A stretch of DNA of 64,000 bases from Salinicoccus halitifaciens (GTDB lineage: Bacteria; Bacillota; Bacilli; Staphylococcales; Salinicoccaceae). The notes below the pieces were generated by a model. It ran no database searches and was not told where the DNA came from. It saw only the letters and a program-made list of their open reading frames with translations. This document shows, piece by piece, positions 1 through 64,000 of the stretch; the stretch's first letter is position 1, and the number at the start of each line of letters is the position of its first letter. The stretch lies in contig NZ_JAJNCU010000002.1 of NCBI RefSeq assembly GCF_021026095.1, positions 124,001-188,000 on the forward strand, written 5' to 3'. The position numbers were made by a program, and so were the translations under genes.

Positions 1-60
1 TAATGTGGAAACGCTTTACAAAATTATTTTGAAATATTCAGTAAATTATTGAGCGCATAG

Positions 61-89
61 AAAAACGGGGACAGCAATCACTGTCCCCG
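61..89 (-). terminator. Rho-independent terminator of the first C26 hydrolase
   Basis: Read on the minus strand, a perfect 9-bp stem (66-74 with 81-89, CGGGGACAG arm) with a 6-nt loop is followed by five T. It lies just beyond the stop codon at 94-96. Confidence 0.85.
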
Positions 90-93
90 CATC

Positions 94-807
94 CTACGCA
101 TACTGGCGGACCGCCGCCGCAACGAACGCCTGGAAGATTTTCTTTGAAGCCTCGTCATTGAAGTAGGTGCCTTCCGGATGCCACTGCAGCCCGATGACGA
201 AGTCATGCACCGTGCTCTCCACGGCTTCGACGACACCGTCGGGGGATAAGCCTGAAATGATGAAATGGTCCGGCACATCTTTATTGGCCTGGTGGTGGAA
301 GGTATTGGTCTTGATCGAAGTTTCGCCGACGATCCTGTGCAATAAAGAACCCGCCTCGATATCGACCGTATGTGCAAGGTAATTCCTTGCCGCTTTCTGC
401 GTGTGCTGGTTCAGTTCAGCCTCCATCTGGCTGTAGATATCCTGGTACATCGTGCCGCCCTGCTGGATGTTCAAAATCTGTGCACCGCGGCATATGCCGA
501 GTATGGGGATGCCTTTTTCAAGCGCATGTTCGATGAGTGCACTTTCATACGCGTCGCGGCCGGGTTCGATTTCCCCGAGTTCCCGATGCGGTTCTTCGCC
601 GAAGAGGGCGGGCTCGATATCGTTGCCGCCCGTGAGCAGCAGTGCATCGATGTTGTCGATCTGGGTCTTTATTTTCCCGGGGTCCTCTGTTTTGGCGAGC
701 ACCATCGGCACCCCGTCCGAATCGTTGATGGCATCAATGTACGTCGTCGGCAGCGTCAGTCCTTTTTCAGAGATGAAAGTCGTGATTCCGATGATCGGCT
801 GTGGCAT
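94..807 (-). CDS. Gamma-glutamyl-gamma-aminobutyrate hydrolase family protein (peptidase C26), copy 1
   Basis: A 237-residue cytoplasmic hydrolase of the class-I glutamine amidotransferase fold (PuuD-like, peptidase C26), which cleaves gamma-glutamyl bonds in related enzymes. The nucleophile elbow GICRG places Cys106, and His210-Pro-Glu212 in GLQWHPEG completes the Cys-His-Glu triad. GGND near residue 60 is also typical. I chose the ATG at 807 because GGGAG stands 8 nt before it; an ATG 18 bp upstream has no ribosome site. The next gene upstream (906-1619) is a paralogue in the same direction, and a terminator separates them. The natural substrate cannot be read from sequence; no puuABC or GABA genes are near. 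Confidence 0.88.
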   Translation of the reverse strand: MPQPIIGITTFISEKGLTLPTTYIDAINDSDGVPMVLAKTEDPGKIKTQIDNIDALLLTGGNDIEPALFGEEPHRELGEIEPGRDAYESALIEHALEKGIPILGICRGAQILNIQQGGTMYQDIYSQMEAELNQHTQKAARNYLAHTVDIEAGSLLHRIVGETSIKTNTFHHQANKDVPDHFIISGLSPDGVVEAVESTVHDFVIGLQWHPEGTYFNDEASKKIFQAFVAAAVRQYA

Positions 808-883
808 GGATAAACTCCCTTTCATATGTTTACAGACAAGGGTAGCACACTCCGGGTATCACGGCCAACCCCGGAATCGGGGC

Positions 884-911
884 AAAAAAATAAGACCCGG
901 AGGTCTTATTT
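884..911 (-). terminator. Terminator overlapping the stop of C26 copy 2
   Basis: On the minus strand the arms AATAAGACC and GGTCTTATT form a stem followed by seven T (plus-strand A run 884-890). The hairpin includes the stop codon at 906-908, so transcription of copy 2 should end before copy 1. Confidence 0.8.
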
Positions 912-1619
912 CTTCTTGCCGGCGGCATTGATGAAAGCTTCAATAATCTTCCTGGAAGGTTCATTGAATTCAAATGCATCCTCCGGATGGAACTGGAGTC
1001 CGATGACGAAATCATGCTCCCTGCTTTCAATTGCTTCGATGACGCCGTCCGGTGCCACGGCTGCGACCTCGAACGAGGCGCCGATATCATGGTTCGCCTG
1101 ATGGTGGAAGCTGTTGACGGACATCTCCGTCACCCCGGTGATGTCATGCAGCTTCGTCCCTTCGAATATTTCTATCTTATGGTTCAAAAAATCCCTGTTC
1201 GAAGTCTGCCTGTGCTGGATCAGCCCCTCGCCGTATTCCGAAGCCAGATCCTGATACATTGTCCCGCCGGCCACACTGTTCAAAAGCTGGCTGCCGCGGC
1301 ATATGCCGAGTATCGGTAGGTCCTTTTCAAGTGCGAGGTGGATCAGTTCAAGTTCATACTCGTCCCGGCCGGCCTCGACATTTTCAAGCTTTGGATGCGG
1401 GTTCTCGCCGTATGTCGCAGGATTGATGTCATTCCCGCCGGTGAGGAAGAGCGCATCGATATGCTCGAGCTGCCCCTTGATCACTTCTTTGTCCTCGACT
1501 TTCGGCAGGAGCAGCGGGATGCCGCCGAGTTTTGAAATCGAATAGATGAAAGTCGCGCTCAGTTCCAGATGGTCGCCGTCGACGACTTCCGTCGTGATGC
1601 CGATAATGGGTAATGTCAT
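906..1619 (-). CDS. Gamma-glutamyl-gamma-aminobutyrate hydrolase family protein (peptidase C26), copy 2
   Basis: A 237-residue paralogue of the gene at 94-807 with the same class-I amidotransferase triad: Cys107 in GICRGS, His211 and Glu213 in GLQFHPED. The Pro-Ile-Ile-Gly-Ile-Thr-Thr start, the GGND loop and the GGTMYQD segment are shared by both copies, so this is a tandem duplication, though many other positions differ. The ATG is preceded by GAGGAG at good spacing. It follows pheA on the same strand after a 72-bp gap and ends in its own terminator. Probably hydrolyses a gamma-glutamyl compound; the substrate is unknown. Confidence 0.88.
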   Translation of the reverse strand: MTLPIIGITTEVVDGDHLELSATFIYSISKLGGIPLLLPKVEDKEVIKGQLEHIDALFLTGGNDINPATYGENPHPKLENVEAGRDEYELELIHLALEKDLPILGICRGSQLLNSVAGGTMYQDLASEYGEGLIQHRQTSNRDFLNHKIEIFEGTKLHDITGVTEMSVNSFHHQANHDIGASFEVAAVAPDGVIEAIESREHDFVIGLQFHPEDAFEFNEPSRKIIEAFINAAGKKK

Positions 1620-1691
1620 AATGATCTCCTCTTTTAAAAAGTGGTTTGTACACCAACTATTACCCTTTACCGCATATATTAATCCACGGGG

Positions 1692-2546
1692 CTAATTATT
1701 GCCGGATATATTCTCGTAGGCGGGGATTTTACCCTGCTCGTAACTGCCGAGTATGTTGACGTAGGCACCCCTCCGGGTGATTTCATCCAGCGCCCTGGCG
1801 AGACCCGCTTCCTGGATGCCTTTCTCCACGTCTATGAAGAAACCGTATGAGAACGGCCTGTTCTGGATTGGCCTCGACATGAGGTAGACGAGGTTCACAT
1901 CATTTTCCTTGAAGATGCTCAAAATCCCATGCAGTGAGCCCGTGCTATGGTCCGTTTCGATGTAGAGTGACGTCTTGTCCTTGAAGTCCGGTGAGCTGCC
2001 GTTCTTATTCTTGAAGAATAAAAACCGCGTTGTATTCAGCGGATTGTCGCTGATGTTATCCCGGATGACGGTCATGCCGTAAAGCTCTGCGGCATGGCGG
2101 CCCGCGATGCCCGCAATCGTCTCGTCCGGCGAATCCTTCACCATCCGCACGGCGCCTGCAGTGTCGGGATATTCAAGCACCTCGATGTTCGGGTAGCCGC
2201 TCAAATACGTATAGCACTGCTCGAGCGCTTCGGGGTGGGAGTACACTTTCGTGATCTCCGACGGCTCGACCGGGTTCTTTGTGATCAGGGCATGGTCGAT
2301 CTTCACGTATACCTCGCTGACCGCTTCCATATTCAAGTATTTCATCAGGTCGATCGTCCTTGTGATCGGGCCGCTCGTCGAGTTCTCCACAGGGAGTGCG
2401 ATGTAGTCGACCTCCCTGTTCTCGAGGGCCTCGACCAGCAGTTTGAATGTCATATATCCTTTAGTTTCATAATCTCTGCCTTCAGCAAAACTTTTACAGG
2501 CCACTGTCGAATAGCTGCCTTCAACACCTTGATAGCCAATGATCAT
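1692..2546 (-). CDS. pheA: Prephenate dehydratase
   Basis: Converts prephenate to phenylpyruvate in phenylalanine synthesis. The 284-residue protein has the two-lobed dehydratase domain (about 1-180) with the catalytic Thr-Arg-Phe at 173-175 (NTTRFLFF) and the ENSTSGP segment near 54-60, then an ACT regulatory domain (about 191-270). The phenylalanine-binding ESRP motif of the ACT domain is MSRP here (223-226), a conservative variant. It is the stand-alone Gram-positive form, without a chorismate mutase domain. AGGAGAGG precedes the ATG. It lies 34 bp downstream of the ABC exporter gene, with a small hairpin (2565-2578) but no T run between them, so the two may be cotranscribed. Confidence 0.95.
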   Translation of the reverse strand: MIIGYQGVEGSYSTVACKSFAEGRDYETKGYMTFKLLVEALENREVDYIALPVENSTSGPITRTIDLMKYLNMEAVSEVYVKIDHALITKNPVEPSEITKVYSHPEALEQCYTYLSGYPNIEVLEYPDTAGAVRMVKDSPDETIAGIAGRHAAELYGMTVIRDNISDNPLNTTRFLFFKNKNGSSPDFKDKTSLYIETDHSTGSLHGILSIFKENDVNLVYLMSRPIQNRPFSYGFFIDVEKGIQEAGLARALDEITRRGAYVNILGSYEQGKIPAYENISGNN

Positions 2547-2580
2547 TTTTACCTCTCCTTAATCGGACGCAAGCGTCCAT

Positions 2581-4296
<1,716 letters not shown>

Positions 4297-4372
4297 CGGC
4301 ATGACCTCTTTTACTATATAATCATGCCTATCATTATAGCACGGCCGGCCGGGTATTTTGACACCGGAAATG

Positions 4373-4398
4373 AAAAAAACACCTGCTTCTGCAGGTGT
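4373..4398 (-). terminator. Terminator after surE
   Basis: Arms ACACCTGC (4379-4386) and GCAGGTGT (4391-4398) with a 4-nt loop, followed on the minus strand by a run of seven T. It lies between surE and the ABC exporter. Confidence 0.85.
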
Positions 4399-4400
4399 CT

Positions 4401-5171
4401 TCATCCCCCGGTGATGCCGGCGAACAAGGAACGGTAGTCCTCGAGCTCACTTTCACATGTATTCCTGACCACGATCGGGGAGATCGTGATGTAATTCTGC
4501 TGTATATAAAAGAGGTCGGAGCGTTTATTCGAAGGGAAGCTGTTGGCATCCTCCAGGAAATAAAAAATCTCCGAATCGAGTGAGATGAGTTTCTTGAACC
4601 GGTATTTCGATGCGTCCGCATCCATCGGCAGCACCTTCGTCCCCCGGATATTCGCCTTCACGTCATTCGGGATGTTGATGTTGAAGGCCGACAGGCTGGG
4701 GAGGCGTCCGGCCATGAGTGAGGATAACAGTTCGTATATGGTTTCTTTTATTTTGGAAAAGTTGACGTTGCAGGCCCTGTATTCATCGATGGCGATTGCC
4801 GCAGCCGGTATATCGTGCAGGTACGCTTCCTCGACGGCCCTTGTGGAAGGGGACTTGAAGGCGTCGCGGCCGACGTTCGCCCCGAGGTTGATCCCTGAGA
4901 ATACGAAGTCCGGGAAGCCGTCCGTGATCTCCTCGATGCCGAGCTTCACGCAGTCCGACGGCGAACCGTTGATCGTGAAGGCATTGATGCCGTCCGGATA
5001 TTCGACCCGCTTCAGGCTGAGCGGCCGGTTGAGCGACGGTTTTACATTATCGATATAGTCATCATTCTGCGGGCAGATGACCGTCACTTCCCCGAAATGT
5101 GTGAGCAGTTCACTCAAAGCCATCACACCGGCTGAAAAGATGCCGTCTTCATTGGTGACTAGTATTTTCAA
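4401..5171 (-). CDS. surE: SurE-family 5'/3'-nucleotidase, divergent
   Basis: A 256-residue member of the SurE survival-protein family, metal-dependent phosphatases of nucleoside monophosphates. Recognisable blocks are the N-terminal NEDG (7-10), GSPSDCV (69-75) and SGINLGANVGRD (92-103). The family normally has NDDG: the first metal-ligand Asp is Glu8 here. The RSGAS block that supplies a ligand Ser is replaced (Tyr at the aligned position 39), and the YSGTV segment is changed to KSPST. The start is the TTG at 5171: AGGAAGG lies 9 nt before it, whereas the ATG at 5180 abuts that site. Activity should not be assumed; the fold assignment is firm. Confidence 0.85.
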   Translation of the reverse strand: MKILVTNEDGIFSAGVMALSELLTHFGEVTVICPQNDDYIDNVKPSLNRPLSLKRVEYPDGINAFTINGSPSDCVKLGIEEITDGFPDFVFSGINLGANVGRDAFKSPSTRAVEEAYLHDIPAAAIAIDEYRACNVNFSKIKETIYELLSSLMAGRLPSLSAFNINIPNDVKANIRGTKVLPMDADASKYRFKKLISLDSEIFYFLEDANSFPSNKRSDLFYIQQNYITISPIVVRNTCESELEDYRSLFAGITGG

Positions 5172-5414
5172 ATAAAACATCCTTCCTTAAAGCGGTAATT
5201 GATATGTAAATATTTTGCCTCATCCTCAATGTAAAGCATGATTATTAATTTTTTGTGAAGTTGCAATTACATATTGTAAATTTATATGCAGATTGAATTT
5301 ACAGCGATGTTTATTTCGTTTAAAAAGCGACTGGGGCCGGCCGATATGATAATATGATTTAGAAAAGTTTTGTATGAAATGCATGGAAATCGATAAAAAT
5401 CTGGAGTGGTTCTT

Positions 5415-6467
5415 ATGACGAAATTGAATATCGGCCTGCTTTACGGCGGCAGATCGACGGAGCATGAAGTCTCGATGCGTTCGGCGGCAAGCATCCTTTC
5501 GGTGCTGGACAGGGAGAAATATGATGTGAACCTGATCCACATCTCGAAGGACGGGGAGTGGCTGCTTGCACCGGACAGCGCGGAGATCAGGGATTTGAGT
5601 GGTGATGCGGATGCCCGGAAACTTGCGGTGCGGCCGTCGGGACAGCTTGAGGGACTGGACGGGCTCGATGTCGTCATTCCCGTGCTGCACGGCACATTCG
5701 GCGAGGACGGCACGGTGCAGGGTCTCCTTGAGATTGCGGAAATCCCGTACGTCGGATGCAACGTCAGAAGTTCGTCCGTATGCATGGACAAGGATATGAC
5801 GAAGCGGCTTTTGAAGCTGGAAGGCATCGATGTCGCGGAATCCGTCCTCTTCAAACATCATGAAAAGGATGATGTGGACTTTGCCGCGGTGGAGGCGAAG
5901 CTCGGCCTGCCGATGTTTGTAAAACCCGTCAACCAGGGGTCATCCGTCGGCGTCTCCAAAGTGACGGATGAGGAGAGCTTCCACAAGGCGCTCGCACTTG
6001 CATTCAAGTTCGATACGAAAGTGATGGTGGAGAGCGCCCTGCAGGGACGCGAAGTCGAAGTATCCGTGCTCGGCAACGCCGACCCGTTCATTTCCGTTCC
6101 GGGTGAGATCATCCCGGACGATGGTTTTTATTCCTATGATTCCAAGTACCTCGACGAAAACGGGGCAGGGCTGGAAATCCCGGCGAAGCTCGATGAGGCG
6201 ACGGTCCTGAATCTGCAGGATGTGGCGCTGAGGACTTTCGGGGCGCTCGACTGCGAGGGCATGGCGCGGGTCGACATGTTCCTTTTGGAGGATGGGCGGA
6301 TTTTTGTCAACGAAGTCAACACCTTCCCGGGCTTCACAAGCATCAGCATGTACCCGAAGCTGCTTGAGGCCTCGGGCGTGAGCTACACCGAGCTCGTCGA
6401 CCGCCTGATTGCGCTCGCACTCGAACGCCACGAGCTGGAAGCAGGCCTCACGACCGACTTCCTGTAG
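5415..6467 (+). CDS. ddl: D-alanine--D-alanine ligase
   Basis: ATP-dependent ligation of two D-alanines for the peptidoglycan stem peptide, in the cytoplasm. The 350-residue ATP-grasp enzyme begins with LLYGGRSTEHEVS, has the GREVEVSVLG strand, the magnesium-binding VNEVNTFPG near the C-terminus and normal family length. GGAG is 8 nt before the ATG at 5415; an in-frame GTG at 5406 has no such site. It is divergent from surE across 243 bp. Its stop codon is followed at once by repeat array A1, with no ordinary terminator before the repeats. Confidence 0.95.
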   Translation: MTKLNIGLLYGGRSTEHEVSMRSAASILSVLDREKYDVNLIHISKDGEWLLAPDSAEIRDLSGDADARKLAVRPSGQLEGLDGLDVVIPVLHGTFGEDGTVQGLLEIAEIPYVGCNVRSSSVCMDKDMTKRLLKLEGIDVAESVLFKHHEKDDVDFAAVEAKLGLPMFVKPVNQGSSVGVSKVTDEESFHKALALAFKFDTKVMVESALQGREVEVSVLGNADPFISVPGEIIPDDGFYSYDSKYLDENGAGLEIPAKLDEATVLNLQDVALRTFGALDCEGMARVDMFLLEDGRIFVNEVNTFPGFTSISMYPKLLEASGVSYTELVDRLIALALERHELEAGLTTDFL

Positions 6468-6470
6468 AAG

Positions 6471-6782
6471 TTGGGGTGCGCTTTCGCAAGGTTGTGCCGG
6501 CTTTGCGGTGAAGGTTGCGAATTTCAGGTGTGATTTCGCAAGGTTGTGCCGGCTTTGCGGTGAAGGTTGCGAATTGCGGGCGTGATTTCGCAAGGTTGCG
6601 CGGGTTTTGCGATGAAGGTTACGAATTTCGGGTGTGTTTTCGCAAGGTTGCGCGGGTTTCGCGGTGAAGGTTGCGAATTTCAGGTGTAATTTCGCAAGAT
6701 TGCACCGTCTTTGCAGTGAAGGTTGCGAATTTTGGGTGTGGATTCGCAGGGTTGCACCAGCTTTGCAGTGAAGGTTGCGATT
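6471..6782. repeat. Tandem array A1: six 52-bp units of repeat family A
   Basis: The landmark CGCAAGG (CGCAGGG in the last unit) recurs at 6485, 6537, 6589, 6641, 6693 and 6745, exactly 52 bp apart. Each unit contains the inverted arms TTGCGAA and TTCGCAA about 13 nt apart. The array begins 4 bp after the ddl stop and lies between ddl and the converging oxidoreductase gene. The same landmarks and period recur at 30.4 kb and 41.3 kb. No open frame runs through it with coding character, because 52 is not a multiple of three. Confidence 0.92.
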
Positions 6783-6794
6783 AAAGATCATGCA

Positions 6795-6905
6795 GGAGAA
6801 TAAAACCCGGCCAGTCACGTCAACACCGGGGTCTCCATCCGGACTCAGAGACAAAACCCGGACAGCCGCGCGAGCACCGGTGCCTCCATCCGGACCAAGC
6901 GCGCC
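6795..6905. repeat. Array D1: two 51-bp units of repeat family D
   Basis: AAAACCCGG recurs at 6802 and 6853, 51 bp apart, each followed by CACCGG and TCTCCATCCGGAC-like or CCTCCATCCGGAC blocks. The inverted arms are CCGGAcaG-type and CATCCGG-type. On the opposite strand the spacing from CCGGATGGA to CTGTCCGG is 36 bp, the same as in array D2 at 37.6 kb. It directly follows array A1 in the same convergent junction. Confidence 0.75.
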
Positions 6906-6923
6906 AATCTAAACCCACAACAC

Positions 6924-6951
6924 AAAAAAGAGGCCTTCGGGCCTCTTTTTT
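6924..6951. terminator. Bidirectional terminator
   Basis: AAAAAAGAGGCC-TTCG-GGCCTCTTTTTT, a near-perfect palindrome with A and T runs on both sides; it can end transcription of the oxidoreductase gene leftwards and of ddl or the arrays rightwards. Confidence 0.88.
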
Positions 6952-7991
6952 CATTCTATATCTTTGACGGCGTCCCGGACGAGCGGGGCGACTTTTGTGC
7001 CGAAGAGTTCGATTGTCCGGAGCACCTGCTCGTGGGGCATGGTGCCGACGGGGGTCTGCAGGGTGAAGCGGGTGATGCCCATGCGTTTCCTGAGGTCGAC
7101 GATCTTCGCCGCGACGGTCTCGGGGCTGCCGATGTAGAGGGCGCCGTCGGGTTCGATCATCCGCTCGTAGTTTTCACGCGAGTATGCACCCCAGCCGCGC
7201 TCGCGGCCGATGTTCGTCATCGCCTGTGAAATAGCCGGGAAGAACAGATCTTTCGCCTCTTCATCCGTATCCCATATGAAACCGTGGCTGTTGGTCGCGA
7301 CCCGGAGTTTCTCCGGCGGATGTCCCGCCTGCACGCCGATCTGTTTATAGAAGTCGACGACCCGCTGGAACTGGTAGGGGCTGCCGCCGATGATTGCGAG
7401 TACAAGCGGCAGGCCGAGCTGGGCCGCCCGCGCTGCAGACTGCGGGGTCCCGCCGCTTGCGATCCATATCGGGATCCCGTCCTGCACAGGTCTCGGGAAG
7501 ATCTCCACATTCTCTAAAGGTGCGCGCATCTCTCCCTGCCAGTTGATCTTGCCGCCTTTCTGGAGTTCCAATAAAAGGTCAAGCTTCTCATCGAACAGCT
7601 GGTTGTAGTCATCCAGGTCGTAGCCGAACAACGGGAAGGACTCGATGAACGAGCCGCGTCCCGCCATGATTTCCGCGCGGCCGTTTGAAATGCCGTCCAA
7701 GGTCGCGAACCTTTCATATACCCTGACCGGGTCGTCGGATGACAATACCGTGACACCGCTTGATAAGCGGATGTTTTCCGTCCGTGCCGCGCCCGCCGCA
7801 AGTACGACGTCCGGTGAAGTGACGGCGTAGTCTTCCCTATGGTGTTCGCCCACCGTGAATATGTCGAGGCCGACTTTATCCGCCATCTCGATTTCCTCCA
7901 CCATATTCCGGAGCCTTTCACCATGCGTGATCGTTTTGCCGGTCTGCGGGTCGAATATCGTGTCGCCGAAAGTGTTGATTCCGAGTTCCAT
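6951..7991 (-). CDS. LLM-class flavin-dependent oxidoreductase
   Basis: A 346-residue protein of the bacterial luciferase-like monooxygenase family (F420/FMN TIM barrel). Family features are GEHHRED near residue 50, the GRAEIMAGRGSF block, EIFPRPVQDGIPIWIASGG and the C-terminal GSPETVAAKI segment. Such enzymes use reduced flavin, usually FMN in Firmicutes, to oxidise an unknown substrate. The preferred ATG is at 7991, 11 nt after GGAGG; an upstream ATG at 8012 overlaps that site. It diverges from pepT and converges with ddl. No flavin reductase gene is adjacent. Confidence 0.88.
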   Translation of the reverse strand: MELGINTFGDTIFDPQTGKTITHGERLRNMVEEIEMADKVGLDIFTVGEHHREDYAVTSPDVVLAAGAARTENIRLSSGVTVLSSDDPVRVYERFATLDGISNGRAEIMAGRGSFIESFPLFGYDLDDYNQLFDEKLDLLLELQKGGKINWQGEMRAPLENVEIFPRPVQDGIPIWIASGGTPQSAARAAQLGLPLVLAIIGGSPYQFQRVVDFYKQIGVQAGHPPEKLRVATNSHGFIWDTDEEAKDLFFPAISQAMTNIGRERGWGAYSRENYERMIEPDGALYIGSPETVAAKIVDLRKRMGITRFTLQTPVGTMPHEQVLRTIELFGTKVAPLVRDAVKDIE

Positions 7992-8097
7992 AAAATAAAA
8001 TACCTCCGTCATTTTTACATCATTTTATCATGTGCATGTTAAAATGGAGATGATAGTGCCTATAAAGAAATCTTAAATACAATTGGAGTGGACAGCA

Positions 8098-9321
8098 ATG
8101 AAAGAGAAACTGATCGAAAGACTGATGCGCTACGCAAAAATTGATACACAGTCCGATGCAAAGAGCGAGACGACGCCTTCAACCTCGAAGCAGTGGGATT
8201 TATTGAACGCACTGAAAAGTGAGCTTGAGGAAATCGGGCTTGAGGAAATCACGCTTGACGACAACGGTTACCTGATGGCATCACTGCCTGCGAATGTGGA
8301 AAATGCGCCGGTCATCGGCTTCCTTGCCCACGTCGATACGGCGACGGATTTCACCGGGACGGGCGTCAATCCGCAGCGTGTCGAATACGGAGGCGGGGAC
8401 ATCGTCTTGAATAAGGAGAAAAACATCGTATTGTCGCCGGATGAATATCCCGAACTCAAAAGGTATATCGGCCACACGCTCATCACGACGGACGGGACGA
8501 CGCTCCTCGGTGCGGACAATAAGGCAGGCATCGCCGAAATCATCACCGCGGTGGAGTATTTGAAAGACAATCCGGATATCAGGCACGGCAAGATCCGCAT
8601 CGCCTTCACGCCGGATGAGGAAATCGGCAAGGGGCCGCACAAGTTCGACGTCGAAGCGTTCGGCGCAGAATACGCCTATACGGTGGATGGCGGACCGATC
8701 GGGGAGCTCCAGTTTGAGAGCTTCAATGCCGCAGCGGCGGAAGTCACCTTCACCGGCAACAGCGTCCATCCGGGCACGGCGAAGGGCAAGATGGTCAATG
8801 CCGGCAGGATGGCGGCGGAACTCGCGACAATGTTCGATGAGTCCGACACACCGGAGCACACTTCAGGGTACGAGGGCTTTATTCATCTTGTGAACCTCGG
8901 CGGTGATGTGGAAAAATCGACGGCACAGTTCATCATCCGGGACTTCGATAAGGAGAACTTCGAAGCGAGGAAAATACTGATGGAGACGAATGTGAAGATC
9001 CTGCAGGAGAAATACGGCGAAGACCGCATCCACCTAGATATGCATGACCAGTACTACAACATGAGGGATAAGATCGAGCCGAAGATGTACATCGTCGACA
9101 ACGCGAAGCGGGCGATGGAGTCATTGAACATCACGCCGGTGATTGCACCGGTCCGGGGTGGCACGGACGGCTCCCAGCTGTCATATAAAGGGCTGCCGAC
9201 ACCGAACATCTTCACCGGCGGGGAGAATTTCCACGGCAAATACGAATACGCATCGGCCGACGACATGGAGATGGCGGCACGCGTCATCATCAAAATCGCA
9301 GAACTTGCACATCAGCAGTGA
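8098..9321 (+). CDS. pepT: Peptidase T (tripeptide aminopeptidase)
   Basis: A cytoplasmic M20-family dizinc aminopeptidase that removes the N-terminal residue of tripeptides. The 407-residue protein shows the metal ligands in order: His78 in LAHVDTA, Asp140 in LLGADNKAG, the catalytic Glu pair 174-175 in TPDEEIGKG, Asp in VDGGPIGEL, and the terminal His in [11 protein letters not shown]. The lid-domain segment [15 protein letters not shown] is also typical. GGAG is 9 nt before the ATG at 8098. Monocistronic, sharing a bidirectional terminator with the converging exporter gene. Confidence 0.95.
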
Positions 9322-9325
9322 ACAT

Positions 9326-9362
9326 AAAAAAATGAGGTTCCGGATTCCGGAACCTCATTTTT
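9326..9362. terminator. Bidirectional terminator between pepT and the DHA2 exporter
   Basis: A perfect 13-bp stem (9331-9343 with 9347-9359, AATGAGGTTCCGG arm), 3-nt loop, A run on the left and T run on the right. It overlaps the stop codon of the minus-strand gene. Confidence 0.92.
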
Positions 9363-10839
9363 ATTTATCCTCAGGCAGTTCGTCCTTATCGACCATCCTC
9401 ACCCTCGCGCCGCCCTGTGATATGTTGGAGCGTGCAGTGACGCGTTTCAGGAAGAAGGACAGTATCATCGATATGAAGAGCAGGATCGATGCGATGAAGA
9501 ATGACAGGTTGATCCCGTCAAGCATCGCCTGGTTCACCTGCTCGGGTGATGGATCAGGGATGCCTGCAATCCTGAAGTTGCTCCAGCTCTGCATGATCGA
9601 AATGAGCAGGGCCGTGCCGACGGCGCCGCTGACCTGCTGGAGCATGCTGTTGAGCGATGAACCGTGCGGCGTCAGTTCAGGAGTCAGGTCGTTCATCCCG
9701 TTCGTCATCACGGGAGTCATCACGAGCGTCAGCCCGAATGCGCGTATCGCATAAATCGTGAGCAGGTATCCGAATCCGGTGCTGATTTCAAGCTGGCTGA
9801 AGAAGAACGTCGTCGAGGCTGCAAGCGCGAGTCCGATGACTGCGAGGACTCTCGGCCCGAACATATCGAACAGCTTACCCGACAGTGGACTCAGCAGCCC
9901 CATGATCAGAGCGCCCGGGAGTAATAAAAGCCCGGTCTCGAGCGGGGAGACGCCCTGGATGTCCTGCAGGAAGATCGGCATCAGAATCATGCCGGAAAAC
10001 AGCGCCATGTTGTTTACGCCGATGATGATCGCGGAGAGGCGGTACATCGGGAAAGTATAGACCCTGAAGTCGAGCATCGGGTCATCCATCCTGACCTGCC
10101 TCATGACATAAAAGTAAGTCGTGATGATGCCGATCAGAAGCGTCAGCATGACGTCGAGTGACAGCCAGCCGCTGTTCCCGGCTGCACTGAATCCGTACAG
10201 TATGCCGCCGAATCCAATGGTCGACAGGATGACCGATGGAATATCGATTTTGGCGTTGTATTTATTGCTGATTTCAGGCAGCTGGAAATATCCGACCGCA
10301 AGAACGATGAGCAGCACCGGAATCATCATGTAGAAGAGCCAGTGCCACGAAAGCGTCTGGACGACGAAACCGGATAATGTCGGTCCGATCGCCGGCGCAA
10401 AGAACATGACAAGGCTGAATACGCCCATGGCCGTACCGCGCTTTTCAGGCGGGAAGCTCGTGATCATCACGTTCATCAGGAGCGGCATCAGTATCGCGGA
10501 CCCCGAAGCCTGTATCATCCGGCCGAGGATCAGGACGCCGAACGTCGGGGAAAACCCGGCGATGATGGTGCCTGCAAGGAACAGGAGCAGTGCCGTCAAA
10601 AATAATTTCCGGGCGCTGAATTTCTGCATCAGGAAAGCGGTCGTCGGGACCACGACACCCGAAACGAGCATATAGGCGGTGGTGACCCATTGGACCGTGG
10701 AAGTGGAAACGTCAAACTCATCTTTGATCGAAGGCAGTGCGACGTTTAAAAATGTATTGGATAAAAAAGAAACAAATGCACCGGAAAGCAGTATGATGAT
10801 TAATCTGTAATCCGCCTTTTTCTCGTGTTGTGCTGACAT
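9361..10839 (-). CDS. DHA2-family MFS multidrug exporter
   Basis: A 492-residue membrane protein with about 14 hydrophobic helices, of the drug:H+ antiporter-2 family (EmrB/QacA/LmrB type). The motif-C-like antiporter signature is FAPAIGPTLSGF near residue 150, and the loop-2 motif is GRMIQASGSAILMP near 105. A short polar C-terminal tail follows the last helix. GGGG lies 10 nt before the ATG. It is monocistronic, with its stop inside the terminator shared with pepT. Substrate not predictable; lincosamides or dyes are typical for relatives. No adjacent TetR or MarR regulator is present. Confidence 0.9.
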   Translation of the reverse strand: MSAQHEKKADYRLIIILLSGAFVSFLSNTFLNVALPSIKDEFDVSTSTVQWVTTAYMLVSGVVVPTTAFLMQKFSARKLFLTALLLFLAGTIIAGFSPTFGVLILGRMIQASGSAILMPLLMNVMITSFPPEKRGTAMGVFSLVMFFAPAIGPTLSGFVVQTLSWHWLFYMMIPVLLIVLAVGYFQLPEISNKYNAKIDIPSVILSTIGFGGILYGFSAAGNSGWLSLDVMLTLLIGIITTYFYVMRQVRMDDPMLDFRVYTFPMYRLSAIIIGVNNMALFSGMILMPIFLQDIQGVSPLETGLLLLPGALIMGLLSPLSGKLFDMFGPRVLAVIGLALAASTTFFFSQLEISTGFGYLLTIYAIRAFGLTLVMTPVMTNGMNDLTPELTPHGSSLNSMLQQVSGAVGTALLISIMQSWSNFRIAGIPDPSPEQVNQAMLDGINLSFFIASILLFISMILSFFLKRVTARSNISQGGARVRMVDKDELPEDK

Positions 10840-10913
10840 AAATACATATCCCCTAAATTAGAATACATATTATTATATTCCGATTATCGAAATAAGCAAG
10901 CGATTCAAACCGT

Positions 10914-11084
10914 CTAGCCGATCCGGTTATCAATCTGAATGTATATGAAAAAGCCCAGACTCACGCCGAGCAGAAGGGAGAGCGGAATGCTGTAGCCTGC
11001 AGTGAGCGGGAACAATCCAAGCACGAATTCGAACACAAGGACCAGCACCGCCATCAGGATGAGCACCAATAAAGTCTTTGTCAT
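10914..11084 (-). CDS. Small two-helix membrane protein
   Basis: A 56-residue protein of two hydrophobic helices (about 4-26 and 32-50) with a short polar end. I do not recognise a family. The ATG at 11084 has GGAGG at 7 nt, which supports it as a real gene; an in-frame ATG 21 bp upstream has none. It diverges from the DinB-like gene and follows, on the opposite face of a 74-bp gap, the start of the exporter gene, which is read in the same direction. Confidence 0.7.
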   Translation of the reverse strand: MTKTLLVLILMAVLVLVFEFVLGLFPLTAGYSIPLSLLLGVSLGFFIYIQIDNRIG

Positions 11085-11095
11085 GTATAAACCTC

Positions 11096-11124
11096 CTGGC
11101 ATCAATATATAAAAAAGGTATAAT
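11096..11124 (+). promoter_or_regulatory. Probable promoter of the DinB-like gene
   Basis: CTGGCA (11096-11101), 17 bp, TATAAT (11119-11124), about 44 bp before the ATG. The -10 is perfect, the -35 matches 4 of 6. Confidence 0.55.
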
Positions 11125-11167
11125 ATAAGGAAATACCATTATCAATTTTAAAGAAAGAGGGATCATT

Positions 11168-11632
11168 ATGCAAAAAGAGTTACTTACATTCCAGTTGAAT
11201 ACGGTCAGGGGATGGGTGAATTACCATCTGGAGGATACGGATGAAAGTCTTATGGACATCGTGCCGGCCGGATTCAATAACAATCTGTACTGGCAGTACG
11301 GGCATGTGGCCGCAAATTTTGAGACTGAACTCGTCAGGCTTCTCGGTAAGGACAGCACGACGGCGGATGCATTCAACAAGTATTTCGGCACCGGCACAAG
11401 CCCTGATGATTTCGATGAAGGGACACCGTCCATCGAGGAGATCAAGGAAGTCCTTGAGCGCCAGCCGGGTGAGTATGAGAGTGTCACCGAGGCACAGCTG
11501 GAGGAGAAAATGGATGAGCCTTTCCTAGGCATGACGATGAGCTATGAGCGTGCTGGATTCGCCATGCTGCACGAAAGTCTCCACGCCGGGAAAATCCAGG
11601 AAATGAAACGCCTCCTTGAGAACCAGTATTAA
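11168..11632 (+). CDS. DinB/YfiT-like four-helix metalloprotein
   Basis: A 154-residue protein of the DinB-like superfamily (unrelated to DNA polymerase IV), a four-helix bundle that binds a metal with three His. The expected ligands are present: His46 in LYWQYGHV and the HxxxH pair in LHESLHAGK (about 135 and 139). Relatives include bacillithiol S-transferase BstA and damage-inducible proteins; this copy cannot be placed more exactly. GAAAGAGGG precedes the ATG. It is followed by a methyltransferase gene in the same direction after 84 bp. Confidence 0.8.
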   Translation: MQKELLTFQLNTVRGWVNYHLEDTDESLMDIVPAGFNNNLYWQYGHVAANFETELVRLLGKDSTTADAFNKYFGTGTSPDDFDEGTPSIEEIKEVLERQPGEYESVTEAQLEEKMDEPFLGMTMSYERAGFAMLHESLHAGKIQEMKRLLENQY

Positions 11633-11716
11633 AATGAAAATTTACGGTATCCATATGACTTTTACATTTTTATAACAATCTTAATGATGCTATTATAAAT
11701 GTAAGAGGTGAGAGAG

Positions 11717-12505
11717 ATGAAGACGATGTATGATGCCGTTGCAGATGAATATATAAAATACCTCAATGACCTCCCCGAGATGCTTCTGCCGGGCCTGGAA
11801 ACCAGGGGGATTGAGTTCAGGGATGCCAAAATCGCAGATTTTGGTGCGGGCCCGGGTTTTTTAAGTGCGCAGCTGAGCGCGAGGGGCGGCATCGTGGATG
11901 CCGTTGAACCTTCAGTGGAATTTTACAGCCATGCTGAGCAGATGTTCAAAGACAACAACAAAGTCAACTTCAATCTGTCATCTGCCGAAAATTCAGGCCT
12001 TCCGGCGAAGACCTTCGATATCGCCATCTCGCTCAGATCATGGGACTGGTTCGACAGGCGGGAAGTGCTTGAAGAAGTGCAGAGGATCTTAAAGCCTGAT
12101 GGTTATTTGATCATCGTGGATTTTGGTTTTGCCGATTCATCGGAAACGGTGAAGGAGTCGGTGAAGGTGATCAGGAAATGTGCCAAGAAATATAAGGTCA
12201 AATCAAAAATACATAAACGGGAAAATGACGGACTGATCACCGGGTTTCCGCTTGAATGGATAGAAGAATGGCAGGAGTACCAATTCGACATACAAGATTT
12301 ATATAAACGGAGTTATAAGGTGGAGTTCACTCACGAAGGGTGGATCGACCATCTCAGCCCGATTTCCAGCCTTGTTCCATTTAAGCCGAAGCACCGGAGG
12401 AAGACTTTGAAGAAGATCAGCGATCATCTGAAAGATAAATATGAAGATGATGTATATAGGATCGGACATGAGATGAATGTCGCCATCCTTAAGAACAGAA
12501 GTTGA
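11717..12505 (+). CDS. Class I SAM-dependent methyltransferase
   Basis: A 262-residue cytoplasmic methyltransferase. Motif I is IADFGAGPGFLSAQL (about 40-55), followed by the acidic strand DAVEPSVEF and motif post-I, with the catalytic-domain strand YLIIVDFGFA near 135. The C-terminal third (about 160-262) is basic and specific to this protein. GAGG is 8 nt before the ATG at 11717; an upstream GTG at 11708 overlaps that site. The substrate is unknown. A simple terminator follows directly. Confidence 0.82.
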   Translation: MKTMYDAVADEYIKYLNDLPEMLLPGLETRGIEFRDAKIADFGAGPGFLSAQLSARGGIVDAVEPSVEFYSHAEQMFKDNNKVNFNLSSAENSGLPAKTFDIAISLRSWDWFDRREVLEEVQRILKPDGYLIIVDFGFADSSETVKESVKVIRKCAKKYKVKSKIHKRENDGLITGFPLEWIEEWQEYQFDIQDLYKRSYKVEFTHEGWIDHLSPISSLVPFKPKHRRKTLKKISDHLKDKYEDDVYRIGHEMNVAILKNRS

Positions 12506-12519
12506 ATATTGCAGACCGG

Positions 12520-12544
12520 GAAGCAGAACATGCTTCTTTTTTTT
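12520..12544 (+). terminator. Terminator after the methyltransferase gene
   Basis: GAAGCA (12520-12525), 5-nt loop, TGCTTC (12531-12536), then eight T. Confidence 0.8.
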
Positions 12545-12753
12545 GTCATTTTCACGTATTCGAAAAGTGTAAAAAGATTGAAAAAAGAAAGTTATACATG
12601 AAAACGGAAACATCCTGCATATGCATGCAGATTCAATGAGTTTATGCATAATGCCGGTTTCCGGATGAAATAAAATGACGAAATAAATAAATAATTATTA
12701 AACTTTCAAATTATTTTAAATAGATTTACTTTATGAATTTAATCACATATAAT
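12545..12753. other. AT-rich non-coding stretch
   Basis: About 200 bp without an open frame of coding character, strongly AT-rich compared with its surroundings, containing a loose palindrome around CTGCATATGCATGCAG (12613-12628). It forms the upstream region of the promoter at 12754. Confidence 0.5.
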
Positions 12754-12782
12754 TTGAGAAACGTTGATACTACTGTTATCAT
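12754..12782 (+). promoter_or_regulatory. Promoter of the 46-residue gene
   Basis: TTGAGA (12754-12759), 17 bp, TATCAT (12777-12782), preceded by an AT-rich stretch that could serve as an UP element. The expected leader to the ATG at 12852 is about 62 nt. Confidence 0.65.
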
Positions 12783-12851
12783 AGTAATTGAAGATAAGTC
12801 GTGGAAGACCTCTGTGTATAAAATAAATTTCAAATTAGGAGTGTGGATTTA

Positions 12852-12992
12852 ATGTTTGCAACAGACCGTTACTCAGCAGACCTGAAAGTTCAGGAGTATA
12901 AGAACATTGCGATGAACAATGCAAAGCTGGATAAAAAGAAAGCGCCGAAAAAATCGTTCGCGAGCCGGCTCGTCAGCATCATCAGCCTGTAA
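12852..12992 (+). CDS. Small basic protein of 46 residues
   Basis: Unrecognised. The protein starts MFATDRYSADLKVQEYKNIA, continues with a lysine-rich stretch (about 26-34) and ends in an amphipathic, mildly hydrophobic tail (FASRLVSIISL). There is no signal peptide or full membrane helix. AGGAG lies about 10 nt before the ATG, a good promoter stands upstream and a strong terminator follows the stop by 6 bp, so the whole looks like a compact single-gene unit. Function unknown; the cationic C-terminal half could bind nucleic acid or membrane, but this is only a guess from composition. Confidence 0.72.
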   Translation: MFATDRYSADLKVQEYKNIAMNNAKLDKKKAPKKSFASRLVSIISL

Positions 12993-12998
12993 TAAGAG

Positions 12999-13034
12999 AA
13001 CCGTCCCTGAAAAGAAGAGGGACGGTTTTTTTTA
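12999..13034. terminator. Bidirectional terminator
   Basis: AACCGTCCCT (12999-13008), 9-nt loop, AGGGACGGTT (13018-13027), then a long T run. It serves the 46-residue gene; the reverse direction serves the converging VOC gene less well. Confidence 0.85.
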
Positions 13035-13427
13035 TTTTATGAAATTGAGCTGCCATGACAGGCCGAAGCGGTCCTGGACGAAGGCGAAATATCTGCCGGG
13101 ACCGTACTCATCCATAGGCATCAGTATCGCGCCATCCTTTTTAAGCTTTCTGTAATACATCTCCGCTTCTTCCATACTCCCGCATTCGATATAGAATGAC
13201 ATGCTCGGTGTGAAGCTGAACTCCTCTGGAGTCCGGCTGTCACCGATCATCAGCCGCTGCCGGCCGATTGAAACCACCGCCTGCATGATCTTCCCTTCGA
13301 GTCCGGGTGTCTCCTTCCCGAATTCCTGCAGGAATTCAACCTCCATATCATGGAAGGTATCCTTGTAGAAAGTCAGTGCTTCCATCGCATTGCCGTTGAA
13401 TGTCAGAAAAGGTAAAAATGACTTCAT
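13032..13427 (-). CDS. VOC-family protein, PhnB-like
   Basis: A 131-residue single-domain member of the vicinal-oxygen-chelate superfamily, PhnB / 3-demethylubiquinone methyltransferase-like group. Typical are the start FLPFLTFNGNAMEALTFYKD, the SFYIECGSMEEAEMYYRKL strand-helix and the C-terminal DRFGLSWQL. These proteins are dimers that often bind a metal, but enzymatic activity is rarely shown. The gene diverges from the membrane-protein gene at 13545 and converges with the 46-residue gene. Confidence 0.85.
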   Translation of the reverse strand: MKSFLPFLTFNGNAMEALTFYKDTFHDMEVEFLQEFGKETPGLEGKIMQAVVSIGRQRLMIGDSRTPEEFSFTPSMSFYIECGSMEEAEMYYRKLKKDGAILMPMDEYGPGRYFAFVQDRFGLSWQLNFIK

Positions 13428-13493
13428 GTTCTCACCGCCTGTAAGTTATTTTACTGCATGCATATATGGTATACTACTAATAAACTTGACGCA

Positions 13494-13521
13494 TTGTCAG
13501 TTTGGAAATTTCCTATATAAT
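13494..13521 (+). promoter_or_regulatory. Promoter of the membrane-protein gene
   Basis: TTGTCA (13494-13499), 16 bp, TATAAT (13516-13521), 23 bp before the ATG at 13545. Confidence 0.7.
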
Positions 13522-13544
13522 CTGTAAAGAATCGGGACGTAAAA

Positions 13545-13952
13545 ATGATCAGAATTCTAATTTCAAGTGTCATTATCGGCACAGTCACGGGACTGGCGCT
13601 GCTGTTGTTTTTTGCCTATATTCAAATGCTGACGGGCATCAGGCTGATGGATCTGCTGCTCGACATCGACTTCATATATGCCGGTTCCTTGAGCCTGATG
13701 ACGGAAATACTGCTGCACCTCATCACCTCCATCATCATTGCGCTCATATTGAAGACCGTCCATGTCCATAAGCGGTGGTGGTATTTGCCGGTGGTCATCA
13801 TGATGCTCCTCATCACCGTGGCACTGTATTTCATCCTGCAGTGGATCGGGGCCATATCAATTTCAGATAACAGCATCGGCTTCATACTATGGGCCATTTT
13901 CCACATCGGTTATTTCGAATTGATATATTATATGCATAAAAGCGGGTATTAG
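13545..13952 (+). CDS. Four-helix membrane protein of unknown function
   Basis: A 135-residue integral membrane protein with four predicted helices (about 3-25, 44-67, 77-100, 108-130) and short loops. I recognise no family. The ribosome site is weak (CGGGA at about 9 nt). The promoter at 13494 gives a very short leader. The pyruvate-kinase-like gene follows 42 bp after the stop in the same direction without a terminator, so the two are probably cotranscribed. Confidence 0.65.
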   Translation: MIRILISSVIIGTVTGLALLLFFAYIQMLTGIRLMDLLLDIDFIYAGSLSLMTEILLHLITSIIIALILKTVHVHKRWWYLPVVIMMLLITVALYFILQWIGAISISDNSIGFILWAIFHIGYFELIYYMHKSGY

Positions 13953-13994
13953 ATGGATAGCCGGATTTTTACTTTAATGCAAGGGAGGATGGTT

Positions 13995-15491
13995 ATGCGT
14001 AAAAAAGCTGTCGATGTAATGGAAGAGATGCTCAAAGTGAGGGAGCGGGTCTTGACGGATGGTGAGAAACTCTACCGTTCCTGGGAGGAATATGATATCC
14101 GGGAATCCTACCGGGTGAGTGCCCGGAACCTCGCGTATTATATGGCGTTCAGGCAGAAAGATATGCGTCATCTGCAGGAGGAGCTGATTCCCTGGGGTGT
14201 ATCCTCCCTCGGGAGGCTGGAGGCCGATGTGATGGGCACGCTGAATGCCGTCTGCAAGACGATGAGCCTCATCACCGATACGGAACTTGAAGATCCGGAT
14301 ATCGACTACCACTCGATGCAGACGTTTGAAGAACGTTACAACTTATTGAACAACCACACCGCAGAAATTTTCGGCGATGCGGTGGATGACCGGAACACGC
14401 ATGTGCTTGTGACGATGCCGACCGAAGCCGCCGAAGATAAAAAGCTCGTCCGCGGCCTGATCGATGCGGGAATGGATATGGCACGCATCAACTGCGCACA
14501 TGACGATGAACACATCTGGGGCAGGATGGTAGAGAATATCAGGGAAGCTTCGAAGGAGAGCGGCCGGAAATGCAGGGTGCTGATGGACATCGGCGGACCG
14601 AAGATCCGCGTAAAGACGCTGCTGACCTCCAAGAGGAACCCGAAACTCTATGTCGGTGAGAAGTTTTTATTATCGAACCAGGAAGCGATGACACTGTCGG
14701 CCGGTGTCGAGATCGCGATCAATACGACGGTGCCCGAAGTGCTGAAGAAAGTGGATAAAGGCCAGCTCATCAAGCTGGATGACGGTCATATCGAAGCCGA
14801 AGTCGTGGAGATCAGGGATGAGGGGCTGATATGTGAAACGACGAAGGTGGTCAAGGAGAACGGGGTGAGGGTCAAAACCGAAAAGGGCATCAACTTCCCT
14901 GACCACGAGCTCGACCTTTCGGTGCTCACTGAAAAAGACTATAAGGACCTGGAGTTCGTCTCAAAGCATGCGGATGTCATCGCATTCTCATTCATCAAAT
15001 CGGCGTATGACATGCAGACGATCGAAGCGGCGCTTGAAGAGGTGCTCGAGGGAGAACGGGCGGACCTGCCCATCGTCGCCAAGATAGAGACGGTCGAGGC
15101 GATCGACAACATGCCTGAGATCATCGTGAGCGCCAGCGCAAAAAGACCATTCGGCGTGATGGTCGCACGCGGCGACCTCGCGGTCGAAATCGGCTATGAG
15201 CGGCTGAGCGAGATACAGGAAGAGCTCCTGTGGATCTGTGAAGCCGGGCATACACCGGTGATCTGGGCGACACAGGTGCTGGAATCGCTTGTCAAGAGCG
15301 GCATACCGACCCGCTCGGAGATCTCCGATGTCGTCGCCGGCTCAAGGGCTGAATGCATCATGCTGAACAAGGGTGACTATATCGTGCACGGCGTCCGGGC
15401 AGTCGATGACATCTTAAGGAAGTTCGAAGACCACCATCATAAGAAGACATCGATGCTCCGTGCGTTGAACATCGCGGAGCAGCAGTTCTGA
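13995..15491 (+). CDS. Pyruvate-kinase-like protein with N-terminal extension
   Basis: A 498-residue protein. Residues from about 136 onward match the pyruvate kinase barrel and B domain: ARINCAHDD, MDIGGPKIR (197-205), KGINFPD, AKIETVEAIDNM with the catalytic Lys, GVMVARGDLAVEIG with the metal Asp, and ATQVLESL with the catalytic Thr. Unlike true pyruvate kinase there is a 135-residue helical N-terminal extension and no C-terminal allosteric domain, and the usual DTKGPEIR reads DIGGPKIR. I do not expect this to be the glycolytic enzyme, which should be pyk elsewhere. Start: GGAGG is 6 nt before the ATG at 13995. It lies downstream of the four-helix protein gene and ends in a strong terminator. 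Confidence 0.82.
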   Translation: MRKKAVDVMEEMLKVRERVLTDGEKLYRSWEEYDIRESYRVSARNLAYYMAFRQKDMRHLQEELIPWGVSSLGRLEADVMGTLNAVCKTMSLITDTELEDPDIDYHSMQTFEERYNLLNNHTAEIFGDAVDDRNTHVLVTMPTEAAEDKKLVRGLIDAGMDMARINCAHDDEHIWGRMVENIREASKESGRKCRVLMDIGGPKIRVKTLLTSKRNPKLYVGEKFLLSNQEAMTLSAGVEIAINTTVPEVLKKVDKGQLIKLDDGHIEAEVVEIRDEGLICETTKVVKENGVRVKTEKGINFPDHELDLSVLTEKDYKDLEFVSKHADVIAFSFIKSAYDMQTIEAALEEVLEGERADLPIVAKIETVEAIDNMPEIIVSASAKRPFGVMVARGDLAVEIGYERLSEIQEELLWICEAGHTPVIWATQVLESLVKSGIPTRSEISDVVAGSRAECIMLNKGDYIVHGVRAVDDILRKFEDHHHKKTSMLRALNIAEQQF

Positions 15492-15518
15492 CACAACCCT
15501 CCGGGGTTGTGTTTTTTG
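15490..15518 (+). terminator. Terminator after the pyruvate-kinase-like gene
   Basis: ACACAACCC (15491-15499), 4-nt loop, GGGTTGTGT, then six T. Confidence 0.88.
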
Positions 15519-15609
15519 ATTTGGTTGCTGTTTTATTTGGATGAAAGCCGCCTTCCAAGATCAAATTCTGGTAAACTTTTGTGTAATACAGACGGAAAGG
15601 CGGGATGAC

Positions 15610-16491
15610 ATGAAGAAGGCACTGCTTGTACATAATAAGAAATCCGGGCAGTCCAAAAAACACGGGATCGAAGCAGCACTGATCCAACAGTTGAATGCTG
15701 CCGGCTACGAAGTGATGGTTAAGACGACACCGGAAAGCGGGGCGGAGGGGATTGTTTCGGAGTATGCTGCAGATAAAGATCTCATCGTGACCGTCGGAGG
15801 CGACGGCACGATCAGTGAGGTGATGAACACGGTGCTGAAGGAAGGTTTTGAGATTCCCATCGCCGTCATCCCGACCGGCACGGTGAACGACCTCGCCCGC
15901 GTCCACGGCATCCCGCTCGATGCGAAAAAAGCGATCCGGCAGCTCGGGACCGCCGTCCCGGTCCCGATCGACATCATCAGATTGAATGACAGGCATGCAA
16001 GCTACCTGGTTGCGCTCGGGGCATTCATGACGGCTTTTGCCGAAGTGGATGCACGCATCAAACATAAGACCGGGCGCCTCGCATACCTCTTCGCCGGCAT
16101 CAAAATGCTCCTCCGCTTAAAAAAATACAGCGTGACAATAAAGACCCCTGATGCGGAAGTGCACTCCGCCTCCGTGCTTACGATCGTCTCAAAATTGCGG
16201 TCGGTCGGGAGCCTCGGCCGGCTCATCAAAGAAGCGGGGGCGGATGACGGCCTGCTCCATATCATCAACATCGAACCGGTGAATGTATTTGAAGCCGTCC
16301 ATCTCATCTTTCTCGCAGTCAAGGGCAACCTTACAGATCATGAAAAGGTCACCTACCTCACGGCCGAAAAGGCTGAAATCAGTGCGGCCGGCCTCTCGCA
16401 CATGAACATAGACGGTGACCGCTATGATTACAGGGATATGGACATTTCGGTGGCGCGGGGTGCAGTCTTACTGATGAAGCATCCGAAGTAG
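15610..16491 (+). CDS. Diacylglycerol/lipid kinase family protein (YegS/BmrU-like)
   Basis: A 293-residue soluble lipid kinase of the DAGK-catalytic family. The nucleotide loop VTVGGDGTISEVMN (about 60-73) and PTGTVNDLAR (about 92-101) are diagnostic, and the length is typical. Members phosphorylate diacylglycerol (DgkB) or related lipids at the membrane surface. Whether this is the essential DgkB cannot be decided: in Staphylococcus dgkB follows gatB, while here gatB is followed by a methyltransferase and this gene lies 45 kb away. AGGCGGG precedes the ATG at 15610. Confidence 0.85.
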   Translation: MKKALLVHNKKSGQSKKHGIEAALIQQLNAAGYEVMVKTTPESGAEGIVSEYAADKDLIVTVGGDGTISEVMNTVLKEGFEIPIAVIPTGTVNDLARVHGIPLDAKKAIRQLGTAVPVPIDIIRLNDRHASYLVALGAFMTAFAEVDARIKHKTGRLAYLFAGIKMLLRLKKYSVTIKTPDAEVHSASVLTIVSKLRSVGSLGRLIKEAGADDGLLHIINIEPVNVFEAVHLIFLAVKGNLTDHEKVTYLTAEKAEISAAGLSHMNIDGDRYDYRDMDISVARGAVLLMKHPK

Positions 16492-16520
16492 TGGGAATAC
16501 TTAAACTTCTCCTCCAAATA

Positions 16521-16549
16521 TTGAAATATTATACTAAAAGCTATATGCT
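16521..16549 (+). promoter_or_regulatory. Promoter of the YitT-like gene
   Basis: TTGAAA (16521-16526), 17 bp, TATGCT (16544-16549), 36 bp before the ATG. Confidence 0.6.
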
Positions 16550-16584
16550 ATAGCGGTGATAATTATTACGGAGGAGGCGGCCCG

Positions 16585-17478
16585 ATGAAGATCAGGAAAA
16601 AGCTTAAAGAGACGAATTTTGAAAAGAAGAAGATTTCTTTCAACCCTAAAATCACGCAGCAGACGATCATCAATTTCATCACGATCATCGTAGGATCTTT
16701 TTTATTCGCAATAGGTGTCAACTCATTCATGATTGCCGGGAACCTCGGCGAAGGGGGCTTCATCGGCCTTGCGATCATCCTGTTCTATGCATATGAGATT
16801 CCGACGGCACTCAGTAACTTCGTGCTGAACTTCCTCATACTGATCGTCGGATTCAGGTACCTCGGCAAGCGGGCGATGTATTATACGATCATCACCATCC
16901 CGATGACTTCGCTCATGCTTTGGATCACGGAAGACTGGCAGATCCAGTCGAGTGAGATCCTTGTGAACACCGTGTTCGGCGGCCTCTTCATCGGCCTCGG
17001 CATCGGGCTCATCATCCGCATCGGTTCGACGACTGCCGGAACGACGATCCTTGCCCGTATGGCCAACAAATATTTCGATGTCAACGTCTCGTATGCACTG
17101 CTGTTCTTCGATTTGATCGTCGTGGCCATCGGCCTTACCGTGATGACGCTCGAGCAGGCGCTCCTCACGGTGATTGCACTGTACGTTGCGACGAAGGTGA
17201 TGGATTTCATCATAGAAGGTATGAACCCGAAGAAGGCGATCACGATCATCAGCGAGAAGCCGGAAGTGCTCGGCAAGATGATCAATACGGAAATCCGGCG
17301 CGGCGTCACAATCATGAACGGGCGCGGATTTTATACGCAGAAGGATAAGGACGTACTGTATGTCGTCATCAACAAATCCCAGCTGACGCGGCTGAAGCGG
17401 CTCATCAAGCGGTACGATGAAAATGCCTTCGTCGTCGTGCATGATGTGAACAGCGTGCTCGGCAACTACTTCATATAA
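16585..17478 (+). CDS. YitT-family membrane protein
   Basis: A 297-residue membrane protein of the YitT family (DUF161 plus C-terminal DUF2179). Five or six helices fill residues 30-205, with the family sequences GEGGFIGLAIIL and GSTTAGTTILARM. The cytoplasmic C-terminal domain (about 215-297) has the DUF2179 pattern RGVTIMNGRGFYT and VVVHDVNSVLG. Function is not established; transport has been proposed for the family. GGAGG lies 7 nt before the ATG. It has its own promoter and a terminator shared with the converging GNAT gene. Confidence 0.9.
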   Translation: MKIRKKLKETNFEKKKISFNPKITQQTIINFITIIVGSFLFAIGVNSFMIAGNLGEGGFIGLAIILFYAYEIPTALSNFVLNFLILIVGFRYLGKRAMYYTIITIPMTSLMLWITEDWQIQSSEILVNTVFGGLFIGLGIGLIIRIGSTTAGTTILARMANKYFDVNVSYALLFFDLIVVAIGLTVMTLEQALLTVIALYVATKVMDFIIEGMNPKKAITIISEKPEVLGKMINTEIRRGVTIMNGRGFYTQKDKDVLYVVINKSQLTRLKRLIKRYDENAFVVVHDVNSVLGNYFI

Positions 17479-17481
17479 AGC

Positions 17482-17509
17482 AAAAAAGACAGGGGAACCT
17501 GTCTTTTTT
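17482..17509. terminator. Bidirectional terminator
   Basis: AAAAAAGACAGG-GGAA-CCTGTCTTTTTT, perfect palindrome between the YitT-like and GNAT genes, overlapping the latter's stop codon. Confidence 0.9.
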
Positions 17510-17931
17510 CATTTCTGTCTCCTGTGGAAGACCTGGAAGCCTTCGACTTCGGCGACCCTTTTAAAGCCCCGGTATTCGAACCAGTTGATGGTGAAGGCCT
17601 TTGCGACCTTCCTGCCCGACATCATGTAGAGGTCCATGACTTCCCGGGTCTCCTCGAGGTACATATCCATCATCTTCGAGCCGATGCCCTTCGTAAGGTA
17701 GTCGTCATGGATCAGGATATTGTTTATGTATTGTGTGAAGATATGGTCCCCGGATGAACGGATGATCCCGACGAGCCTGTGGCCGTCCCAGGCCGTCACG
17801 ATGTAATCCGAATTCACGACCGCCTCGTACAGCGCATCATCCCGGTTCTCATACTTTTTGATCTGTTTTGCGGAATAAAATTCCAGCAAAGCCTCTTTTG
17901 AAATGCCTCTCTCTGTAGAAAGATGAATCAT
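17509..17931 (-). CDS. GNAT-family N-acetyltransferase
   Basis: A 140-residue acetyl-CoA-dependent acetyltransferase. The CoA-binding turn appears as YLTKGIGSKMMDMYLEE (about 78-94) following the strand NNILIHDDY, and the fold ends with the NWFEYRGFKRV segment. It is a compact single-domain protein without partner domains; the substrate is unknown. The gene converges with yitT and diverges from the SRPBCC gene. Confidence 0.83.
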   Translation of the reverse strand: MIHLSTERGISKEALLEFYSAKQIKKYENRDDALYEAVVNSDYIVTAWDGHRLVGIIRSSGDHIFTQYINNILIHDDYLTKGIGSKMMDMYLEETREVMDLYMMSGRKVAKAFTINWFEYRGFKRVAEVEGFQVFHRRQK

Positions 17932-17993
17932 GACGTCCCACTCCTCTTCAATAAATTCATCATAATGGAATGTTCTGAAAAATGAAAGAATAA

Positions 17994-18022
17994 TTGTGTT
18001 TTCAAAATATGTTTCTTATAAT
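17994..18022 (+). promoter_or_regulatory. Promoter of the SRPBCC gene
   Basis: TTGTGT (17994-17999), 17 bp, TATAAT (18017-18022), 51 bp before the ATG. Confidence 0.7.
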
Positions 18023-18073
18023 TGGGTATATTGACGGAGAACCCTATAACAACCAGGAAAGAGTGAATCATAT

Positions 18074-18511
18074 ATGGAAATCTACAATTATCAGAAATGG
18101 GACGTTTCGGCGACCCCTGAAGAAGTTTTTGAATTCATCAATGACGATAGTAAGCTGCAGGAAGTCTTCGGCATCATCGACAGGATCGAGTACAGCACCG
18201 CTGAAAAAAGGGAGGAAGGGGCGAAGTTCCTCACGACGCTGAGCGTCAAAGGAAAGACATACCGCTTCCGCAGTGAAGTCGTCGAATACGCCGATGACCG
18301 GAAAATCGCCGTCCGCTCAAGGTTCAGACAGGGGGATGTGATCACGCATTTCACGGTCGTGCCGAACAACGGCGGCGTGGACATCTCAGTGCGTGCGGAA
18401 CTGCGCAACGCAAAAACAAGGGCAAAAGTGCTCGCAGGCGCGATGAAACCCGTCATCGGACTCATCATGAACCGCAGCATGGACAACCTGGTGGACCATA
18501 TAGAGAAATAA
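18074..18511 (+). CDS. SRPBCC-family protein (polyketide cyclase/START-like)
   Basis: A 145-residue single-domain protein with the helix-grip fold. It begins with the family strand YNYQKWDVSATPEEVFEFIND and alternates beta strands up to a long C-terminal helix (about 112-143). Such proteins bind hydrophobic ligands; no catalytic residue can be assigned. AGGAAAGAG lies somewhat far (about 14 nt) from the ATG at 18074. A short terminator follows the stop. Confidence 0.78.
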   Translation: MEIYNYQKWDVSATPEEVFEFINDDSKLQEVFGIIDRIEYSTAEKREEGAKFLTTLSVKGKTYRFRSEVVEYADDRKIAVRSRFRQGDVITHFTVVPNNGGVDISVRAELRNAKTRAKVLAGAMKPVIGLIMNRSMDNLVDHIEK

Positions 18512-18537
18512 GCCGTAGATGACGGCTTATTTTTTTA
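18511..18537 (+). terminator. Terminator after the SRPBCC gene
   Basis: AAGCCGT and ACGGCTT arms with a 5-nt loop, followed by A and seven T; the first arm uses the last base of the stop codon. Confidence 0.78.
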
Positions 18538-18621
18538 TTTGAAGTGAAAAAGTGAAAATTATCTTTATTCCTAGTTCGATACTATGTATAATATCAATGA
18601 ATATAAGGAGGGGTTTTATAT

Positions 18622-20196
18622 ATGAAAAAGTTATACATGTTATTGTTTGGCGCGTTACTGATGCTTGCCGCCTGCGCGGATGACAGCGGGGTCGAAGAGG
18701 CTGCAGATGGCGGGGAGTCAGCGGAGGAGAGTGAGGGTGAGCATATCAACTTCAGCCTGTTATCGCTGCCGAGCTCACTGGATCCGCATGCAGCGAATGA
18801 CGGTTATTCCCTTTATGTCATGACGAACATCTACGAAACACTGGTGAGGCTCAATCACGATCTGGAACTTGAACCGGGGCTTGCCGAGTCGTATGAACAG
18901 ATTGAAGATACGACTTGGGAATTCGTCCTGCACGAGGACATCACTTTCCATGACGGCAGCGAATTCAATGCCGAAGTGGTGAAGGCGAACCTGGACCGCG
19001 TGCGCGATGAAGAGGTCGGTGCACCGCTTGAATTTTTATTTACGGAGATTTCCGAAGTCGAAGTCATTGATGATTATACAGTGCATATCCATACGGCTGA
19101 GCCTTTTGCGGCACTCCCTGCACACCTCGCACATCCGGGCGGGCATATGATCAGCAAGGAAGTGATCGATGAGGATTACGCGCAGATGGAAGAAGGCGGG
19201 GATCCGCTGACTGAAGTGCACAGGAATCCGGTCGGTACGGGCTTCTTCAAATTTGATGAAATCGTCGAAGGGGATCACGTGACACTCGTCAGGAATGAAG
19301 ATTACTGGGGCGAGCCTGCGAATCCTGCCGGCGTGACATTCAAGACCGTCCCTGAAGACGCGACGCGGATCGCCGAACTCTCCACAGGGGATGCGGATCT
19401 GATCTACCCGGTGAACCCGGGTGATGTGGAGCAGATCGACAGTACCGACGGCACTTATGTCGAGCAGAACGAAAGTGCCAACATGACTTATATGGGCTTC
19501 AATACGGAAGTGGAGCCGTTCGATGACCCGGACGTCAGACGTGCAATCGCGATGGCGATCGATAAGGAGGCCATCATCAATGAAATGCTTGAAGGCATCC
19601 CGGAAGTCGCAACGACGCCTCTGAACCCGACGGTGAACGGCTACAGTGAGAACATCGAACCGATTGAACATGATGTCGAGGCGGCGAGGGAACTGCTTGA
19701 AGAAGCGGGGCACGGTGACGGATTCTCTGCAGAGATCGTGGTGAACGACAGGACAAATGAGGACATTGCGACATTCATCCAGGGTGAGCTTTCAGAGCTC
19801 GGCATCAATCTGGAAATCAACCAGATGGAGTCGGGTGCCTATCAGGAATACACCGCGAACGGCAATCATGATATCTTCATGGGCAGCTGGGGCACGGTGA
19901 CGCTCGATGCGGATTACGGACTTTATCCGATGTTCCATTCGGATAATATGGGTGCACCGGGCAACCGGACGCGTTATGCGAACGAGGAAGTCGACGCGAT
20001 GCTCGATGAGGCGAGGACCGAGACGGATGAAGAGGCACGGATGCAACTTTATGAAGATGCCCAGCAGATCATCGTCGACGAAGCGCCGCTCGTCCCTGTA
20101 TACCACTCCGTGCTGCTGGCCGGGCTGAATGAGGACTTGTCCGGATATTACCAGTATCCGAGCAGTTTCCCATATTTGAAAGATTTGGAAAAATAA
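18622..20196 (+). CDS. Peptide/nickel-type ABC transporter substrate-binding lipoprotein
   Basis: A 524-residue extracytoplasmic solute-binding protein of family 5 (OppA/DppA/NikA/GsiB). A lipoprotein signal peptide ends at Cys18 (LAAC lipobox), followed by an acidic linker. The family block NIYETLVRLNHDLELEPGLA and the later PDVRRAIAMAIDKEAI are clear, and the C-terminal part holds the TDEEARMQLYEDAQQIIVDEAPLVP segment. The acidic composition suits a halotolerant cell surface. GGAGGGG stands 8 nt before the ATG; a TATAAT lies at 18587. No permease or ATPase genes are next to it, so its transporter partner must be encoded elsewhere. Ligand class (peptide, glutathione, metal chelate) is open. 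Confidence 0.9.
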   Translation: MKKLYMLLFGALLMLAACADDSGVEEAADGGESAEESEGEHINFSLLSLPSSLDPHAANDGYSLYVMTNIYETLVRLNHDLELEPGLAESYEQIEDTTWEFVLHEDITFHDGSEFNAEVVKANLDRVRDEEVGAPLEFLFTEISEVEVIDDYTVHIHTAEPFAALPAHLAHPGGHMISKEVIDEDYAQMEEGGDPLTEVHRNPVGTGFFKFDEIVEGDHVTLVRNEDYWGEPANPAGVTFKTVPEDATRIAELSTGDADLIYPVNPGDVEQIDSTDGTYVEQNESANMTYMGFNTEVEPFDDPDVRRAIAMAIDKEAIINEMLEGIPEVATTPLNPTVNGYSENIEPIEHDVEAARELLEEAGHGDGFSAEIVVNDRTNEDIATFIQGELSELGINLEINQMESGAYQEYTANGNHDIFMGSWGTVTLDADYGLYPMFHSDNMGAPGNRTRYANEEVDAMLDEARTETDEEARMQLYEDAQQIIVDEAPLVPVYHSVLLAGLNEDLSGYYQYPSSFPYLKDLEK

Positions 20197-20233
20197 TAAA
20201 AACTTCCTATATCGTTGAATTTTTATGGTTGAA

Positions 20234-20262
20234 TAGACAACTTCCTGATATAGTACTATTAT
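20234..20262 (+). promoter_or_regulatory. Promoter of nagB
   Basis: TAGACA (20234-20239), 17 bp, TATTAT (20257-20262), 26 bp before the ATG. Confidence 0.68.
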
Positions 20263-20288
20263 ACGAAACGATTGATTGGAGGTTTACT

Positions 20289-21011
20289 ATGAAGGTCATT
20301 AAAGCACACGATTATGACGCCATGAGTAAAGAAGCTGCAGAAATTATTTATCAGGCTATAAAAAATAAACCGGATATCACATTGGGGCTCGCGACAGGTT
20401 CGACCCCCCACAGGATGTATGAATATCTGGCGGATATGCTGAATGAAAACAAGATCGACTTATCAAAAGTCCACACCGTGAACCTGGATGAGTATGTCGG
20501 ACTCGGCGAGGGCGACCCGCAGAGCTACCATCATTTCATGCATGAGGAATTTTTCAATAAAGTGAACATTCCTCTGGAGAATACACATCTGCCTGATGGC
20601 AAGGCGGAGGACCTTCAGGCTGAAGTCGAGAATTACGAACAGCTGATCAAGGACCTCGGCGGCATCGATTTGCAGCTGCTCGGCGTCGGCCGCAACGGAC
20701 ATATCGGTTTTAATGAACCCGGTACTCCATTTGACAGTGTGACCCAGGTCGTCGGACTGACCGACCTGACGATTAAAGATAACTCAAGGTTTTTTGAAAA
20801 AGTCGAAGATGTGCCGACCGAAGCCCTATCGATGGGGCTGAAGACGATCATGGAGACGAAATCGATCCTCTTCCTCGCCTCAGGCGAAGGAAAGCAGTAT
20901 GCCGTCGATGCACTGCTGAACGGCGAAGTTACCGAGGAGATTCCTGTGACTATACTTCAGCAACATGATGACGTAACCGTCATCGTCGATAAGGAAGCGG
21001 CAGGGGAATAA
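20289..21011 (+). CDS. nagB: Glucosamine-6-phosphate deaminase
   Basis: Converts glucosamine-6-phosphate to fructose-6-phosphate and ammonia. The 240-residue enzyme shows the phosphate loop LATGSTPHRMY (34-44), the catalytic base Asp67 in NLDEYVGL, the SYHHFMHEEFF segment, and His138-Glu143 in GVGRNGHIGFNEPG. It is the short Gram-positive form without the allosteric C-terminal tail. GGAGG is 6 nt before the ATG at 20289. It has its own promoter and terminator and is separated by about 10 kb from nagA and nagE, which supply its substrate. Confidence 0.95.
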   Translation: MKVIKAHDYDAMSKEAAEIIYQAIKNKPDITLGLATGSTPHRMYEYLADMLNENKIDLSKVHTVNLDEYVGLGEGDPQSYHHFMHEEFFNKVNIPLENTHLPDGKAEDLQAEVENYEQLIKDLGGIDLQLLGVGRNGHIGFNEPGTPFDSVTQVVGLTDLTIKDNSRFFEKVEDVPTEALSMGLKTIMETKSILFLASGEGKQYAVDALLNGEVTEEIPVTILQQHDDVTVIVDKEAAGE

Positions 21012-21030
21012 CTTTATTTATGATTGAGAA

Positions 21031-21059
21031 GAAGCCGGGATTTGTCCCGGCTTCTTTTT
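21031..21059 (+). terminator. Terminator after nagB
   Basis: GAAGCCGGGA (21031-21040), 4-nt loop, TCCCGGCTTC (21045-21054), five T. Confidence 0.9.
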
Positions 21060-21089
21060 GTCGTTTTGAGAGTGTCTTTTGAATCCTGC

Positions 21090-21325
21090 CGTTCAGATGC
21101 AGGGATTTTCATGGCTATCTAAACGGCAGGGGCCCTCAAGTGTTTAGTTAACGAGATTTTCACGGTCATCTAAACGGCAGGGGCCCTCAAGTGTTTGGTT
21201 AGCGAGATTTTCACGGCCATCTAAACGGCAGGTGCCCTCAAGTGTTTGGTTAGCAAGATTTTCATGACTATCTGAACAGCAGAGGCCTTCAGGTGCTTAG
21301 ATAGGGTAATTTTTAAGATTGAGTG
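21090..21325. repeat. Tandem array B1: about 4.5 units of repeat family B (51 bp)
   Basis: ATCTAAACGGCAG recurs at 21117, 21168 and 21219, exactly 51 bp apart, with a further diverged unit on each side. On the minus strand each unit reads CCGTTTAGAT, about 20 nt, CTAACCAAAC, CTTGAGGGCCCCTG, which is the family found in the opposite orientation at 63.7 kb. It lies between the converging genes nagB and natB. Confidence 0.9.
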
Positions 21326-21390
21326 AGCAGTTTTATTCTCCCGCTGCTCATCCACGGCGATTTTTATTGCCATGTGATCGCCTTATAATT

Positions 21391-21421
21391 CAAAAATAAA
21401 AACCCGGGCTCCCCCGGGTTT
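21391..21421 (-). terminator. Terminator of the natAB-like operon
   Basis: AAACCCGGG (21400-21408), CTCC loop, CCCGGGTTT (21413-21421); on the minus strand it is followed by a T-rich run. Confidence 0.85.
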
Positions 21422-21428
21422 CCATCAT

Positions 21429-22631
21429 TCATTCACCTTTATTGAATTTCTTTATATTTTTAATGATGCCCTGGTCCGTCGACAGTATGCTGCCCTTATA
21501 AATCCGGGCGGCGAAGTAGACGGCGATCCCGATGGTGATGAGCACGACCACGATGCCAATCAGCACCGTCACATGTGACGTATCCGGATCTAAAACCCGG
21601 AGGGGCATGACGAATGGTGTGAAGAACGGGAAGTAGCTGGTGATGCGGACAAGCAGGTTGCCCGGATCGAACAGGTTGAACATGCCGAGGTACATGCCGC
21701 CGAGCGACATCATCGTGACCGGCAGCAGCGCCTGCTGCAGATCTTCCATACGGCTCACGAACGAGCCGAGCAGGGCGGACACCGATAAGTACAGCACCAG
21801 CCCGAGCAATAAAAAGATCAAACTGTAGATGATCATCGGCACCGTGCGGTCATTGGCCTCGAGGCCGAATTCCGAAATCAGCTCCCCGATATCGACAAGG
21901 TAGATGACCGCGATGATCGTCACGACGAAGAAGAACAGCTGGGTCAGGCTCACGCAGATGATTGCGAGAATCTTCGCAAACAGATGGTTCACCGGAGAGA
22001 CGCTCGAGACGATCATCTCGATCACCCGAGACGACTTCTCCATCGCGATCTCCGTGCCGATCTGGCTCGCATAGTTGATGACGATGAAGAACATGACGAA
22101 CACCGTGATGTAGAAGATGACGACGTTCAAATAGTTCGGCTCGGCACCGGCCTCCGCTTCACCTTCCGCAGGGGAGACCGAAGTTTCATAGTCGACCGAG
22201 ACTTCCGCCATCATCAGCGAAGCTTCCTCTGCAGACAGGTCGAGCGTCTCCATCACCATCATCCGGTTCATCTCATCAAGCGCCAGCTCGATCTCCGCCT
22301 GCTGTGCGGCATTGATGTTGAACTCGCTTTCGACGACCGCGCTGACGGGGACCGTCTCCTCGACCGTGACCACGATGTCCCCATCACTTTCGACGACACT
22401 CATCTCCCCGCTGAACCTGTCGAGCACCTCGCTGAACTGTGCCGTGAATGCATCGGATGCCTCAACCTCGACCGTCCCGATCTCTTCCGAGCCGTCGAAT
22501 AAATTCATAATCTTATTGAAATTCCCCGCAAGGATGATCAGCAGCATGACGATGATCGTGGTGATGATGAATGATTTCGCTTTGACTTTGGATAAATACG
22601 TATGCCGGAAAGTGGTCAGGAATTTATTCAT
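21429..22631 (-). CDS. ABC transporter permease (NatB/YhaP-like)
   Basis: A 400-residue ABC-2 permease. One helix near residue 20-40 is followed by a large extracytoplasmic domain (about 45-165, very acidic) and then five helices, as in NatB (sodium export) and YhaP. The sequence SSRVIEMIVSSVSPVNHLFAKI is the cytoplasmic coupling segment. Its ATG at 22631 overlaps the 3' end of the ATPase gene by 8 bp, and the upstream ribosome site lies within that gene, so translation is coupled. The exported substrate is unproven; sodium or a drug is plausible for a halotolerant host. Confidence 0.85.
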   Translation of the reverse strand: MNKFLTTFRHTYLSKVKAKSFIITTIIVMLLIILAGNFNKIMNLFDGSEEIGTVEVEASDAFTAQFSEVLDRFSGEMSVVESDGDIVVTVEETVPVSAVVESEFNINAAQQAEIELALDEMNRMMVMETLDLSAEEASLMMAEVSVDYETSVSPAEGEAEAGAEPNYLNVVIFYITVFVMFFIVINYASQIGTEIAMEKSSRVIEMIVSSVSPVNHLFAKILAIICVSLTQLFFFVVTIIAVIYLVDIGELISEFGLEANDRTVPMIIYSLIFLLLGLVLYLSVSALLGSFVSRMEDLQQALLPVTMMSLGGMYLGMFNLFDPGNLLVRITSYFPFFTPFVMPLRVLDPDTSHVTVLIGIVVVLITIGIAVYFAARIYKGSILSTDQGIIKNIKKFNKGE

Positions 22632-23523
22632 ACTGGCGGCCCACCTTCGCAATGAATATATCGTTCAATGACGGTTCATTCACCTGGAACCGCTTGAAGT
22701 AGCCGAGCTTGACGATTTCATGGAAAATGTCCTCCGCATATTTCTCCTCGGCGATCTTGATCACAATTGTGTTCCTGTTCTGCTTCATTTCAAGCACACC
22801 CGGAAACTCCTTCAAAAATGAAATGTCATGCTGCCCTTCGATGATCAGCTCTTTCTGGCCGAAGTCGGCCTTGATGTCATCGATGTTGCCGCTGACGACC
22901 TGGCGTCCTTTATTCAGTATGCAGAGCTCTTCGCACAGTTCCTCCACATGATCCATACGGTGGGTGCTGAAAAGGATCGTGGCACCGTTCCGGTTCAGCT
23001 CCTTGACCGCCTTCTTCAGTATCTCCACATTCACGGGGTCGAGGCCGCTGAACGGCTCATCCAAAATGATCAGCTCCGGTTCATGGATGATGGATGCGAT
23101 CAGCTGGATCTTCTGCTGGTTGCCCTTCGACAATTTTTCTATCCTCTTCTGCTTGTTTTCAGGCACTTCGAATTCTTCAAGCCAGAAGTCCAGCTGCCGG
23201 TCGATCTCCTGCCTTTTCATGCCCTTCAATCTTGCGAGGTATTGGATCTGCTCATCCACCTGGAGCTTCGGATGCAGTCCGCGCTCCTCCGGCAGGTAGC
23301 CGATTTTATCGGTCATGTCATAGCCGATTTTCGCACCGTCATATGTAATCGTGCCGGCAGTCGGTGCGAGCAGGCCGAGCAGCATCCGGAAAGTCGTCGT
23401 CTTGCCGGCGCCGTTGCCGCCGAGGAAGCCGTACATGCTGCCGCGGGGCACCTCGATATTTATATTGTCCACAGCTGTGAAATCATTGAATTGCTTGGTC
23501 AGATTTGAAAGTACGAGACTCAT
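22624..23523 (-). CDS. ABC transporter ATP-binding protein (NatA/YhaQ-like)
   Basis: A 299-residue ATPase subunit with Walker A GGNGAGKTT (about 35-43), signature LSKGNQQK (a NatA-type variant of LSGGQ), and Walker B LIILDEPFSGLDP. The C-terminal 90 residues form the extra domain (DUF4162) characteristic of the NatA and YhaQ group. GGGGGG precedes the ATG. It is the first gene of a two-gene operon with the overlapping permease, and is divergent from the ABC exporter at 23603. Confidence 0.9.
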   Translation of the reverse strand: MSLVLSNLTKQFNDFTAVDNINIEVPRGSMYGFLGGNGAGKTTTFRMLLGLLAPTAGTITYDGAKIGYDMTDKIGYLPEERGLHPKLQVDEQIQYLARLKGMKRQEIDRQLDFWLEEFEVPENKQKRIEKLSKGNQQKIQLIASIIHEPELIILDEPFSGLDPVNVEILKKAVKELNRNGATILFSTHRMDHVEELCEELCILNKGRQVVSGNIDDIKADFGQKELIIEGQHDISFLKEFPGVLEMKQNRNTIVIKIAEEKYAEDIFHEIVKLGYFKRFQVNEPSLNDIFIAKVGRQYE

Positions 23524-23602
23524 ATTTATTCCCCCCTGAATAGATTTAGTTTATCATATTAGAGTACAATCCAAATAGTTAAAGCAGAATGAGGAATCAA
23601 TA

Positions 23603-25375
23603 ATGGAAAATGCAAAGGAAAATAAAAAACCGTCGGCTTCCTTTAAGGACTTCATGTCTTTACTGAACCGGACGGAAGTGAATAAAGGGCTCTTCATCGC
23701 CGGTGTCGTGCTGTCGTTCTTCGGCATGATCGGTGCGCTCATCGTGCCGCTTCTGACGCAGTCGTTCATCGACGGCTTCGATACGGAGATGTTCACGGCG
23801 GGGCTCGCTGCGGCGATCATCGGCCTGTTCCTGATCAGCGCCGTGCTCGACGGGGTCTCATATTATGTGCTGGCCAAAGTCGGGCAGACGATCATCCAAC
23901 GCCTCAGGGAAATGGTGTGGGATAAGTTTTTGAAGCTGCCCGTGAAATATTATGATGCGACGAAAAGCGGTGAATCGGTCAGCCGGCTCGTCAACGATAC
24001 CGCCATCATCAAAAACCTGATCACCTCGCATTTCCCGCAGGTGATCAACGGCACGCTGTCGATCGTCGGGGCGGTGATCATTTTATTCATACTGGACTGG
24101 CGGATGTCCCTGATCATGTTCGTATCGGTGCCGATTTCACTCTTCATCATCCTGCCGCTCGGACGCCGCATGGGCAGGATATCGAGGCAGCTGCAGGATG
24201 AGACCGCGGCGTTCACCGGCACGTCCCAGGAGACGCTCGGTGAAATCCGCCTCATGAAATCATTCAACGGGGAAGCGTATGAAAGGAAGACCGGCCGCAG
24301 CGGGATAAAGAGGCTTTACGACTACGGCATGAAGGAAGCGGCGATCAACGCGCTGCTTTCACCGATCATGTCGACCGTCATGATGTTCGTCATCATTCTG
24401 ATCATCGCTTACGGCGGCCTGCGCGTCGCCGACGGCACGATGACGATCGGGACGATGGTGGCCTTCCTTCTGTACCTGTTCCAGATCATCATGCCGATGA
24501 CCATGTTCGCGATGTTCTTCACCGAGTTCAATAAAGCACTCGGGGCAACCGAACGGATCATTAACATACTGAAGATGGATGATGAACCGGATACAGGAGA
24601 ACTTCCGGATAAGGACATCAGATTCAACAGCATCGAATTTGAAGATGTGAGCTTCAGCTATATCGAAGGTGCACCGGTGCTTCAAAATATTTCATTCCGT
24701 GCGGAACCAAACCGCAAGGTCGCCTTCGTCGGGCCGAGCGGAAGCGGCAAATCGACGATCTTTTCACTGATCGAGCGGTATTATGAAATCGATTCGGGAC
24801 GGATATTGATCGGCGGGGAGGACATCACTGATATCCCTTTATATGACCTCCGCAAAAACATCGGCTACGTCGCCCAGGAGAGTGCCATCGTCTCAGGCAC
24901 CATACGGGACAACATCACCTACGGCCTGGAAGCGGGCGATTATACAGAAGAGGATATAGAGCGGGCGGCTGAAAGCAGCTACGCCTCGGAATTCATCGAC
25001 GAGCTTGAAATGGGACTCGATACGGAAGTCGGGGAGCGGGGCATCAAATTATCCGGCGGACAGCGCCAGAGGATCGGCATTGCCCGGGCCTTCCTGAAGG
25101 ACCCTGAAATACTGATGCTTGACGAAGCGACCGCAAGCCTCGACTCACGCTCCGAGCGGTTCGTCCAGGAGGCGCTGGATGAATTGATGAAAGGGCGCAC
25201 GGTGCTTGTGATCGCGCACCGCCTGAGCACGATCATCAATTCAGACAACATCTTCTTCATTGAGAACGGCCGGCTGACCGGCAGCGGCACGCACGCGGAA
25301 CTGATGCGGACGCATGCCATGTATAAGACGTTTACGGATCAGCAGTTCACACAGGAACGGGGCGTATCGACATGA
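23603..25375 (+). CDS. ABC multidrug/lipid exporter (BmrA-like, fused permease-ATPase)
   Basis: A 590-residue half exporter. Six helices fill residues 28-325; the ATPase domain has Walker A GPSGSGKST (about 376-384), signature LSGGQRQR and Walker B ILMLDEATASLDS, then the switch His in IAHRLS. It resembles BmrA of Bacillus and probably works as a homodimer. GAGG stands 8 nt before the ATG. Its stop codon overlaps the start of the VanZ-like gene by 4 nt (ATGA), so the two are cotranslated. A second exporter of this type, distant in sequence, is at 2581-4296. Confidence 0.9.
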   Translation: MENAKENKKPSASFKDFMSLLNRTEVNKGLFIAGVVLSFFGMIGALIVPLLTQSFIDGFDTEMFTAGLAAAIIGLFLISAVLDGVSYYVLAKVGQTIIQRLREMVWDKFLKLPVKYYDATKSGESVSRLVNDTAIIKNLITSHFPQVINGTLSIVGAVIILFILDWRMSLIMFVSVPISLFIILPLGRRMGRISRQLQDETAAFTGTSQETLGEIRLMKSFNGEAYERKTGRSGIKRLYDYGMKEAAINALLSPIMSTVMMFVIILIIAYGGLRVADGTMTIGTMVAFLLYLFQIIMPMTMFAMFFTEFNKALGATERIINILKMDDEPDTGELPDKDIRFNSIEFEDVSFSYIEGAPVLQNISFRAEPNRKVAFVGPSGSGKSTIFSLIERYYEIDSGRILIGGEDITDIPLYDLRKNIGYVAQESAIVSGTIRDNITYGLEAGDYTEEDIERAAESSYASEFIDELEMGLDTEVGERGIKLSGGQRQRIGIARAFLKDPEILMLDEATASLDSRSERFVQEALDELMKGRTVLVIAHRLSTIINSDNIFFIENGRLTGSGTHAELMRTHAMYKTFTDQQFTQERGVST

Positions 25376-25938
25376 TTGAGCTTTATCATGCATTTGCACC
25401 CGTCATCCCGGTATTCTTCATACTGTTCATCGGCATCGTGGCCGTATTTCTTCTGCTCGGCAGGACATCGGGTCACGAGCTGAACAACCTGAAACGGAAA
25501 CTCACCCTGCTCATCTACATCGGATTTACGGTGAATCTTGTGGGCATGGTGCTGGTCACGCTGATGCCGACGGATTATCCGAACCGGCTTGTGCAGCTGA
25601 CGCCTTTTTTGAGCATCATTGAAACACTGCAGTATGCGACCCCGAGGGCGATCTTCAACTCGCTCTTTTTGAACATCATACTGTTCATCCCTTTCGGCTT
25701 CTTCACATACATGTTGACGAGAAGGGCCGGGCTCACGGTTTTCCTGTCCCTTTTCACCTCAGTCACCATCGAAGTGCTCCAGTATGTCCTGCCGATCGGC
25801 CGGATTTCAAACATCGATGATGTCATCCTGAACACCACCGGTGGTGTGATTGGAATGTTATGCGGAGTGCTTGCTTTAAAGATACAGATTGTTTATAATA
25901 TTCTCACAACGGGAAGGGGTAAACAAAGCAGATTTTAA
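25372..25938 (+). CDS. VanZ-family membrane protein
   Basis: A 188-residue membrane protein with about five helices. The VanZ-like signature is present: FLNIILFIPFGFF (about 104-116) and IEVLQYVLPIGRISNIDDVILN (written here only in part: GRISNIDDVILN, about 141-152). VanZ proteins are linked to resistance to lipoglycopeptides, and most homologues are uncharacterised. The ATG overlaps the stop of the ABC exporter gene, which suggests a joint role at the envelope; this is an inference from coupling only. Confidence 0.85.
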   Translation: MIELYHAFAPVIPVFFILFIGIVAVFLLLGRTSGHELNNLKRKLTLLIYIGFTVNLVGMVLVTLMPTDYPNRLVQLTPFLSIIETLQYATPRAIFNSLFLNIILFIPFGFFTYMLTRRAGLTVFLSLFTSVTIEVLQYVLPIGRISNIDDVILNTTGGVIGMLCGVLALKIQIVYNILTTGRGKQSRF

Positions 25939-25976
25939 AAAAAGAAGATGCATTATAAACAAGGGGGTTTTGCCAT

Positions 25977-26375
25977 ATGTATAAAAACAAAAGTTTATAT
26001 GATCTATCGGATATTGAACTTGCAGAAAATGAAGCCATCGGTCCGGAACTGATCGGGACCATTGAATTTGAAAATGATGGAAGGTATATCTTCCAGGGTG
26101 CATTGATACTGACGACGGAGCGTTTATTCGTCAATATAGAAAAACCTGACGGGGAAATCGAACATCATCAGCTGAAGTACACGGATATTTCACTTGTCAC
26201 CGTGGAAAACCGGGCCTTATCGGGTAAAATCGTCCATTTCTGGATCGGTAAGAAGATTGAAGTGTCCATGAACGTGACCCATGATAAAAACCTGCAGAAG
26301 TTCCTGGCGTTCTACCGCAAGCACAGGGCGCGCGCATTGAAGTATGAAAACTACATTTTCGAAGAAGCGCGTTGA
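25977..26375 (+). CDS. PH-domain-like protein (YokE-like)
   Basis: A 132-residue soluble protein. The middle part, with ALILTTERLFVNIEKPDG and a following YTDISLVTVEN strand, has the pattern of bacterial PH-like domains of the YokE group (about 20-115). No catalytic motif or signal peptide is seen. AAGGGGG precedes the ATG. It lies 38 bp after the VanZ-like gene in the same direction and ends in a terminator, so it may be the third gene of that operon. Confidence 0.65.
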   Translation: MYKNKSLYDLSDIELAENEAIGPELIGTIEFENDGRYIFQGALILTTERLFVNIEKPDGEIEHHQLKYTDISLVTVENRALSGKIVHFWIGKKIEVSMNVTHDKNLQKFLAFYRKHRARALKYENYIFEEAR

Positions 26376-26392
26376 ACATGCGGAATTGCGAA

Positions 26393-26420
26393 AGGCCGGT
26401 TATGCACCGGCCTATTTTTA
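26393..26420 (+). terminator. Terminator after the PH-like gene
   Basis: AGGCCGGT (26393-26400), 5-nt loop, ACCGGCCT (26406-26413), then A and five T. Confidence 0.85.
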
Positions 26421-26461
26421 TTGTATAATTGAGGGGATATTTTTTAGGAGCATTCATAATT

Positions 26462-27382
26462 ATGAAGATCAAAATTTTAATGCTGCTGGCGGGTGTACTC
26501 ATACTGACCGGCTGCAGCAATTTCAGGGAAACAAGTGTATCCGGGGACGGGGAAGTGCGCCGGCTCATGACAGACAACGAAGGCGAGGTGGAGATCCCCG
26601 CCGATCCGGAGCGCATGGTGCTGATGCGGCCGGTCGATGTGCTCAATGCACATCTCCTGGACGGGGATATCGCAGCCGTGACGGAGAGCGTGCGCGGCAA
26701 TCATTTTGTGAATGAACATCTGGGTGACGTGGCATTCATCGGCGAGGCGGATTTTGAAGCGGTGCGCAGTGCCGATCCGGACCTCATCCTCCTCAGCGGC
26801 CAGCACATGCACCGGGCGGAGTACGGTGAAATCGCCCCGGTGATTTCACTCAACTACAACGATGAATTCTTCAATTCATACGGGGACCGCGTCTACCTCA
26901 TGCAGCTTGCCAAGATGGGTGTGATCCTCGGTGAGCAGGACCAGGCTGCAGCGTTGACCGATGACTGGATGGAACGGATGACCGAACACAGGCGGGCGCT
27001 CACCTTCGACCCCGCTGAACATGAAGCGGCGGTGCTCGTCGAAGGCGCGGAGGGGTTCTTCATCTATGATGAGTTTTCAGCGTACGGCACCGAGATCATG
27101 TACGACCTGCTTGGCTTCAATGTCGCGGGCGATTTCCGCAGCCTGCGGGAGGCAGCGCCGTTCGAGCAGCATACTCCGGAGGCGCTCCGGGATCTCGGCA
27201 CGGATTATATTCTTGTCAATAAACACCCCGACACTGAAGCAGGGGACCTTGCGGCGGAATTGTCGGCGGCGCTGTCGATTCCGGAAGACCGTGTGCTCGT
27301 CGTCGAAGCGGAGGATTTCATCACCAATGACCTCATCTCGCTGGAGGGTCAGGCCGGCATTATAATTGAAAAGCTCGAGTAA
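26462..27382 (+). CDS. Iron-siderophore-type ABC substrate-binding lipoprotein
   Basis: A 306-residue lipoprotein of the FecB/FhuD (cluster III) class. The signal peptide ends at Cys18 (LTGC lipobox). The family segments are PADPERMVLMRPVDVL, DPDLILLSGQ and the C-terminal LRDLGTDYILVNKHP. Relatives bind ferric siderophores, haem or cobalamin outside the membrane. AGGAG is 11 nt before the ATG at 26462. No FecCD-type permease is adjacent and I see no Fur box in the short upstream region, so ligand and partners are unknown. Confidence 0.85.
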   Translation: MKIKILMLLAGVLILTGCSNFRETSVSGDGEVRRLMTDNEGEVEIPADPERMVLMRPVDVLNAHLLDGDIAAVTESVRGNHFVNEHLGDVAFIGEADFEAVRSADPDLILLSGQHMHRAEYGEIAPVISLNYNDEFFNSYGDRVYLMQLAKMGVILGEQDQAAALTDDWMERMTEHRRALTFDPAEHEAAVLVEGAEGFFIYDEFSAYGTEIMYDLLGFNVAGDFRSLREAAPFEQHTPEALRDLGTDYILVNKHPDTEAGDLAAELSAALSIPEDRVLVVEAEDFITNDLISLEGQAGIIIEKLE

Positions 27383-27411
27383 GTGGATGCCGTGACGCGT
27401 CCGCTTTTTTT
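27382..27411 (+). terminator. Terminator after the binding lipoprotein gene
   Basis: AGTGGATGC and GCGTCCGCT pair over 9 bp including two G-T pairs, followed by seven T; the first arm starts at the stop codon. Confidence 0.65.
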
Positions 27412-27444
27412 ATGTATGATGAAAGCATTAAGGACGGTGGTAAT

Positions 27445-28314
27445 ATGGCAACTGAAAATATATATCCTGAAGAGTTCGGCTATCATTTTTCAAACGGCAA
27501 CTTTGAGAGAATCTACAGGCAGACGGCCTCCGTATTCAAATCCCGGATGAGCATGAACGATTTCTCGGAGGCCGCATCGGAGTTCCGTGACGGCACGGGC
27601 AGGTTCCAGCTGAAGCACCAATCGCAGCTCGAGCCGGGCATCAAACGGTTCTGCTGGGTGGATTCGGGGACGGAGCGGATGATCGTCACGGCATTCAACG
27701 ATGCGGGGGAAATTGTCGGTATCCAGTTCGATATCTATGAAAAATTCAAGACGGACCGGGTGCTCACGATCAACCGCTACCAGCTGCCGTTCACGGGGGA
27801 ATGGTTTGTGCTCTGGGGCGGGGCGAACAACTTTATGAACTACCATTATCCCCATAAACACCAGCGTTATGCCTACGACTTCATCAGAAAAGAGGGCGGC
27901 ATGGCACATTCCGGCGACGCCAATGACTTGAATGCATACTACGCCTACAACAGTCCGGTGACCGCCCCTGCAGCGGGCACGGTGGTGCGGGTGCTTGACG
28001 GCATCGCAGATAATGCGCCTTTCGAGATGAACACCGAAGCGCCGGAAGGGAACGCGGTCATCATCGAGCACGCGAACAATGAATATTCCCTGCTGGCCCA
28101 CCTCAGGAACCGTTCGATCATGGTCGGCCTGGGTGACGAAGTGGCGGCCGGCGATATGATTGCACAGTGCGGCAACAGCGGCGCCTCGGATACGCCGCAT
28201 CTCCATTTCCATGTGATGGACGGCATTGATCCGCACGCATCCGACTCCATCCGTATCCAGTTCGCCTCGGGGCGCGAGCCTGTGCAGGGTGACACTGTGA
28301 GAGGCCGGAAATGA
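27445..28314 (+). CDS. M23-family metallopeptidase domain protein without signal peptide
   Basis: A 289-residue protein. The C-terminal half has the complete zinc site of M23 (LytM-type) peptidases: His139 and Asp145 in HQRYAYD, His219, and HLHFH at 252-256. The N-terminal 120 residues (YHFSNGNFERIYRQTA onward) look like a DUF3887-type domain. There is no signal peptide, membrane helix or cell-wall-binding domain, unlike usual peptidoglycan endopeptidases. The ATG at 27445 follows AGGACGGTGG. Its stop overlaps the start of alkA by 4 nt (ATGA). The target is unknown. Confidence 0.83.
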   Translation: MATENIYPEEFGYHFSNGNFERIYRQTASVFKSRMSMNDFSEAASEFRDGTGRFQLKHQSQLEPGIKRFCWVDSGTERMIVTAFNDAGEIVGIQFDIYEKFKTDRVLTINRYQLPFTGEWFVLWGGANNFMNYHYPHKHQRYAYDFIRKEGGMAHSGDANDLNAYYAYNSPVTAPAAGTVVRVLDGIADNAPFEMNTEAPEGNAVIIEHANNEYSLLAHLRNRSIMVGLGDEVAAGDMIAQCGNSGASDTPHLHFHVMDGIDPHASDSIRIQFASGREPVQGDTVRGRK

Positions 28315-29183
28315 TGGAAATCAAAGCGCGCGGCCCCTACAGTTTCGAAGAGACGCTCAGGTATATGCGGCGTCAGGACGACTGCCTCTATACGGTGAAA
28401 GGTGACGCGATCTACAAGGCCGAATGGTTCGGCGGCCGTAAAGTGCTGATGAAACTGACTGCTGGTAAGGAAGACAGTGTGCGGGTCGAAGTTTTATTCA
28501 ATGAAGGGGTGCCTGATGAAGACATCAGGACGTACTGCACCGAATGGCTGGACCTCGGGTATGACCTGGAGTCGTTTTATGAGTTCGCCCGCCGGGACCA
28601 GCGCCTCGGCCGGATGGTCGAAAAGCGCCGTGGCTACCGGATGGTGGGCAAAGTCAAAATCGAGGATGCCTTTTTATGGGCGATACTCGGCCAGCAGATT
28701 ACGATGAGTTTTGCATATGTCCTGAAGCGGCGGGTCATCGAACATTGCGGGCACCACCTTGAATACAAAGGGGAGCGGTTTTTATTGATGCCCCCTGCAG
28801 CCGAAATCGCCGCAATTCACAGCGACGTGCTGCGGGAGATGCAGATCTCGAGGCGGAAGACGGAATATATACAAGACGTGATGAAGAGCGTCGACGCAGG
28901 CGAACTTTCGAAATCCCGCCTCGAGACTTTTGAGGACTATGACGAAGTGCTGAAAGATATGACATCATACCGGGGCATCGGGCCGTGGAGTGCGAATACC
29001 GTCTTGATGCGCACGCTTAAGTTCAGGAATGCCGTACCGGTCGGAGATGCCGGCATCAAAAATGCGATTCGCCTCGTCGACGGCATGGACGCCGCCCCTT
29101 CCAGGGCGTACATCGATCAAGTCACGGACCAATGGGGCGAATTCGGCATGTACGCGACCCTCTATATGTGGGAGACGCTGTAA
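28311..29183 (+). CDS. DNA-3-methyladenine glycosylase II (AlkA-like, HhH-GPD)
   Basis: Excises alkylated bases from DNA in base excision repair. The 290-residue protein has an AlkA-type N-terminal domain, the helix ILGQQITMSFA (about 125-135), the helix-hairpin-helix YRGIGPWSANTV (220-231) and the catalytic Asp246 in VPVGDAGIK. It is translated in coupling with the M23-type gene (4-nt overlap), an unusual partner. Its stop codon lies in the first unit of repeat E. No Ada or ogt gene is near. Confidence 0.88.
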   Translation: MMEIKARGPYSFEETLRYMRRQDDCLYTVKGDAIYKAEWFGGRKVLMKLTAGKEDSVRVEVLFNEGVPDEDIRTYCTEWLDLGYDLESFYEFARRDQRLGRMVEKRRGYRMVGKVKIEDAFLWAILGQQITMSFAYVLKRRVIEHCGHHLEYKGERFLLMPPAAEIAAIHSDVLREMQISRRKTEYIQDVMKSVDAGELSKSRLETFEDYDEVLKDMTSYRGIGPWSANTVLMRTLKFRNAVPVGDAGIKNAIRLVDGMDAAPSRAYIDQVTDQWGEFGMYATLYMWETL

Positions 29184-29262
29184 CGGATTGTCCCGATGTG
29201 TGCGATGAGCTGTTGGAGCTGTAACAGACCGTCCCAATGTGTGTGAGGATCTATTGAATCAG
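29177..29262. repeat. Repeat E: two 41-bp units
   Basis: GCTGTAAC recurs at 29177 and 29218. The two 41-bp copies agree at 32 of 41 positions, sharing GTCCC, ATGTGTG and a CTGTTGGA/CTATTGAA end. Idealised arms AACAG and CTGTT are inverted. The first copy contains the alkA stop codon. It lies between the converging genes alkA and the small membrane protein gene. Confidence 0.6.
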
Positions 29263-29272
29263 GAACACCATC

Positions 29273-29404
29273 GTGGAATTGCGCCGCCTCTATACTATCA
29301 CTGTAAAAGAGCTTTCCCCGCTGATGAAGATGTTCCCGAGGCTGGACCATTTGAAAGACGCCTTTGTCCCCGGACATCAAGGAGATGGGTCTGGTTCAGG
29401 ATAA
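29273..29404 (+). CDS. Possible small protein of 43 residues
   Basis: GTG-started frame (MELRRLYTITVKELSPLMKM, then about 23 more residues ending in a Gly-Ser tail). The first 35 residues have natural-looking composition; AGGA lies 11 nt upstream. It ends directly before the bidirectional terminator. It may be a real small gene or a remnant. I do not recognise it. Confidence 0.25.
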   Translation: MELRRLYTITVKELSPLMKMFPRLDHLKDAFVPGHQGDGSGSG

Positions 29405-29405
29405 A

Positions 29406-29465
29406 AATAAAGAACACCGATCCGCCGGAAGTCACGCTTCATCCGGTTGACTGGTGTTCTTTATT
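29406..29465. terminator. Bidirectional terminator
   Basis: Perfect 13-bp outer arms AATAAAGAACACC (29406-29418) and GGTGTTCTTTATT (29453-29465), with a second inner pairing (CCGGAAG with CTTCATCCGG). It overlaps the stop of the minus-strand gene. Confidence 0.85.
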
Positions 29466-29658
29466 ATTCATCCCTGCCATTCCCAGGCGTTTCGCGCCGG
29501 AAGGCGACGATGAGGCTGACGACGACGATGATGACGAGGCCGATCATCAGGGGTATCTGAAATTGGGCGGGGATGCTGTCGTGCAGGAAATAGTAGATTG
29601 CGATTGCTGCGATGAGGGTGAGTAAAAAGTTGAGCCATTTGTAAGCTGCAGTATCCAT
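29464..29658 (-). CDS. Small two-helix membrane protein
   Basis: A 64-residue protein with two hydrophobic helices (about 8-26 and 34-54) and a charged C-terminal tail. GGAGG lies only 4 nt before the ATG at 29658; ATGs further upstream in frame have nothing better. No family recognised. It diverges from the thiamine-binding protein gene and ends in a strong terminator. Confidence 0.68.
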   Translation of the reverse strand: MDTAAYKWLNFLLTLIAAIAIYYFLHDSIPAQFQIPLMIGLVIIVVVSLIVAFRRETPGNGRDE

Positions 29659-29751
29659 AAAACCTCCAAAAGTCATGTGATTGATAGTCATCCATTTTCA
29701 ATAATGTTATCATAAATTTAAAGAGATCATTACCAAATAGGAGGATTTATC

Positions 29752-30057
29752 ATGAATTACATTATGAGCATCCAGTTACTGCCGTACTACCCGGATAAGA
29801 ATGAAGCATTTTCAAATGTGGACAGTGCCATCGACATCATCGAGAACAGCGGGCTTACACATTTTGTCGGCCCGATGGAGACGACGGTCGAGGGCAGCAT
29901 CGATGAGCTGTTGAACCTTGTGAAGAAACTGAACAGTCATCTGGGTGAAGATGGGGCGGCCAGGGTCGTCAACAACATCAAGCTCGTCCAGTCATCAGAA
30001 AAAATCTCCATCAAAGAAATCCTGAAGGATTATTACGAGTTCGACGACGAAGAGTAA
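29752..30057 (+). CDS. Thiamine-binding family protein (MTH1187/YqgV-like)
   Basis: A 101-residue ferredoxin-like protein of the MTH1187/YkoF thiamine-binding group (former DUF77). Typical are the first strand YIMSIQLLPYY, the ENSGLTHFVGPMETTVEG segment and a central helix. Members bind thiamine or related pyrimidines, probably as chaperone or sensor. GGAGG is 7 nt before the ATG. It is followed 25 bp later by a zinc-finger membrane protein in the same direction. Confidence 0.82.
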   Translation: MNYIMSIQLLPYYPDKNEAFSNVDSAIDIIENSGLTHFVGPMETTVEGSIDELLNLVKKLNSHLGEDGAARVVNNIKLVQSSEKISIKEILKDYYEFDDEE

Positions 30058-30082
30058 GCGAACCGGGGAGCGGGGTGGAATC

Positions 30083-30400
30083 ATGGCGAAATGTCCGATA
30101 TGCGGCCATAAGTGGACGTATAAGCAGAAAGTGCTGGGGTATGCACTGAAACCGAGGACGCGGACGAAATGCCCGGACTGCAAATCATATATCGAACCGT
30201 CCACTGCATCGATCATCGTCGACTATGTGGCGATCATTGCGCTCGCACTCCTCGTCTTCATCGGCATCCCGCTTCTGCAGCTGCCGATGGGCACCTCGGT
30301 CATGCTGACCGGTGCCCTCATCCTCGTTTATATACTGGGCGTCATCCCTTTGACCGTCCGCTTCAAACAATATGATTACAAAATAAAGACACCCGGATAG
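30083..30400 (+). CDS. TIGR04104-type zinc-finger membrane protein
   Basis: A 105-residue protein. The N-terminal zinc ribbon has two Cys pairs, CPICGHKW (4-7) and CPDCKSYIEPS (30-33), the pattern of the TIGR04104 family of Firmicutes. Two membrane helices (about 44-64 and 70-92) and a basic tail follow. Function unknown. GGGGTGG precedes the ATG. A terminator overlaps its last codons, and repeat array A2 comes next. Confidence 0.82.
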   Translation: MAKCPICGHKWTYKQKVLGYALKPRTRTKCPDCKSYIEPSTASIIVDYVAIIALALLVFIGIPLLQLPMGTSVMLTGALILVYILGVIPLTVRFKQYDYKIKTPG

Positions 30401-30412
30401 GGTGTTTTTATT
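30389..30412 (+). terminator. Terminator after the zinc-finger protein gene
   Basis: ACACCC (30389-30394), 5-nt loop, GGGTGT, then TTTTATTTT. Confidence 0.75.
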
Positions 30413-30416
30413 TTGT

Positions 30417-30782
30417 CCGCGAGCGGGTCGCGGAATCGCAACATCAGCCCGGAACTGCTTCGAAGGTTGCGAAAACAGGTGGCGAAATCGCAACATTGAC
30501 CCGGTATTGCCCCGAAGGTTGCGGAAACAGGTGCCGGAATCGCAACGTTGTGCCGGGATTGTCTCGAAGGTTGCGAAAACAGGTGGCGAAATCGCAACAT
30601 TGACCTGGGATTGCCCCGAAGATTGCGAAAACAGGTGCCGGAATCGCAACGTTGTGCCGGGATTGTCCCGAAGGTTGCGGAAACAGGTGGCGGAATCGCA
30701 ACATCAGCCCGAAACTGCCCTGAAGGTGCGAAAACAGGTGCCGAAATCGCAATATCAGCCCGCAAAGACCTCAAAGGTTACG
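30417..30782. repeat. Tandem array A2: seven units of repeat family A (52 bp)
   Basis: GCAAC (GCAAT in the last) recurs at 30438, 30490, 30542, 30594, 30646, 30698 and 30749; steps are 52 bp except a final 51 caused by one missing base. Each unit has TCGCAAC, about 23 nt, GTTGCGA/GTTGCGG. Units 2 and 4 (ACATTGACC type) and units 3 and 5 (ACGTTGTGCC type) resemble each other, so a 104-bp higher-order duplication has occurred. The last GGTTACGAA supplies the stop codon of nagA on the other strand. Confidence 0.92.
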
Positions 30783-31935
30783 AATCCGTGTGGCTCTCAT
30801 AATAAACTTCCCCGCGCACGATCGTCATCATGAGATCTTTATTTTCATCATACATCACAAGGTCCGCCGGGTGGCCGGGCCGGAGCATCCCCCGCTCGTC
30901 AATCATCCCGAGTGATGTCAAAGCGTTGAAGGAGGTCATTTTGACGATGTCGGTCCAGCCGCAGCCGGTGAACTCAAACATGTTTTTGACTGCCTGCTTC
31001 ATCGTCAGCACGCTGCCGGCAAGGGTGCCGCCCTCGAGGCGCGCCTCACTCCCCTCGACGAAAACCTCCTGCCCGCCGAGGTCATACCGGCCGTCGCCCA
31101 ACCCCTGTGCGCGCATCGCATCGGTGATCATGATCATCCTGTCCGAGGTGATATTGTCATAGGCGAGCTTCACCATCTCCGGATTCGAATGCACGCCGTC
31201 CGCGATGATCTCCACATATGCATCCCCCATGAAACTGTATCCGACAACTCCGGGTTCCCGGTGATGCAGCCCGCGCATGCCGTTGTACAGATGGGTGATG
31301 TGCGCGAGTCCGTGCCGGTGTGCAGCCTCGAGCTCGCGGTATGCCGCATCCGTGTGGCCGGCGGATGGGATGATCGCAAGCTCTTCCATCGCCTGCAGCA
31401 ATTCATATCCCGGATCCTCCTCAGGCGCATAAGTCATGATGCGTATCCGATCACCGGAAGCTTTCTGCAGTTCGCGGAGCGCCTCCACATCCGGGGGCAG
31501 GATGAAGCGGGGGTCCTGGGCACCCGGATGGGCTTTGGAAATAAAGGGCCCCTCCTGATGGATGCCGAGCATCTCGGCACCACCTGTGTACCGGTAGCCC
31601 GAAAGATTTTCGAGTGCGGCGCGGATGTCATCAAGGCATGAAGTCATCGTGGTGGCCAAAAACGCGGTCGTGCCGGTCGAAGGCAGGTGGCGGCTGATCG
31701 TCCTCAAAAAATTCTCATCGGCATCCATCGCATCCACCCCGGCCGCCCCGTGTATGTGGATCTCCACGGCACCGGGCAGAAGATGCCGCCCCCGTCCGTC
31801 AATTGTCCGGGCGGCCGCCGGCACCTCACTCATCGGTCCGGAGGCGGCAATATTCTCCCCTTCAATCTTCAGCCAGTGATTTTCAAGCATCTCTTCGTGG
31901 CTGACGAGTGTGATATTGGTGATCAGCAAAGACAT
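30778..31935 (-). CDS. nagA: N-acetylglucosamine-6-phosphate deacetylase
   Basis: Removes acetate from N-acetylglucosamine-6-phosphate, giving the NagB substrate. The 385-residue amidohydrolase shows HIHG (about 60-63), the metal Glu in GIHQEGPFIS, SAGHTDA, HLYNGMRGLHHREPG, the DGVHS loop and the catalytic Asp in MITDAMRAQGLG. AGGAG precedes the ATG. It diverges from nagE across a 126-bp region with a perfect palindrome. The 3' end runs into repeat array A2: its stop codon and the last codon or two lie in a repeat unit. Confidence 0.95.
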   Translation of the reverse strand: MSLLITNITLVSHEEMLENHWLKIEGENIAASGPMSEVPAAARTIDGRGRHLLPGAVEIHIHGAAGVDAMDADENFLRTISRHLPSTGTTAFLATTMTSCLDDIRAALENLSGYRYTGGAEMLGIHQEGPFISKAHPGAQDPRFILPPDVEALRELQKASGDRIRIMTYAPEEDPGYELLQAMEELAIIPSAGHTDAAYRELEAAHRHGLAHITHLYNGMRGLHHREPGVVGYSFMGDAYVEIIADGVHSNPEMVKLAYDNITSDRMIMITDAMRAQGLGDGRYDLGGQEVFVEGSEARLEGGTLAGSVLTMKQAVKNMFEFTGCGWTDIVKMTSFNALTSLGMIDERGMLRPGHPADLVMYDENKDLMMTIVRGEVYYESHTDS

Positions 31936-31960
31936 GGCAGGCTCCTTTTTAAATATAATT

Positions 31961-31977
31961 TCACAATAAAATTGTGA
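31961..31977. promoter_or_regulatory. Palindrome between nagA and nagE, candidate operator
   Basis: TCACAAT-AAA-ATTGTGA, a perfect 7-bp inverted repeat with 3-bp centre, located 26 bp upstream of the nagA start and 85 bp upstream of the nagE start. It does not match the NagR/DasR site or a cre site. Placement suggests a shared operator. Confidence 0.6.
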
Positions 31978-32061
31978 TTTATCCCTTTTATTTTATGTGG
32001 TATATTTAGGTAAGATTACATGCTTTACATATTTTATCATTTTTTAATGAGGGGGAGAAAT

Positions 32062-33564
32062 ATGAAGGGGAAAAGTACGAAGGGGAGAGGTGCATTTCGT
32101 TACATTCAGAACATGGGGCGTTCATTCATGCTTCCGGTTGCGGTCCTGCCTGCTGCGGCGATACTGCTCGGCATCGGTTATGCGATCGATCCGGACGGCT
32201 GGGGGGAGAACAATCTTGCAGCAGCGATTCTGATCAATGCGGGTAATGCGATCCTGAACTATCTGGCGCTGATATTCGCAGTGGGTCTTGCATTCGGGAT
32301 GTCGAAGGATAAAAGCGGTGCTGCGGCACTTTCGGGGCTCGTGTCATTCCTTGTGGTCATCACGCTGCTCAGTGCGGATGCGGTCGCAATGTACACCGGC
32401 ACATCGCCGGATGAAGTGAATGCAGCGTTCGGGGTCATCGAGAACAACGTCCTGATTGGCATTGTGACCGGCCTCATTGCGGCAGCACTCTACAACAAGT
32501 TCAGTGATGTGAAGCTGCCTGAGTATCTGGCATTCTTCAGCGGCCGCCGTGCGGTGCCGATCATCGCATCATTCGTCATGATTTTCGTGAGTCTGGTTTT
32601 ATTTTTCGTATGGCCGCTCCTTTACGGCGCGCTTGTGACATTCGGTGAATGGATATTGAACATGGGTGCGCTTGGTGCGGGGATCTACGGGTTTGCGAAC
32701 CGGCTTTTGATTCCGACGGGGCTGCATCACGCCCTGAACTCGATCTTCTGGTGGGATACCGTCGGCATCAACGATATCCCGAACTTCCTGTCGGGATCGG
32801 GTGAACAGGGTATCACCGGCCGTTATCAGGCAGGATTCTTCCCGATCATGATGTTCGGGCTGCCGGGTGCGGCACTTGCGATGTACCACACCGCAAAATC
32901 GAAATATAAGAAGGCGGCGGGGTCGCTTTTGCTCACGGCATCACTTACGGCTTTCCTGACCGGGGTGACGGAGCCGCTTGAATTTTCATTCATGTTCCTT
33001 GCACCGCTCCTGTACGTCGTCCATGCGCTGCTCACCGGGATTTCGATGTTCATCGCGGCAACGTTCGAATGGACCGCAGGATTCGGATTCAGCGCAGGCC
33101 TCGTCGATATGGTGCTCAGCCTGAACAACCCGGTCGCAAACCAGCCGTGGATGCTCCTCGTGCAGGGTGTGTTCTTCTTCATCCTGTACTATGTCATCTT
33201 CAGGGCGCTCATCCCGGCGCTTGATTTGAAGACGCCGGGGCGCGATGACGCGGTTTTGAGCACCGAAGGTGCAACAGCGGATGACGGGGATGAGGATACG
33301 GTCCGGCCTTCAAATGCAGATGATAAATACACGCGTAAGGCAGATCAGATCCTGATCGGTCTCGGCGGTAAGGAGAACATCGACACGGTCGACTACTGCA
33401 CGACGCGCCTCCGCATCAATATCCACGATGAATCGAAAGTGGACAAGGGGCAGATCAAGGCGGCAGGAGTGCACGGCATTGCGAAACCGGGCAAAAACAA
33501 CATCCAGGTCGTCGTCGGCACAGAAGTCGAACATGTCGCAGAAGAAATGAAGAAAATGCTGTAG
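32062..33564 (+). CDS. nagE: PTS N-acetylglucosamine transporter, EIICB
   Basis: Imports and phosphorylates N-acetylglucosamine at the membrane. The 500-residue protein has a glucose-superfamily EIIC domain (about 10-390, MGRSFMLPVAVLPAAAIL start) with the GlcNAc-type PTGLHHALNSIFWWDT segment and GRYQAGFFPIMMFGLPG, a linker rich in Asp, and an EIIB domain whose phosphorylated Cys446 lies in VDYCTTRLR. No EIIA domain is attached, so it must use a shared EIIA. GGGGGAG precedes the ATG at 32062. Divergent from nagA, consistent with coordinated control. Confidence 0.92.
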   Translation: MKGKSTKGRGAFRYIQNMGRSFMLPVAVLPAAAILLGIGYAIDPDGWGENNLAAAILINAGNAILNYLALIFAVGLAFGMSKDKSGAAALSGLVSFLVVITLLSADAVAMYTGTSPDEVNAAFGVIENNVLIGIVTGLIAAALYNKFSDVKLPEYLAFFSGRRAVPIIASFVMIFVSLVLFFVWPLLYGALVTFGEWILNMGALGAGIYGFANRLLIPTGLHHALNSIFWWDTVGINDIPNFLSGSGEQGITGRYQAGFFPIMMFGLPGAALAMYHTAKSKYKKAAGSLLLTASLTAFLTGVTEPLEFSFMFLAPLLYVVHALLTGISMFIAATFEWTAGFGFSAGLVDMVLSLNNPVANQPWMLLVQGVFFFILYYVIFRALIPALDLKTPGRDDAVLSTEGATADDGDEDTVRPSNADDKYTRKADQILIGLGGKENIDTVDYCTTRLRINIHDESKVDKGQIKAAGVHGIAKPGKNNIQVVVGTEVEHVAEEMKKML

Positions 33565-33571
33565 ATTCATG

Positions 33572-33599
33572 AAGCACCTCTTTTCAGGGGTGCTTTTTT
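33572..33599 (+). terminator. Terminator after nagE
   Basis: AAGCACC (33572-33578) pairs with GGTGCTT (33589-33595), followed by a T run. Confidence 0.82.
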
Positions 33600-33657
33600 C
33601 ATCGGACGGACGGGTAAAGGTGGTAGTATGATATTTAAAGAAAAGGGGAGGTACATC

Positions 33658-34764
33658 ATGTTTTCATATCAGCATCCCGTCAGGATACATTTCGGGCAGG
33701 GCGTATTCTCGGAACTGGAAGATATGCTCAGGCCTTATAATTTTTCATCGTACGTCATCGTCATGTCGGCTTCCCAGATCGACAACGGGCTCGACCGCCT
33801 TGTGAAGTCGCAGCTCGGGGACGATGTCAAAGATGTGGTGACCAATATCACGCCGAACCCGACGCTTGAAGACGTCCGGCGCATCGCCCGCGTGATGGAG
33901 GCGAATGAAGCGGACTGCCTGATCGCAATCGGCGGCGGTTCAGTGATGGATGCCGCAAAGGCGGCCGCAGCGGTTTATTTGGAGAGCATCGATATCGATC
34001 GTCTGCTGGAACGGACGGATTTTCAGGTGAGCCTGCCGGTGGTCGCCATTCCGACGACGAGCGGGTCCGGGTCCGAAGTGACGCCGGTGAGCGTCATCAG
34101 TGATGAGGCGAACAGCCTGAAAGTGCCGCTCACCGGAGAGGGGCTGTATCCCAAGGCCGCAATCGTGGATCCGGAGCTGACTTTGACATGTCCGGCTGCG
34201 GTCACTGCGGTCTCGGGCATCGATGTCATCTGCCACGCACTGGACTGCCTCGGATCGGCCGCCCATAATCCGATATCGGATGCGCTCGCCGTTTCGGCTG
34301 CCAAGCTTGCATTTGAAAATCTTGAGCGTGCATACCATGAACCAATGAACAACGGGGTGCGGGAGAACATGGCGGCCGCAAGCCTGATGGCGGGCCTCGC
34401 GGTTTCACAGACCGGCACCTCGGGGTCGCATGCGTTGAGTTACTATATGACTTCCCATTACGGGGTACCCCACGGGGAGGCCTGTGCGCTCACCGCAGGC
34501 GACTGGTACATCATCAATTCAGGTGCGAACCCGAAGCTTGATGCACATGCGGAGATGATTGGGTTCAGTGATGCCCGGGATCTGAACAGGCATCTGGATG
34601 AACTGAAGCTTGCGACGGGCCTTGCGGTGACATTCGAAGATCTCGGCATCGGACATAGCGGTATCGAAGAGATCATAGAGCGGGGATTTGCTGCGGCGGA
34701 TATGAAGAACAACATCGCACAGCCGGAGCAGGCGGAAGTGTTCAGATTTTTAAGTCAGAAGTAA
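33658..34764 (+). CDS. Iron-containing alcohol dehydrogenase family protein
   Basis: A 368-residue group III dehydrogenase. The NAD loop IGGGSVMDAAK (about 90-100) and TTSGSGSEVT are typical. Metal ligands are Asp in VDPEL, His in CHALDCLGS and two His in GSHALSYYMTSHYGVPHGEA (written as SHALSYYM and VPHGEA). Substitution of Glu by Asp in HALDC and the YYMTSHYG segment suggest a specialised subgroup; the substrate is not clear. GGGGAGG is 6 nt before the ATG at 33658. A TATAAT at 34770 then starts the next unit. Confidence 0.85.
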   Translation: MFSYQHPVRIHFGQGVFSELEDMLRPYNFSSYVIVMSASQIDNGLDRLVKSQLGDDVKDVVTNITPNPTLEDVRRIARVMEANEADCLIAIGGGSVMDAAKAAAAVYLESIDIDRLLERTDFQVSLPVVAIPTTSGSGSEVTPVSVISDEANSLKVPLTGEGLYPKAAIVDPELTLTCPAAVTAVSGIDVICHALDCLGSAAHNPISDALAVSAAKLAFENLERAYHEPMNNGVRENMAAASLMAGLAVSQTGTSGSHALSYYMTSHYGVPHGEACALTAGDWYIINSGANPKLDAHAEMIGFSDARDLNRHLDELKLATGLAVTFEDLGIGHSGIEEIIERGFAAADMKNNIAQPEQAEVFRFLSQK

Positions 34765-34803
34765 ATCTGGTATAATGACCGAAAATAGAAAAGGGAATGA
34801 ACA

Positions 34804-35217
34804 ATGGCAGACAAAAAGTACATCAGGGTCGTCGGCGCGGTCATCGTGAACTCCGATGATGAAATATTATGCGCCCAGCGGCCTGAAGACAAAAATTTAG
34901 CGCTGAAATGGGAATTTCCCGGAGGTAAGGTGGAGACCGGCGAAACGGAGACAGAGGCACTTGTACGCGAACTGGAAGAAGAGATGGAATGCCGGATCGA
35001 TGTGCTGGATAAAATAACTACAACCATACACGAGTACGATTTCGGCATTGTCGAGCTCACGACGTATTACGCGGAATTACTTGCAGGAGAAATCAAACTT
35101 TTGGAACATGTCGACATGAAATGGATGAGCCGGGAAAACATCGGTGACCTGGACTGGGCACCGGCGGATATACCGGCAATAGAAATGATTCAAACACAAA
35201 AGGGAGCTATCAAGTAA
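34804..35217 (+). CDS. NUDIX hydrolase (MutT-like (d)NTP pyrophosphohydrolase)
   Basis: A 137-residue cytoplasmic NUDIX protein. The box GKVETGETETEALVRELEEE starts near residue 41 and keeps the REx2EE metal site (55-60), but the final Gly of the consensus is replaced by Glu62. The WEFPGG lead-in and the last strand HVDMKWMS resemble small MutT proteins that hydrolyse oxidised dNTPs or dCTP. The next gene, an opine dehydrogenase homologue, starts on the base directly after its stop codon, so the two are tightly coupled. Confidence 0.85.
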   Translation: MADKKYIRVVGAVIVNSDDEILCAQRPEDKNLALKWEFPGGKVETGETETEALVRELEEEMECRIDVLDKITTTIHEYDFGIVELTTYYAELLAGEIKLLEHVDMKWMSRENIGDLDWAPADIPAIEMIQTQKGAIK

Positions 35218-36282
35218 ATGAAAGTCTCGATAATAGGGGCAGGCAACGGCGGCATTGTAGCAGCGGCGGATTTGACGGAAAAAGGGCACGAAGTGACTTT
35301 GTACCACTCGAAAAATGCTTTGAAGGATCCACACCCGAACATAATGGAAGGGCACGTGGGCTTCAAAGGCCGGCTTGTCCGCTTCCAGCAGTATACGCAG
35401 GACCCGAAGCTCGCTGTGGCCGGTGCGGATGTCATCATGACATGCCTGCCGACCAACGCACTGCTCGATATTTTCAAGGAGATCAGCCCGCATCTGGAAG
35501 ACGGGCAGATGATCTACATCAACGGTGCGAGCTCGATGTTCAGCATCCTGATCCACAATTATCTCAAAGAAACGAGACCCGAACTCGAAGTGTATGTCGG
35601 CGAATCCATGTCGCTCACATATGCTGCAAGATACGACTATATGGAAAACAAGGCGGAAGTGATCCTTTACAGCCATCACAACCTGTTCAGTGCATACCCG
35701 GCTGTGCATACCAAGATGATGCTTGAAAAACTGGATCAATTGTATGACTGCTTTGTGCCGGCGAAAAACATCATGGAGCCGGCACTGAACAACGGGAACC
35801 CGGAAAGCCATCCCGCGCCTGCGATTTTGAACACAGGGTTCATCGACAACCGGGGCGATGAATTTTATTTGTATAAGGACGGCGTGACCGAACACACGAT
35901 TAAAGTGATCGAGGAGATCGACGTGGAGCGCCAGGGCATATGCAGGGCGCTCGGACTCGATGCGGTCAGTAAAGCCGAGCGTTCCGTGCGCAGTAAATAT
36001 TTCAGGGAAAGCGAGTCGCTGCAGGAGCAGTATAATACAAGCCCGATATTGAAAGACCTGCCCGGCCCGTCGTCACTCGAGAACCGCTACATCGTCGAAG
36101 ATGTCACGAACGGGCTCATGCTCTGGAAGAGCATCGCCGAAGCGGTGAAGGTGAAGACGCCGACGATCGACTCGATCATCCATCTGACACGGTTGATGCT
36201 GGATGAAAAGTATTTCCATCATCCGCTGACACTGGAACGCCTCGGCCTCGACGCCGGACGCGATCTGAACGCACAGGTATAG
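35218..36282 (+). CDS. Octopine/nopaline dehydrogenase family protein
   Basis: A 354-residue NAD(P)-dependent oxidoreductase. The Rossmann motif is GAGNGGIVAAADL (7-19), and the C-terminal opine dehydrogenase domain has the family segment HPAPAILNTGFI (catalytic His near 200) and EEIDVERQGICRALG. Opine dehydrogenases reductively join a keto acid and an amino acid. It is not CntM, the staphylopine enzyme, which is longer and of another family. It starts immediately after the NUDIX stop; the ribosome site GGGAG lies within that gene. The product is unknown. Confidence 0.85.
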   Translation: MKVSIIGAGNGGIVAAADLTEKGHEVTLYHSKNALKDPHPNIMEGHVGFKGRLVRFQQYTQDPKLAVAGADVIMTCLPTNALLDIFKEISPHLEDGQMIYINGASSMFSILIHNYLKETRPELEVYVGESMSLTYAARYDYMENKAEVILYSHHNLFSAYPAVHTKMMLEKLDQLYDCFVPAKNIMEPALNNGNPESHPAPAILNTGFIDNRGDEFYLYKDGVTEHTIKVIEEIDVERQGICRALGLDAVSKAERSVRSKYFRESESLQEQYNTSPILKDLPGPSSLENRYIVEDVTNGLMLWKSIAEAVKVKTPTIDSIIHLTRLMLDEKYFHHPLTLERLGLDAGRDLNAQV

Positions 36283-36283
36283 G

Positions 36284-36311
36284 AAAAGCCGGCCCATGGG
36301 CCGGCTTTTTT
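36284..36311. terminator. Bidirectional terminator
   Basis: AAAAGCCGGCCCATGGGCCGGCTTTTTT (given in halves AAAAGCCGGCCC and GGGCCGGCTTTTTT), perfect palindrome between converging genes. Confidence 0.92.
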
Positions 36312-36723
36312 AATCGTTCTTATTATGGACCTTCACATTCGTGCCGCGGTTGTCCGCGATTTCCTTTGCGCGCTTTTCGGCATCCTTCTTACGGTCGAAC
36401 GTCGCAGAAGCCCGCTTTGCGCCGACTGATTTCACTTTCCATTCATCATCCTCGAAATAAACTTCTACGTCGTTGTCGATGAGCTCCGGGCCGCGGCTGT
36501 TGTCGTCGTCATGGTCCTGGAGGTCTTTATTCTCAAGCTTTTTAAGGTCTTCTTTGGAAGCGTCCTTGTACCATTCCTGTGCCTGCTCCGTGCCGATCGG
36601 GATCGCCCGGTTCTCATCATAGCCTTCCTCGAGCATCGCATTGATGATGTCGATCGCCTTCCTGCGTTCAAGCCGGTCCAGGTTTTTCAGGGAATCCGGA
36701 TAGTCATTCATTGTGTAAGCCAA
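36310..36723 (-). CDS. YdaT-like stress protein with DUF2188 domain
   Basis: A 137-residue hydrophilic protein. The N-terminal half (MNDYPDSLKNL, RRKAIDIINAMLEEGYDE) resembles B. subtilis YdaT; the C-terminal half (VEVYFEDDEWKVKSVGAKRA to VKVHNKND) is a DUF2188 domain. YdaT belongs to the SigB general stress regulon, as far as I know. The start is a TTG at 36723 with AGGAG 9 nt before it. A SigB-like promoter lies 36 bp upstream. Function unknown. Confidence 0.8.
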   Translation of the reverse strand: MAYTMNDYPDSLKNLDRLERRKAIDIINAMLEEGYDENRAIPIGTEQAQEWYKDASKEDLKKLENKDLQDHDDDNSRGPELIDNDVEVYFEDDEWKVKSVGAKRASATFDRKKDAEKRAKEIADNRGTNVKVHNKND

Positions 36724-36758
36724 GATAGTACACTCCTTTTAAAGATTTTAGTATCATT

Positions 36759-36783
36759 ATACCCGAATCGAAATCTTTTAATG
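36759..36783 (-). promoter_or_regulatory. SigB-like promoter of the YdaT-like gene
   Basis: On the minus strand CATTAA (36778-36783), 13 bp, GGGTAT (36759-36764). The -10 matches the SigB consensus fully, the -35 (GTTTAA) in 4 of 6. GGGTATAAT also contains a SigA-type TATAAT. Confidence 0.45.
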
Positions 36784-36795
36784 GAGGCTTGCGAT

Positions 36796-37194
36796 ATGTT
36801 TTTCACTTATGAAGTCGAAACGGCCGAGCGCAACGAATTCGTCAACATCGATCATCTGGCATTGGAAGTTCTTGAGAAGAGCGGCATCACGGAAGGCATC
36901 ATCACGGCATTCACCCCGCATACCACTGCCGGGGTCACGATCAATGAAAATGCAGATCCGGATGTGACGCGGGACCTCGTGTACGGCATGGGGGAGACGT
37001 TCGATAATAAAAAAGAATACCGGCATGCGGAAGGTAACTCGGATTCTCATATGAAATCTTCGCTGACGGGGGCGAGCGAGACGCTGATCGTCCATGGCAG
37101 GGAAATCGTCTACGGCACATGGCAGAGTCTTTATTTTGCGGAATTTGACGGACCGAGGACAAGAAAGGTTTATTTCAAAGTGCTGGAAGGGTAG
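36796..37194 (+). CDS. YjbQ/UPF0047 family protein
   Basis: A 132-residue single-domain protein of the YjbQ family, annotated elsewhere as secondary thiamine-phosphate synthase. It keeps the conserved HTTAGVTINENADPDVTRD block (about 39-57) and EGNSDSHMKSSLTG (about 79-92) with the likely metal-binding His and Asp. GGAGG lies before the ATG at 36796 within a 72-bp divergent region shared with the YdaT-like gene. The cellular role in Firmicutes is not established. Confidence 0.85.
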   Translation: MFFTYEVETAERNEFVNIDHLALEVLEKSGITEGIITAFTPHTTAGVTINENADPDVTRDLVYGMGETFDNKKEYRHAEGNSDSHMKSSLTGASETLIVHGREIVYGTWQSLYFAEFDGPRTRKVYFKVLEG

Positions 37195-37348
37195 AGTATA
37201 AAAAAGCCCACACTTCTTAGGAATGAAGTGCGGGGTATATTAGGAAATGCTTATGTAATTGAAGCTGTTTATATCTTAACCGCATTTGGGACGGTTGTCC
37301 ATAAGTTTTTTCCTGTCTTCACAATATTAATGACCAGGAGGTTTTATC

Positions 37349-37531
37349 ATGTTCGGATTGATCAAAGGACTGCTCGGCGTACTGTTCAAACTCTTCATCG
37401 TCGGCCTTGCAGCAACGGCGATAGTGGTTGCCGTCGTCGTGTTCCTGCTGAAGAAAGACGTGGACGAAATCAAGGAGTTCACCGACCAGCTGAAGCGCGA
37501 AGGACTCGAAGGATTGAAGTTGAACCAGTAA
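37349..37531 (+). CDS. Small single-helix membrane protein
   Basis: A 60-residue protein: one long hydrophobic helix (about 8-34) followed by a charged amphipathic helix (35-56). AGGAGG is 7 nt before the ATG and a strong terminator follows, supporting it as a real gene. The family is not recognised. It is a single-gene unit, followed by repeat array D2. Confidence 0.75.
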   Translation: MFGLIKGLLGVLFKLFIVGLAATAIVVAVVVFLLKKDVDEIKEFTDQLKREGLEGLKLNQ

Positions 37532-37537
37532 TCAGGG

Positions 37538-37566
37538 AAGGCCGGGGTGTCCCCGGCCTTTTTTGT
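37538..37566 (+). terminator. Terminator after the small membrane protein gene
   Basis: AAGGCCGGGG (37538-37547), 3-nt loop, CCCCGGCCTT (37551-37560), then six T in total. Confidence 0.9.
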
Positions 37567-37599
37567 ATGGATTTTGAGCGGTGTTGGGACAGGGAGGGG

Positions 37600-37830
37600 C
37601 GCGGCCGGAGCCGGATGGAAATGCAGGCGCCGGTGCCTCTGTCCGGGGATGAAGCCTGGGCGCCGGACAGAGGTGTGGTGCCTGGTGTCGCCGTCAGGAT
37701 TGTGAGACGGAATCCGGACGGAGGTGTGAGCGCCGGCTTCCCCATCTGGAATCGCAAGAGGAATCCAGACAGAACCCAGAGTACTATCCCCGCCATCCGG
37801 GCCAAGACGCTGAGCCCAGGAATTTCCATC
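37600..37830. repeat. Tandem array D2: about 4.5 units of repeat family D (51 bp)
   Basis: Unit starts at 37607, 37658, 37709 and 37760 (GGAGCCGGATGG, GGGCGCCGGACAG, GGAATCCGGACGG, GGAATCCAGACAG) are 51 bp apart, with a partial fifth. Inverted arms are of the CCGGACAG / CTGTCCGG type. Units are more diverged than in other arrays. The array fills the junction of two converging genes and matches D1 at 6.8 kb on the opposite strand. Confidence 0.82.
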
Positions 37831-37856
37831 AAAAAAGAGGCCTTAAGGCCTCTTTT
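37831..37856. terminator. Bidirectional terminator of the zinc-binding lipoprotein gene
   Basis: AAAAAAGAGGCCTTAAGGCCTCTTTT (halves AAAAAAGAGGCC and GGCCTCTTTT), ending directly before the minus-strand stop codon; almost the same sequence as the terminator at 6924. Confidence 0.88.
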
Positions 37857-37857
37857 G

Positions 37858-38907
37858 TCATTCATTCAAAGCTTTTTCCAGTACGGAGATGTTCTCGCGC
37901 ATGATCGACTGGTATGTGGCATCATCCGGATCATCCGCCGTCAGCACTTCCAGGTTGTGGAACTCCAGCGGCTCTGTATCAGTGGAGTTCTGGATTGTAT
38001 CCGTGATGCGGGAAGTGATGTTCTGCTCATACAAAATATAATCTATATTGTGGGATTCGATGTCATCAACAATGGTCATCAATTCCTGCTGGCTCGGTTC
38101 TTCATTGTTCAGGCCGTTGATGGCGGCCTGCTCAAAACCGTATCTGTCAGCGAGATAACCGATGGATTCATGTGAAATGTAGACAGTGTCTCGTGCAGTT
38201 TCGTCAGTGACCGCTGCCAGTTCCTGATCAATTTCCTCCAGGTCACTGATGAGCGCTTCATAGTTCTCTTCATACATGGATGCTTCTTCAGGATTCAAGG
38301 CAATAAGCTTATCTTTGATCGCTTCTGCCATGGACTGGGAAAATACAGGGTCCAGCCAGATGTGGGGATCGGTCGACCCGTGATCATGATGGTGTTCCTC
38401 ATGTCCATGGTCCTCATGTTCCTCGTGCTCATGCTCTTCGTGGTCCTCATGTTCTTCATGCCCGTGCTCTTCATGCTCCTCATGGCCGTGTTCATCATCT
38501 TCCTCATGTCCATGCTCCTCATGCTCATGGTCATGATCGTACTCCAGCAACTCTTCATCCGAGATGTCTGCAGCAGCGGGCAGAAATTCAGTATGGCCGT
38601 CGACGGCATTTTTGATGGTGTTTGCGACCTGATCGAATTCATCTGTCGTGTAGATGAAAAGGTCTCCTTCGGCGAAGCCGACCATATCCTGCTGTGTCGG
38701 CTCATAAGTATGGATGTCCACGCCTTTTGGATAAATCGTCTCGACCTGGACGGTGTCCCCGCCGATCTGTTCGGTGAAGCTTTTAAGCGGGAAGACGGTG
38801 GTGTAGACTTCAAGTGTCCCGCCGTCTTCGGCGCTGCTGTTTTCATTGCTGCAGGCGGCGAGCGCGAGCAGCATTACAGGTATCAATATTTTTATTATCC
38901 GAGTCAT
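37858..38907 (-). CDS. Zinc ABC transporter substrate-binding lipoprotein (ZnuA/AdcA-like)
   Basis: A 349-residue cluster A-I metal-binding lipoprotein that captures zinc outside the membrane. The lipobox ends at Cys19 (LAAC). Metal ligands are His66 in VDIHTYEP, His182 in DPHIWLDP and a later His in ISHESIGYLA. Residues 124-176 form a long flexible loop of His, Glu and Asp only, typical of zinc-specific members. The ZinT-like C-terminal domain of AdcA is absent. A Zur box sits in its promoter. The permease and ATPase (ZnuBC) genes are not adjacent. Confidence 0.92.
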   Translation of the reverse strand: MTRIIKILIPVMLLALAACSNENSSAEDGGTLEVYTTVFPLKSFTEQIGGDTVQVETIYPKGVDIHTYEPTQQDMVGFAEGDLFIYTTDEFDQVANTIKNAVDGHTEFLPAAADISDEELLEYDHDHEHEEHGHEEDDEHGHEEHEEHGHEEHEDHEEHEHEEHEDHGHEEHHHDHGSTDPHIWLDPVFSQSMAEAIKDKLIALNPEEASMYEENYEALISDLEEIDQELAAVTDETARDTVYISHESIGYLADRYGFEQAAINGLNNEEPSQQELMTIVDDIESHNIDYILYEQNITSRITDTIQNSTDTEPLEFHNLEVLTADDPDDATYQSIMRENISVLEKALNE

Positions 38908-38946
38908 TTATAGGTCTCCCTTAAATAAGAATCATTACGTTTTAAA

Positions 38947-38975
38947 GTATATCGTAACGGTTACGATTAATCAAT
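38947..38975 (-). promoter_or_regulatory. Zur box inside the promoter of the zinc lipoprotein gene
   Basis: Minus strand: TTGATT (38970-38975), 17 bp, TATACT (38947-38952). The spacer contains the perfect palindrome ATCGTAAC-G-GTTACGAT (38952-38968), close to the Firmicute Zur consensus TCGTAATNATTACGA. Zinc-loaded Zur would block RNA polymerase directly. Confidence 0.88.
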
Positions 38976-39006
38976 ATTTATTTAATAAATTTATTGTGAT
39001 TATCAG

Positions 39007-39035
39007 TTGAAAAATCACACATAAGCATGTAGAAT
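39007..39035 (+). promoter_or_regulatory. Promoter upstream of rpmG
   Basis: TTGAAA (39007-39012), 17 bp, TAGAAT (39030-39035); the transcript would carry a leader of about 118 nt before rpmG. Confidence 0.72.
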
Positions 39036-39051
39036 AGATGGGTGACTAAAA

Positions 39052-39137
39052 ATGAAGGTCTTGAAGATATACGAGTCATCCAGCAAGCCGGATGATCAAC
39101 TGGCCAGTTGATTAGTACACAGACCTCATGTTCAAGA
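39052..39137 (+). ncRNA. Candidate structured leader RNA of rpmG, with a 19-codon frame
   Basis: Three stems can form a three-way junction: P1 AGGTCT (39056-39061) with AGACCT (39121-39126); P2 TCATCC (39076-39081) with GGATGA (39090-39095); P3, the palindrome ATCAACTGGCCAGTTGAT (39095-39112). An alternative pairing CTTGAA with TTCAAG (to 39137) would compete with P1. A frame MKVLKIYESSSKPDDQLAS (39052-39111) runs through it. I recognise no known riboswitch or ribosomal-protein leader. Confidence 0.45.
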
Positions 39138-39160
39138 ATATTATTTAGGAGGGAATATTG

Positions 39161-39310
39161 ATGAGAGTAAACGTAACTTTAGCTTGTACAGAATGCGGAG
39201 ACCGCAACTACATTACAACTAAAAACAAAAGAAACAATCCTGAGCGTATTGAAATGAACAAATATTGCCCAAGAACAAACAAATACACATTGCACCGTGA
39301 AACGAAGTAA
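39161..39310 (+). CDS. rpmG: 50S ribosomal protein L33
   Basis: A 49-residue ribosomal protein, nearly the same as staphylococcal L33: [20 protein letters not shown], then [20 protein letters not shown] and the end TLHRETK. The first Cys pair (CTEC) is present but the second is only a single Cys (YCPRT), so this is the form that probably does not hold zinc firmly. GGAGG lies 7 nt before the ATG, between two AATATT arms that could hide it. It stands next to the Zur-controlled lipoprotein gene, divergently. Confidence 0.95.
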
Positions 39311-39320
39311 TGTTTTTAAA

Positions 39321-39361
39321 AGGTACAAAGTCTAAATATTTAGACTTTGCGCCTTTTTTTT
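39321..39361 (+). terminator. Terminator after rpmG
   Basis: AAAGTCTAAA (39327-39336) pairs with TTTAGACTTT (39339-39348), extended by AGG with CCT, followed by eight T. Confidence 0.88.
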
Positions 39362-39411
39362 GTGAATAAAGCCGGGTGAGCCGCAGTTTGTCCCGGCCGT
39401 GCCGTTTTTGA

Positions 39412-39439
39412 TTTGAATGATGTCTATATATGTTATAAT
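39412..39439 (+). promoter_or_regulatory. Promoter of folD
   Basis: TTTGAA (39412-39417), 16 bp, TATAAT (39434-39439), 36 bp before the ATG. Confidence 0.6.
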
Positions 39440-39475
39440 CAACTTAAAATTACGATTAAAAAAGGAGTACAAAAA

Positions 39476-40357
39476 ATGACTACAATAATGGATGGTAAGA
39501 AAGTCGCCGCTCATTTATCAGAAGAGATCAAAGAGGTCGTCGAGAAGTCCCACAGCCTCGGCATCACGCCTAAAGTCGCTTTCGTCAGAGTGGGTGATCT
39601 ATCCGATTCGATCTCCTATGAAAATGCGGCGGTCAAGCGCTTTGAAAAGCTGGGTATCGAGACGGAGCGGTTCTCATTTCCTGAAGACGTTTCGGCAAGA
39701 GCTTTCCTGAGCCGTTTCAGGGAAATCAATGAAAACTACGATATCAACGGCATTCTGCTGCTTCAGCCGGTTCCGGAGCATATCGACATGAAGCGTGTGG
39801 TCGAAATCATGAACCCGATCAAAGATATCGATGGCATGACGCCTGAGAACATGGGCAAACTCCTCGTCAAAGAAGAGAATCGTCTTGAGCCGTGTACACC
39901 TGCAGCAGTCATGGAAATGCTCAAATTCTACGATATCGAGCTGAAAGGTAAAAATGTCACAGTCGTCGGTGCGAGTGCAGTCGTCGGCAAGCCGCTCTCC
40001 ATCCTGCTCATGAACCAGGAAGCGACCGTGACGACATGCAACCTGTATACGGATGACCTTGTCTCCAAGTGTAAAGATGCAGATATCATCATCAGCGCTG
40101 CAGGCGCTGTGAACCTGATCGACGAGCAACACGTCAAAGAGGGTGCAGTCGTCGTCGATGTGGGCATCAACTTCAATGACGAAGGCAAACTTGTCGGCGA
40201 TGTGAACTATGAAGCGGTCAAGGACAAGACTTCCTTCATCACCCCGGTCCCGGGCGGCATCGGTGCGATCACGACGACTGTGCTTGCCTACCATCTGATG
40301 CTTGCGACAGACTACCAGAAAGAGCCTGTCCTGTTCCTGGAAAAACAATTGTCATAA
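39476..40357 (+). CDS. folD: FolD-like methylenetetrahydrofolate dehydrogenase/cyclohydrolase, divergent
   Basis: A 293-residue homologue of the bifunctional C1-folate enzyme FolD. Retained are Tyr48, Gln97 (LLLQPVP), Asp119 (KDIDGMTP), VVGKP and TPVPGGIGA. Changed are the YxxxK catalytic Lys (the position is Ala52; a Lys occurs two residues later at 54), the GRS-x-IVG nucleotide loop (GASAVVGKP, 165-173), the CHS strand (TTCNLYT) and GGVGPMT (GGIGAITT). It may belong to a divergent FolD clade of anaerobes with YERGA-type sequences, which I recall but cannot verify. GGAG is 7 nt before the ATG at 39476. It may coexist with a canonical FolD elsewhere. The stop overlaps the converging YolD gene by 6 bp. 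Confidence 0.8.
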   Translation: MTTIMDGKKVAAHLSEEIKEVVEKSHSLGITPKVAFVRVGDLSDSISYENAAVKRFEKLGIETERFSFPEDVSARAFLSRFREINENYDINGILLLQPVPEHIDMKRVVEIMNPIKDIDGMTPENMGKLLVKEENRLEPCTPAAVMEMLKFYDIELKGKNVTVVGASAVVGKPLSILLMNQEATVTTCNLYTDDLVSKCKDADIIISAAGAVNLIDEQHVKEGAVVVDVGINFNDEGKLVGDVNYEAVKDKTSFITPVPGGIGAITTTVLAYHLMLATDYQKEPVLFLEKQLS

Positions 40358-40729
40358 CATGAGGATATCCAATATATCGATGAAGGAAATAAAAACCATC
40401 TCCTCATCGTCAGTCCTCTGACCAACAACCATCATGCTCCAGACATCGACGGAGATGACTTTCAAGTCGACGGGGAACCTGTAGCCGTCATGGTAATATT
40501 CAATGCGCACCTGCCTTTTCAAGGCAAGTGCGTTTTTTAATGTGCGGTCGATCTCCTCCAGACGGTCGTCGGACAATTCGGGGCGGCTGATCTTCACCTG
40601 ATCCTCCTGCATCTTCCGGACATTTTCAAATTGCTCCGGCATCGTGGCGAAGGGGGCCCATTTGATCATGCCCCGGCCTTGGGGGATGTTTGAATTCAGC
40701 GATTCTCTCGGCATATCACGATAGTCCAT
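40352..40729 (-). CDS. YolD-like protein under LexA control
   Basis: A 125-residue protein of the YolD-like family; the signature is GRGMIKWAPFATMPEQFENV (about 18-37). YolD proteins are often paired with Y-family DNA polymerases (UvrX/YqjW) and are thought to act in SOS mutagenesis. No polymerase gene is adjacent here. GAGGG is 7 nt before the ATG. The promoter spacer holds a LexA box, so damage induction is likely. The 3' end overlaps the end of folD by 6 bp with no terminator between. Confidence 0.88.
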   Translation of the reverse strand: MDYRDMPRESLNSNIPQGRGMIKWAPFATMPEQFENVRKMQEDQVKISRPELSDDRLEEIDRTLKNALALKRQVRIEYYHDGYRFPVDLKVISVDVWSMMVVGQRTDDEEMVFISFIDILDILML

Positions 40730-40768
40730 CACAATTCCCTCTTTCTCAGTGTTCTATTTGTTATCCAC

Positions 40769-40797
40769 ATTATACGAACATACGTTCTATTAATCAA
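40769..40797 (-). promoter_or_regulatory. LexA (SOS) box inside the YolD promoter
   Basis: Minus strand: TTGATT (40792-40797), 17 bp, TATAAT (40769-40774). On the plus strand 40775-40788 reads CGAACATACGTTCT, matching the Firmicute LexA consensus CGAAC-N4-GTTCG in all but the last base. It fills the promoter spacer. Confidence 0.9.
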
Positions 40798-40868
40798 GGG
40801 GAGGAATTTATTCACGGATTATAAAACCATGTTAAAATAAACCTATCAATCAGAAAAAAGGTGACAGG

Positions 40869-41153
40869 ATGAAGAAGTTGATCGTAATACTGATACTGCT
40901 GGCCGCGGTGATCCTCGTGCTTTCTCTGCCGATCGCACCGGAGACGAGCGACACCGAAAGGGTGATCGTCGACCACACCCTCGGCGTGATGGTGCACCCA
41001 GCCTGCTTTGAAGACGCGGGGCTCACCAACTTCATAGATGAAGTATCCTACAGCAACGCCGTGGAAAACTATGAATATGAAATTTTGGGAGAATGCTCGG
41101 AAGAGCGGCTGCAGGCAGGAAGAACAAGTATCTTGAGTAAGATATTTGATTAA
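40869..41153 (+). CDS. Membrane-anchored or secreted small protein
   Basis: A 94-residue protein. Residues 1-20 (MKKLIVILILLAAVILVLSL) form a signal anchor; the rest is an acidic extracytoplasmic domain with two Cys (CFEDAG near 47 and GECSEER near 75) that could form a disulfide. No lipobox. AGGTGACAGG precedes the ATG. It diverges from the SOS-controlled YolD gene, so RNA polymerases start within 80 bp of the LexA box. No family is recognised. Confidence 0.7.
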   Translation: MKKLIVILILLAAVILVLSLPIAPETSDTERVIVDHTLGVMVHPACFEDAGLTNFIDEVSYSNAVENYEYEILGECSEERLQAGRTSILSKIFD

Positions 41154-41251
41154 TAGAAATATATTGTCTTTTCTGATAATTGATGTTATATTAGAGCCAT
41201 ACCATTTTTTCATTCTTTCAACTATTATTTGGAAATAGCCTTCCAATGCAG

Positions 41252-41278
41252 AAAAGGGACCGGACACGGTCCCTTTTT
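41252..41278 (+). terminator. Terminator before array A3
   Basis: AAAAGGGACCG (41252-41262), 4-nt loop, CGGTCCCTTTT (41267-41277): perfect 11-bp stem ending in a T run, about 100 bp after the stop of the small protein gene. Confidence 0.9.
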
Positions 41279-41284
41279 GTGTCT

Positions 41285-41935
41285 TCAGAGGATGGGGATG
41301 GTTGGGAATCGCAACGTTTGCTCGGAATGCATCTGAAGGTGGCGGAAACCGGGGTGCAGAATCGCAACGCTGACCCGGAATACAGCACAAGGTTGCAAAA
41401 CCGGGGTGCAGAATCGCAACGTTGGCCAGGGAGACACCGCAAGGTTGCGAAATCAGGGTGTGAAATCGCAATGTTGGCCAGGGAGACACCGCAAGGTTGC
41501 GAAATCGGGGTGTAGAATCGCAACGTTGGCCAGGGGGACACCGCAAGGTTGCGAAATCAGGGTGTGAAATCGCAACGTTGGCCAGGGAGACACCGCAAGG
41601 TTGCGAAATCAGGGTGTAGAATCGCAACGTTGGCCAGGGAGACACCGCAAGGTTGCGAAATCAGGGTGTAGAATCGCAACGTTGGCCAGGGGGACACCGC
41701 AAGGTTGCGAAATCAGGGTGTGAAATCGCAACGTTGGCCAGGGAGACACCGCAAGGTTGCGAAATCGGGGTGTAGAATCGCAACGTTGATGCAGAATCCA
41801 TCTGAAGGTTGCGAAAACAGGGTGCGGAAACGCAACTTTGACCGGGAAGACAACGCAAAGTTGCGAAATCAGGTGTGAACCCGCTACGTTGGCCAGGAAG
41901 ACACCGCAAAGTTGCGAAACCCGCGCGCCGCAACA
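41285..41935. repeat. Tandem array A3: twelve units of repeat family A (52 bp)
   Basis: GCAAC (with small variants) occurs at 41311, 41364, 41416, 41468, 41520, 41572, 41624, 41676, 41728, 41780, 41832 and 41883. Eight consecutive steps are exactly 52 bp and the central units are nearly identical (CGTTGGCCAGGGAGACACCG core), while the outer ones are diverged. Arms TCGCAAC and GTTGCGA are inverted within each unit. The two forms GTGTGAAATC and GTGTAGAATC alternate irregularly. Located between converging genes. Confidence 0.95.
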
Positions 41936-41957
41936 CCGGCAACCGCCATAAAACATC

Positions 41958-42004
41958 AAAAATAAAGACCGGCCGGAACTGCAAACGCAGTTCCATCCGG
42001 TCTT
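41958..42004 (-). terminator. Terminator of ppaC
   Basis: A two-part stem (AAGACCGG with CCGGTCTT, GGAACTGC with GCAGTTCC, AAAC loop) followed on the minus strand by a T-rich run. Confidence 0.85.
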
Positions 42005-42024
42005 CAACATTTGGAGATCTTTAT

Positions 42025-42945
42025 TTATCCCAGTGCCTTCGTGATGTTCGGCACGACTTGTTTTTTACGGGAGACGACGCCTTCAAGAAGCGCGGTGTCT
42101 TCATCGAGGGAGACGTCGAATGCCTGCTCGACGATGCCTGCATCGGAGCCGAGGGCGATGACCGTCGAATTGGATTCGAGGATGTTCGTGATGACGAGGA
42201 CGAACAGGTCATAATTTTCCTTCTCGATCTCTTTTTGGATGGCCTCGGTGATTTCCGGTTTACGGTCGAGCACTTCATCCACATCGACGACGTTGATCTG
42301 TGCGATGCGTGTCGTCTTCGGTCCCATGTCGAAAGTTTTCGCATCGGCCGTGACGAGTGATTCGGCGGATTTGTCCTTCGTTGAAGCGCCTGCCTTCAGC
42401 ATCTCAATGCCGTATTCGTCGGGGTCGACGCCGGCGATCTCCTGGAGCGCACGCGCTGCCGCGATGTCTTCATCGGTCGTCGTCGGCGATTTGAATAAAA
42501 GCGTATCGGAAATGATCGCCGACAACATCAGTCCGGCCATTTCACGGCTGATTTCGAAGTCATTCTCCTTGTACATCTTATGAAGGATCGTCGCCGTGCA
42601 TCCGACGGGCTCAGCCCTGTAGAAGAGCGGGGATTCCGTCTGGAAATTTGCGATGCGGTGATGGTCGACGACTTTCAGGATATTCGCCTGTCCGATGTTT
42701 TCAGCGGACTGCTGGAATTCGTTGTGGTCGACAAGGATGACGTCGTCACCTTCACCGACGCCTTCGATCAGTTCCGGTGCCCCGACGCCGAAGTGGTCGA
42801 GTGCGTACTGTGTCTCGGGGCCGACTTCGCCGAGGCGCGTCGCGACGGCTTCGTTGCCGAGTTTAGTTTCAATATCTGCGAGTACAATCGCAGAGGTGAT
42901 TGTATCCGTATCGGGATTCTGATGTCCAAAAATTTTAACAGCCAT
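42025..42945 (-). CDS. ppaC: Manganese-dependent inorganic pyrophosphatase
   Basis: Hydrolyses pyrophosphate to phosphate in the cytoplasm. The 306-residue class C (DHH family) enzyme has the metal motifs GHQNPDTDT (7-15), LVDHNE, VDHHRIANF and EPVGCTATI, and the C-terminal substrate-binding SRKKQVVP. Length matches the stand-alone staphylococcal and bacillar enzyme without CBS domains. It has its own terminator next to array A3. The upstream region to pncA is short, and both genes are read in the same direction. Confidence 0.95.
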   Translation of the reverse strand: MAVKIFGHQNPDTDTITSAIVLADIETKLGNEAVATRLGEVGPETQYALDHFGVGAPELIEGVGEGDDVILVDHNEFQQSAENIGQANILKVVDHHRIANFQTESPLFYRAEPVGCTATILHKMYKENDFEISREMAGLMLSAIISDTLLFKSPTTTDEDIAAARALQEIAGVDPDEYGIEMLKAGASTKDKSAESLVTADAKTFDMGPKTTRIAQINVVDVDEVLDRKPEITEAIQKEIEKENYDLFVLVITNILESNSTVIALGSDAGIVEQAFDVSLDEDTALLEGVVSRKKQVVPNITKALG

Positions 42946-43003
42946 TATGAAACTCCTTTTTAAAGTATGATATTTTTATTTTAACATTTGAAGTGCGCAC
43001 GTG

Positions 43004-43555
43004 CTACGGTTCGATGACGGCACCGAGGGAATTTTGGAAATGCTTGAGTGACTCGGTGTGTGCTTCCGGGTTGAAGGAGGCGACGCACGATTCAGGCACG
43101 ATGATGTCATAGCCGAGATTGTACGCATCGACCGCGGTGTGCATGATGCATATGTCCGTCACAACACCGGTGAGGACGACCGTATCGACCCGGCGCTCCT
43201 GCAGCAGCTGATGGAGCCTTGTGCCCGAGAAGGCGCTGTAGCGCGTCTTATCGAGGAAAAACACATTTTCCTGTGATTCGATTTCGCGGTACTTCTCCAA
43301 AACTTCCCCGTACAGCTCGCGCCCCGGCGTGCCGTCGATGTTATGCGGCGGGAAGAGCTTGTACTCCGGATGGTATGTGTCATTTTCGAAATGCAGGTCC
43401 ATCATGAAGAACACAAACTCCCCGTCCCGGACGGCTGCATCGATCCGTCCGGCGATATTTCCTTCAATCGCCATCGCCGGTTCCCCGGCTGTAAGCTTTC
43501 CGTCGGGTGCGACGAAATCATACGAGTAGTCGATTACGAGTAATGCCTTGTTCAT
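43004..43555 (-). CDS. pncA: Nicotinamidase
   Basis: Converts nicotinamide to nicotinate in NAD salvage. The 183-residue isochorismatase-fold enzyme has the triad Asp9, Lys103 (DKTRYSAF) and Cys136 (TDICIMHTA), and metal ligands Asp53, His55 and His71. It follows closely the sequence of the staphylococcal enzyme (LVIDYSYDF, HPEYKLFPPHNI, GRELYG). It begins 4 bp after the stop of the MFS gene and is therefore the second gene of that operon. The genes for the following steps, pncB and nadE, are read divergently from the same region. Confidence 0.93.
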   Translation of the reverse strand: MNKALLVIDYSYDFVAPDGKLTAGEPAMAIEGNIAGRIDAAVRDGEFVFFMMDLHFENDTYHPEYKLFPPHNIDGTPGRELYGEVLEKYREIESQENVFFLDKTRYSAFSGTRLHQLLQERRVDTVVLTGVVTDICIMHTAVDAYNLGYDIIVPESCVASFNPEAHTESLKHFQNSLGAVIEP

Positions 43556-43559
43556 TTTA

Positions 43560-44744
43560 TCATCCCTTTACATAATCTCGTTTAGTGACAATATACACCA
43601 TATTCAGAAGAAATACGATCAGAATCGCAACGACGAAGAACGAAAAGTACACATTTCCGGCAGTGCCCGTGATGACGGCACCGCCGATCACCGGCCCGAG
43701 TATGCTGCCGACGGAGAAGGCCATGCCCGCGATCAGGTTCCCGGCAGGGAGGTTGTACGACGGCGTCATATCCGCCATATAACTGATGCCGAGCGAGTAC
43801 ATGGAGCCGACGAAGATCCCTGCGAGCACGAATAAAACCATCAGCAGCCAGAACGACGCCGCGTATACCTCCATCAGGAGAAATGTGGCGGCACCGAGGA
43901 GGAGCAGCACGCTGATCAGCCGGGCGCGCCCGACCTTGTCGCCGAGGGCTCCGATCGGCACCTGCAGTAGTATCGCCCCGAAGGAGAACATCGGGAGGAT
44001 CCACGTGACCTGCGAAATTTCAAAATCGTTCCTTAAAGCGAACACCGGGAAGTTGGTATTCAGCGAGCCCTCGAAGATCCCAAAGAGCATGGGCATCAGG
44101 AAACACGCCCAGCTCGTGATGATGACGGCCTTGAAGTTCTTCAAAGTGTTGAAGAAACTGCTCGGTACGCCGGAATCCACGGGTTTCGCGCCCGGGGCAT
44201 CCGGCAGCAGGAAGATCAGCGGCCAGGCGATCATCGTAAGGACACCTGAGACGATGAACGGCAGTGCTTCATTGAAGACGACGAGCTCTGAAACTTTCGG
44301 CCCGATCATGAAGCCGAAGGAGAAGAACAGGCCGTAGAACGCGATGATCTTGCCCATCTGTTTCGGCGGCGTCGACTGGATCAGCCACGTCTGCGTGCTG
44401 AAATGGAGGACGTTGTCCGCGACCCCGACGATGAGCCGGAGGACGAACCAGAACCATATGCTCTCGAACGCCGGGAATAAAAACAACGAGATCCCGACGG
44501 TGGCGCCGCCGATGATGATCATCGGCATATAGCCGTATTTCCTGAGCGGCGCCTCGATGAACAGCGCGGAGACGAAGACGCCGATGTAGAGGCCGGAGGC
44601 ATGCAGTCCGCTCAAGGTCGGGGATACGCCGCGGTCCTCGAATATGAAGGAGATCAGCGGGAGCAGCAGGCCCTGTGAAAACCCGGAAATGCAGACGATG
44701 ATGGACAGTATGATGAATTTACGTTTAAACCCGGTTGAGTCCAT
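43560..44744 (-). CDS. MFS transporter in operon with pncA
   Basis: A 394-residue major facilitator with 12 predicted helices and a polar central loop (about 185-210). The loop 8-9 motif is GALGDKVGRARL; the first loop motif is poorly conserved (EAPLRKYGYMP). It resembles YfkF/YcaD-type transporters of unknown substrate. GGAGG lies 5 nt before the ATG. Because pncA follows after 4 bp, a role linked to nicotinamide, nicotinate or a related compound is possible, but nothing in the sequence proves it. Confidence 0.85.
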   Translation of the reverse strand: MDSTGFKRKFIILSIIVCISGFSQGLLLPLISFIFEDRGVSPTLSGLHASGLYIGVFVSALFIEAPLRKYGYMPMIIIGGATVGISLFLFPAFESIWFWFVLRLIVGVADNVLHFSTQTWLIQSTPPKQMGKIIAFYGLFFSFGFMIGPKVSELVVFNEALPFIVSGVLTMIAWPLIFLLPDAPGAKPVDSGVPSSFFNTLKNFKAVIITSWACFLMPMLFGIFEGSLNTNFPVFALRNDFEISQVTWILPMFSFGAILLQVPIGALGDKVGRARLISVLLLLGAATFLLMEVYAASFWLLMVLFVLAGIFVGSMYSLGISYMADMTPSYNLPAGNLIAGMAFSVGSILGPVIGGAVITGTAGNVYFSFFVVAILIVFLLNMVYIVTKRDYVKG

Positions 44745-44847
44745 GAAAACCTCCGATGTTTGATTGTTATATCCCGCCGGTCCTGTGGTAAAATGGTGGT
44801 GATTGAATTATAACCGATGCCACACATTTACAGGAAGGACGGAAATT

Positions 44848-46299
44848 ATGTATCAATATGAAGATGACAGCTTTATGCTCCATACGGATTTGTACCAGAT
44901 TAATATGACTGAAGTCTATTATAATAAAGGGATGCATGAACGGACAGCAATTTTTGATCTTTATTTCAGAAGTATGCCTTTTGAAAACGGTTACGCCGTT
45001 TTTGCGGGACTTGAAAGGATCATCGACTTCATTTCGAACCTCCGGTTCACGGACTCGGATCTGGAATATCTGCGGTCGCTCGGCTACAATGAAGACTTTC
45101 TCACATATCTTGAAGACCTCAGGTTCACCGGGAATATACGTGCGGTGGAGGAGGGCCAGGTCGTCTTCAACAATATGCCGCTTGTGCAGGTGGAGGCACC
45201 GCTTGCCGAAGCGCAGCTCATTGAAACGGCACTTTTGAACATCGTCAACTACCAGACGCTCATCGCGACGAAAGCGAGCCGCATCAGGCAGATCGCCCCG
45301 GATGATACATTGATGGAATTCGGTTCAAGGCGCGCCCATGAATTCGATGCGGCGATATGGGGCGCAAGGGCGGCGGTCATCGGCGGCTTCGACGGCACGA
45401 GCAACGTCCGGGCGGCGAAGCTCTTCAACCTGCCGCCGAGCGGCACGCATGCCCATGCGATGGTGCAGGCATACGGCGATGATTATGAGGCATTCAAGGC
45501 ATATGCCACGACGCACAGGGACTGCGTCTTCTTAGTCGATACTTTCGACACGCTGCGCTCGGGTGTGCCGAATGCGATCAAGGTGGCCCGCGAGATGGGT
45601 GATAAGATCAACTTCATCGGCATCCGCCTCGATTCCGGGGACATCGCCTACTTATCCAAGAAGGCGCGCGTGATGCTGGATGAGGCGGGCTTCCATGATG
45701 CGAAGATCATCGTCTCGAACGACCTCGATGAAGTGACGATACTCTCGCTGCAGTCGCAGGGTGCGAAAGTCGACAGCTGGGGCATAGGTACCAAGCTGAT
45801 CACAGCTTACGACCAGCCTGCACTCGGTGCAGTCTATAAGCTCGTCGCGGTGGAGAATGAAGCGGGCGCGCTTGAGAGCCGGATCAAGATCTCCGGCAAT
45901 GTCGAGAAGGTGACCACGCCGGCGAAGAAGAACGTCTACCGCATCATCAACAAGCAGACCGGCATGAGCGAAGGTGAATACATCACGCATTACGAAGAAG
46001 AAGTCGACACCGGGAAGCCGCTCCTCATGTTCCATCCGGTGCATACGATCAAGCGGAAGCTCGTGCATTCATTCGAAGCGGTGGATCTTCTGAAGGAGAT
46101 CTTTATTGACGGTGAACTGGTTTACAAATCTAATACGGTGGAAGAGATAAGGGAGCGCCTTGATTACAACTTGTCCACTTTATGGGAAGAGTATAAGCGT
46201 TTCCTGAATCCGGAGGAATATCCGGTCGACTTATCCCGGGAGCTGTGGCAGATCAAACAGGATCTGATTGAGGACGCAAGCAATAAAAAACTGGAGTGA
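44848..46299 (+). CDS. pncB: Nicotinate phosphoribosyltransferase
   Basis: Joins nicotinate and PRPP to nicotinate mononucleotide with ATP, the second salvage step. The 483-residue protein begins [20 protein letters not shown] and has [18 protein letters not shown], the phosphorylated His region [10 protein letters not shown], and the [10 protein letters not shown] substrate loop. It is the long bacterial form. AGGACGGAAA precedes the ATG at 44848; an earlier ATG at 44803 lacks a site. nadE starts 4 bp after its stop. Confidence 0.95.
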
Positions 46300-46303
46300 T
46301 AAT

Positions 46304-47131
46304 ATGAGACCACGTCAGGAAGAAATCATCAAAAAATTACATGTGAAGAGTGAGATTTCACCGGAGGAAGAAGCAAGGGAAATCATAGATTTCATAAAAG
46401 GGTATTTGAAAGACCACCTTTTCCTGAAGTCCCTTGTGCTCGGAATATCCGGCGGACAGGATTCCTCACTGCTCGGCAAGCTTGCACAGATGGCGGTGGA
46501 TGAACTGAACGAAGAGGGGGACACGGACAAATATGCGTTCCATGCATTGAACCTCCCTTACGGCGAGCAGCAGGACAAGCAGGATGCGCTCGATGCGGTC
46601 GAGTTCATCAACCCGACGGAGGTCAGGAAGATCAACATCAAAGCATCGGTCGATGCGAGCGTTGATGCACTGAACGAAGCAGGCTATGAAATCAATGACT
46701 TCGTCAAGGGCAACGAGAAGGCGCGCGAACGGATGAAGGCGCAGTATGCGGTCGCCGCGGCGACGGACGGGCTTGTGCTCGGCACCGACCATGCGGCAGA
46801 AGCGATCACCGGCTTCTATACGAAGCATGGTGACGGCGCATGCGACATCGCACCGCTCGTCGGCCTGAACAAGCGTCAGGGCAAAGAGATACTGAGACAT
46901 CTGGGGGCCCCGCGCCACCTTTATGAAAAGATACCGACGGCGGACCTTGAGAGTGACCGTCCGATGCTGAGCGACGAAGAAGCGCTCGGCGTCACTTATA
47001 ATGCCATCGACGACTTCCTGGAAGGCAGGGAAGTGAGCGATGAGGATTATGAGACGATCATCACCTGGTATGAGAAGACGGAACACAAACGCGTCCTTCC
47101 ATATAACCGCTACCATAAACCTATAGACTAA
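46304..47131 (+). CDS. nadE: Ammonia-dependent NAD synthetase
   Basis: Final step of NAD synthesis: amidation of deamido-NAD with ammonia and ATP. The 275-residue protein has the PP-loop SGGQDSS (49-55), [10 protein letters not shown], and the active-site block [19 protein letters not shown] (about 166-184), with [12 protein letters not shown] following. No glutaminase domain is attached. GGAG is 7 nt before the ATG at 46304. It forms an operon with pncB; the DUF2179 gene follows after 26 bp. Confidence 0.95.
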
Positions 47132-47157
47132 CTTAAGAACCGGAAGGGAAATGTAAG

Positions 47158-47820
47158 ATGCTGGAGATGATTTCCGAAAGTGCAATATTGATGGTGCTCG
47201 TCATTTTCACCATCAACATCGTTTATGTCAGTTTTCTGACGCTGCGCACGGTGGCCCTCACCAAGGGCTACCGTTATTTGGCGGCATTTTTAAGTATCAT
47301 GGAGACGTTCGTCTACGTCATCGGACTCGGGCTCGTGCTCGACAACCTCGACCAGCCGGTCAACGTCATAGCGTACGCGCTCGGCTTCGGTGTCGGCATA
47401 CTGCTCGGGCTCTACATCGAGGAGAAGCTCGCACTCGGTTATATGGTCGTCAACGTCACGACCGGCCAGCGCGACAGGGACCTGCCGGAGCATTTGAGGA
47501 GCCTCGGCTACGGTGTGACCCACGGCACGCAGTACGGTCGTGACGGGGAGCGTACGACAATGCAGATCCTGACGCCGAGGCGATTTCAGCGAAAGCTGAT
47601 CGAGACGATCAAGGAGCTTGATGACCACGCGTTCATCATCGCCTACGAGCCGAAGACGATTCACGGCGGATTCTGGACGAAGAAGGTGAGCAGCCGCAAA
47701 GTTGCGGACTACGAACCGGAAGACGTCGAAGAAATTTTGGAAGAAATCTATGAAGAGGAAGCTGTTGAGGCAAATGGCGAAACCGCAAAAAAAGAAGAAG
47801 TTCAAAGTCGAAAAGAATGA
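47158..47820 (+). CDS. UPF0316 membrane protein (DUF5698 plus DUF2179, YebE-like)
   Basis: A 220-residue protein. Three helices (about 7-27, 40-62, 68-90) form the DUF5698 part, followed by a DUF2179 cytoplasmic domain (about 95-170) and an acidic tail. The family occurs beside NAD salvage genes in staphylococci and as YebE in Bacillus; its function is not known. Its 3' end overlaps the NETI-motif gene by 47 bp in another frame, so both are probably translated together. Confidence 0.85.
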
Positions 47821-47965
47821 AACCATCCAGGACTGCCTCGCACGTATGAAAGAAGAGGGCTACACCCCGGTCAGACGGTTCGAGGTGCCGGTGTTCAGGG
47901 AAGAAGGCGGCAGACCCGTCGTCAGCCATCAGGAGATACAGTTCGAGGGCAGGAGAATGGAATAA
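47774..47965 (+). CDS. NETI-motif protein (YebG-like)
   Basis: A 63-residue basic protein with the family motif [19 protein letters not shown] (about 14-32) and the end RRFEVPVF. I chose the ATG at 47774, which gives the [18 protein letters not shown] start expected of the family; the ribosome site GAGG is close (3 nt), and an ATG at 47750 is an alternative. It overlaps the DUF2179 gene. The YebE-YebG pairing is the same as in Bacillus. Function unknown. Confidence 0.82.
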
Positions 47966-47969
47966 CAGG

Positions 47970-48004
47970 AAGAGGTCGGGACGCTGTCCCGGCTTCTTTT
48001 ATTT
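47970..48004 (+). terminator. Terminator after the NAD salvage operon
   Basis: AGGTCGGGAC, 3-nt loop GCT, GTCCCGGCTT pair with one G-T, then CTTTTATTTT. Confidence 0.78.
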
Positions 48005-48009
48005 TATAT

Positions 48010-48185
48010 GAAGGAGGGCCTGCTTATTCGTTGCGGAAAATGCCGCTGAATGAGCAGGCAGGGAGGAAATCTGCTTACTCGGTATGGAAATTGCTTCTGA
48101 ATGAGCAGGCAGGAATAAAAACTGCTTACTCATCACGAAAATCAGGCCTGAATGAGCAGACACTGACGAAATCGCCTCACGACCA
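48010..48185. repeat. Tandem array C: three and a part units of repeat family C (51 bp)
   Basis: CTGCTTATTC/CTGCTTACTC occurs at 48020, 48071 and 48122, 51 bp apart, with a decayed fourth start at 48173. In each unit GAATGAGCAG follows about 18 nt later; it is the inverted partner of the first block (8-9 of 10 positions pair). The array lies between codirectional genes, after the terminator of the NAD operon and before purB. Confidence 0.85.
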
Positions 48186-48194
48186 TACGGAAAA

Positions 48195-48231
48195 TAATCA
48201 TTATCTGTTATAATGGCAGAGATAATGATTA
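48195..48231 (+). promoter_or_regulatory. purB promoter with a flanking 12-bp palindrome
   Basis: Extended -10 element TGTTATAAT (48206-48214), with no good -35. A perfect inverted repeat TAATCATTATCT (48195-48206) and AGATAATGATTA (48220-48231) encloses the -10 and the likely start site. It is not a PurBox. A regulator binding both arms would cover the promoter. Confidence 0.6.
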
Positions 48232-48246
48232 AAGGAGCGAGCAGTT

Positions 48247-49542
48247 ATGATTTCACGTTATACGAGAGATGAAATGGGTGCCATCTGGACGGATGAGAAC
48301 AAATACAAAGCCTGGCTGGAGGTCGAGATACTGGCGGCTGAGGCATGGGCGGAGCTTGGCATCATCCCGAAGGATGAAGTGAAGAATATAAGGCCGAATG
48401 CAAAGATTGATGTGGACCGGATCCTTGAAATAGAAGTGGAGACGCGGCATGATGTCGTGGCGTTCACAAGACAGGTGTCGGAGACGCTCGGTGAGGAAAA
48501 GAAGTGGGTGCATTACGGCCTCACGTCGACGGATGTCGTGGACACGGCGCAGAGCTATATGATCAAGCAGGCGAACGAGATCATCGAGGCTGACCTCGAA
48601 CGCTTCATCGAAGTGCTCGGGGAGCGTGCCAAAGAGCATAAGACAACTCTGATGATGGGGCGGACGCACGGTGTGCATGCCGAGCCGACGACATTCGGCA
48701 TCAAGCTCGCCCTCTGGTATATGGAAATGAAGCGTAACCTGAAGCGCTTCAGGGCGGTGCGCGAAGAGATCGAAGTGGGCAAGATGAGCGGTGCGGTCGG
48801 CACGTTCGCAAACATCCCGCCTGAAGTGGAGGAATATGTATGTGAAAACCTCGGCCTGGGCTATGCCGAAGTCTCCACACAGACGCTTCAGCGTGACCGC
48901 CATGCCCATTACATCAGCGTGCTTGCACTGATTGCGACTTCGATCGAGAAGTTCGCAGTCGAGATACGCGGCCTTCAGAAGACCGAGACGAGGGAAGTCG
49001 AAGAGGCTTTCGGCAAAGGCCAGAAAGGTTCCAGCGCGATGCCGCACAAGAGGAATCCGATCGGCAGCGAGAATGTCACGGGGCTTGCGCGTGTCATCCG
49101 CGGCTATGTATCGACGGCTTACGAAAACGTACCGCTCTGGCATGAACGGGATATCTCCCATTCATCCGCTGAACGCGTCATGCTGCCGGATGTGACTATC
49201 GCGCTCAATTACATCCTGAACCGCTTCACGAACCTCATCAAAAACCTTACGGTGTTCGAAGACAACATGAAGGCAAACATCGATAAGACGTTCGGCCTCG
49301 TCTACTCCCAGCGCGTCATGCTGACGCTGATCGACAAGGGCCTCGCCCGTGAGGCGGCGTACGACCTCGTACAGCCGAAGGCGATGGAATCGTGGGAGAC
49401 GCGTCAGCCGTTCAAGGAATTGATACTCTCGGACAAACGGATCACGGATGTGCTGAGTCATGACGAGATCGAGGGTTTATTCGATGAAAACCATCACCTG
49501 CAGCGGGTCGATGTCATCTTCAGACGTGCAGGCCTAGAGTAA
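48247..49542 (+). CDS. purB: Adenylosuccinate lyase
   Basis: Cleaves SAICAR and adenylosuccinate, releasing fumarate, in purine synthesis. The 431-residue tetrameric enzyme has the N-terminal [20 protein letters not shown] start, [11 protein letters not shown], the catalytic His in [13 protein letters not shown] and the flexible signature loop [19 protein letters not shown] is 9 nt before the ATG. Stands alone between array C and the VanY-like gene, as in staphylococci where purB is detached from the main pur operon. Confidence 0.96.
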
Positions 49543-49561
49543 AATAAAAAGAGGTGTGGAT

Positions 49562-50242
49562 GTGAGATTTACAACTCGTACATTTTTAATCATTACGCTG
49601 CTCGCAATCCTCGCAGGCTGCGGGGGTCCCGAACCGTCAAACGAGCCGTTCTCGGATTTTGAGAAGACCGTTGAAACATACGATGTGATCGAATATGCCG
49701 TGCCGGTCTTCAGTGAGGTCGACGGTGTCACATACATCAACGACATCCTGATCGTCAACCGCGAATACAGCCTCCCGCCGGACTACAATCCGGGGCTTGA
49801 ACCTGAAGTCATCGATGCGTATACCCGGCTGATACAGGATGCCGCGGCGGAAGGCTACAACCTCACCATCGTGAGCGGCTTCCGTTCCTATCAGGATCAG
49901 GAAGCGGTCTATGCCGACCTCGCCGGACGTCTCGGTGAGGAGGAGGCGGACCAGATCGCCCTGCCGCCGGGACACTCCGAGCACCAGTCGGGACTTGCGG
50001 TCGATATCGGCTCTGTCGAGAGCGCATCGAACGCGGCGGTGGATTTCGGTGATACGCCGGATTATGACTGGATGAAGGATGTTGCGCATGAGTACGGCTT
50101 CATCGTGCGCTACCAGGAAGGCAAGGAAAACATCACGGGTCTCGGTTATGAACCGTGGCATATCCGGTATGTCGGCGAGGAAGCTGCCACTGAAATATAT
50201 GAAGAGGACCTCGTCCTCGAGGAATACCTCGGTATAGATTAA
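49562..50242 (+). CDS. D-alanyl-D-alanine carboxypeptidase lipoprotein (VanY/M15B)
   Basis: A 226-residue zinc carboxypeptidase expected to trim the terminal D-Ala of wall stem peptides. A lipobox (LAGC) puts the lipidated Cys at 20. The M15B motif is complete: SGFRSYQDQE, zinc ligands in PPGHSEHQSGLAVDIG (His and Asp) and EPWHIRYVG (catalytic Glu and His). The start is the GTG at 49562, 7 nt after GAGG. The gene follows purB by 19 bp and may be cotranscribed. It does not imply vancomycin resistance. Confidence 0.9.
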   Translation: MRFTTRTFLIITLLAILAGCGGPEPSNEPFSDFEKTVETYDVIEYAVPVFSEVDGVTYINDILIVNREYSLPPDYNPGLEPEVIDAYTRLIQDAAAEGYNLTIVSGFRSYQDQEAVYADLAGRLGEEEADQIALPPGHSEHQSGLAVDIGSVESASNAAVDFGDTPDYDWMKDVAHEYGFIVRYQEGKENITGLGYEPWHIRYVGEEAATEIYEEDLVLEEYLGID

Positions 50243-50371
50243 CAGACCGTCATGATGAGCCCGGCTTATCATGGCGTTTTTACATAAAACGTTCATTTCA
50301 CACATAATCATTAAAAAGATGCCTCTGAAAATGATATAATATTTTTATGAAATTTATTGGGAGTTTTTAAA

Positions 50372-51040
50372 ATGTTGAAGAATGCCAGACACATATTCAA
50401 ACTCGATCCTGCCAGGGAAATTACGGATGAGGCTCTTGAAATGATCGCCGAATCCAAGACGGACATGATCCTGGTCGGCGGCACGGACAACGTCACCGAG
50501 GACAACGTCCTGAATGCGTTATCCAGGGTGAGGCGCTTCTCCAAGCCGGTCGCGCTGGAAGTGACGGATAAGGATGCGGTCATGCCCGGGTTCGACCATT
50601 ATTTCATCCCGGCCGTCTTCAATACGACGGACATCAAATGGCAGCACGGTCTGATGCTTGAAGCGCTTGAAGAGTACAGCCATCTGATCGACTACAGCGA
50701 GATGTCGCTTCTGCCGTATCTCATCATGAACGAGGACTGCAAGGCCTTCAAAAAGGCGGAGGCGGAGCCGGTGACGATGGAGATGCTGCCGCATTATGTC
50801 GATATGATCGACAAGCTCTACAAGACGGAATATCTATACATCGAATACAGCGGCATGTACGGCGATCCGGAAGTGATGGAGACCGTCAAGCGGCATGCCG
50901 AAAACACGCACGTCATCTACGGCGGGGGCATCACCTCGAAGGAACAGGCCCTCGAGATGGCACAGTTTGCAGACACGATCGTGGCCGGCAATGTCATACA
51001 TGATGACGTGAAGAAAGCACTGCGTACAATCATTAATTAA
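50372..51040 (+). CDS. pcrB: Heptaprenylglyceryl phosphate synthase
   Basis: Transfers heptaprenyl to glycerol-1-phosphate, making an archaeal-type ether lipid in Firmicutes. The 222-residue TIM barrel has the start RHIFKLDPAREI, VGGTDNVT, EYSGMYGDPE and the phosphate-binding VIYGGGITS. GGGAG is 8 nt before the ATG at 50372. It is the first gene of the conserved pcrB-pcrA-ligA-camS operon; pcrA follows after 15 bp. Confidence 0.94.
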   Translation: MLKNARHIFKLDPAREITDEALEMIAESKTDMILVGGTDNVTEDNVLNALSRVRRFSKPVALEVTDKDAVMPGFDHYFIPAVFNTTDIKWQHGLMLEALEEYSHLIDYSEMSLLPYLIMNEDCKAFKKAEAEPVTMEMLPHYVDMIDKLYKTEYLYIEYSGMYGDPEVMETVKRHAENTHVIYGGGITSKEQALEMAQFADTIVAGNVIHDDVKKALRTIIN

Positions 51041-51055
51041 ATTGGGGTTTTTAAA

Positions 51056-53233
51056 ATGGATTTATCCTTGATGAATAAAGAACAAAGACAGGCGATCAAG
51101 CATACGGAAGGGCCGCTTTTGATCATGGCCGGTGCGGGGAGCGGAAAGACCCGCGTCCTTACACACCGCATCGCATACCTGCTCGCCGAGAAGGGCGTGC
51201 CGCCGTACAACGTGCTCGCCATCACCTTCACGAACAAAGCGGCCCGCGAGATGAAGGAGCGGGTCCATAAACTGATACCGGATCCGGAAAAGGCGGAACG
51301 CATCTGGATTTCGACATTCCACTCGATGTGCGTGCGTATTTTGCGGCGCGACATCAACTACCTGGGCTACGAGAACAGCTTTTCGATCCTGGATCCGACG
51401 GATCAGAACTCGGTCATCAAAGGCATACTGAAGAATCGGAACATCGATACGAAGCAGCACCATCCGAGGAAGGTCTTATCCTACATATCGGACAAGAAGA
51501 ACGAGCTGATCGATGGGAAGACCGCGATTTCGGAAGCGGCGGGCTTCACCGACGGACTCTACAGCGAGATCTACAAAGACTACCAGGAGATACTGTACCG
51601 CAACAGCTCGCTCGATTTCGACGATTTGATCATGCTGACGATCGAACTGTTCAAAAAGGAGCCGGCTGTGCTCGACTACTATCAGAACCGTTTCCAGTAC
51701 ATCCATGTCGATGAATACCAGGATACGAACCATGCGCAGTATGAGCTCGTGAACCTCCTTTCAGGCAAATACCGCAACATCTGCGTCGTCGGCGATTCGG
51801 ACCAGTCAATCTATAAGTTCCGCGGTGCAAACATTGAAAACATACTCAACTTCGAAGATGACTATCCGGATGCGAAGGTGATCCTGCTCGAGCAGAACTA
51901 CCGCTCGACTGAAACTATACTTGATGCGGCGAATGCCGTGATCGGCAACAACACTTCAAGGAAGCCGAAGAACCTGCGCACGGAACGGAAGGGCGGCAAA
52001 AAGATCAAGACCATCCTTGCCGATTCCGAGCGTGCGGAAGGCCAGGAAGTGCTGCGTCAGGTGATGGAGCTCTCGAAGGAATATTCCTACAGTGACATGG
52101 CGGTGCTCTACCGGGCGAACTCGCAGTCCCGTGCAATCGAGGACGCCTTCGTCAAGGGGAGCATACCCTACAAGATGGTCGGCGGCATGAAGTTCTACAG
52201 CCGCATGGAGATCAAGGATCTGATGAGCTACCTTAAAGTGATCCAGAACCCGCATGATGACATCAGCTTTGAGAGGATCATCAACACGCCGAAGCGGGGC
52301 ATCGGCCAGAAGACGGTCGAAAAGCTCCTGGCATACGGCAGCATGAACGGCATCAGCATGTACGAAGCGGTCATGCAGGCGGACTTCGTGGGCATCCCGA
52401 AAAGTGCGGTGGTGACGCTCGTGAAACTCGACGAGATGCTGCAGAACTTAAAGGAGAAATCGAAGTACATGTCGATCACCGAGCTCGTCGATGAAGTGCT
52501 GGAAGATACGGGTTATATCGATGCACTTGAAAAAGAGGATACCCTGGAGTCGAGGAGCCGTATCGAGAACCTTGAGGAATTCAAGACGGTGACGCGGGAG
52601 TTCGACAACGAAAACGAGATTTCCGATGATCTTTTATTCAACTTCCTGAGCGATATGGCGCTCGTCTCCGACCAGGACAGTGTGGAGGCGGACAGCGGTG
52701 TCACGCTGATGACGATGCATGCATCAAAGGGCCTCGAATTCAAGGTGGTCTTCGTCGTCGGACTCGAAGAGGGCATCTTCCCGTCGCAGCGGGTGATGTA
52801 TGACGAGGATGAGCTTGAGGAGGAAAGGCGTCTGATGTACGTTGCACTGACACGTGCTGAAGACCAGCTGATCCTCTCCCGGGCGGATTCGCGCATGATC
52901 TACGGCAAGACGGAGAGCAACGTGCAGAGCCGGTTCCTGAATGAAATCCCGGCCGAACTGGTCGACGGTGAAGTCGTGGAAATCGATTCGTCGAAATCGA
53001 AAAGTCCGTTCCAAAAGAGCGGCCGCGCCCACCGCAGGACGCCCACGGTGCTTACGGACAACAGCGGTGTGACGTTCAAGGTCGGCGACAAGGTCGCCCA
53101 TAAGAAGTTCGGCGACGGCATCATTTCCAACATCAAGGGAGAGGGCGATTCGAAGGAGCTCGACATCATTTTCACAAAAGAAGGGCCGAAGCGCCTGCTT
53201 GCGAATTTCGCCCCGCTTGAAAAGAAGGAGTAG
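51056..53233 (+). CDS. pcrA: ATP-dependent DNA helicase PcrA
   Basis: An essential superfamily 1 3'-5' helicase in repair and plasmid rolling-circle replication. The 725-residue protein has Walker A GAGSGKT (26-32), the Walker B block VDEYQDTNHAQ near 220, motif III GDSDQSIYKFRGA, QNYRST, motif V TMHASKGLEF and motif VI VALTRA. The C-terminal Tudor-like RNA polymerase-binding domain (GDKVAHKKFGDG) is present. GGGG precedes the ATG by 8 nt. ligA begins 7 bp after its stop. Confidence 0.97.
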   Translation: MDLSLMNKEQRQAIKHTEGPLLIMAGAGSGKTRVLTHRIAYLLAEKGVPPYNVLAITFTNKAAREMKERVHKLIPDPEKAERIWISTFHSMCVRILRRDINYLGYENSFSILDPTDQNSVIKGILKNRNIDTKQHHPRKVLSYISDKKNELIDGKTAISEAAGFTDGLYSEIYKDYQEILYRNSSLDFDDLIMLTIELFKKEPAVLDYYQNRFQYIHVDEYQDTNHAQYELVNLLSGKYRNICVVGDSDQSIYKFRGANIENILNFEDDYPDAKVILLEQNYRSTETILDAANAVIGNNTSRKPKNLRTERKGGKKIKTILADSERAEGQEVLRQVMELSKEYSYSDMAVLYRANSQSRAIEDAFVKGSIPYKMVGGMKFYSRMEIKDLMSYLKVIQNPHDDISFERIINTPKRGIGQKTVEKLLAYGSMNGISMYEAVMQADFVGIPKSAVVTLVKLDEMLQNLKEKSKYMSITELVDEVLEDTGYIDALEKEDTLESRSRIENLEEFKTVTREFDNENEISDDLLFNFLSDMALVSDQDSVEADSGVTLMTMHASKGLEFKVVFVVGLEEGIFPSQRVMYDEDELEEERRLMYVALTRAEDQLILSRADSRMIYGKTESNVQSRFLNEIPAELVDGEVVEIDSSKSKSPFQKSGRAHRRTPTVLTDNSGVTFKVGDKVAHKKFGDGIISNIKGEGDSKELDIIFTKEGPKRLLANFAPLEKKE

Positions 53234-53237
53234 ATGA

Positions 53238-55211
<1,974 letters not shown>

Positions 55212-55213
55212 TT

Positions 55214-56413
55214 ATGAAATTTAAATCGATAGTTTTATTCATGGTCATCCTGCTTGCCGGCTGCAATGCGGCACCGGTGCCGGAAGGGGAAGGGGCGCCG
55301 GTGGAGGAGGACAACGTCTCCACAACGAGCCCGGCCGCCGATCGTGAGGAGACGGTCACCCAGAGCAGCGCCTTGGATTATTACCAGACCGTCATCCCTT
55401 ATGAGATTTCCCCGTCGAGGGGGCTGACGAGCACGAACATGGTCTCGAGCTACAATATTGAAGCATTTGAAAAGGGCCTGTTCGACATCAGCAGGAACGT
55501 GTTCCCGACCGATGAGTACGTCTTCCGCGAAGGGCAGATATTCACAGAAGACATGGTGAGGGGCTTTTTGAACCGCCGGTATACACGTGAGGAAATCGAG
55601 GAAATGTCTGAAGAAGAGCTCGCCGAGAGCAACGCCTTCAGCAACCTCGGGCTGAATCCGTCAACTGAAGGGGAGGAAGACCCGGAAGTGATTGCGGAGG
55701 AGGCACCGCTGTACTTATCGCATATACTCGAGCAGAACTATCTGCTCCGTGATGAGGAAGGGAACATGACCCTTGACGGCATCACGATCGGCCTTGCGAT
55801 GAACAGCACACATTATTACCAGACCGAGGAGTACGGCACGACCTATTCCCGGAGCCTCGATGAAGATGAAGTGCATGAACAGGGCCAGGCGATGGCGAAT
55901 GAAATACTCGACAGGCTGAGGGCGAATGAACGCTACAGCGACCAGACCATCACCTTTGCGATATTCATTCAGTCCGATGACACCGCCATCACCCCGGGGA
56001 ACTTCGTTTCCTATGCCGTGGCTGAAGGCGGGGAGGACGAGCTTTCCTCTTTCACGGAAGTGAATGAGGACTATGTCCTCTTCCCTTCATCCGAAGGTGC
56101 CGAATTCAATGAACAGATCAACAATGACTACGAAGTCTTCAACCGCAACCTGGGCGCCTACTTCGACAGCTTCACCACATCTGTCGGTTACGGCAGGTTC
56201 ATCGACGGCTCGCTTCAGACGCTGGCGATCGAGATTCCGGTCGAGTACACCAGCCACGGTGAAATCATCGGGCTCGCACAATACGTCCAGAATCTGCTCG
56301 GCGACCACTTCTCAGGCTCTGCCGTGGAAGTCTCCATTGCAGACAAGAGCGAAACGTACGCTTTGATCACGAAAAATGAAAACGACGAAATCAATACACA
56401 CATCTATGAATGA
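55214..56413 (+). CDS. camS: CamS-family sex pheromone lipoprotein
   Basis: A 399-residue surface lipoprotein with the lipobox LAGC (Cys17). In Staphylococcus the signal peptide of CamS is processed to a peptide that imitates an enterococcal sex pheromone; the body of the protein has no known activity. The linker after Cys17 is acidic and rich in Pro and Ala. The domain from about 55 has YQTVIPYEISPSRGLTSTNM (in part) and the later YGTTYSRSLDEDEV block typical of CamS. Last gene of the pcrB operon, with a terminator. Confidence 0.93.
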   Translation: MKFKSIVLFMVILLAGCNAAPVPEGEGAPVEEDNVSTTSPAADREETVTQSSALDYYQTVIPYEISPSRGLTSTNMVSSYNIEAFEKGLFDISRNVFPTDEYVFREGQIFTEDMVRGFLNRRYTREEIEEMSEEELAESNAFSNLGLNPSTEGEEDPEVIAEEAPLYLSHILEQNYLLRDEEGNMTLDGITIGLAMNSTHYYQTEEYGTTYSRSLDEDEVHEQGQAMANEILDRLRANERYSDQTITFAIFIQSDDTAITPGNFVSYAVAEGGEDELSSFTEVNEDYVLFPSSEGAEFNEQINNDYEVFNRNLGAYFDSFTTSVGYGRFIDGSLQTLAIEIPVEYTSHGEIIGLAQYVQNLLGDHFSGSAVEVSIADKSETYALITKNENDEINTHIYE

Positions 56414-56421
56414 TGAAAAGC

Positions 56422-56452
56422 ACCCGCCGGTCAATGTACCGGCGGGTTTTTA
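56422..56452 (+). terminator. Terminator of the pcrB-camS operon
   Basis: ACCCGCCGGT (56422-56431), 6-nt loop, ACCGGCGGGT (56438-56447), then T-rich. Confidence 0.92.
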
Positions 56453-56499
56453 TTTCCGCTGGAGTGCTCTTCAATAAAAATTCGCACTCCATAATAAGA

Positions 56500-56528
56500 A
56501 AAGGCCGGGACATCAGTCCCGACCCTTT
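56500..56528 (-). terminator. Terminator of putP
   Basis: GGGAC (56507-56511) with GTCCC (56516-56520), extended by AAAGG with CCTTT around mismatches. The T run on the minus strand is short. A separate hairpin GGAGTGC/GCACTCC spans 56461-56490. Confidence 0.65.
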
Positions 56529-56541
56529 CCAGAATCCATTA

Positions 56542-58101
56542 TCAGTTTTTAAGGATGCGTTCCGTTTCATCAAATTCAGCTTTCATTGCAGCTTCCTTCT
56601 CATCTGTCGGTGTGGCGATCTTACTCACCACGACACCTGCAATCAGTGCAAGGATGAAGCCCGGGATGATTTCATATAATCCCGTTCCGAAGCCATCTGC
56701 GATGATCCAGATGATGACGGTCGCGGCACCTGTGACGATTGCGGCCACTGCACCGTTCCTGTTCATGCCTCTCCAGTGGAGCGCAAGAAGTATGGCCGGA
56801 CCGAAGGCGGCACCGAAGCCTGCCCAGGCGTTGGCGACGATGTCCAGGATGACGGATTCATCATCCCATGCGATGATGATCGCAACGAGCGACACGAGGA
56901 TGACCGAAAGGCGGCTCGCAGCCACGTACATCTTATCCAGCTGTTTATCCGTCTTCGTTTCTTTGTTGATGACTTTCTTACGGACGAGCCTGTAGAAGTC
57001 CTGTACAAGTGAACTTGACGTCACGAGCAGCTGTGATGAAATGGTACTCATGATCGCCGACAGTATTGCCGCGAGGAAGAACCCGCCGATGATCGGATGG
57101 AAGAGCACCTGGCTCATGAGGATCAGGATCGTCTCCGGATCTTCAATCGCATGCTGCGTCTGTTCGATGAATGCGAGGCCGAGAAGACCTGTCAGTGATA
57201 CACCGATCAGACCGACGACCATCCATGTGATGCCGATGCGGCGTGCCGCCGGCAGCAGTTTATGTGTTCTGATGGACATGAAGCGCACGATGATGTGCGG
57301 CTGTCCAAAGTAACCGAGCCCCCATGCGAGGTTACTCAGTATGGTGACGGCGGATACCCCGGTCACCAGAGATAAGTAATCGATATCGGCTGCAGCTCCG
57401 AGCTGGTCTATCGTGACGAAAGGCTCGACCCCGTTCCCTGTCAAATAAAACCATGTGACGATCGGGATGAGCACGATCGCGATGATCATGATGACACCCT
57501 GGAACAGGTCGGTCAGGCTCACGGCCAGATAACCGCCGAGGAAAGTGTAGAACACCACGATGCCCGCAGTGATGATAAGGCCCCAGTGGTAAGGGATGTT
57601 GAATGCGTTCTCTGCAAGCTTGCCGCCCGATACCATCCCGCTTGCGGTATAGACCGCAAAGAAGATGACGATGACAAGACCAGCAACGATTTTCAAGATA
57701 TGATTATTGTCTTTGAAACGGTTCTCCAGAAAGTCTGGAATCGTGATCGAGTTGCTCGCAACTTCAGAGTATACACGCAGTCTTGGTGCAACCACCCAGT
57801 AGTTGACATATGCACCGATTGTGAGACCGATACCGATCCATGCACTGGATAAGCCGACACTGTACATATCGCCGGGCAGACCCATCAGCATCCATCCGGA
57901 CATATCCGATGCCCCTGCTGATAATGCGGTTACCCAGGGACCGAGGCTCCTGCCGCCCAGTGTATATTCATCCATATTGGATGTGGACTGCTTATAGGCA
58001 TAAACACCTATGGAAATCAGTAATACAAAATAGAGAAGTATCATGACCACTTCAATCCATCCTGCAGTGAATGTGAAACCATTCATTGAATTCAAAATCA
58101 T
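56542..58101 (-). CDS. putP: Sodium/proline symporter
   Basis: Takes up proline with sodium; important for nutrition and osmoprotection. The 519-residue SSS-family transporter has about 13 helices, the diagnostic [19 protein letters not shown] (about 60-78) with sodium-binding residues, and the [15 protein letters not shown] segment. GGAGG is 7 nt before the ATG. It is divergent from gatCAB across 290 bp that contain its promoter and a spaced palindrome. Confidence 0.95.
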
Positions 58102-58121
58102 TTTCTCGCCTCCTGATGATT

Positions 58122-58150
58122 ACCATACATAAACGGATTTCCCATTGCAA
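58122..58150 (-). promoter_or_regulatory. Promoter of putP
   Basis: Minus strand TTGCAA (58145-58150), 17 bp, TATGGT (58122-58127), about 20 bp before the ATG. Confidence 0.55.
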
Positions 58151-58236
58151 CAAACGATCCATTTACACAATCAAAGTAAATTGTACCGAACCTTGCCGGC
58201 ATAGGGTTTTATTGCGTGTAAAGATACACAAATAAG

Positions 58237-58294
58237 TTTACATTATTTAGGTTAAGAATACAATCAATTTTTTGAATAAAGGGAATAATGTAAA
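58237..58294. promoter_or_regulatory. Widely spaced 11-bp inverted repeat between putP and gatC
   Basis: TTTACATTATT (58237-58247) and AATAATGTAAA (58284-58294) are perfect inverted copies, 36 bp apart. A short GTGTA-AAGA-TACAC palindrome lies just before. It is upstream of both divergent promoters and may bind a dimeric or looping regulator. Confidence 0.45.
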
Positions 58295-58391
58295 TAATTT
58301 GAGCGGTGTATCATCAATATGGATATTGATTAGATTTTTACCATGATATTTGGTAAAATTTAAATGTTGTTAAAAAAATGGGAGGGTTACT

Positions 58392-58682
58392 ATGTCTGAA
58401 ATTACCAGCGATGTCGTAAAGCACGTTGCAAACCTTGCAAGGATCGATCTTCAGGATGAACAAAAGACACAGGAATTCACTGAGGAACTGGATGAAATCC
58501 TCAATTATGCAAAGCAGCTGGAGGACGTTCAGCTGTCTGATACTGAACCGATGTTCCATGCAGTGGATCTCACCAACGTGATGCGTGAGGACGAAGCGAA
58601 AACGCCGCTCACCCAGGAAGAAGCTTTAAGCAATTCAAAATCCACAGAAGATGGACAATTCAAAGTACCTAAAATGCTGTAA
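58392..58682 (+). CDS. gatC: Glutamyl-tRNA(Gln) amidotransferase subunit C
   Basis: The 96-residue clamp subunit that holds GatA and GatB together. Family sequences are [16 protein letters not shown] and the [20 protein letters not shown] stretch, ending in FKVPKML. GGGAGGG precedes the ATG. A TAGATT-17-TAAAAT promoter (58331-58359) is likely, overlapping a TTTTACCA/TGGTAAAA inverted repeat. First gene of gatCAB. Confidence 0.95.
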
Positions 58683-58693
58683 GGAGGCAGACC

Positions 58694-60169
58694 GTGAATA
58701 TATATGAACTGACAGTAGAAGAACTCTACGATAAAATTCAACAAAAAGAATTGAAGCCTTCAGAAGTCGTGGGCGCTTTATTTGAAGATATCGATAAAAT
58801 CGATGAAACACTCGGGTCTTTCCTCTTCATAAATAAGGAAGACGCCATGAAGGAAGCCGGGCGGCTCGATGAACTGCAGGCCGAAGGTAAGATGGACGGG
58901 GAACTGTTCGGAATCCCGATGGGCATCAAGGACAACATCGTGACCAAAGATGTGCTCACGACATGCGCAAGCCGCATGCTTGAAGATTTCCGTCCGGTAT
59001 ATGATGCGACGGTGATGGAGAAGCTGAACGCAGAATCACCGGTCCTGATGGGCAAAAACAACATGGATGAATTTGCGATGGGCGGTTCCAACGAAAACTC
59101 CTATTTCAAAATCGTACGCAACCCATGGGATACGGACGCCGTGCCTGGCGGCTCTTCAGGCGGTTCAGCAGCTGCCGTGGCAGCGGGACTCGTCCCGTTC
59201 TCACTCGGATCCGACACGGGCGGTTCAGTCAGACAGCCTGCATCATTCTGCGGCGTCGTCGGCATGAAGCCGACATACGGCCGTGTATCCCGCTACGGTT
59301 TGGTGGCGTTCGCCTCAAGCCTTGACCAGATCGGGCCGATCACGAGGAATGTACGCGACAATGCAAAAATACTGAACCTGATTTCAGGATCGAACAACAA
59401 GGACGCGACAAGCATGCCGGACGTCGAGGCTGATTTCCTGAAAAACATCGACGCGGACCTGACAGGCAAGAAAATTGCACTGCCGGATGAATATGTCGAT
59501 GAAGGCGTCGACGAGGAAGTCAGAGAGGCCGTCAAAAAGGCCGCAAAAGTCTTTGAAGACCTCGGTGCGACGGTTGAGCGCGTCTCGTTCTCCGACATCA
59601 AATATGTCGTTGCAGCATATTATCTGATTGCATCCAGTGAAGCAAGCTCGAACCTCGCACGCTTCGACGGCATCCGTTTCGGCCACAGGGCGGAAGGTGC
59701 TGAGACGCTGGAAGAACTCTACAAGAAGACCCGTGCCGAAGGTTTCGGGGAAGAAGTGAAGCGCCGCATACTGCTCGGCACGTTCGTCCTCAGTGCGGGG
59801 CATTACGACCAGTATTACATCCGTGCACAAAAACTCCGTACAATCATCGAAGCGGACATGGAGAGGATCCTTGAAGATTATGATATGATCATCGGTCCGA
59901 CGACGACGAGTGCAGCTTATGATATCGGGGAAAAAATCGACGATAAACTGCAGATGTACAAGGATGATATTTTGACGATTCCTGCGAACCTGACGGGTAT
60001 GCCGGCAATCTCCATCCCATGCGGCCTCAATTCCAAAAACAGGCCGATCGGCCTGCAGATCACCGGAAAACATTTTTCGGAGGCCGAACTCTACAATGCA
60101 GCGTTCAAGTTCGAAGAGAAGTTCAACCTGCATGAAGAATTAAAAGAAATTCAAAAGGAGCTGAGATAA
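58694..60169 (+). CDS. gatA: Glutamyl-tRNA(Gln) amidotransferase subunit A
   Basis: The amidase-signature subunit that releases ammonia from glutamine for Glu-tRNA(Gln) amidation. The Ser-cisSer-Lys triad is Lys79 (MGIKDN), Ser154 ([10 protein letters not shown]) and Ser178 ([11 protein letters not shown]). Length 491 is normal. GGAGG lies before a GTG at 58694 ([15 protein letters not shown] start). Its stop codon shares one base with the gatB start. Confidence 0.96.
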
Positions 60170-61599
60170 TGCATTTTGAGACAGTGATCGGACTCGAAGT
60201 CCACGTCGAATTGAAAACAAACAGCAAGATGTTTTCAGATGCACCGGCTCATTACGGCCAGGAACCAAACTCCAGCCTGAGCGTCGTCGACCTCGGCTAC
60301 CCGGGCACGCTTCCGGTGCCGAACAAGGAAGCAATCAACTATGCGATGAAAGCTGCGATGGCTTTGAACATGGATATTGCGGACGTGACGAAATTCGACC
60401 GTAAAAACTATTTCTATCCGGATAACCCGACCGCCTACCAGATTTCGCAGTTCGATAAGCCGATCGGTGAAAACGGGCATATAGACATAGAAATTGACGG
60501 TGAGACGAGAAGGATCGGCATCACGCGCCTTCACCTTGAAGAGGATGCAGGCAAATCCACACATAAGGATGACTATTCCCTTGTGGACCTCAACAGGCAG
60601 GGGACGCCGCTTGTCGAGATCGTCTCCGAGCCGGACATCCGCTCGCCTGAAGAAGCGTATAAATACCTCGAGAAACTGAAGGCGATCATCCAGTACACGG
60701 GTGTGTCCGATGTGAAGATGGAGGAAGGCTCCCTAAGATGTGATGCGAACATCTCCCTGCGTCCATACGGCCAGGAAGAGTTCGGCACGAAAGCGGAGCT
60801 CAAGAACCTGAACTCATTCAACTTCGTGAGGAAAGGGCTCGAGCATGAGGAGATCCGTCAGGAGAAGACGCTCCTGCAGGGCGGCGAGATAGAACAGGAA
60901 ACGCGCCGTTATGACGAAAAGACGGGCAAGACGATCCTCATGCGCGTCAAGGAAGGTTCGGATGACTACCGTTACTTCCCTGAACCGGATCTCGTCGACA
61001 TCCATATCGATGAAGAATGGAAAGAAAGCATCAGACAGACGATTCCTGAACTGCCGGATGCCCTGAAGAAAAGATATGTCGAGGAGTACAAGCTGCCTGA
61101 ATACGATGCAGAAATCCTCACATTAAGGAAGGAGACTTCCGACTTCTTCAATGAGATGGTGGAATCCCACGGCGCGGATGCGAAGCTTGCTTCCAACTGG
61201 CTGATGGGCGGGGTCAGTGAATACCTCAATAAAAACCAGGTGGAGCTTTCCGAGATTGCGCTCACACCGAAAAATCTGACTGAGATGATCGCACTGATCG
61301 AAGACGGCACGATTTCAAGCAAGCAGGCCAAAAAAGTGTTCACAGTCCTCATCGAAAAGGGCGGAGAAGCAAAATCCGTCGTCAAGGAGCTCGGCATGGA
61401 GCAAATTTCGGATCCTGCGGTTCTGACAGAAATGATTACAGAAGTGCTGGATGCAAATCCTCAGTCGATCGAAGACTTCAAGAACGGCAAGGACCGTGCA
61501 GTCGGCTTCCTCGTCGGCCAGGTCATGAAGAAGTCCAAAGGACAGGCGAACCCTAAGATGGTCAACCAGATTTTAGTTGAAGAAATGAATAAGAGATAA
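60169..61599 (+). CDS. gatB: Aspartyl/glutamyl-tRNA amidotransferase subunit B
   Basis: The kinase and tRNA-binding subunit that activates Glu-tRNA(Gln). The 476-residue protein starts [20 protein letters not shown] and has [18 protein letters not shown]-type sequence, the [10 protein letters not shown] block and the C-terminal YqeY-like tail that contacts tRNA. Its ATG overlaps the gatA stop (TAATG). A short terminator follows. In Staphylococcus dgkB comes next; here a methyltransferase does. Confidence 0.96.
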
Positions 61600-61608
61600 T
61601 ATATTTGG

Positions 61609-61640
61609 GACAAACTCACCATGTGGGTTTGTCTTTTTTT
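61609..61640 (+). terminator. Terminator of gatCAB
   Basis: GACAAACTCAC (61609-61619), CAT, GTGGGTTTGTC (61623-61633) with one G-T pair, then seven T. Confidence 0.88.
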
Positions 61641-61656
61641 ATCGGGAGGGGACCGG

Positions 61657-62265
61657 ATGGATACGGAAAAGCACATTAAAAAGTTCGATAAGCAGGTCGG
61701 TGTATATGAAAAGATGCGGGATAACGACAGGTTTTACAAGTACCGGGAATCACTCTTCGGCGAAGCATACGGCGAAGTGCTGGAAGTTGCGGTGGGGACG
61801 GGCCTGAACTTCCCGCACTATCAGGACATCGGGCACCTGACGGCAGTGGACTTCAGCGCAGATATGCTCGCCTCAGCTGAAAAAGAAGCGGAAAAGTACC
61901 CGTTCCCGTCAGAATTCATCAATGCAGACATCGAGGCCCTGGATTTTCCGGACGACAGTTTCGATACGATCGTCTCTTCACTCGGCTTCTGTTCATATGA
62001 AGCCCCGGTGGAAGTGATGAATCAATTCAACAGGTGGTGCCGGCCGGGCGGGAAGATACTGCTGCTTGAACACGGGCTCAGCCGGTTCAGGGCGCTGCAG
62101 CTGGTGCAGAAAGCGGTCGATCCCGTAACCATGAAATTGATCGGATGCCATCAGAAAAGGGATATATCAGCACTCGCCGGTGACTCGGAACTTCATCTCA
62201 TACACCTTGAAAGACACATGTTCGGAGCTGTCTATCTGATCCGTGCCGAACCGCAAAAAAAATGA
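61657..62265 (+). CDS. Class I SAM-dependent methyltransferase
   Basis: A 202-residue methyltransferase. Motif I is LEVAVGTGLNFPHY (about 42-55), motif II DFSADML, then the acidic NADIEALDFPDDSFDTIVS and the motif IV region RPGGKILLLEHG. It is closest to UbiE/Coq5-like or phosphatidylethanolamine-type small-molecule methyltransferases. GGAGGGG is 5 nt before the ATG at 61657; the terminator of gatCAB ends just upstream, so it may rely on read-through. Substrate unknown. Confidence 0.82.
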   Translation: MDTEKHIKKFDKQVGVYEKMRDNDRFYKYRESLFGEAYGEVLEVAVGTGLNFPHYQDIGHLTAVDFSADMLASAEKEAEKYPFPSEFINADIEALDFPDDSFDTIVSSLGFCSYEAPVEVMNQFNRWCRPGGKILLLEHGLSRFRALQLVQKAVDPVTMKLIGCHQKRDISALAGDSELHLIHLERHMFGAVYLIRAEPQKK

Positions 62266-62275
62266 CGGTGACAAT

Positions 62276-62304
62276 TTGACAGAAAATTTTTAATCATTTA
62301 GAAT
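62276..62304 (+). promoter_or_regulatory. Strong promoter of the formaldehyde dehydrogenase gene
   Basis: TTGACA (62276-62281), 17 bp, TAGAAT (62299-62304), the best consensus match in the window; leader of about 83 nt. Confidence 0.82.
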
Positions 62305-62393
62305 GAGGTTTAGTAAGTCTTGTAAACGCATCCATGATTTTTGCTGCATGAAGCTTTAGCTTATCCGCATACTTATTTTCTAGGAGGTTTAAC

Positions 62394-63608
62394 ATGGCTG
62401 GAAACCGTGGGGTAGTTTATACTGGAGCAGGTAGCGTTGAAGTAAGGGATATCGATTATCCGGATCTCGTACTCAGGGAAGGCCCTGGGGTACCGAAGGA
62501 GAACGTCGGGCGTAAATGTGAACATGGGGTCGTCTTGAAAGTCATTACGACGAACATTTGCGGCAGTGACCAGCATATGGTCAGAGGAAGGACGACAGCA
62601 CCTGAAGGACTTGTGCTCGGTCATGAGATTCTGGGTGAAGTCATCGAGGTCGGACGTGACGTGGAATTCGTCAAAAAAGGCGATATCGCCTCCGTACCTT
62701 TCAACATCGCATGTGGCCGCTGTGTCATGTGCCGGGAGCAGAAAACACATATCTGTCTGAACACCAACCCGGAACGTGCCGGTGCGGCTTACGGCTATGT
62801 GGATATGGGCGGCTGGGTCGGCGGCCAGTCCGAATATGTAATGGTGCCGTATGCTGACTTCCAGCTGCTGGTATTCCCGGACAGGGAAGTGGCGATGGAG
62901 AAAGTATTGGATCTCACGATGCTTTCCGATATTTTCCCTACAGGATATCATGGCGCCTATTCAGCAGGCGTCAAGACCGGTTCTACAGTGTATATTGCAG
63001 GAGCCGGCCCGGTCGGACTCGCGGCAGCACACTCGGCGCAGCTTCTCGGTGCATCCCGTGTCATCGTCGGTGACCTGCAGGATGAGCGCCTCAAGCAGGC
63101 AGAAAGCTTCGGATGTGAAACGGTCAACGTTTCGAAGCATGACCGTTTGAGCGAGCAGATTGAAGATCTTCTTGGAGTGGACGAAGTGGACTGTGCCGTC
63201 GATGCAGTCGGATTCGAGGCATCAGGGCATGGTGCCGATGCCGGAGAACAGCCTGCAGCTGTGCTCAACAGTATCATGGATGTCACGACAGCAGGCGGTA
63301 AGCTTGGTATCCCGGGCCTCTATGTCACTGAGGATCCAGGAGCAGCGGATAAGGATGCGCAGCTCGGTACACTGAAAGTGCGTCTCGGTCTCGGCTGGGC
63401 CAAGGCACATACATTCGTTACAGGTCAGACACCTGCAATGAAATACAACCGTGACCTGATGAAGGCAATCCTTTCCGGCCGTGCAGACATTGCGAAAGCG
63501 GTCAACGCGACGGTCATCAGCCTTGATGAAGCGCCGGACGGATACAAAGATTTCGACAAGGGTGCAGCGAAGAAATTCGTCATCGACCCGCACGGTTCTC
63601 TGAAATAA
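62394..63608 (+). CDS. fdhA: Glutathione-independent formaldehyde dehydrogenase (FdhA-like)
   Basis: A zinc-dependent medium-chain dehydrogenase that oxidises formaldehyde with tightly bound NAD. The 404-residue protein keeps the catalytic zinc ligands Cys56 (NICGSDQHM) and His77 (GHEILGE), the structural zinc Cys 107, 110, 113 and 121 (CGRCVMCREQKTHIC), and the long insert and GAGPVGLAAAHSAQLLGA Rossmann loop typical of the Pseudomonas putida enzyme. GGAGG is 7 nt before the ATG. Single-gene unit with a near-consensus promoter and strong terminator, so high expression is likely. Confidence 0.9.
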   Translation: MAGNRGVVYTGAGSVEVRDIDYPDLVLREGPGVPKENVGRKCEHGVVLKVITTNICGSDQHMVRGRTTAPEGLVLGHEILGEVIEVGRDVEFVKKGDIASVPFNIACGRCVMCREQKTHICLNTNPERAGAAYGYVDMGGWVGGQSEYVMVPYADFQLLVFPDREVAMEKVLDLTMLSDIFPTGYHGAYSAGVKTGSTVYIAGAGPVGLAAAHSAQLLGASRVIVGDLQDERLKQAESFGCETVNVSKHDRLSEQIEDLLGVDEVDCAVDAVGFEASGHGADAGEQPAAVLNSIMDVTTAGGKLGIPGLYVTEDPGAADKDAQLGTLKVRLGLGWAKAHTFVTGQTPAMKYNRDLMKAILSGRADIAKAVNATVISLDEAPDGYKDFDKGAAKKFVIDPHGSLK

Positions 63609-63629
63609 AACCTTATATGAATTTATTAG

Positions 63630-63659
63630 AATCCGGGACGGGGCGTCCCGGATTTTTTT
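63630..63659 (+). terminator. Terminator after fdhA
   Basis: AATCCGGGAC (63630-63639), 5-nt loop, GTCCCGGATT (63645-63654), then seven T in total. Confidence 0.92.
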
Positions 63660-63660
63660 G

Positions 63661-64000
63661 TGCCGGCTATCTGGAGGGGGCCTGGCTGTTTAGATAGTCT
63701 TAATAATCCGGCTAACTGAACACTTGGAGGTCCTTGCCGTTTAGATAGCCTTAAAAATTCAGCTATCTGAACACTTGAAGGCCCTTGCCGTTTAGATAGT
63801 CTTAGAAATCCGGATATCTAAACGCTTGGAGGTCCTTGCCGTTTAGATAGCCTTAATAATCCGGTTATCTGAACACTTGAAGGCCCTAGCCGTTTAGTTA
63901 GTCTCAAAAATCCGGCTAACTGAACGCTTGAAGGCCCTTGCCGTTTAGATAGCCTTAATAGTCCAGCTATCTGAACACTTGGAGGCCCTTGCCGTTTAGA
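63661..64000. repeat. Tandem array B2: at least 6.5 units of repeat family B (51 bp), cut by the window end
   Basis: CCGTTTAG (CTGTTTAG in the first) occurs at 63686, 63737, 63788, 63839, 63890, 63941 and 63992, always 51 bp apart. Each unit holds GTTTAGATAG and about 14 nt later CTATCTGAAC or a variant, followed by ACTTGAAGGCCCTTG. In the unit at 63890 both arms carry the same change (AGTTAG with CTAACT). It is the inverse orientation of array B1. Confidence 0.92.

Follow-up and report, generated by a model that had tools for sequence, protein, structure and literature searches.

A3 is a tandem array in the gap between two convergent genes of the window, a term that denotes the whole 64,000-nucleotide stretch of Salinicoccus halitifaciens DNA analyzed here. 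The genome spans 2.68 Mb in 11 contigs. One neighbor of A3 is ppaC, which encodes a manganese-dependent inorganic pyrophosphatase. The other is a 94-aa open reading frame (ORF) with matching text, as judged by eye, in Salinicoccus kekensis, Salinicoccus sp. YB14-2 and Lacicoccus qingdaonensis. The locus contains the following features (window positions).

40869-41153, + strand: 94-aa ORF, convergent neighbor of A3 (ORF list)
41252-41278, + strand: terminator-like inverted repeat between the 94-aa ORF and A3 (by eye)
41310-41916, + strand: A3, whole array, 12 units of 52 bp including decayed edges (position-weight scan)
41310-41414, + strand: left edge of A3, two decayed 52-bp units with a step of 53 between them, consensus identity 0.62 and 0.79 (position-weight scan)
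41415-41778, + strand: core of A3, seven near-identical 52-bp units CGCAA-N25-TTGCG-N17 (position-weight scan and consensus identity)
41779-41916, + strand: right edge of A3, three decayed units, last step 51 (position-weight scan and consensus identity)
41965-42004, - strand: terminator-like inverted repeat of ppaC, between ppaC and A3 (by eye)
42025-42945, - strand: ppaC, the other convergent neighbor of A3 (NCBIfam NF003877, 429 bits, cut-off 283)

Inverted repeats similar to those flanking A3 stand in the same places in S. kekensis and strain YB14-2 (by eye). Both sides of A3 carry a terminator-like site in our own scan; a separate tool-based scan lists neither 41252-41278 nor 41965-42004. 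A 35-mer of A3, with up to three mismatches, occurs eight times in the window, and its maximum in 100 shuffles is zero. Across the genome, the pattern CGCAA-N(23-27)-TTGCG is found at 71 places, compared with 5 for the reversed pattern. The tetranucleotide GTAG, which like CGTC is a terminal tag of REP elements, is present in the linker of some A3 units, but the consensus of family A lacks it.

A3 belongs to a set of satellite-like intergenic arrays distributed across the genome. TRF reports three period-52 arrays in the window, at 6467-6780 (A1), 30426-30752 (A2) and 41336-41919 (A3), and the arrays other than A3 are as follows.

6467-6796, + strand: A1, family-A array of six 52-bp units, the last degenerate (TRF and unit scan)
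6802-6895, unstranded: two 51-bp family-E units (CCGGA-type) directly beside A1
21104-21304, unstranded: family-B 51-bp array (CTAAAC/GTTTAG) lying in a convergent gap, with about one family-D unit after it
30426-30782, + strand: A2, family-A array of about seven units (TRF and gapped alignment)
48020-48172, unstranded: family-D 51-bp array (CTGCTTA/CTGCTCA-type palindrome)
63681-64000, unstranded: family-B 51-bp array in the opposite orientation, extending beyond the end of the window as far as G000:C4:188219

The family-A unit scan missed some decayed units, such as units six and seven of A2. TRF scores A2 higher as a 104-bp repeat (474) than as a 52-bp repeat (402). Arrays of families A and E (51-bp) lie side by side in both S. 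halitifaciens and S. kekensis (window 6467-6895; G002:C5:263427-264105 in S. kekensis; L177 3699-4341), and they also adjoin at G000:C1:120 kb in the S. halitifaciens genome. A coding repeat of 24 bp (CATG/TCCTCA text) occupies window 38393-38529 inside the - strand ORF 37858-38907, where it is predicted to encode a histidine-rich stretch that may form a metal-binding loop. Similar 24-bp repeats are found a few kb downstream of ppaC in L037 (S. kekensis) and L038.

Homogenization of family-A units within each locus

The initial annotation described A1, A2 and A3 as one unit at three loci that share the CGCAA/TTGCG landmarks and an exact 52-bp step. The shared architecture holds. The step is not 52 everywhere, given that the outermost steps of A3 are 53 and 51 and that a single 51-bp step occurs toward the right edge of A2. 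The annotation further proposed that the text is homogeneous within each locus and different between loci, and the alignment and tree that it called for bear this out. Unit identity among A1-A3 averages 0.790 within loci (91 pairs) versus 0.593 between loci (162 pairs), and on the tree the locus label changes twice, which is the minimum, whereas the array-index label changes 19 times. Clustering of units by their position in the array, the outcome that would speak against local duplication, was not seen: units of the same index across A1-A3 are 0.602 identical (16 pairs), hardly closer than 0.593. As also described, the center of A3 is uniform and its edges are decayed. Units 3-9 are 0.94-1.00 identical to the A3 consensus, and the two left and three right units are 0.62-0.79 identical.

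The same relationships extend to a set of 143 family-A units in 23 arrays, 15 from S. halitifaciens and 8 from S. kekensis. The nearest neighbor of a unit lies in the same array for 120 units, in the orthologous array for 17 and elsewhere for 6; shuffled labels give 6.2 same-array neighbors. Mean unit identity is the same, 0.784, within a locus and between orthologous loci; for all other pairs of loci it is 0.546 inside one genome and 0.549 across the two genomes. A tree of the 128 units with a score of at least 25 requires 33 locus-label changes (minimum 22, shuffled mean 104.5). Of the 21 family-A loci that comprise at least four units, 19 have decayed edges, with an identity to the own array of 0.759 at the edge and 0.870 in the interior. 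Local turnover by whole units is thus very probable.

Orthologous arrays in S. kekensis and more distant congeners

The closest genome found is that of S. kekensis DSM 23173, which NCBI places in the Staphylococcaceae and whose ppaC (L037, which is on the G002 contig) shares 98% identity with that of S. halitifaciens. The two genomes yielded 277 reciprocal best protein pairs with an average identity of 94%. The ppaC genes of Lacicoccus alkaliphilus, L. qingdaonensis, Salinicoccus sp. YB14-2 and the metagenome-assembled genome (MAG) UBA3372 are 87-89% identical.

Among 238 orthologous gaps (contig C4 of S. halitifaciens, C5 of S. kekensis), an array occupies 16 in S. halitifaciens, 14 in S. kekensis and 11 in both, against 0.94 expected by chance. 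Therefore, the spread of the arrays preceded their local turnover: family-A units already occupied many addresses before the two species split. Together with the clustering by locus, this supports the proposal in the initial annotation that units were duplicated locally on copies that had spread earlier. The exact family-A tandem pattern is found only in these two genomes of the 40 searched, a set that includes S. halitifaciens itself and six genomes of the genus. Against more distant congeners, 2 addresses are shared where 0.23 are expected and 3 where 0.47 are expected, an excess to which the preference for convergent gaps contributes. No address is shared with L. alkaliphilus (5 gaps with an array here, 1 there).

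Unit numbers, which the initial annotation suggested comparing between strains, were compared between the two species, with one genome for each, and mostly differ. A3 has about 12 units versus 5 in S. kekensis, and TRF copy numbers are 11.2 versus 4.2 for A3, 6.3 versus 9.2 for A2 and 11.2 versus 4.6 for an array at 352 kb; those of A1 are nearly equal (6.0 versus 5.9). Where S. halitifaciens has an array of seven units at C4:339.8 kb, S. kekensis has just one unit, and the counterpart of the 41-bp array at C4:198.0 kb is one degenerate unit. The orthologous arrays differ in sequence as well, so that identical numbers and sequences in a relative, the other outcome unfavorable to local duplication, were not seen. 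Across six orthologous pairs, the array of the unit's own species is the closer one for 60 of 75 units, ranging from 6 of 10 (A1) to 14 of 14. Since the split, whole units have been gained and lost within each locus, resulting in local homogenization and decayed edges.

Unit length and half-sites

Gapped alignment of the 23 family-A arrays contains 832 mismatches versus 16 indel events, and eight of these events form four deletion-insertion pairs that preserve length. How many indels should be expected? For each substitution, array-free orthologous gaps between the two species have 0.108 indels of at most 5 bp, a calibration that supersedes an uncalibrated control rate of 0.22. Arrays simulated at the rate of 0.108 and aligned with the same program contain 87 indels (Poisson probability of 16 or fewer, about 1e-20), and indels in the arrays are thus about five-fold below the calibrated expectation. 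Because unequal exchange removes substitutions and indels alike, the indel deficit points to a constraint on length. We consider it likely that this constraint on unit length acts at the DNA level.

Spacing within the unit is similarly rigid. Raising the number of allowed spacing combinations from 9 to 441 increases the matches only from 47/47 to 50/49 (forward/reverse) in S. halitifaciens and from 40/42 to 43/45 in S. kekensis. Eight of the ten half-site columns underwent 0-3 parsimony changes, and the third base of each half-site underwent 10, whereas 27 of the other 42 unit columns underwent 15-31. The text between the half-sites drifts, and the two inverted TTRCG half-sites and their 25/17 spacing are fixed. 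The length lock, like the period classes and the convergent bias described below, goes beyond the initial annotation.

Columns 7 and 29 of family A, which are related by the dyad, are complementary in 1 of 23 locus consensuses versus 6.3 expected from shuffles. They are mostly G-G, with C-C at four loci, and the family-A unit seems, from these consensuses, to pair half-sites of two subtypes.

Placement between genes and exchange of families

Arrays are found in 11 of 42 convergent gaps versus 8 of 196 other gaps in the comparison of S. halitifaciens with S. kekensis (p = 4e-5), and comparisons with three further congeners give a bias in the same direction (p = 0.009, 0.0005 and 0.0008). Among 45 arrays from three samples, 26 were called convergent, 15 co-directional and 4 divergent, with at least one of the 15 co-directional calls being wrong: the ppaC locus of YB14-2 (G005) is convergent, and its small ORF was missed by the gene caller. 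Three of the four divergent-gap arrays in the large samples consist of 41-bp units with arms ATCGCTCA or ATCGGCCAA (G000:C4:62632, G000:C4:198094 and G002:C5:337106), two of them sharing an orthologous address. Another array called divergent is a 52-bp one in L180.

Of 52 convergent sides, 28 have a terminator-like site separating the gene from the array, compared with 96 of 1040 random genomic segments, the latter being mostly coding. Such sites are present on both sides of 9 of the 26 convergent arrays, including A3. Given that only these 9 have sites on both sides and that A2 abuts its neighboring genes, not every array is clearly outside transcripts.

The family found at a given address can differ among congeners. 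The address at C4:204.3 kb is occupied by family A in S. halitifaciens and by family D in both S. kekensis and YB14-2; L. qingdaonensis has a 51-bp array there, and its gap also contains D-type half-sites. At C4:187.6 kb, the 51-bp family B of two species is replaced in L. qingdaonensis by a 41-bp array of other text, and YB14-2 and L. alkaliphilus have no array. The ppaC address carries family F in YB14-2 and E-like text in UBA3372, and no array in L. qingdaonensis or L. alkaliphilus. Arrays of other sequence also lie within about 0.5 kb downstream of ppaC, at much the same address as A3, in three other species: Phocicoccus schoeneichii (L051 6120-6522, 52 bp), Aliicoccus persicus (L052 6339-6728, 41 bp) and Bacillus sp. 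FJAT-29790 (L110 5985-6399, 52 bp).

Periods and palindromes across families and genera

The 45 intergenic arrays, which come from three 370-400-kb samples of the genus, have periods of 41, 51 or 52 bp except for one of 54. The exception (G000:C4:122078-122204) lies in a convergent gap of the S. halitifaciens genome. The consensus palindrome score of the 45 arrays averages 7.2 versus 4.2 when shuffled, and 26 of the 45 are individually significant (p of 0.05 or less). With other genera included, 75 of 84 intergenic arrays have a period of 41, 51 or 52 bp. The counts are 1 at 27, 19 at 41, 2 at 42, 1 at 50, 31 at 51, 25 at 52 and 1 each at 54, 59, 61, 69 and 82; one array was entered twice (G014 and L056 overlap), and one of the two at 42 (L181) is elsewhere called coding. 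Fourteen of the 84 arrays come from stretches fetched for family A, and 62 of the remaining 70 still have a period of 41, 51 or 52. The families are not all independent, with 57 of the 84 arrays in one loose similarity cluster. In 77 arrays of period 41, 42, 51 or 52, 370 of 383 scored unit-to-unit steps are exactly at the period. A helical turn of DNA takes 10.4-10.5 bp, and thus 41, 51-52 and 61 bp correspond to about four, five and six turns. A Rayleigh test for a 10.2-bp quantum (R = 0.84, 23 clusters) was inflated by the heap at 41 and was set aside.

Family F has the arms CGTAA/TTACG with spacings of N24 and N17, and its similarity to family A averages 10.5 versus a null of 7.23 (66 pairs, three F arrays). 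The exact F pattern is found in YB14-2 only, plus one isolated match in G055. Thus, of six genomes of the genus, family A is in two and family F in one; family D is in five. An inner segment that seemed by eye to be common to families B and D scored 7.29 versus the null of 7.23 in a systematic comparison and was dropped. In families B, D and F, as read from consensus units, the half-site distances inside the unit are not all whole turns, and only the unit total is.

Arrays with 41- or 52-bp units are also found in Aliicoccus, Phocicoccus, Macrococcus, Macrococcoides, S. massiliensis and a Bacillus. No such array was found in 80 kb each of S. halodurans, S. luteus, S. hispanicus and S. carnicancri (G006-G009) or in the 20-60-kb samples of G011, G012, G016, G017, G018, G020 and G021. 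Some of these array-free samples have an array elsewhere in the genome, namely one beside ppaC in G012 and one of 42 bp in G020. This patchy occurrence indicates that the class is not needed by the group at large.

Discussion

What keeps the length of these units constant while their text turns over? We propose that A3 and its relatives are satellite-like, STAR/BIME-like arrays under a DNA-level spacing constraint, perhaps as phased protein-binding dyads. We regard this as the best explanation of the whole and as a fairly probable one. In this view, joint action of the dyads as phased DNA sites would be what keeps the array at its length. A 52-bp step would bring each half-site back to about the same helix face after five turns, and steps of 41 and 51 bp would serve the same purpose in other families. 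New units would arise via slippage or unequal recombination, and those of the wrong length would be selected out. The arrays would most likely serve as nucleoprotein or topological elements in the quiet zone that separates convergent genes, a putative role comparable to that of the BIME-2 arrays of E. coli, which DNA gyrase binds and cleaves. The invariant half-sites, the length lock and the location are the reasons for considering such a role, and the specific claim that the length constraint reflects phased protein binding or a topological function between convergent genes is made tentatively.

The alternative that survives best is that of a neutral minisatellite, a by-product of slippage or unequal recombination that is tolerated in promoter-free convergent gaps and whose length and half-sites were inherited from a recent ancestor. 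Such a minisatellite predicts the local turnover, the edge decay and the convergent location. Furthermore, the inheritance may be recent, given that families A and F are confined to two and one of the six genus genomes, and the class is missing from samples of several relatives. The arrays may also be neutral ones whose length variants were lost by chance. However, drift should generate indels in proportion to substitutions, rather than five-fold fewer, and neutrality leaves unexplained both the invariant half-sites beside freely varying text and the recurrence of the same few periods across differing sequences and other genera. We therefore consider this explanation unlikely, although it deserves to be weighed seriously.

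An RNA-level element, in which hairpin arrays act as terminators, mRNA 3' protectors or attenuators, is improbable. The units are inverted repeats, arms reach 8-13 bp in several arrays of families other than A, and family-A consensus units, folded as RNA, have a mean z-score of -1.4 (23 loci, both strands). However, the invariant arm of family A is only five bases long, and its inner pairs show no covariation and pair no better than shuffled ones. The arm mismatches on the + strand (9 G.T, 20 A.C and 8 other) at most favor a - strand RNA and leave the strand undecided. Moreover, no Rfam family matches the window at the gathering threshold, and A3 and eight others of the 26 convergent arrays are enclosed by terminator-like sites.

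It is more improbable still that the arrays are mobile palindromes, each family moved by its own transposase (REP/RAYT-like or MITE-like) and each array grown by adjacent insertion. The families are dispersed to many loci, and different families occupy one address among congeners. The species-specific arms of families A and F resemble the REP-RAYT co-evolution reported in the excerpted text of PMC2817692. Nevertheless, units match their own array and not other loci, a pattern that insertion from elsewhere would not produce, and A3 has no match in plasmid and phage collections. A profile search limited to the Y1 transposase (PF01797), which is matched in 5 of 14 genomes, found none in the S. 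halitifaciens genome. Finally, the arrays have the repeat-spacer look of a CRISPR or a similar system, and the misidentification of such arrays as CRISPRs is documented (PMC5294841, in part), but the absence of Cas1 from the S. halitifaciens genome (the search was positive in 9 of 14 genomes) and spacers that are near-copies of one another within a locus rule this out for practical purposes.

Returning to spacing-constrained arrays, the data suggest that repeat spacing, not text, is what matters. A broader formulation, which we offer as a rather doubtful conjecture, is an element class defined by geometry instead of sequence and located in convergent gaps of some Staphylococcaceae and relatives. 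Its members would be head-to-tail palindromic units of a few lengths about one helical turn apart (41, 51-52 and perhaps 61 bp). Many sequences would serve and would be interchangeable at one address, and the half-site text could change genome-wide with dyad and spacing kept (CGCAA/TTGCG in A, CGTAA/TTACG in F). If this is true, the class would be a sequence-plastic, phase-locked chromosome element that is read by DNA shape or by fast-evolving dimeric proteins. Conserved length without conserved text, orthologous addresses and natural one-unit/many-unit pairs make the question of function testable. The arrays also warn against reading such repeats as CRISPRs or judging function by sequence conservation alone.

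How do the arrays relate to known repeats? The open-access literature, at the level of titles and abstract openings, offers no account of Salinicoccus arrays or of a 41/51/52-bp class among the matches listed. The arrays behave as products of local tandem duplication in the manner of minisatellites, with units closest to their own array and copy number varying at orthologous addresses. Eukaryotic satellite DNA is characterized by concerted evolution within the array, a homogeneous center with decayed edges, higher-order repeats and a fixed monomer length. The present arrays share these traits, including a higher-order repeat (A2, 104 bp), but they are short, bacterial and placed at many addresses, and no chromatin reason for their length is known. 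The REP/BIME elements of enterobacteria are palindromic intergenic units that are often clustered, according to the parts of PMC2817692 and PMC3733652 used here, and binding of gyrase, IHF and DNA polymerase I to BIMEs is reported in work cited in PMC2817692. A palindromic intergenic unit in arrays is likewise found here, and REP/BIME arrays offer a functional analogy, but the present units are of fixed length and head-to-tail, not alternating REPs as in the excerpted accounts. Membership in the RAYT/REP system is rejected because the Y1 transposase is absent.

The closest parallel in behavior is provided by the STAR elements of Staphylococcus aureus, first described by Cramton et al., whose host is a relative of the present one. 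In the excerpted account of Purves et al. (2012, PMC3532100), STAR consists of intergenic units of 14 bp plus 40-44 bp without a known function. The text between motifs is locus-specific and near-identical within a locus, unit number expands and contracts locally, and the last ("anchor") spacer is distinct. The present arrays share the intergenic tandem units with locus-specific, locally homogenized text, as well as the local expansion and contraction and the distinct end spacer. As of that 2012 text, no function was known for STAR and comparable intergenic repeats of bacteria. However, Purves et al. found no STAR neighborhood common to different species, in contrast to the 11 gaps shared with S. 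kekensis, and the same excerpts do not describe a convergent bias, a fixed 52-bp length or family exchange at one address. The arrays are not STAR elements because the defining 14-bp motif T(G/A/T)TGTTG(G/T)GGCCC(C/A), TNTGTTGNGGCCC, is absent, with no exact match in the genome and none in the window with one mismatch. In Staphylococcus borealis, the unit of an array with a 59-bp period (L063 10566-10709) carries the STAR motif on the reverse strand, as seen by eye.
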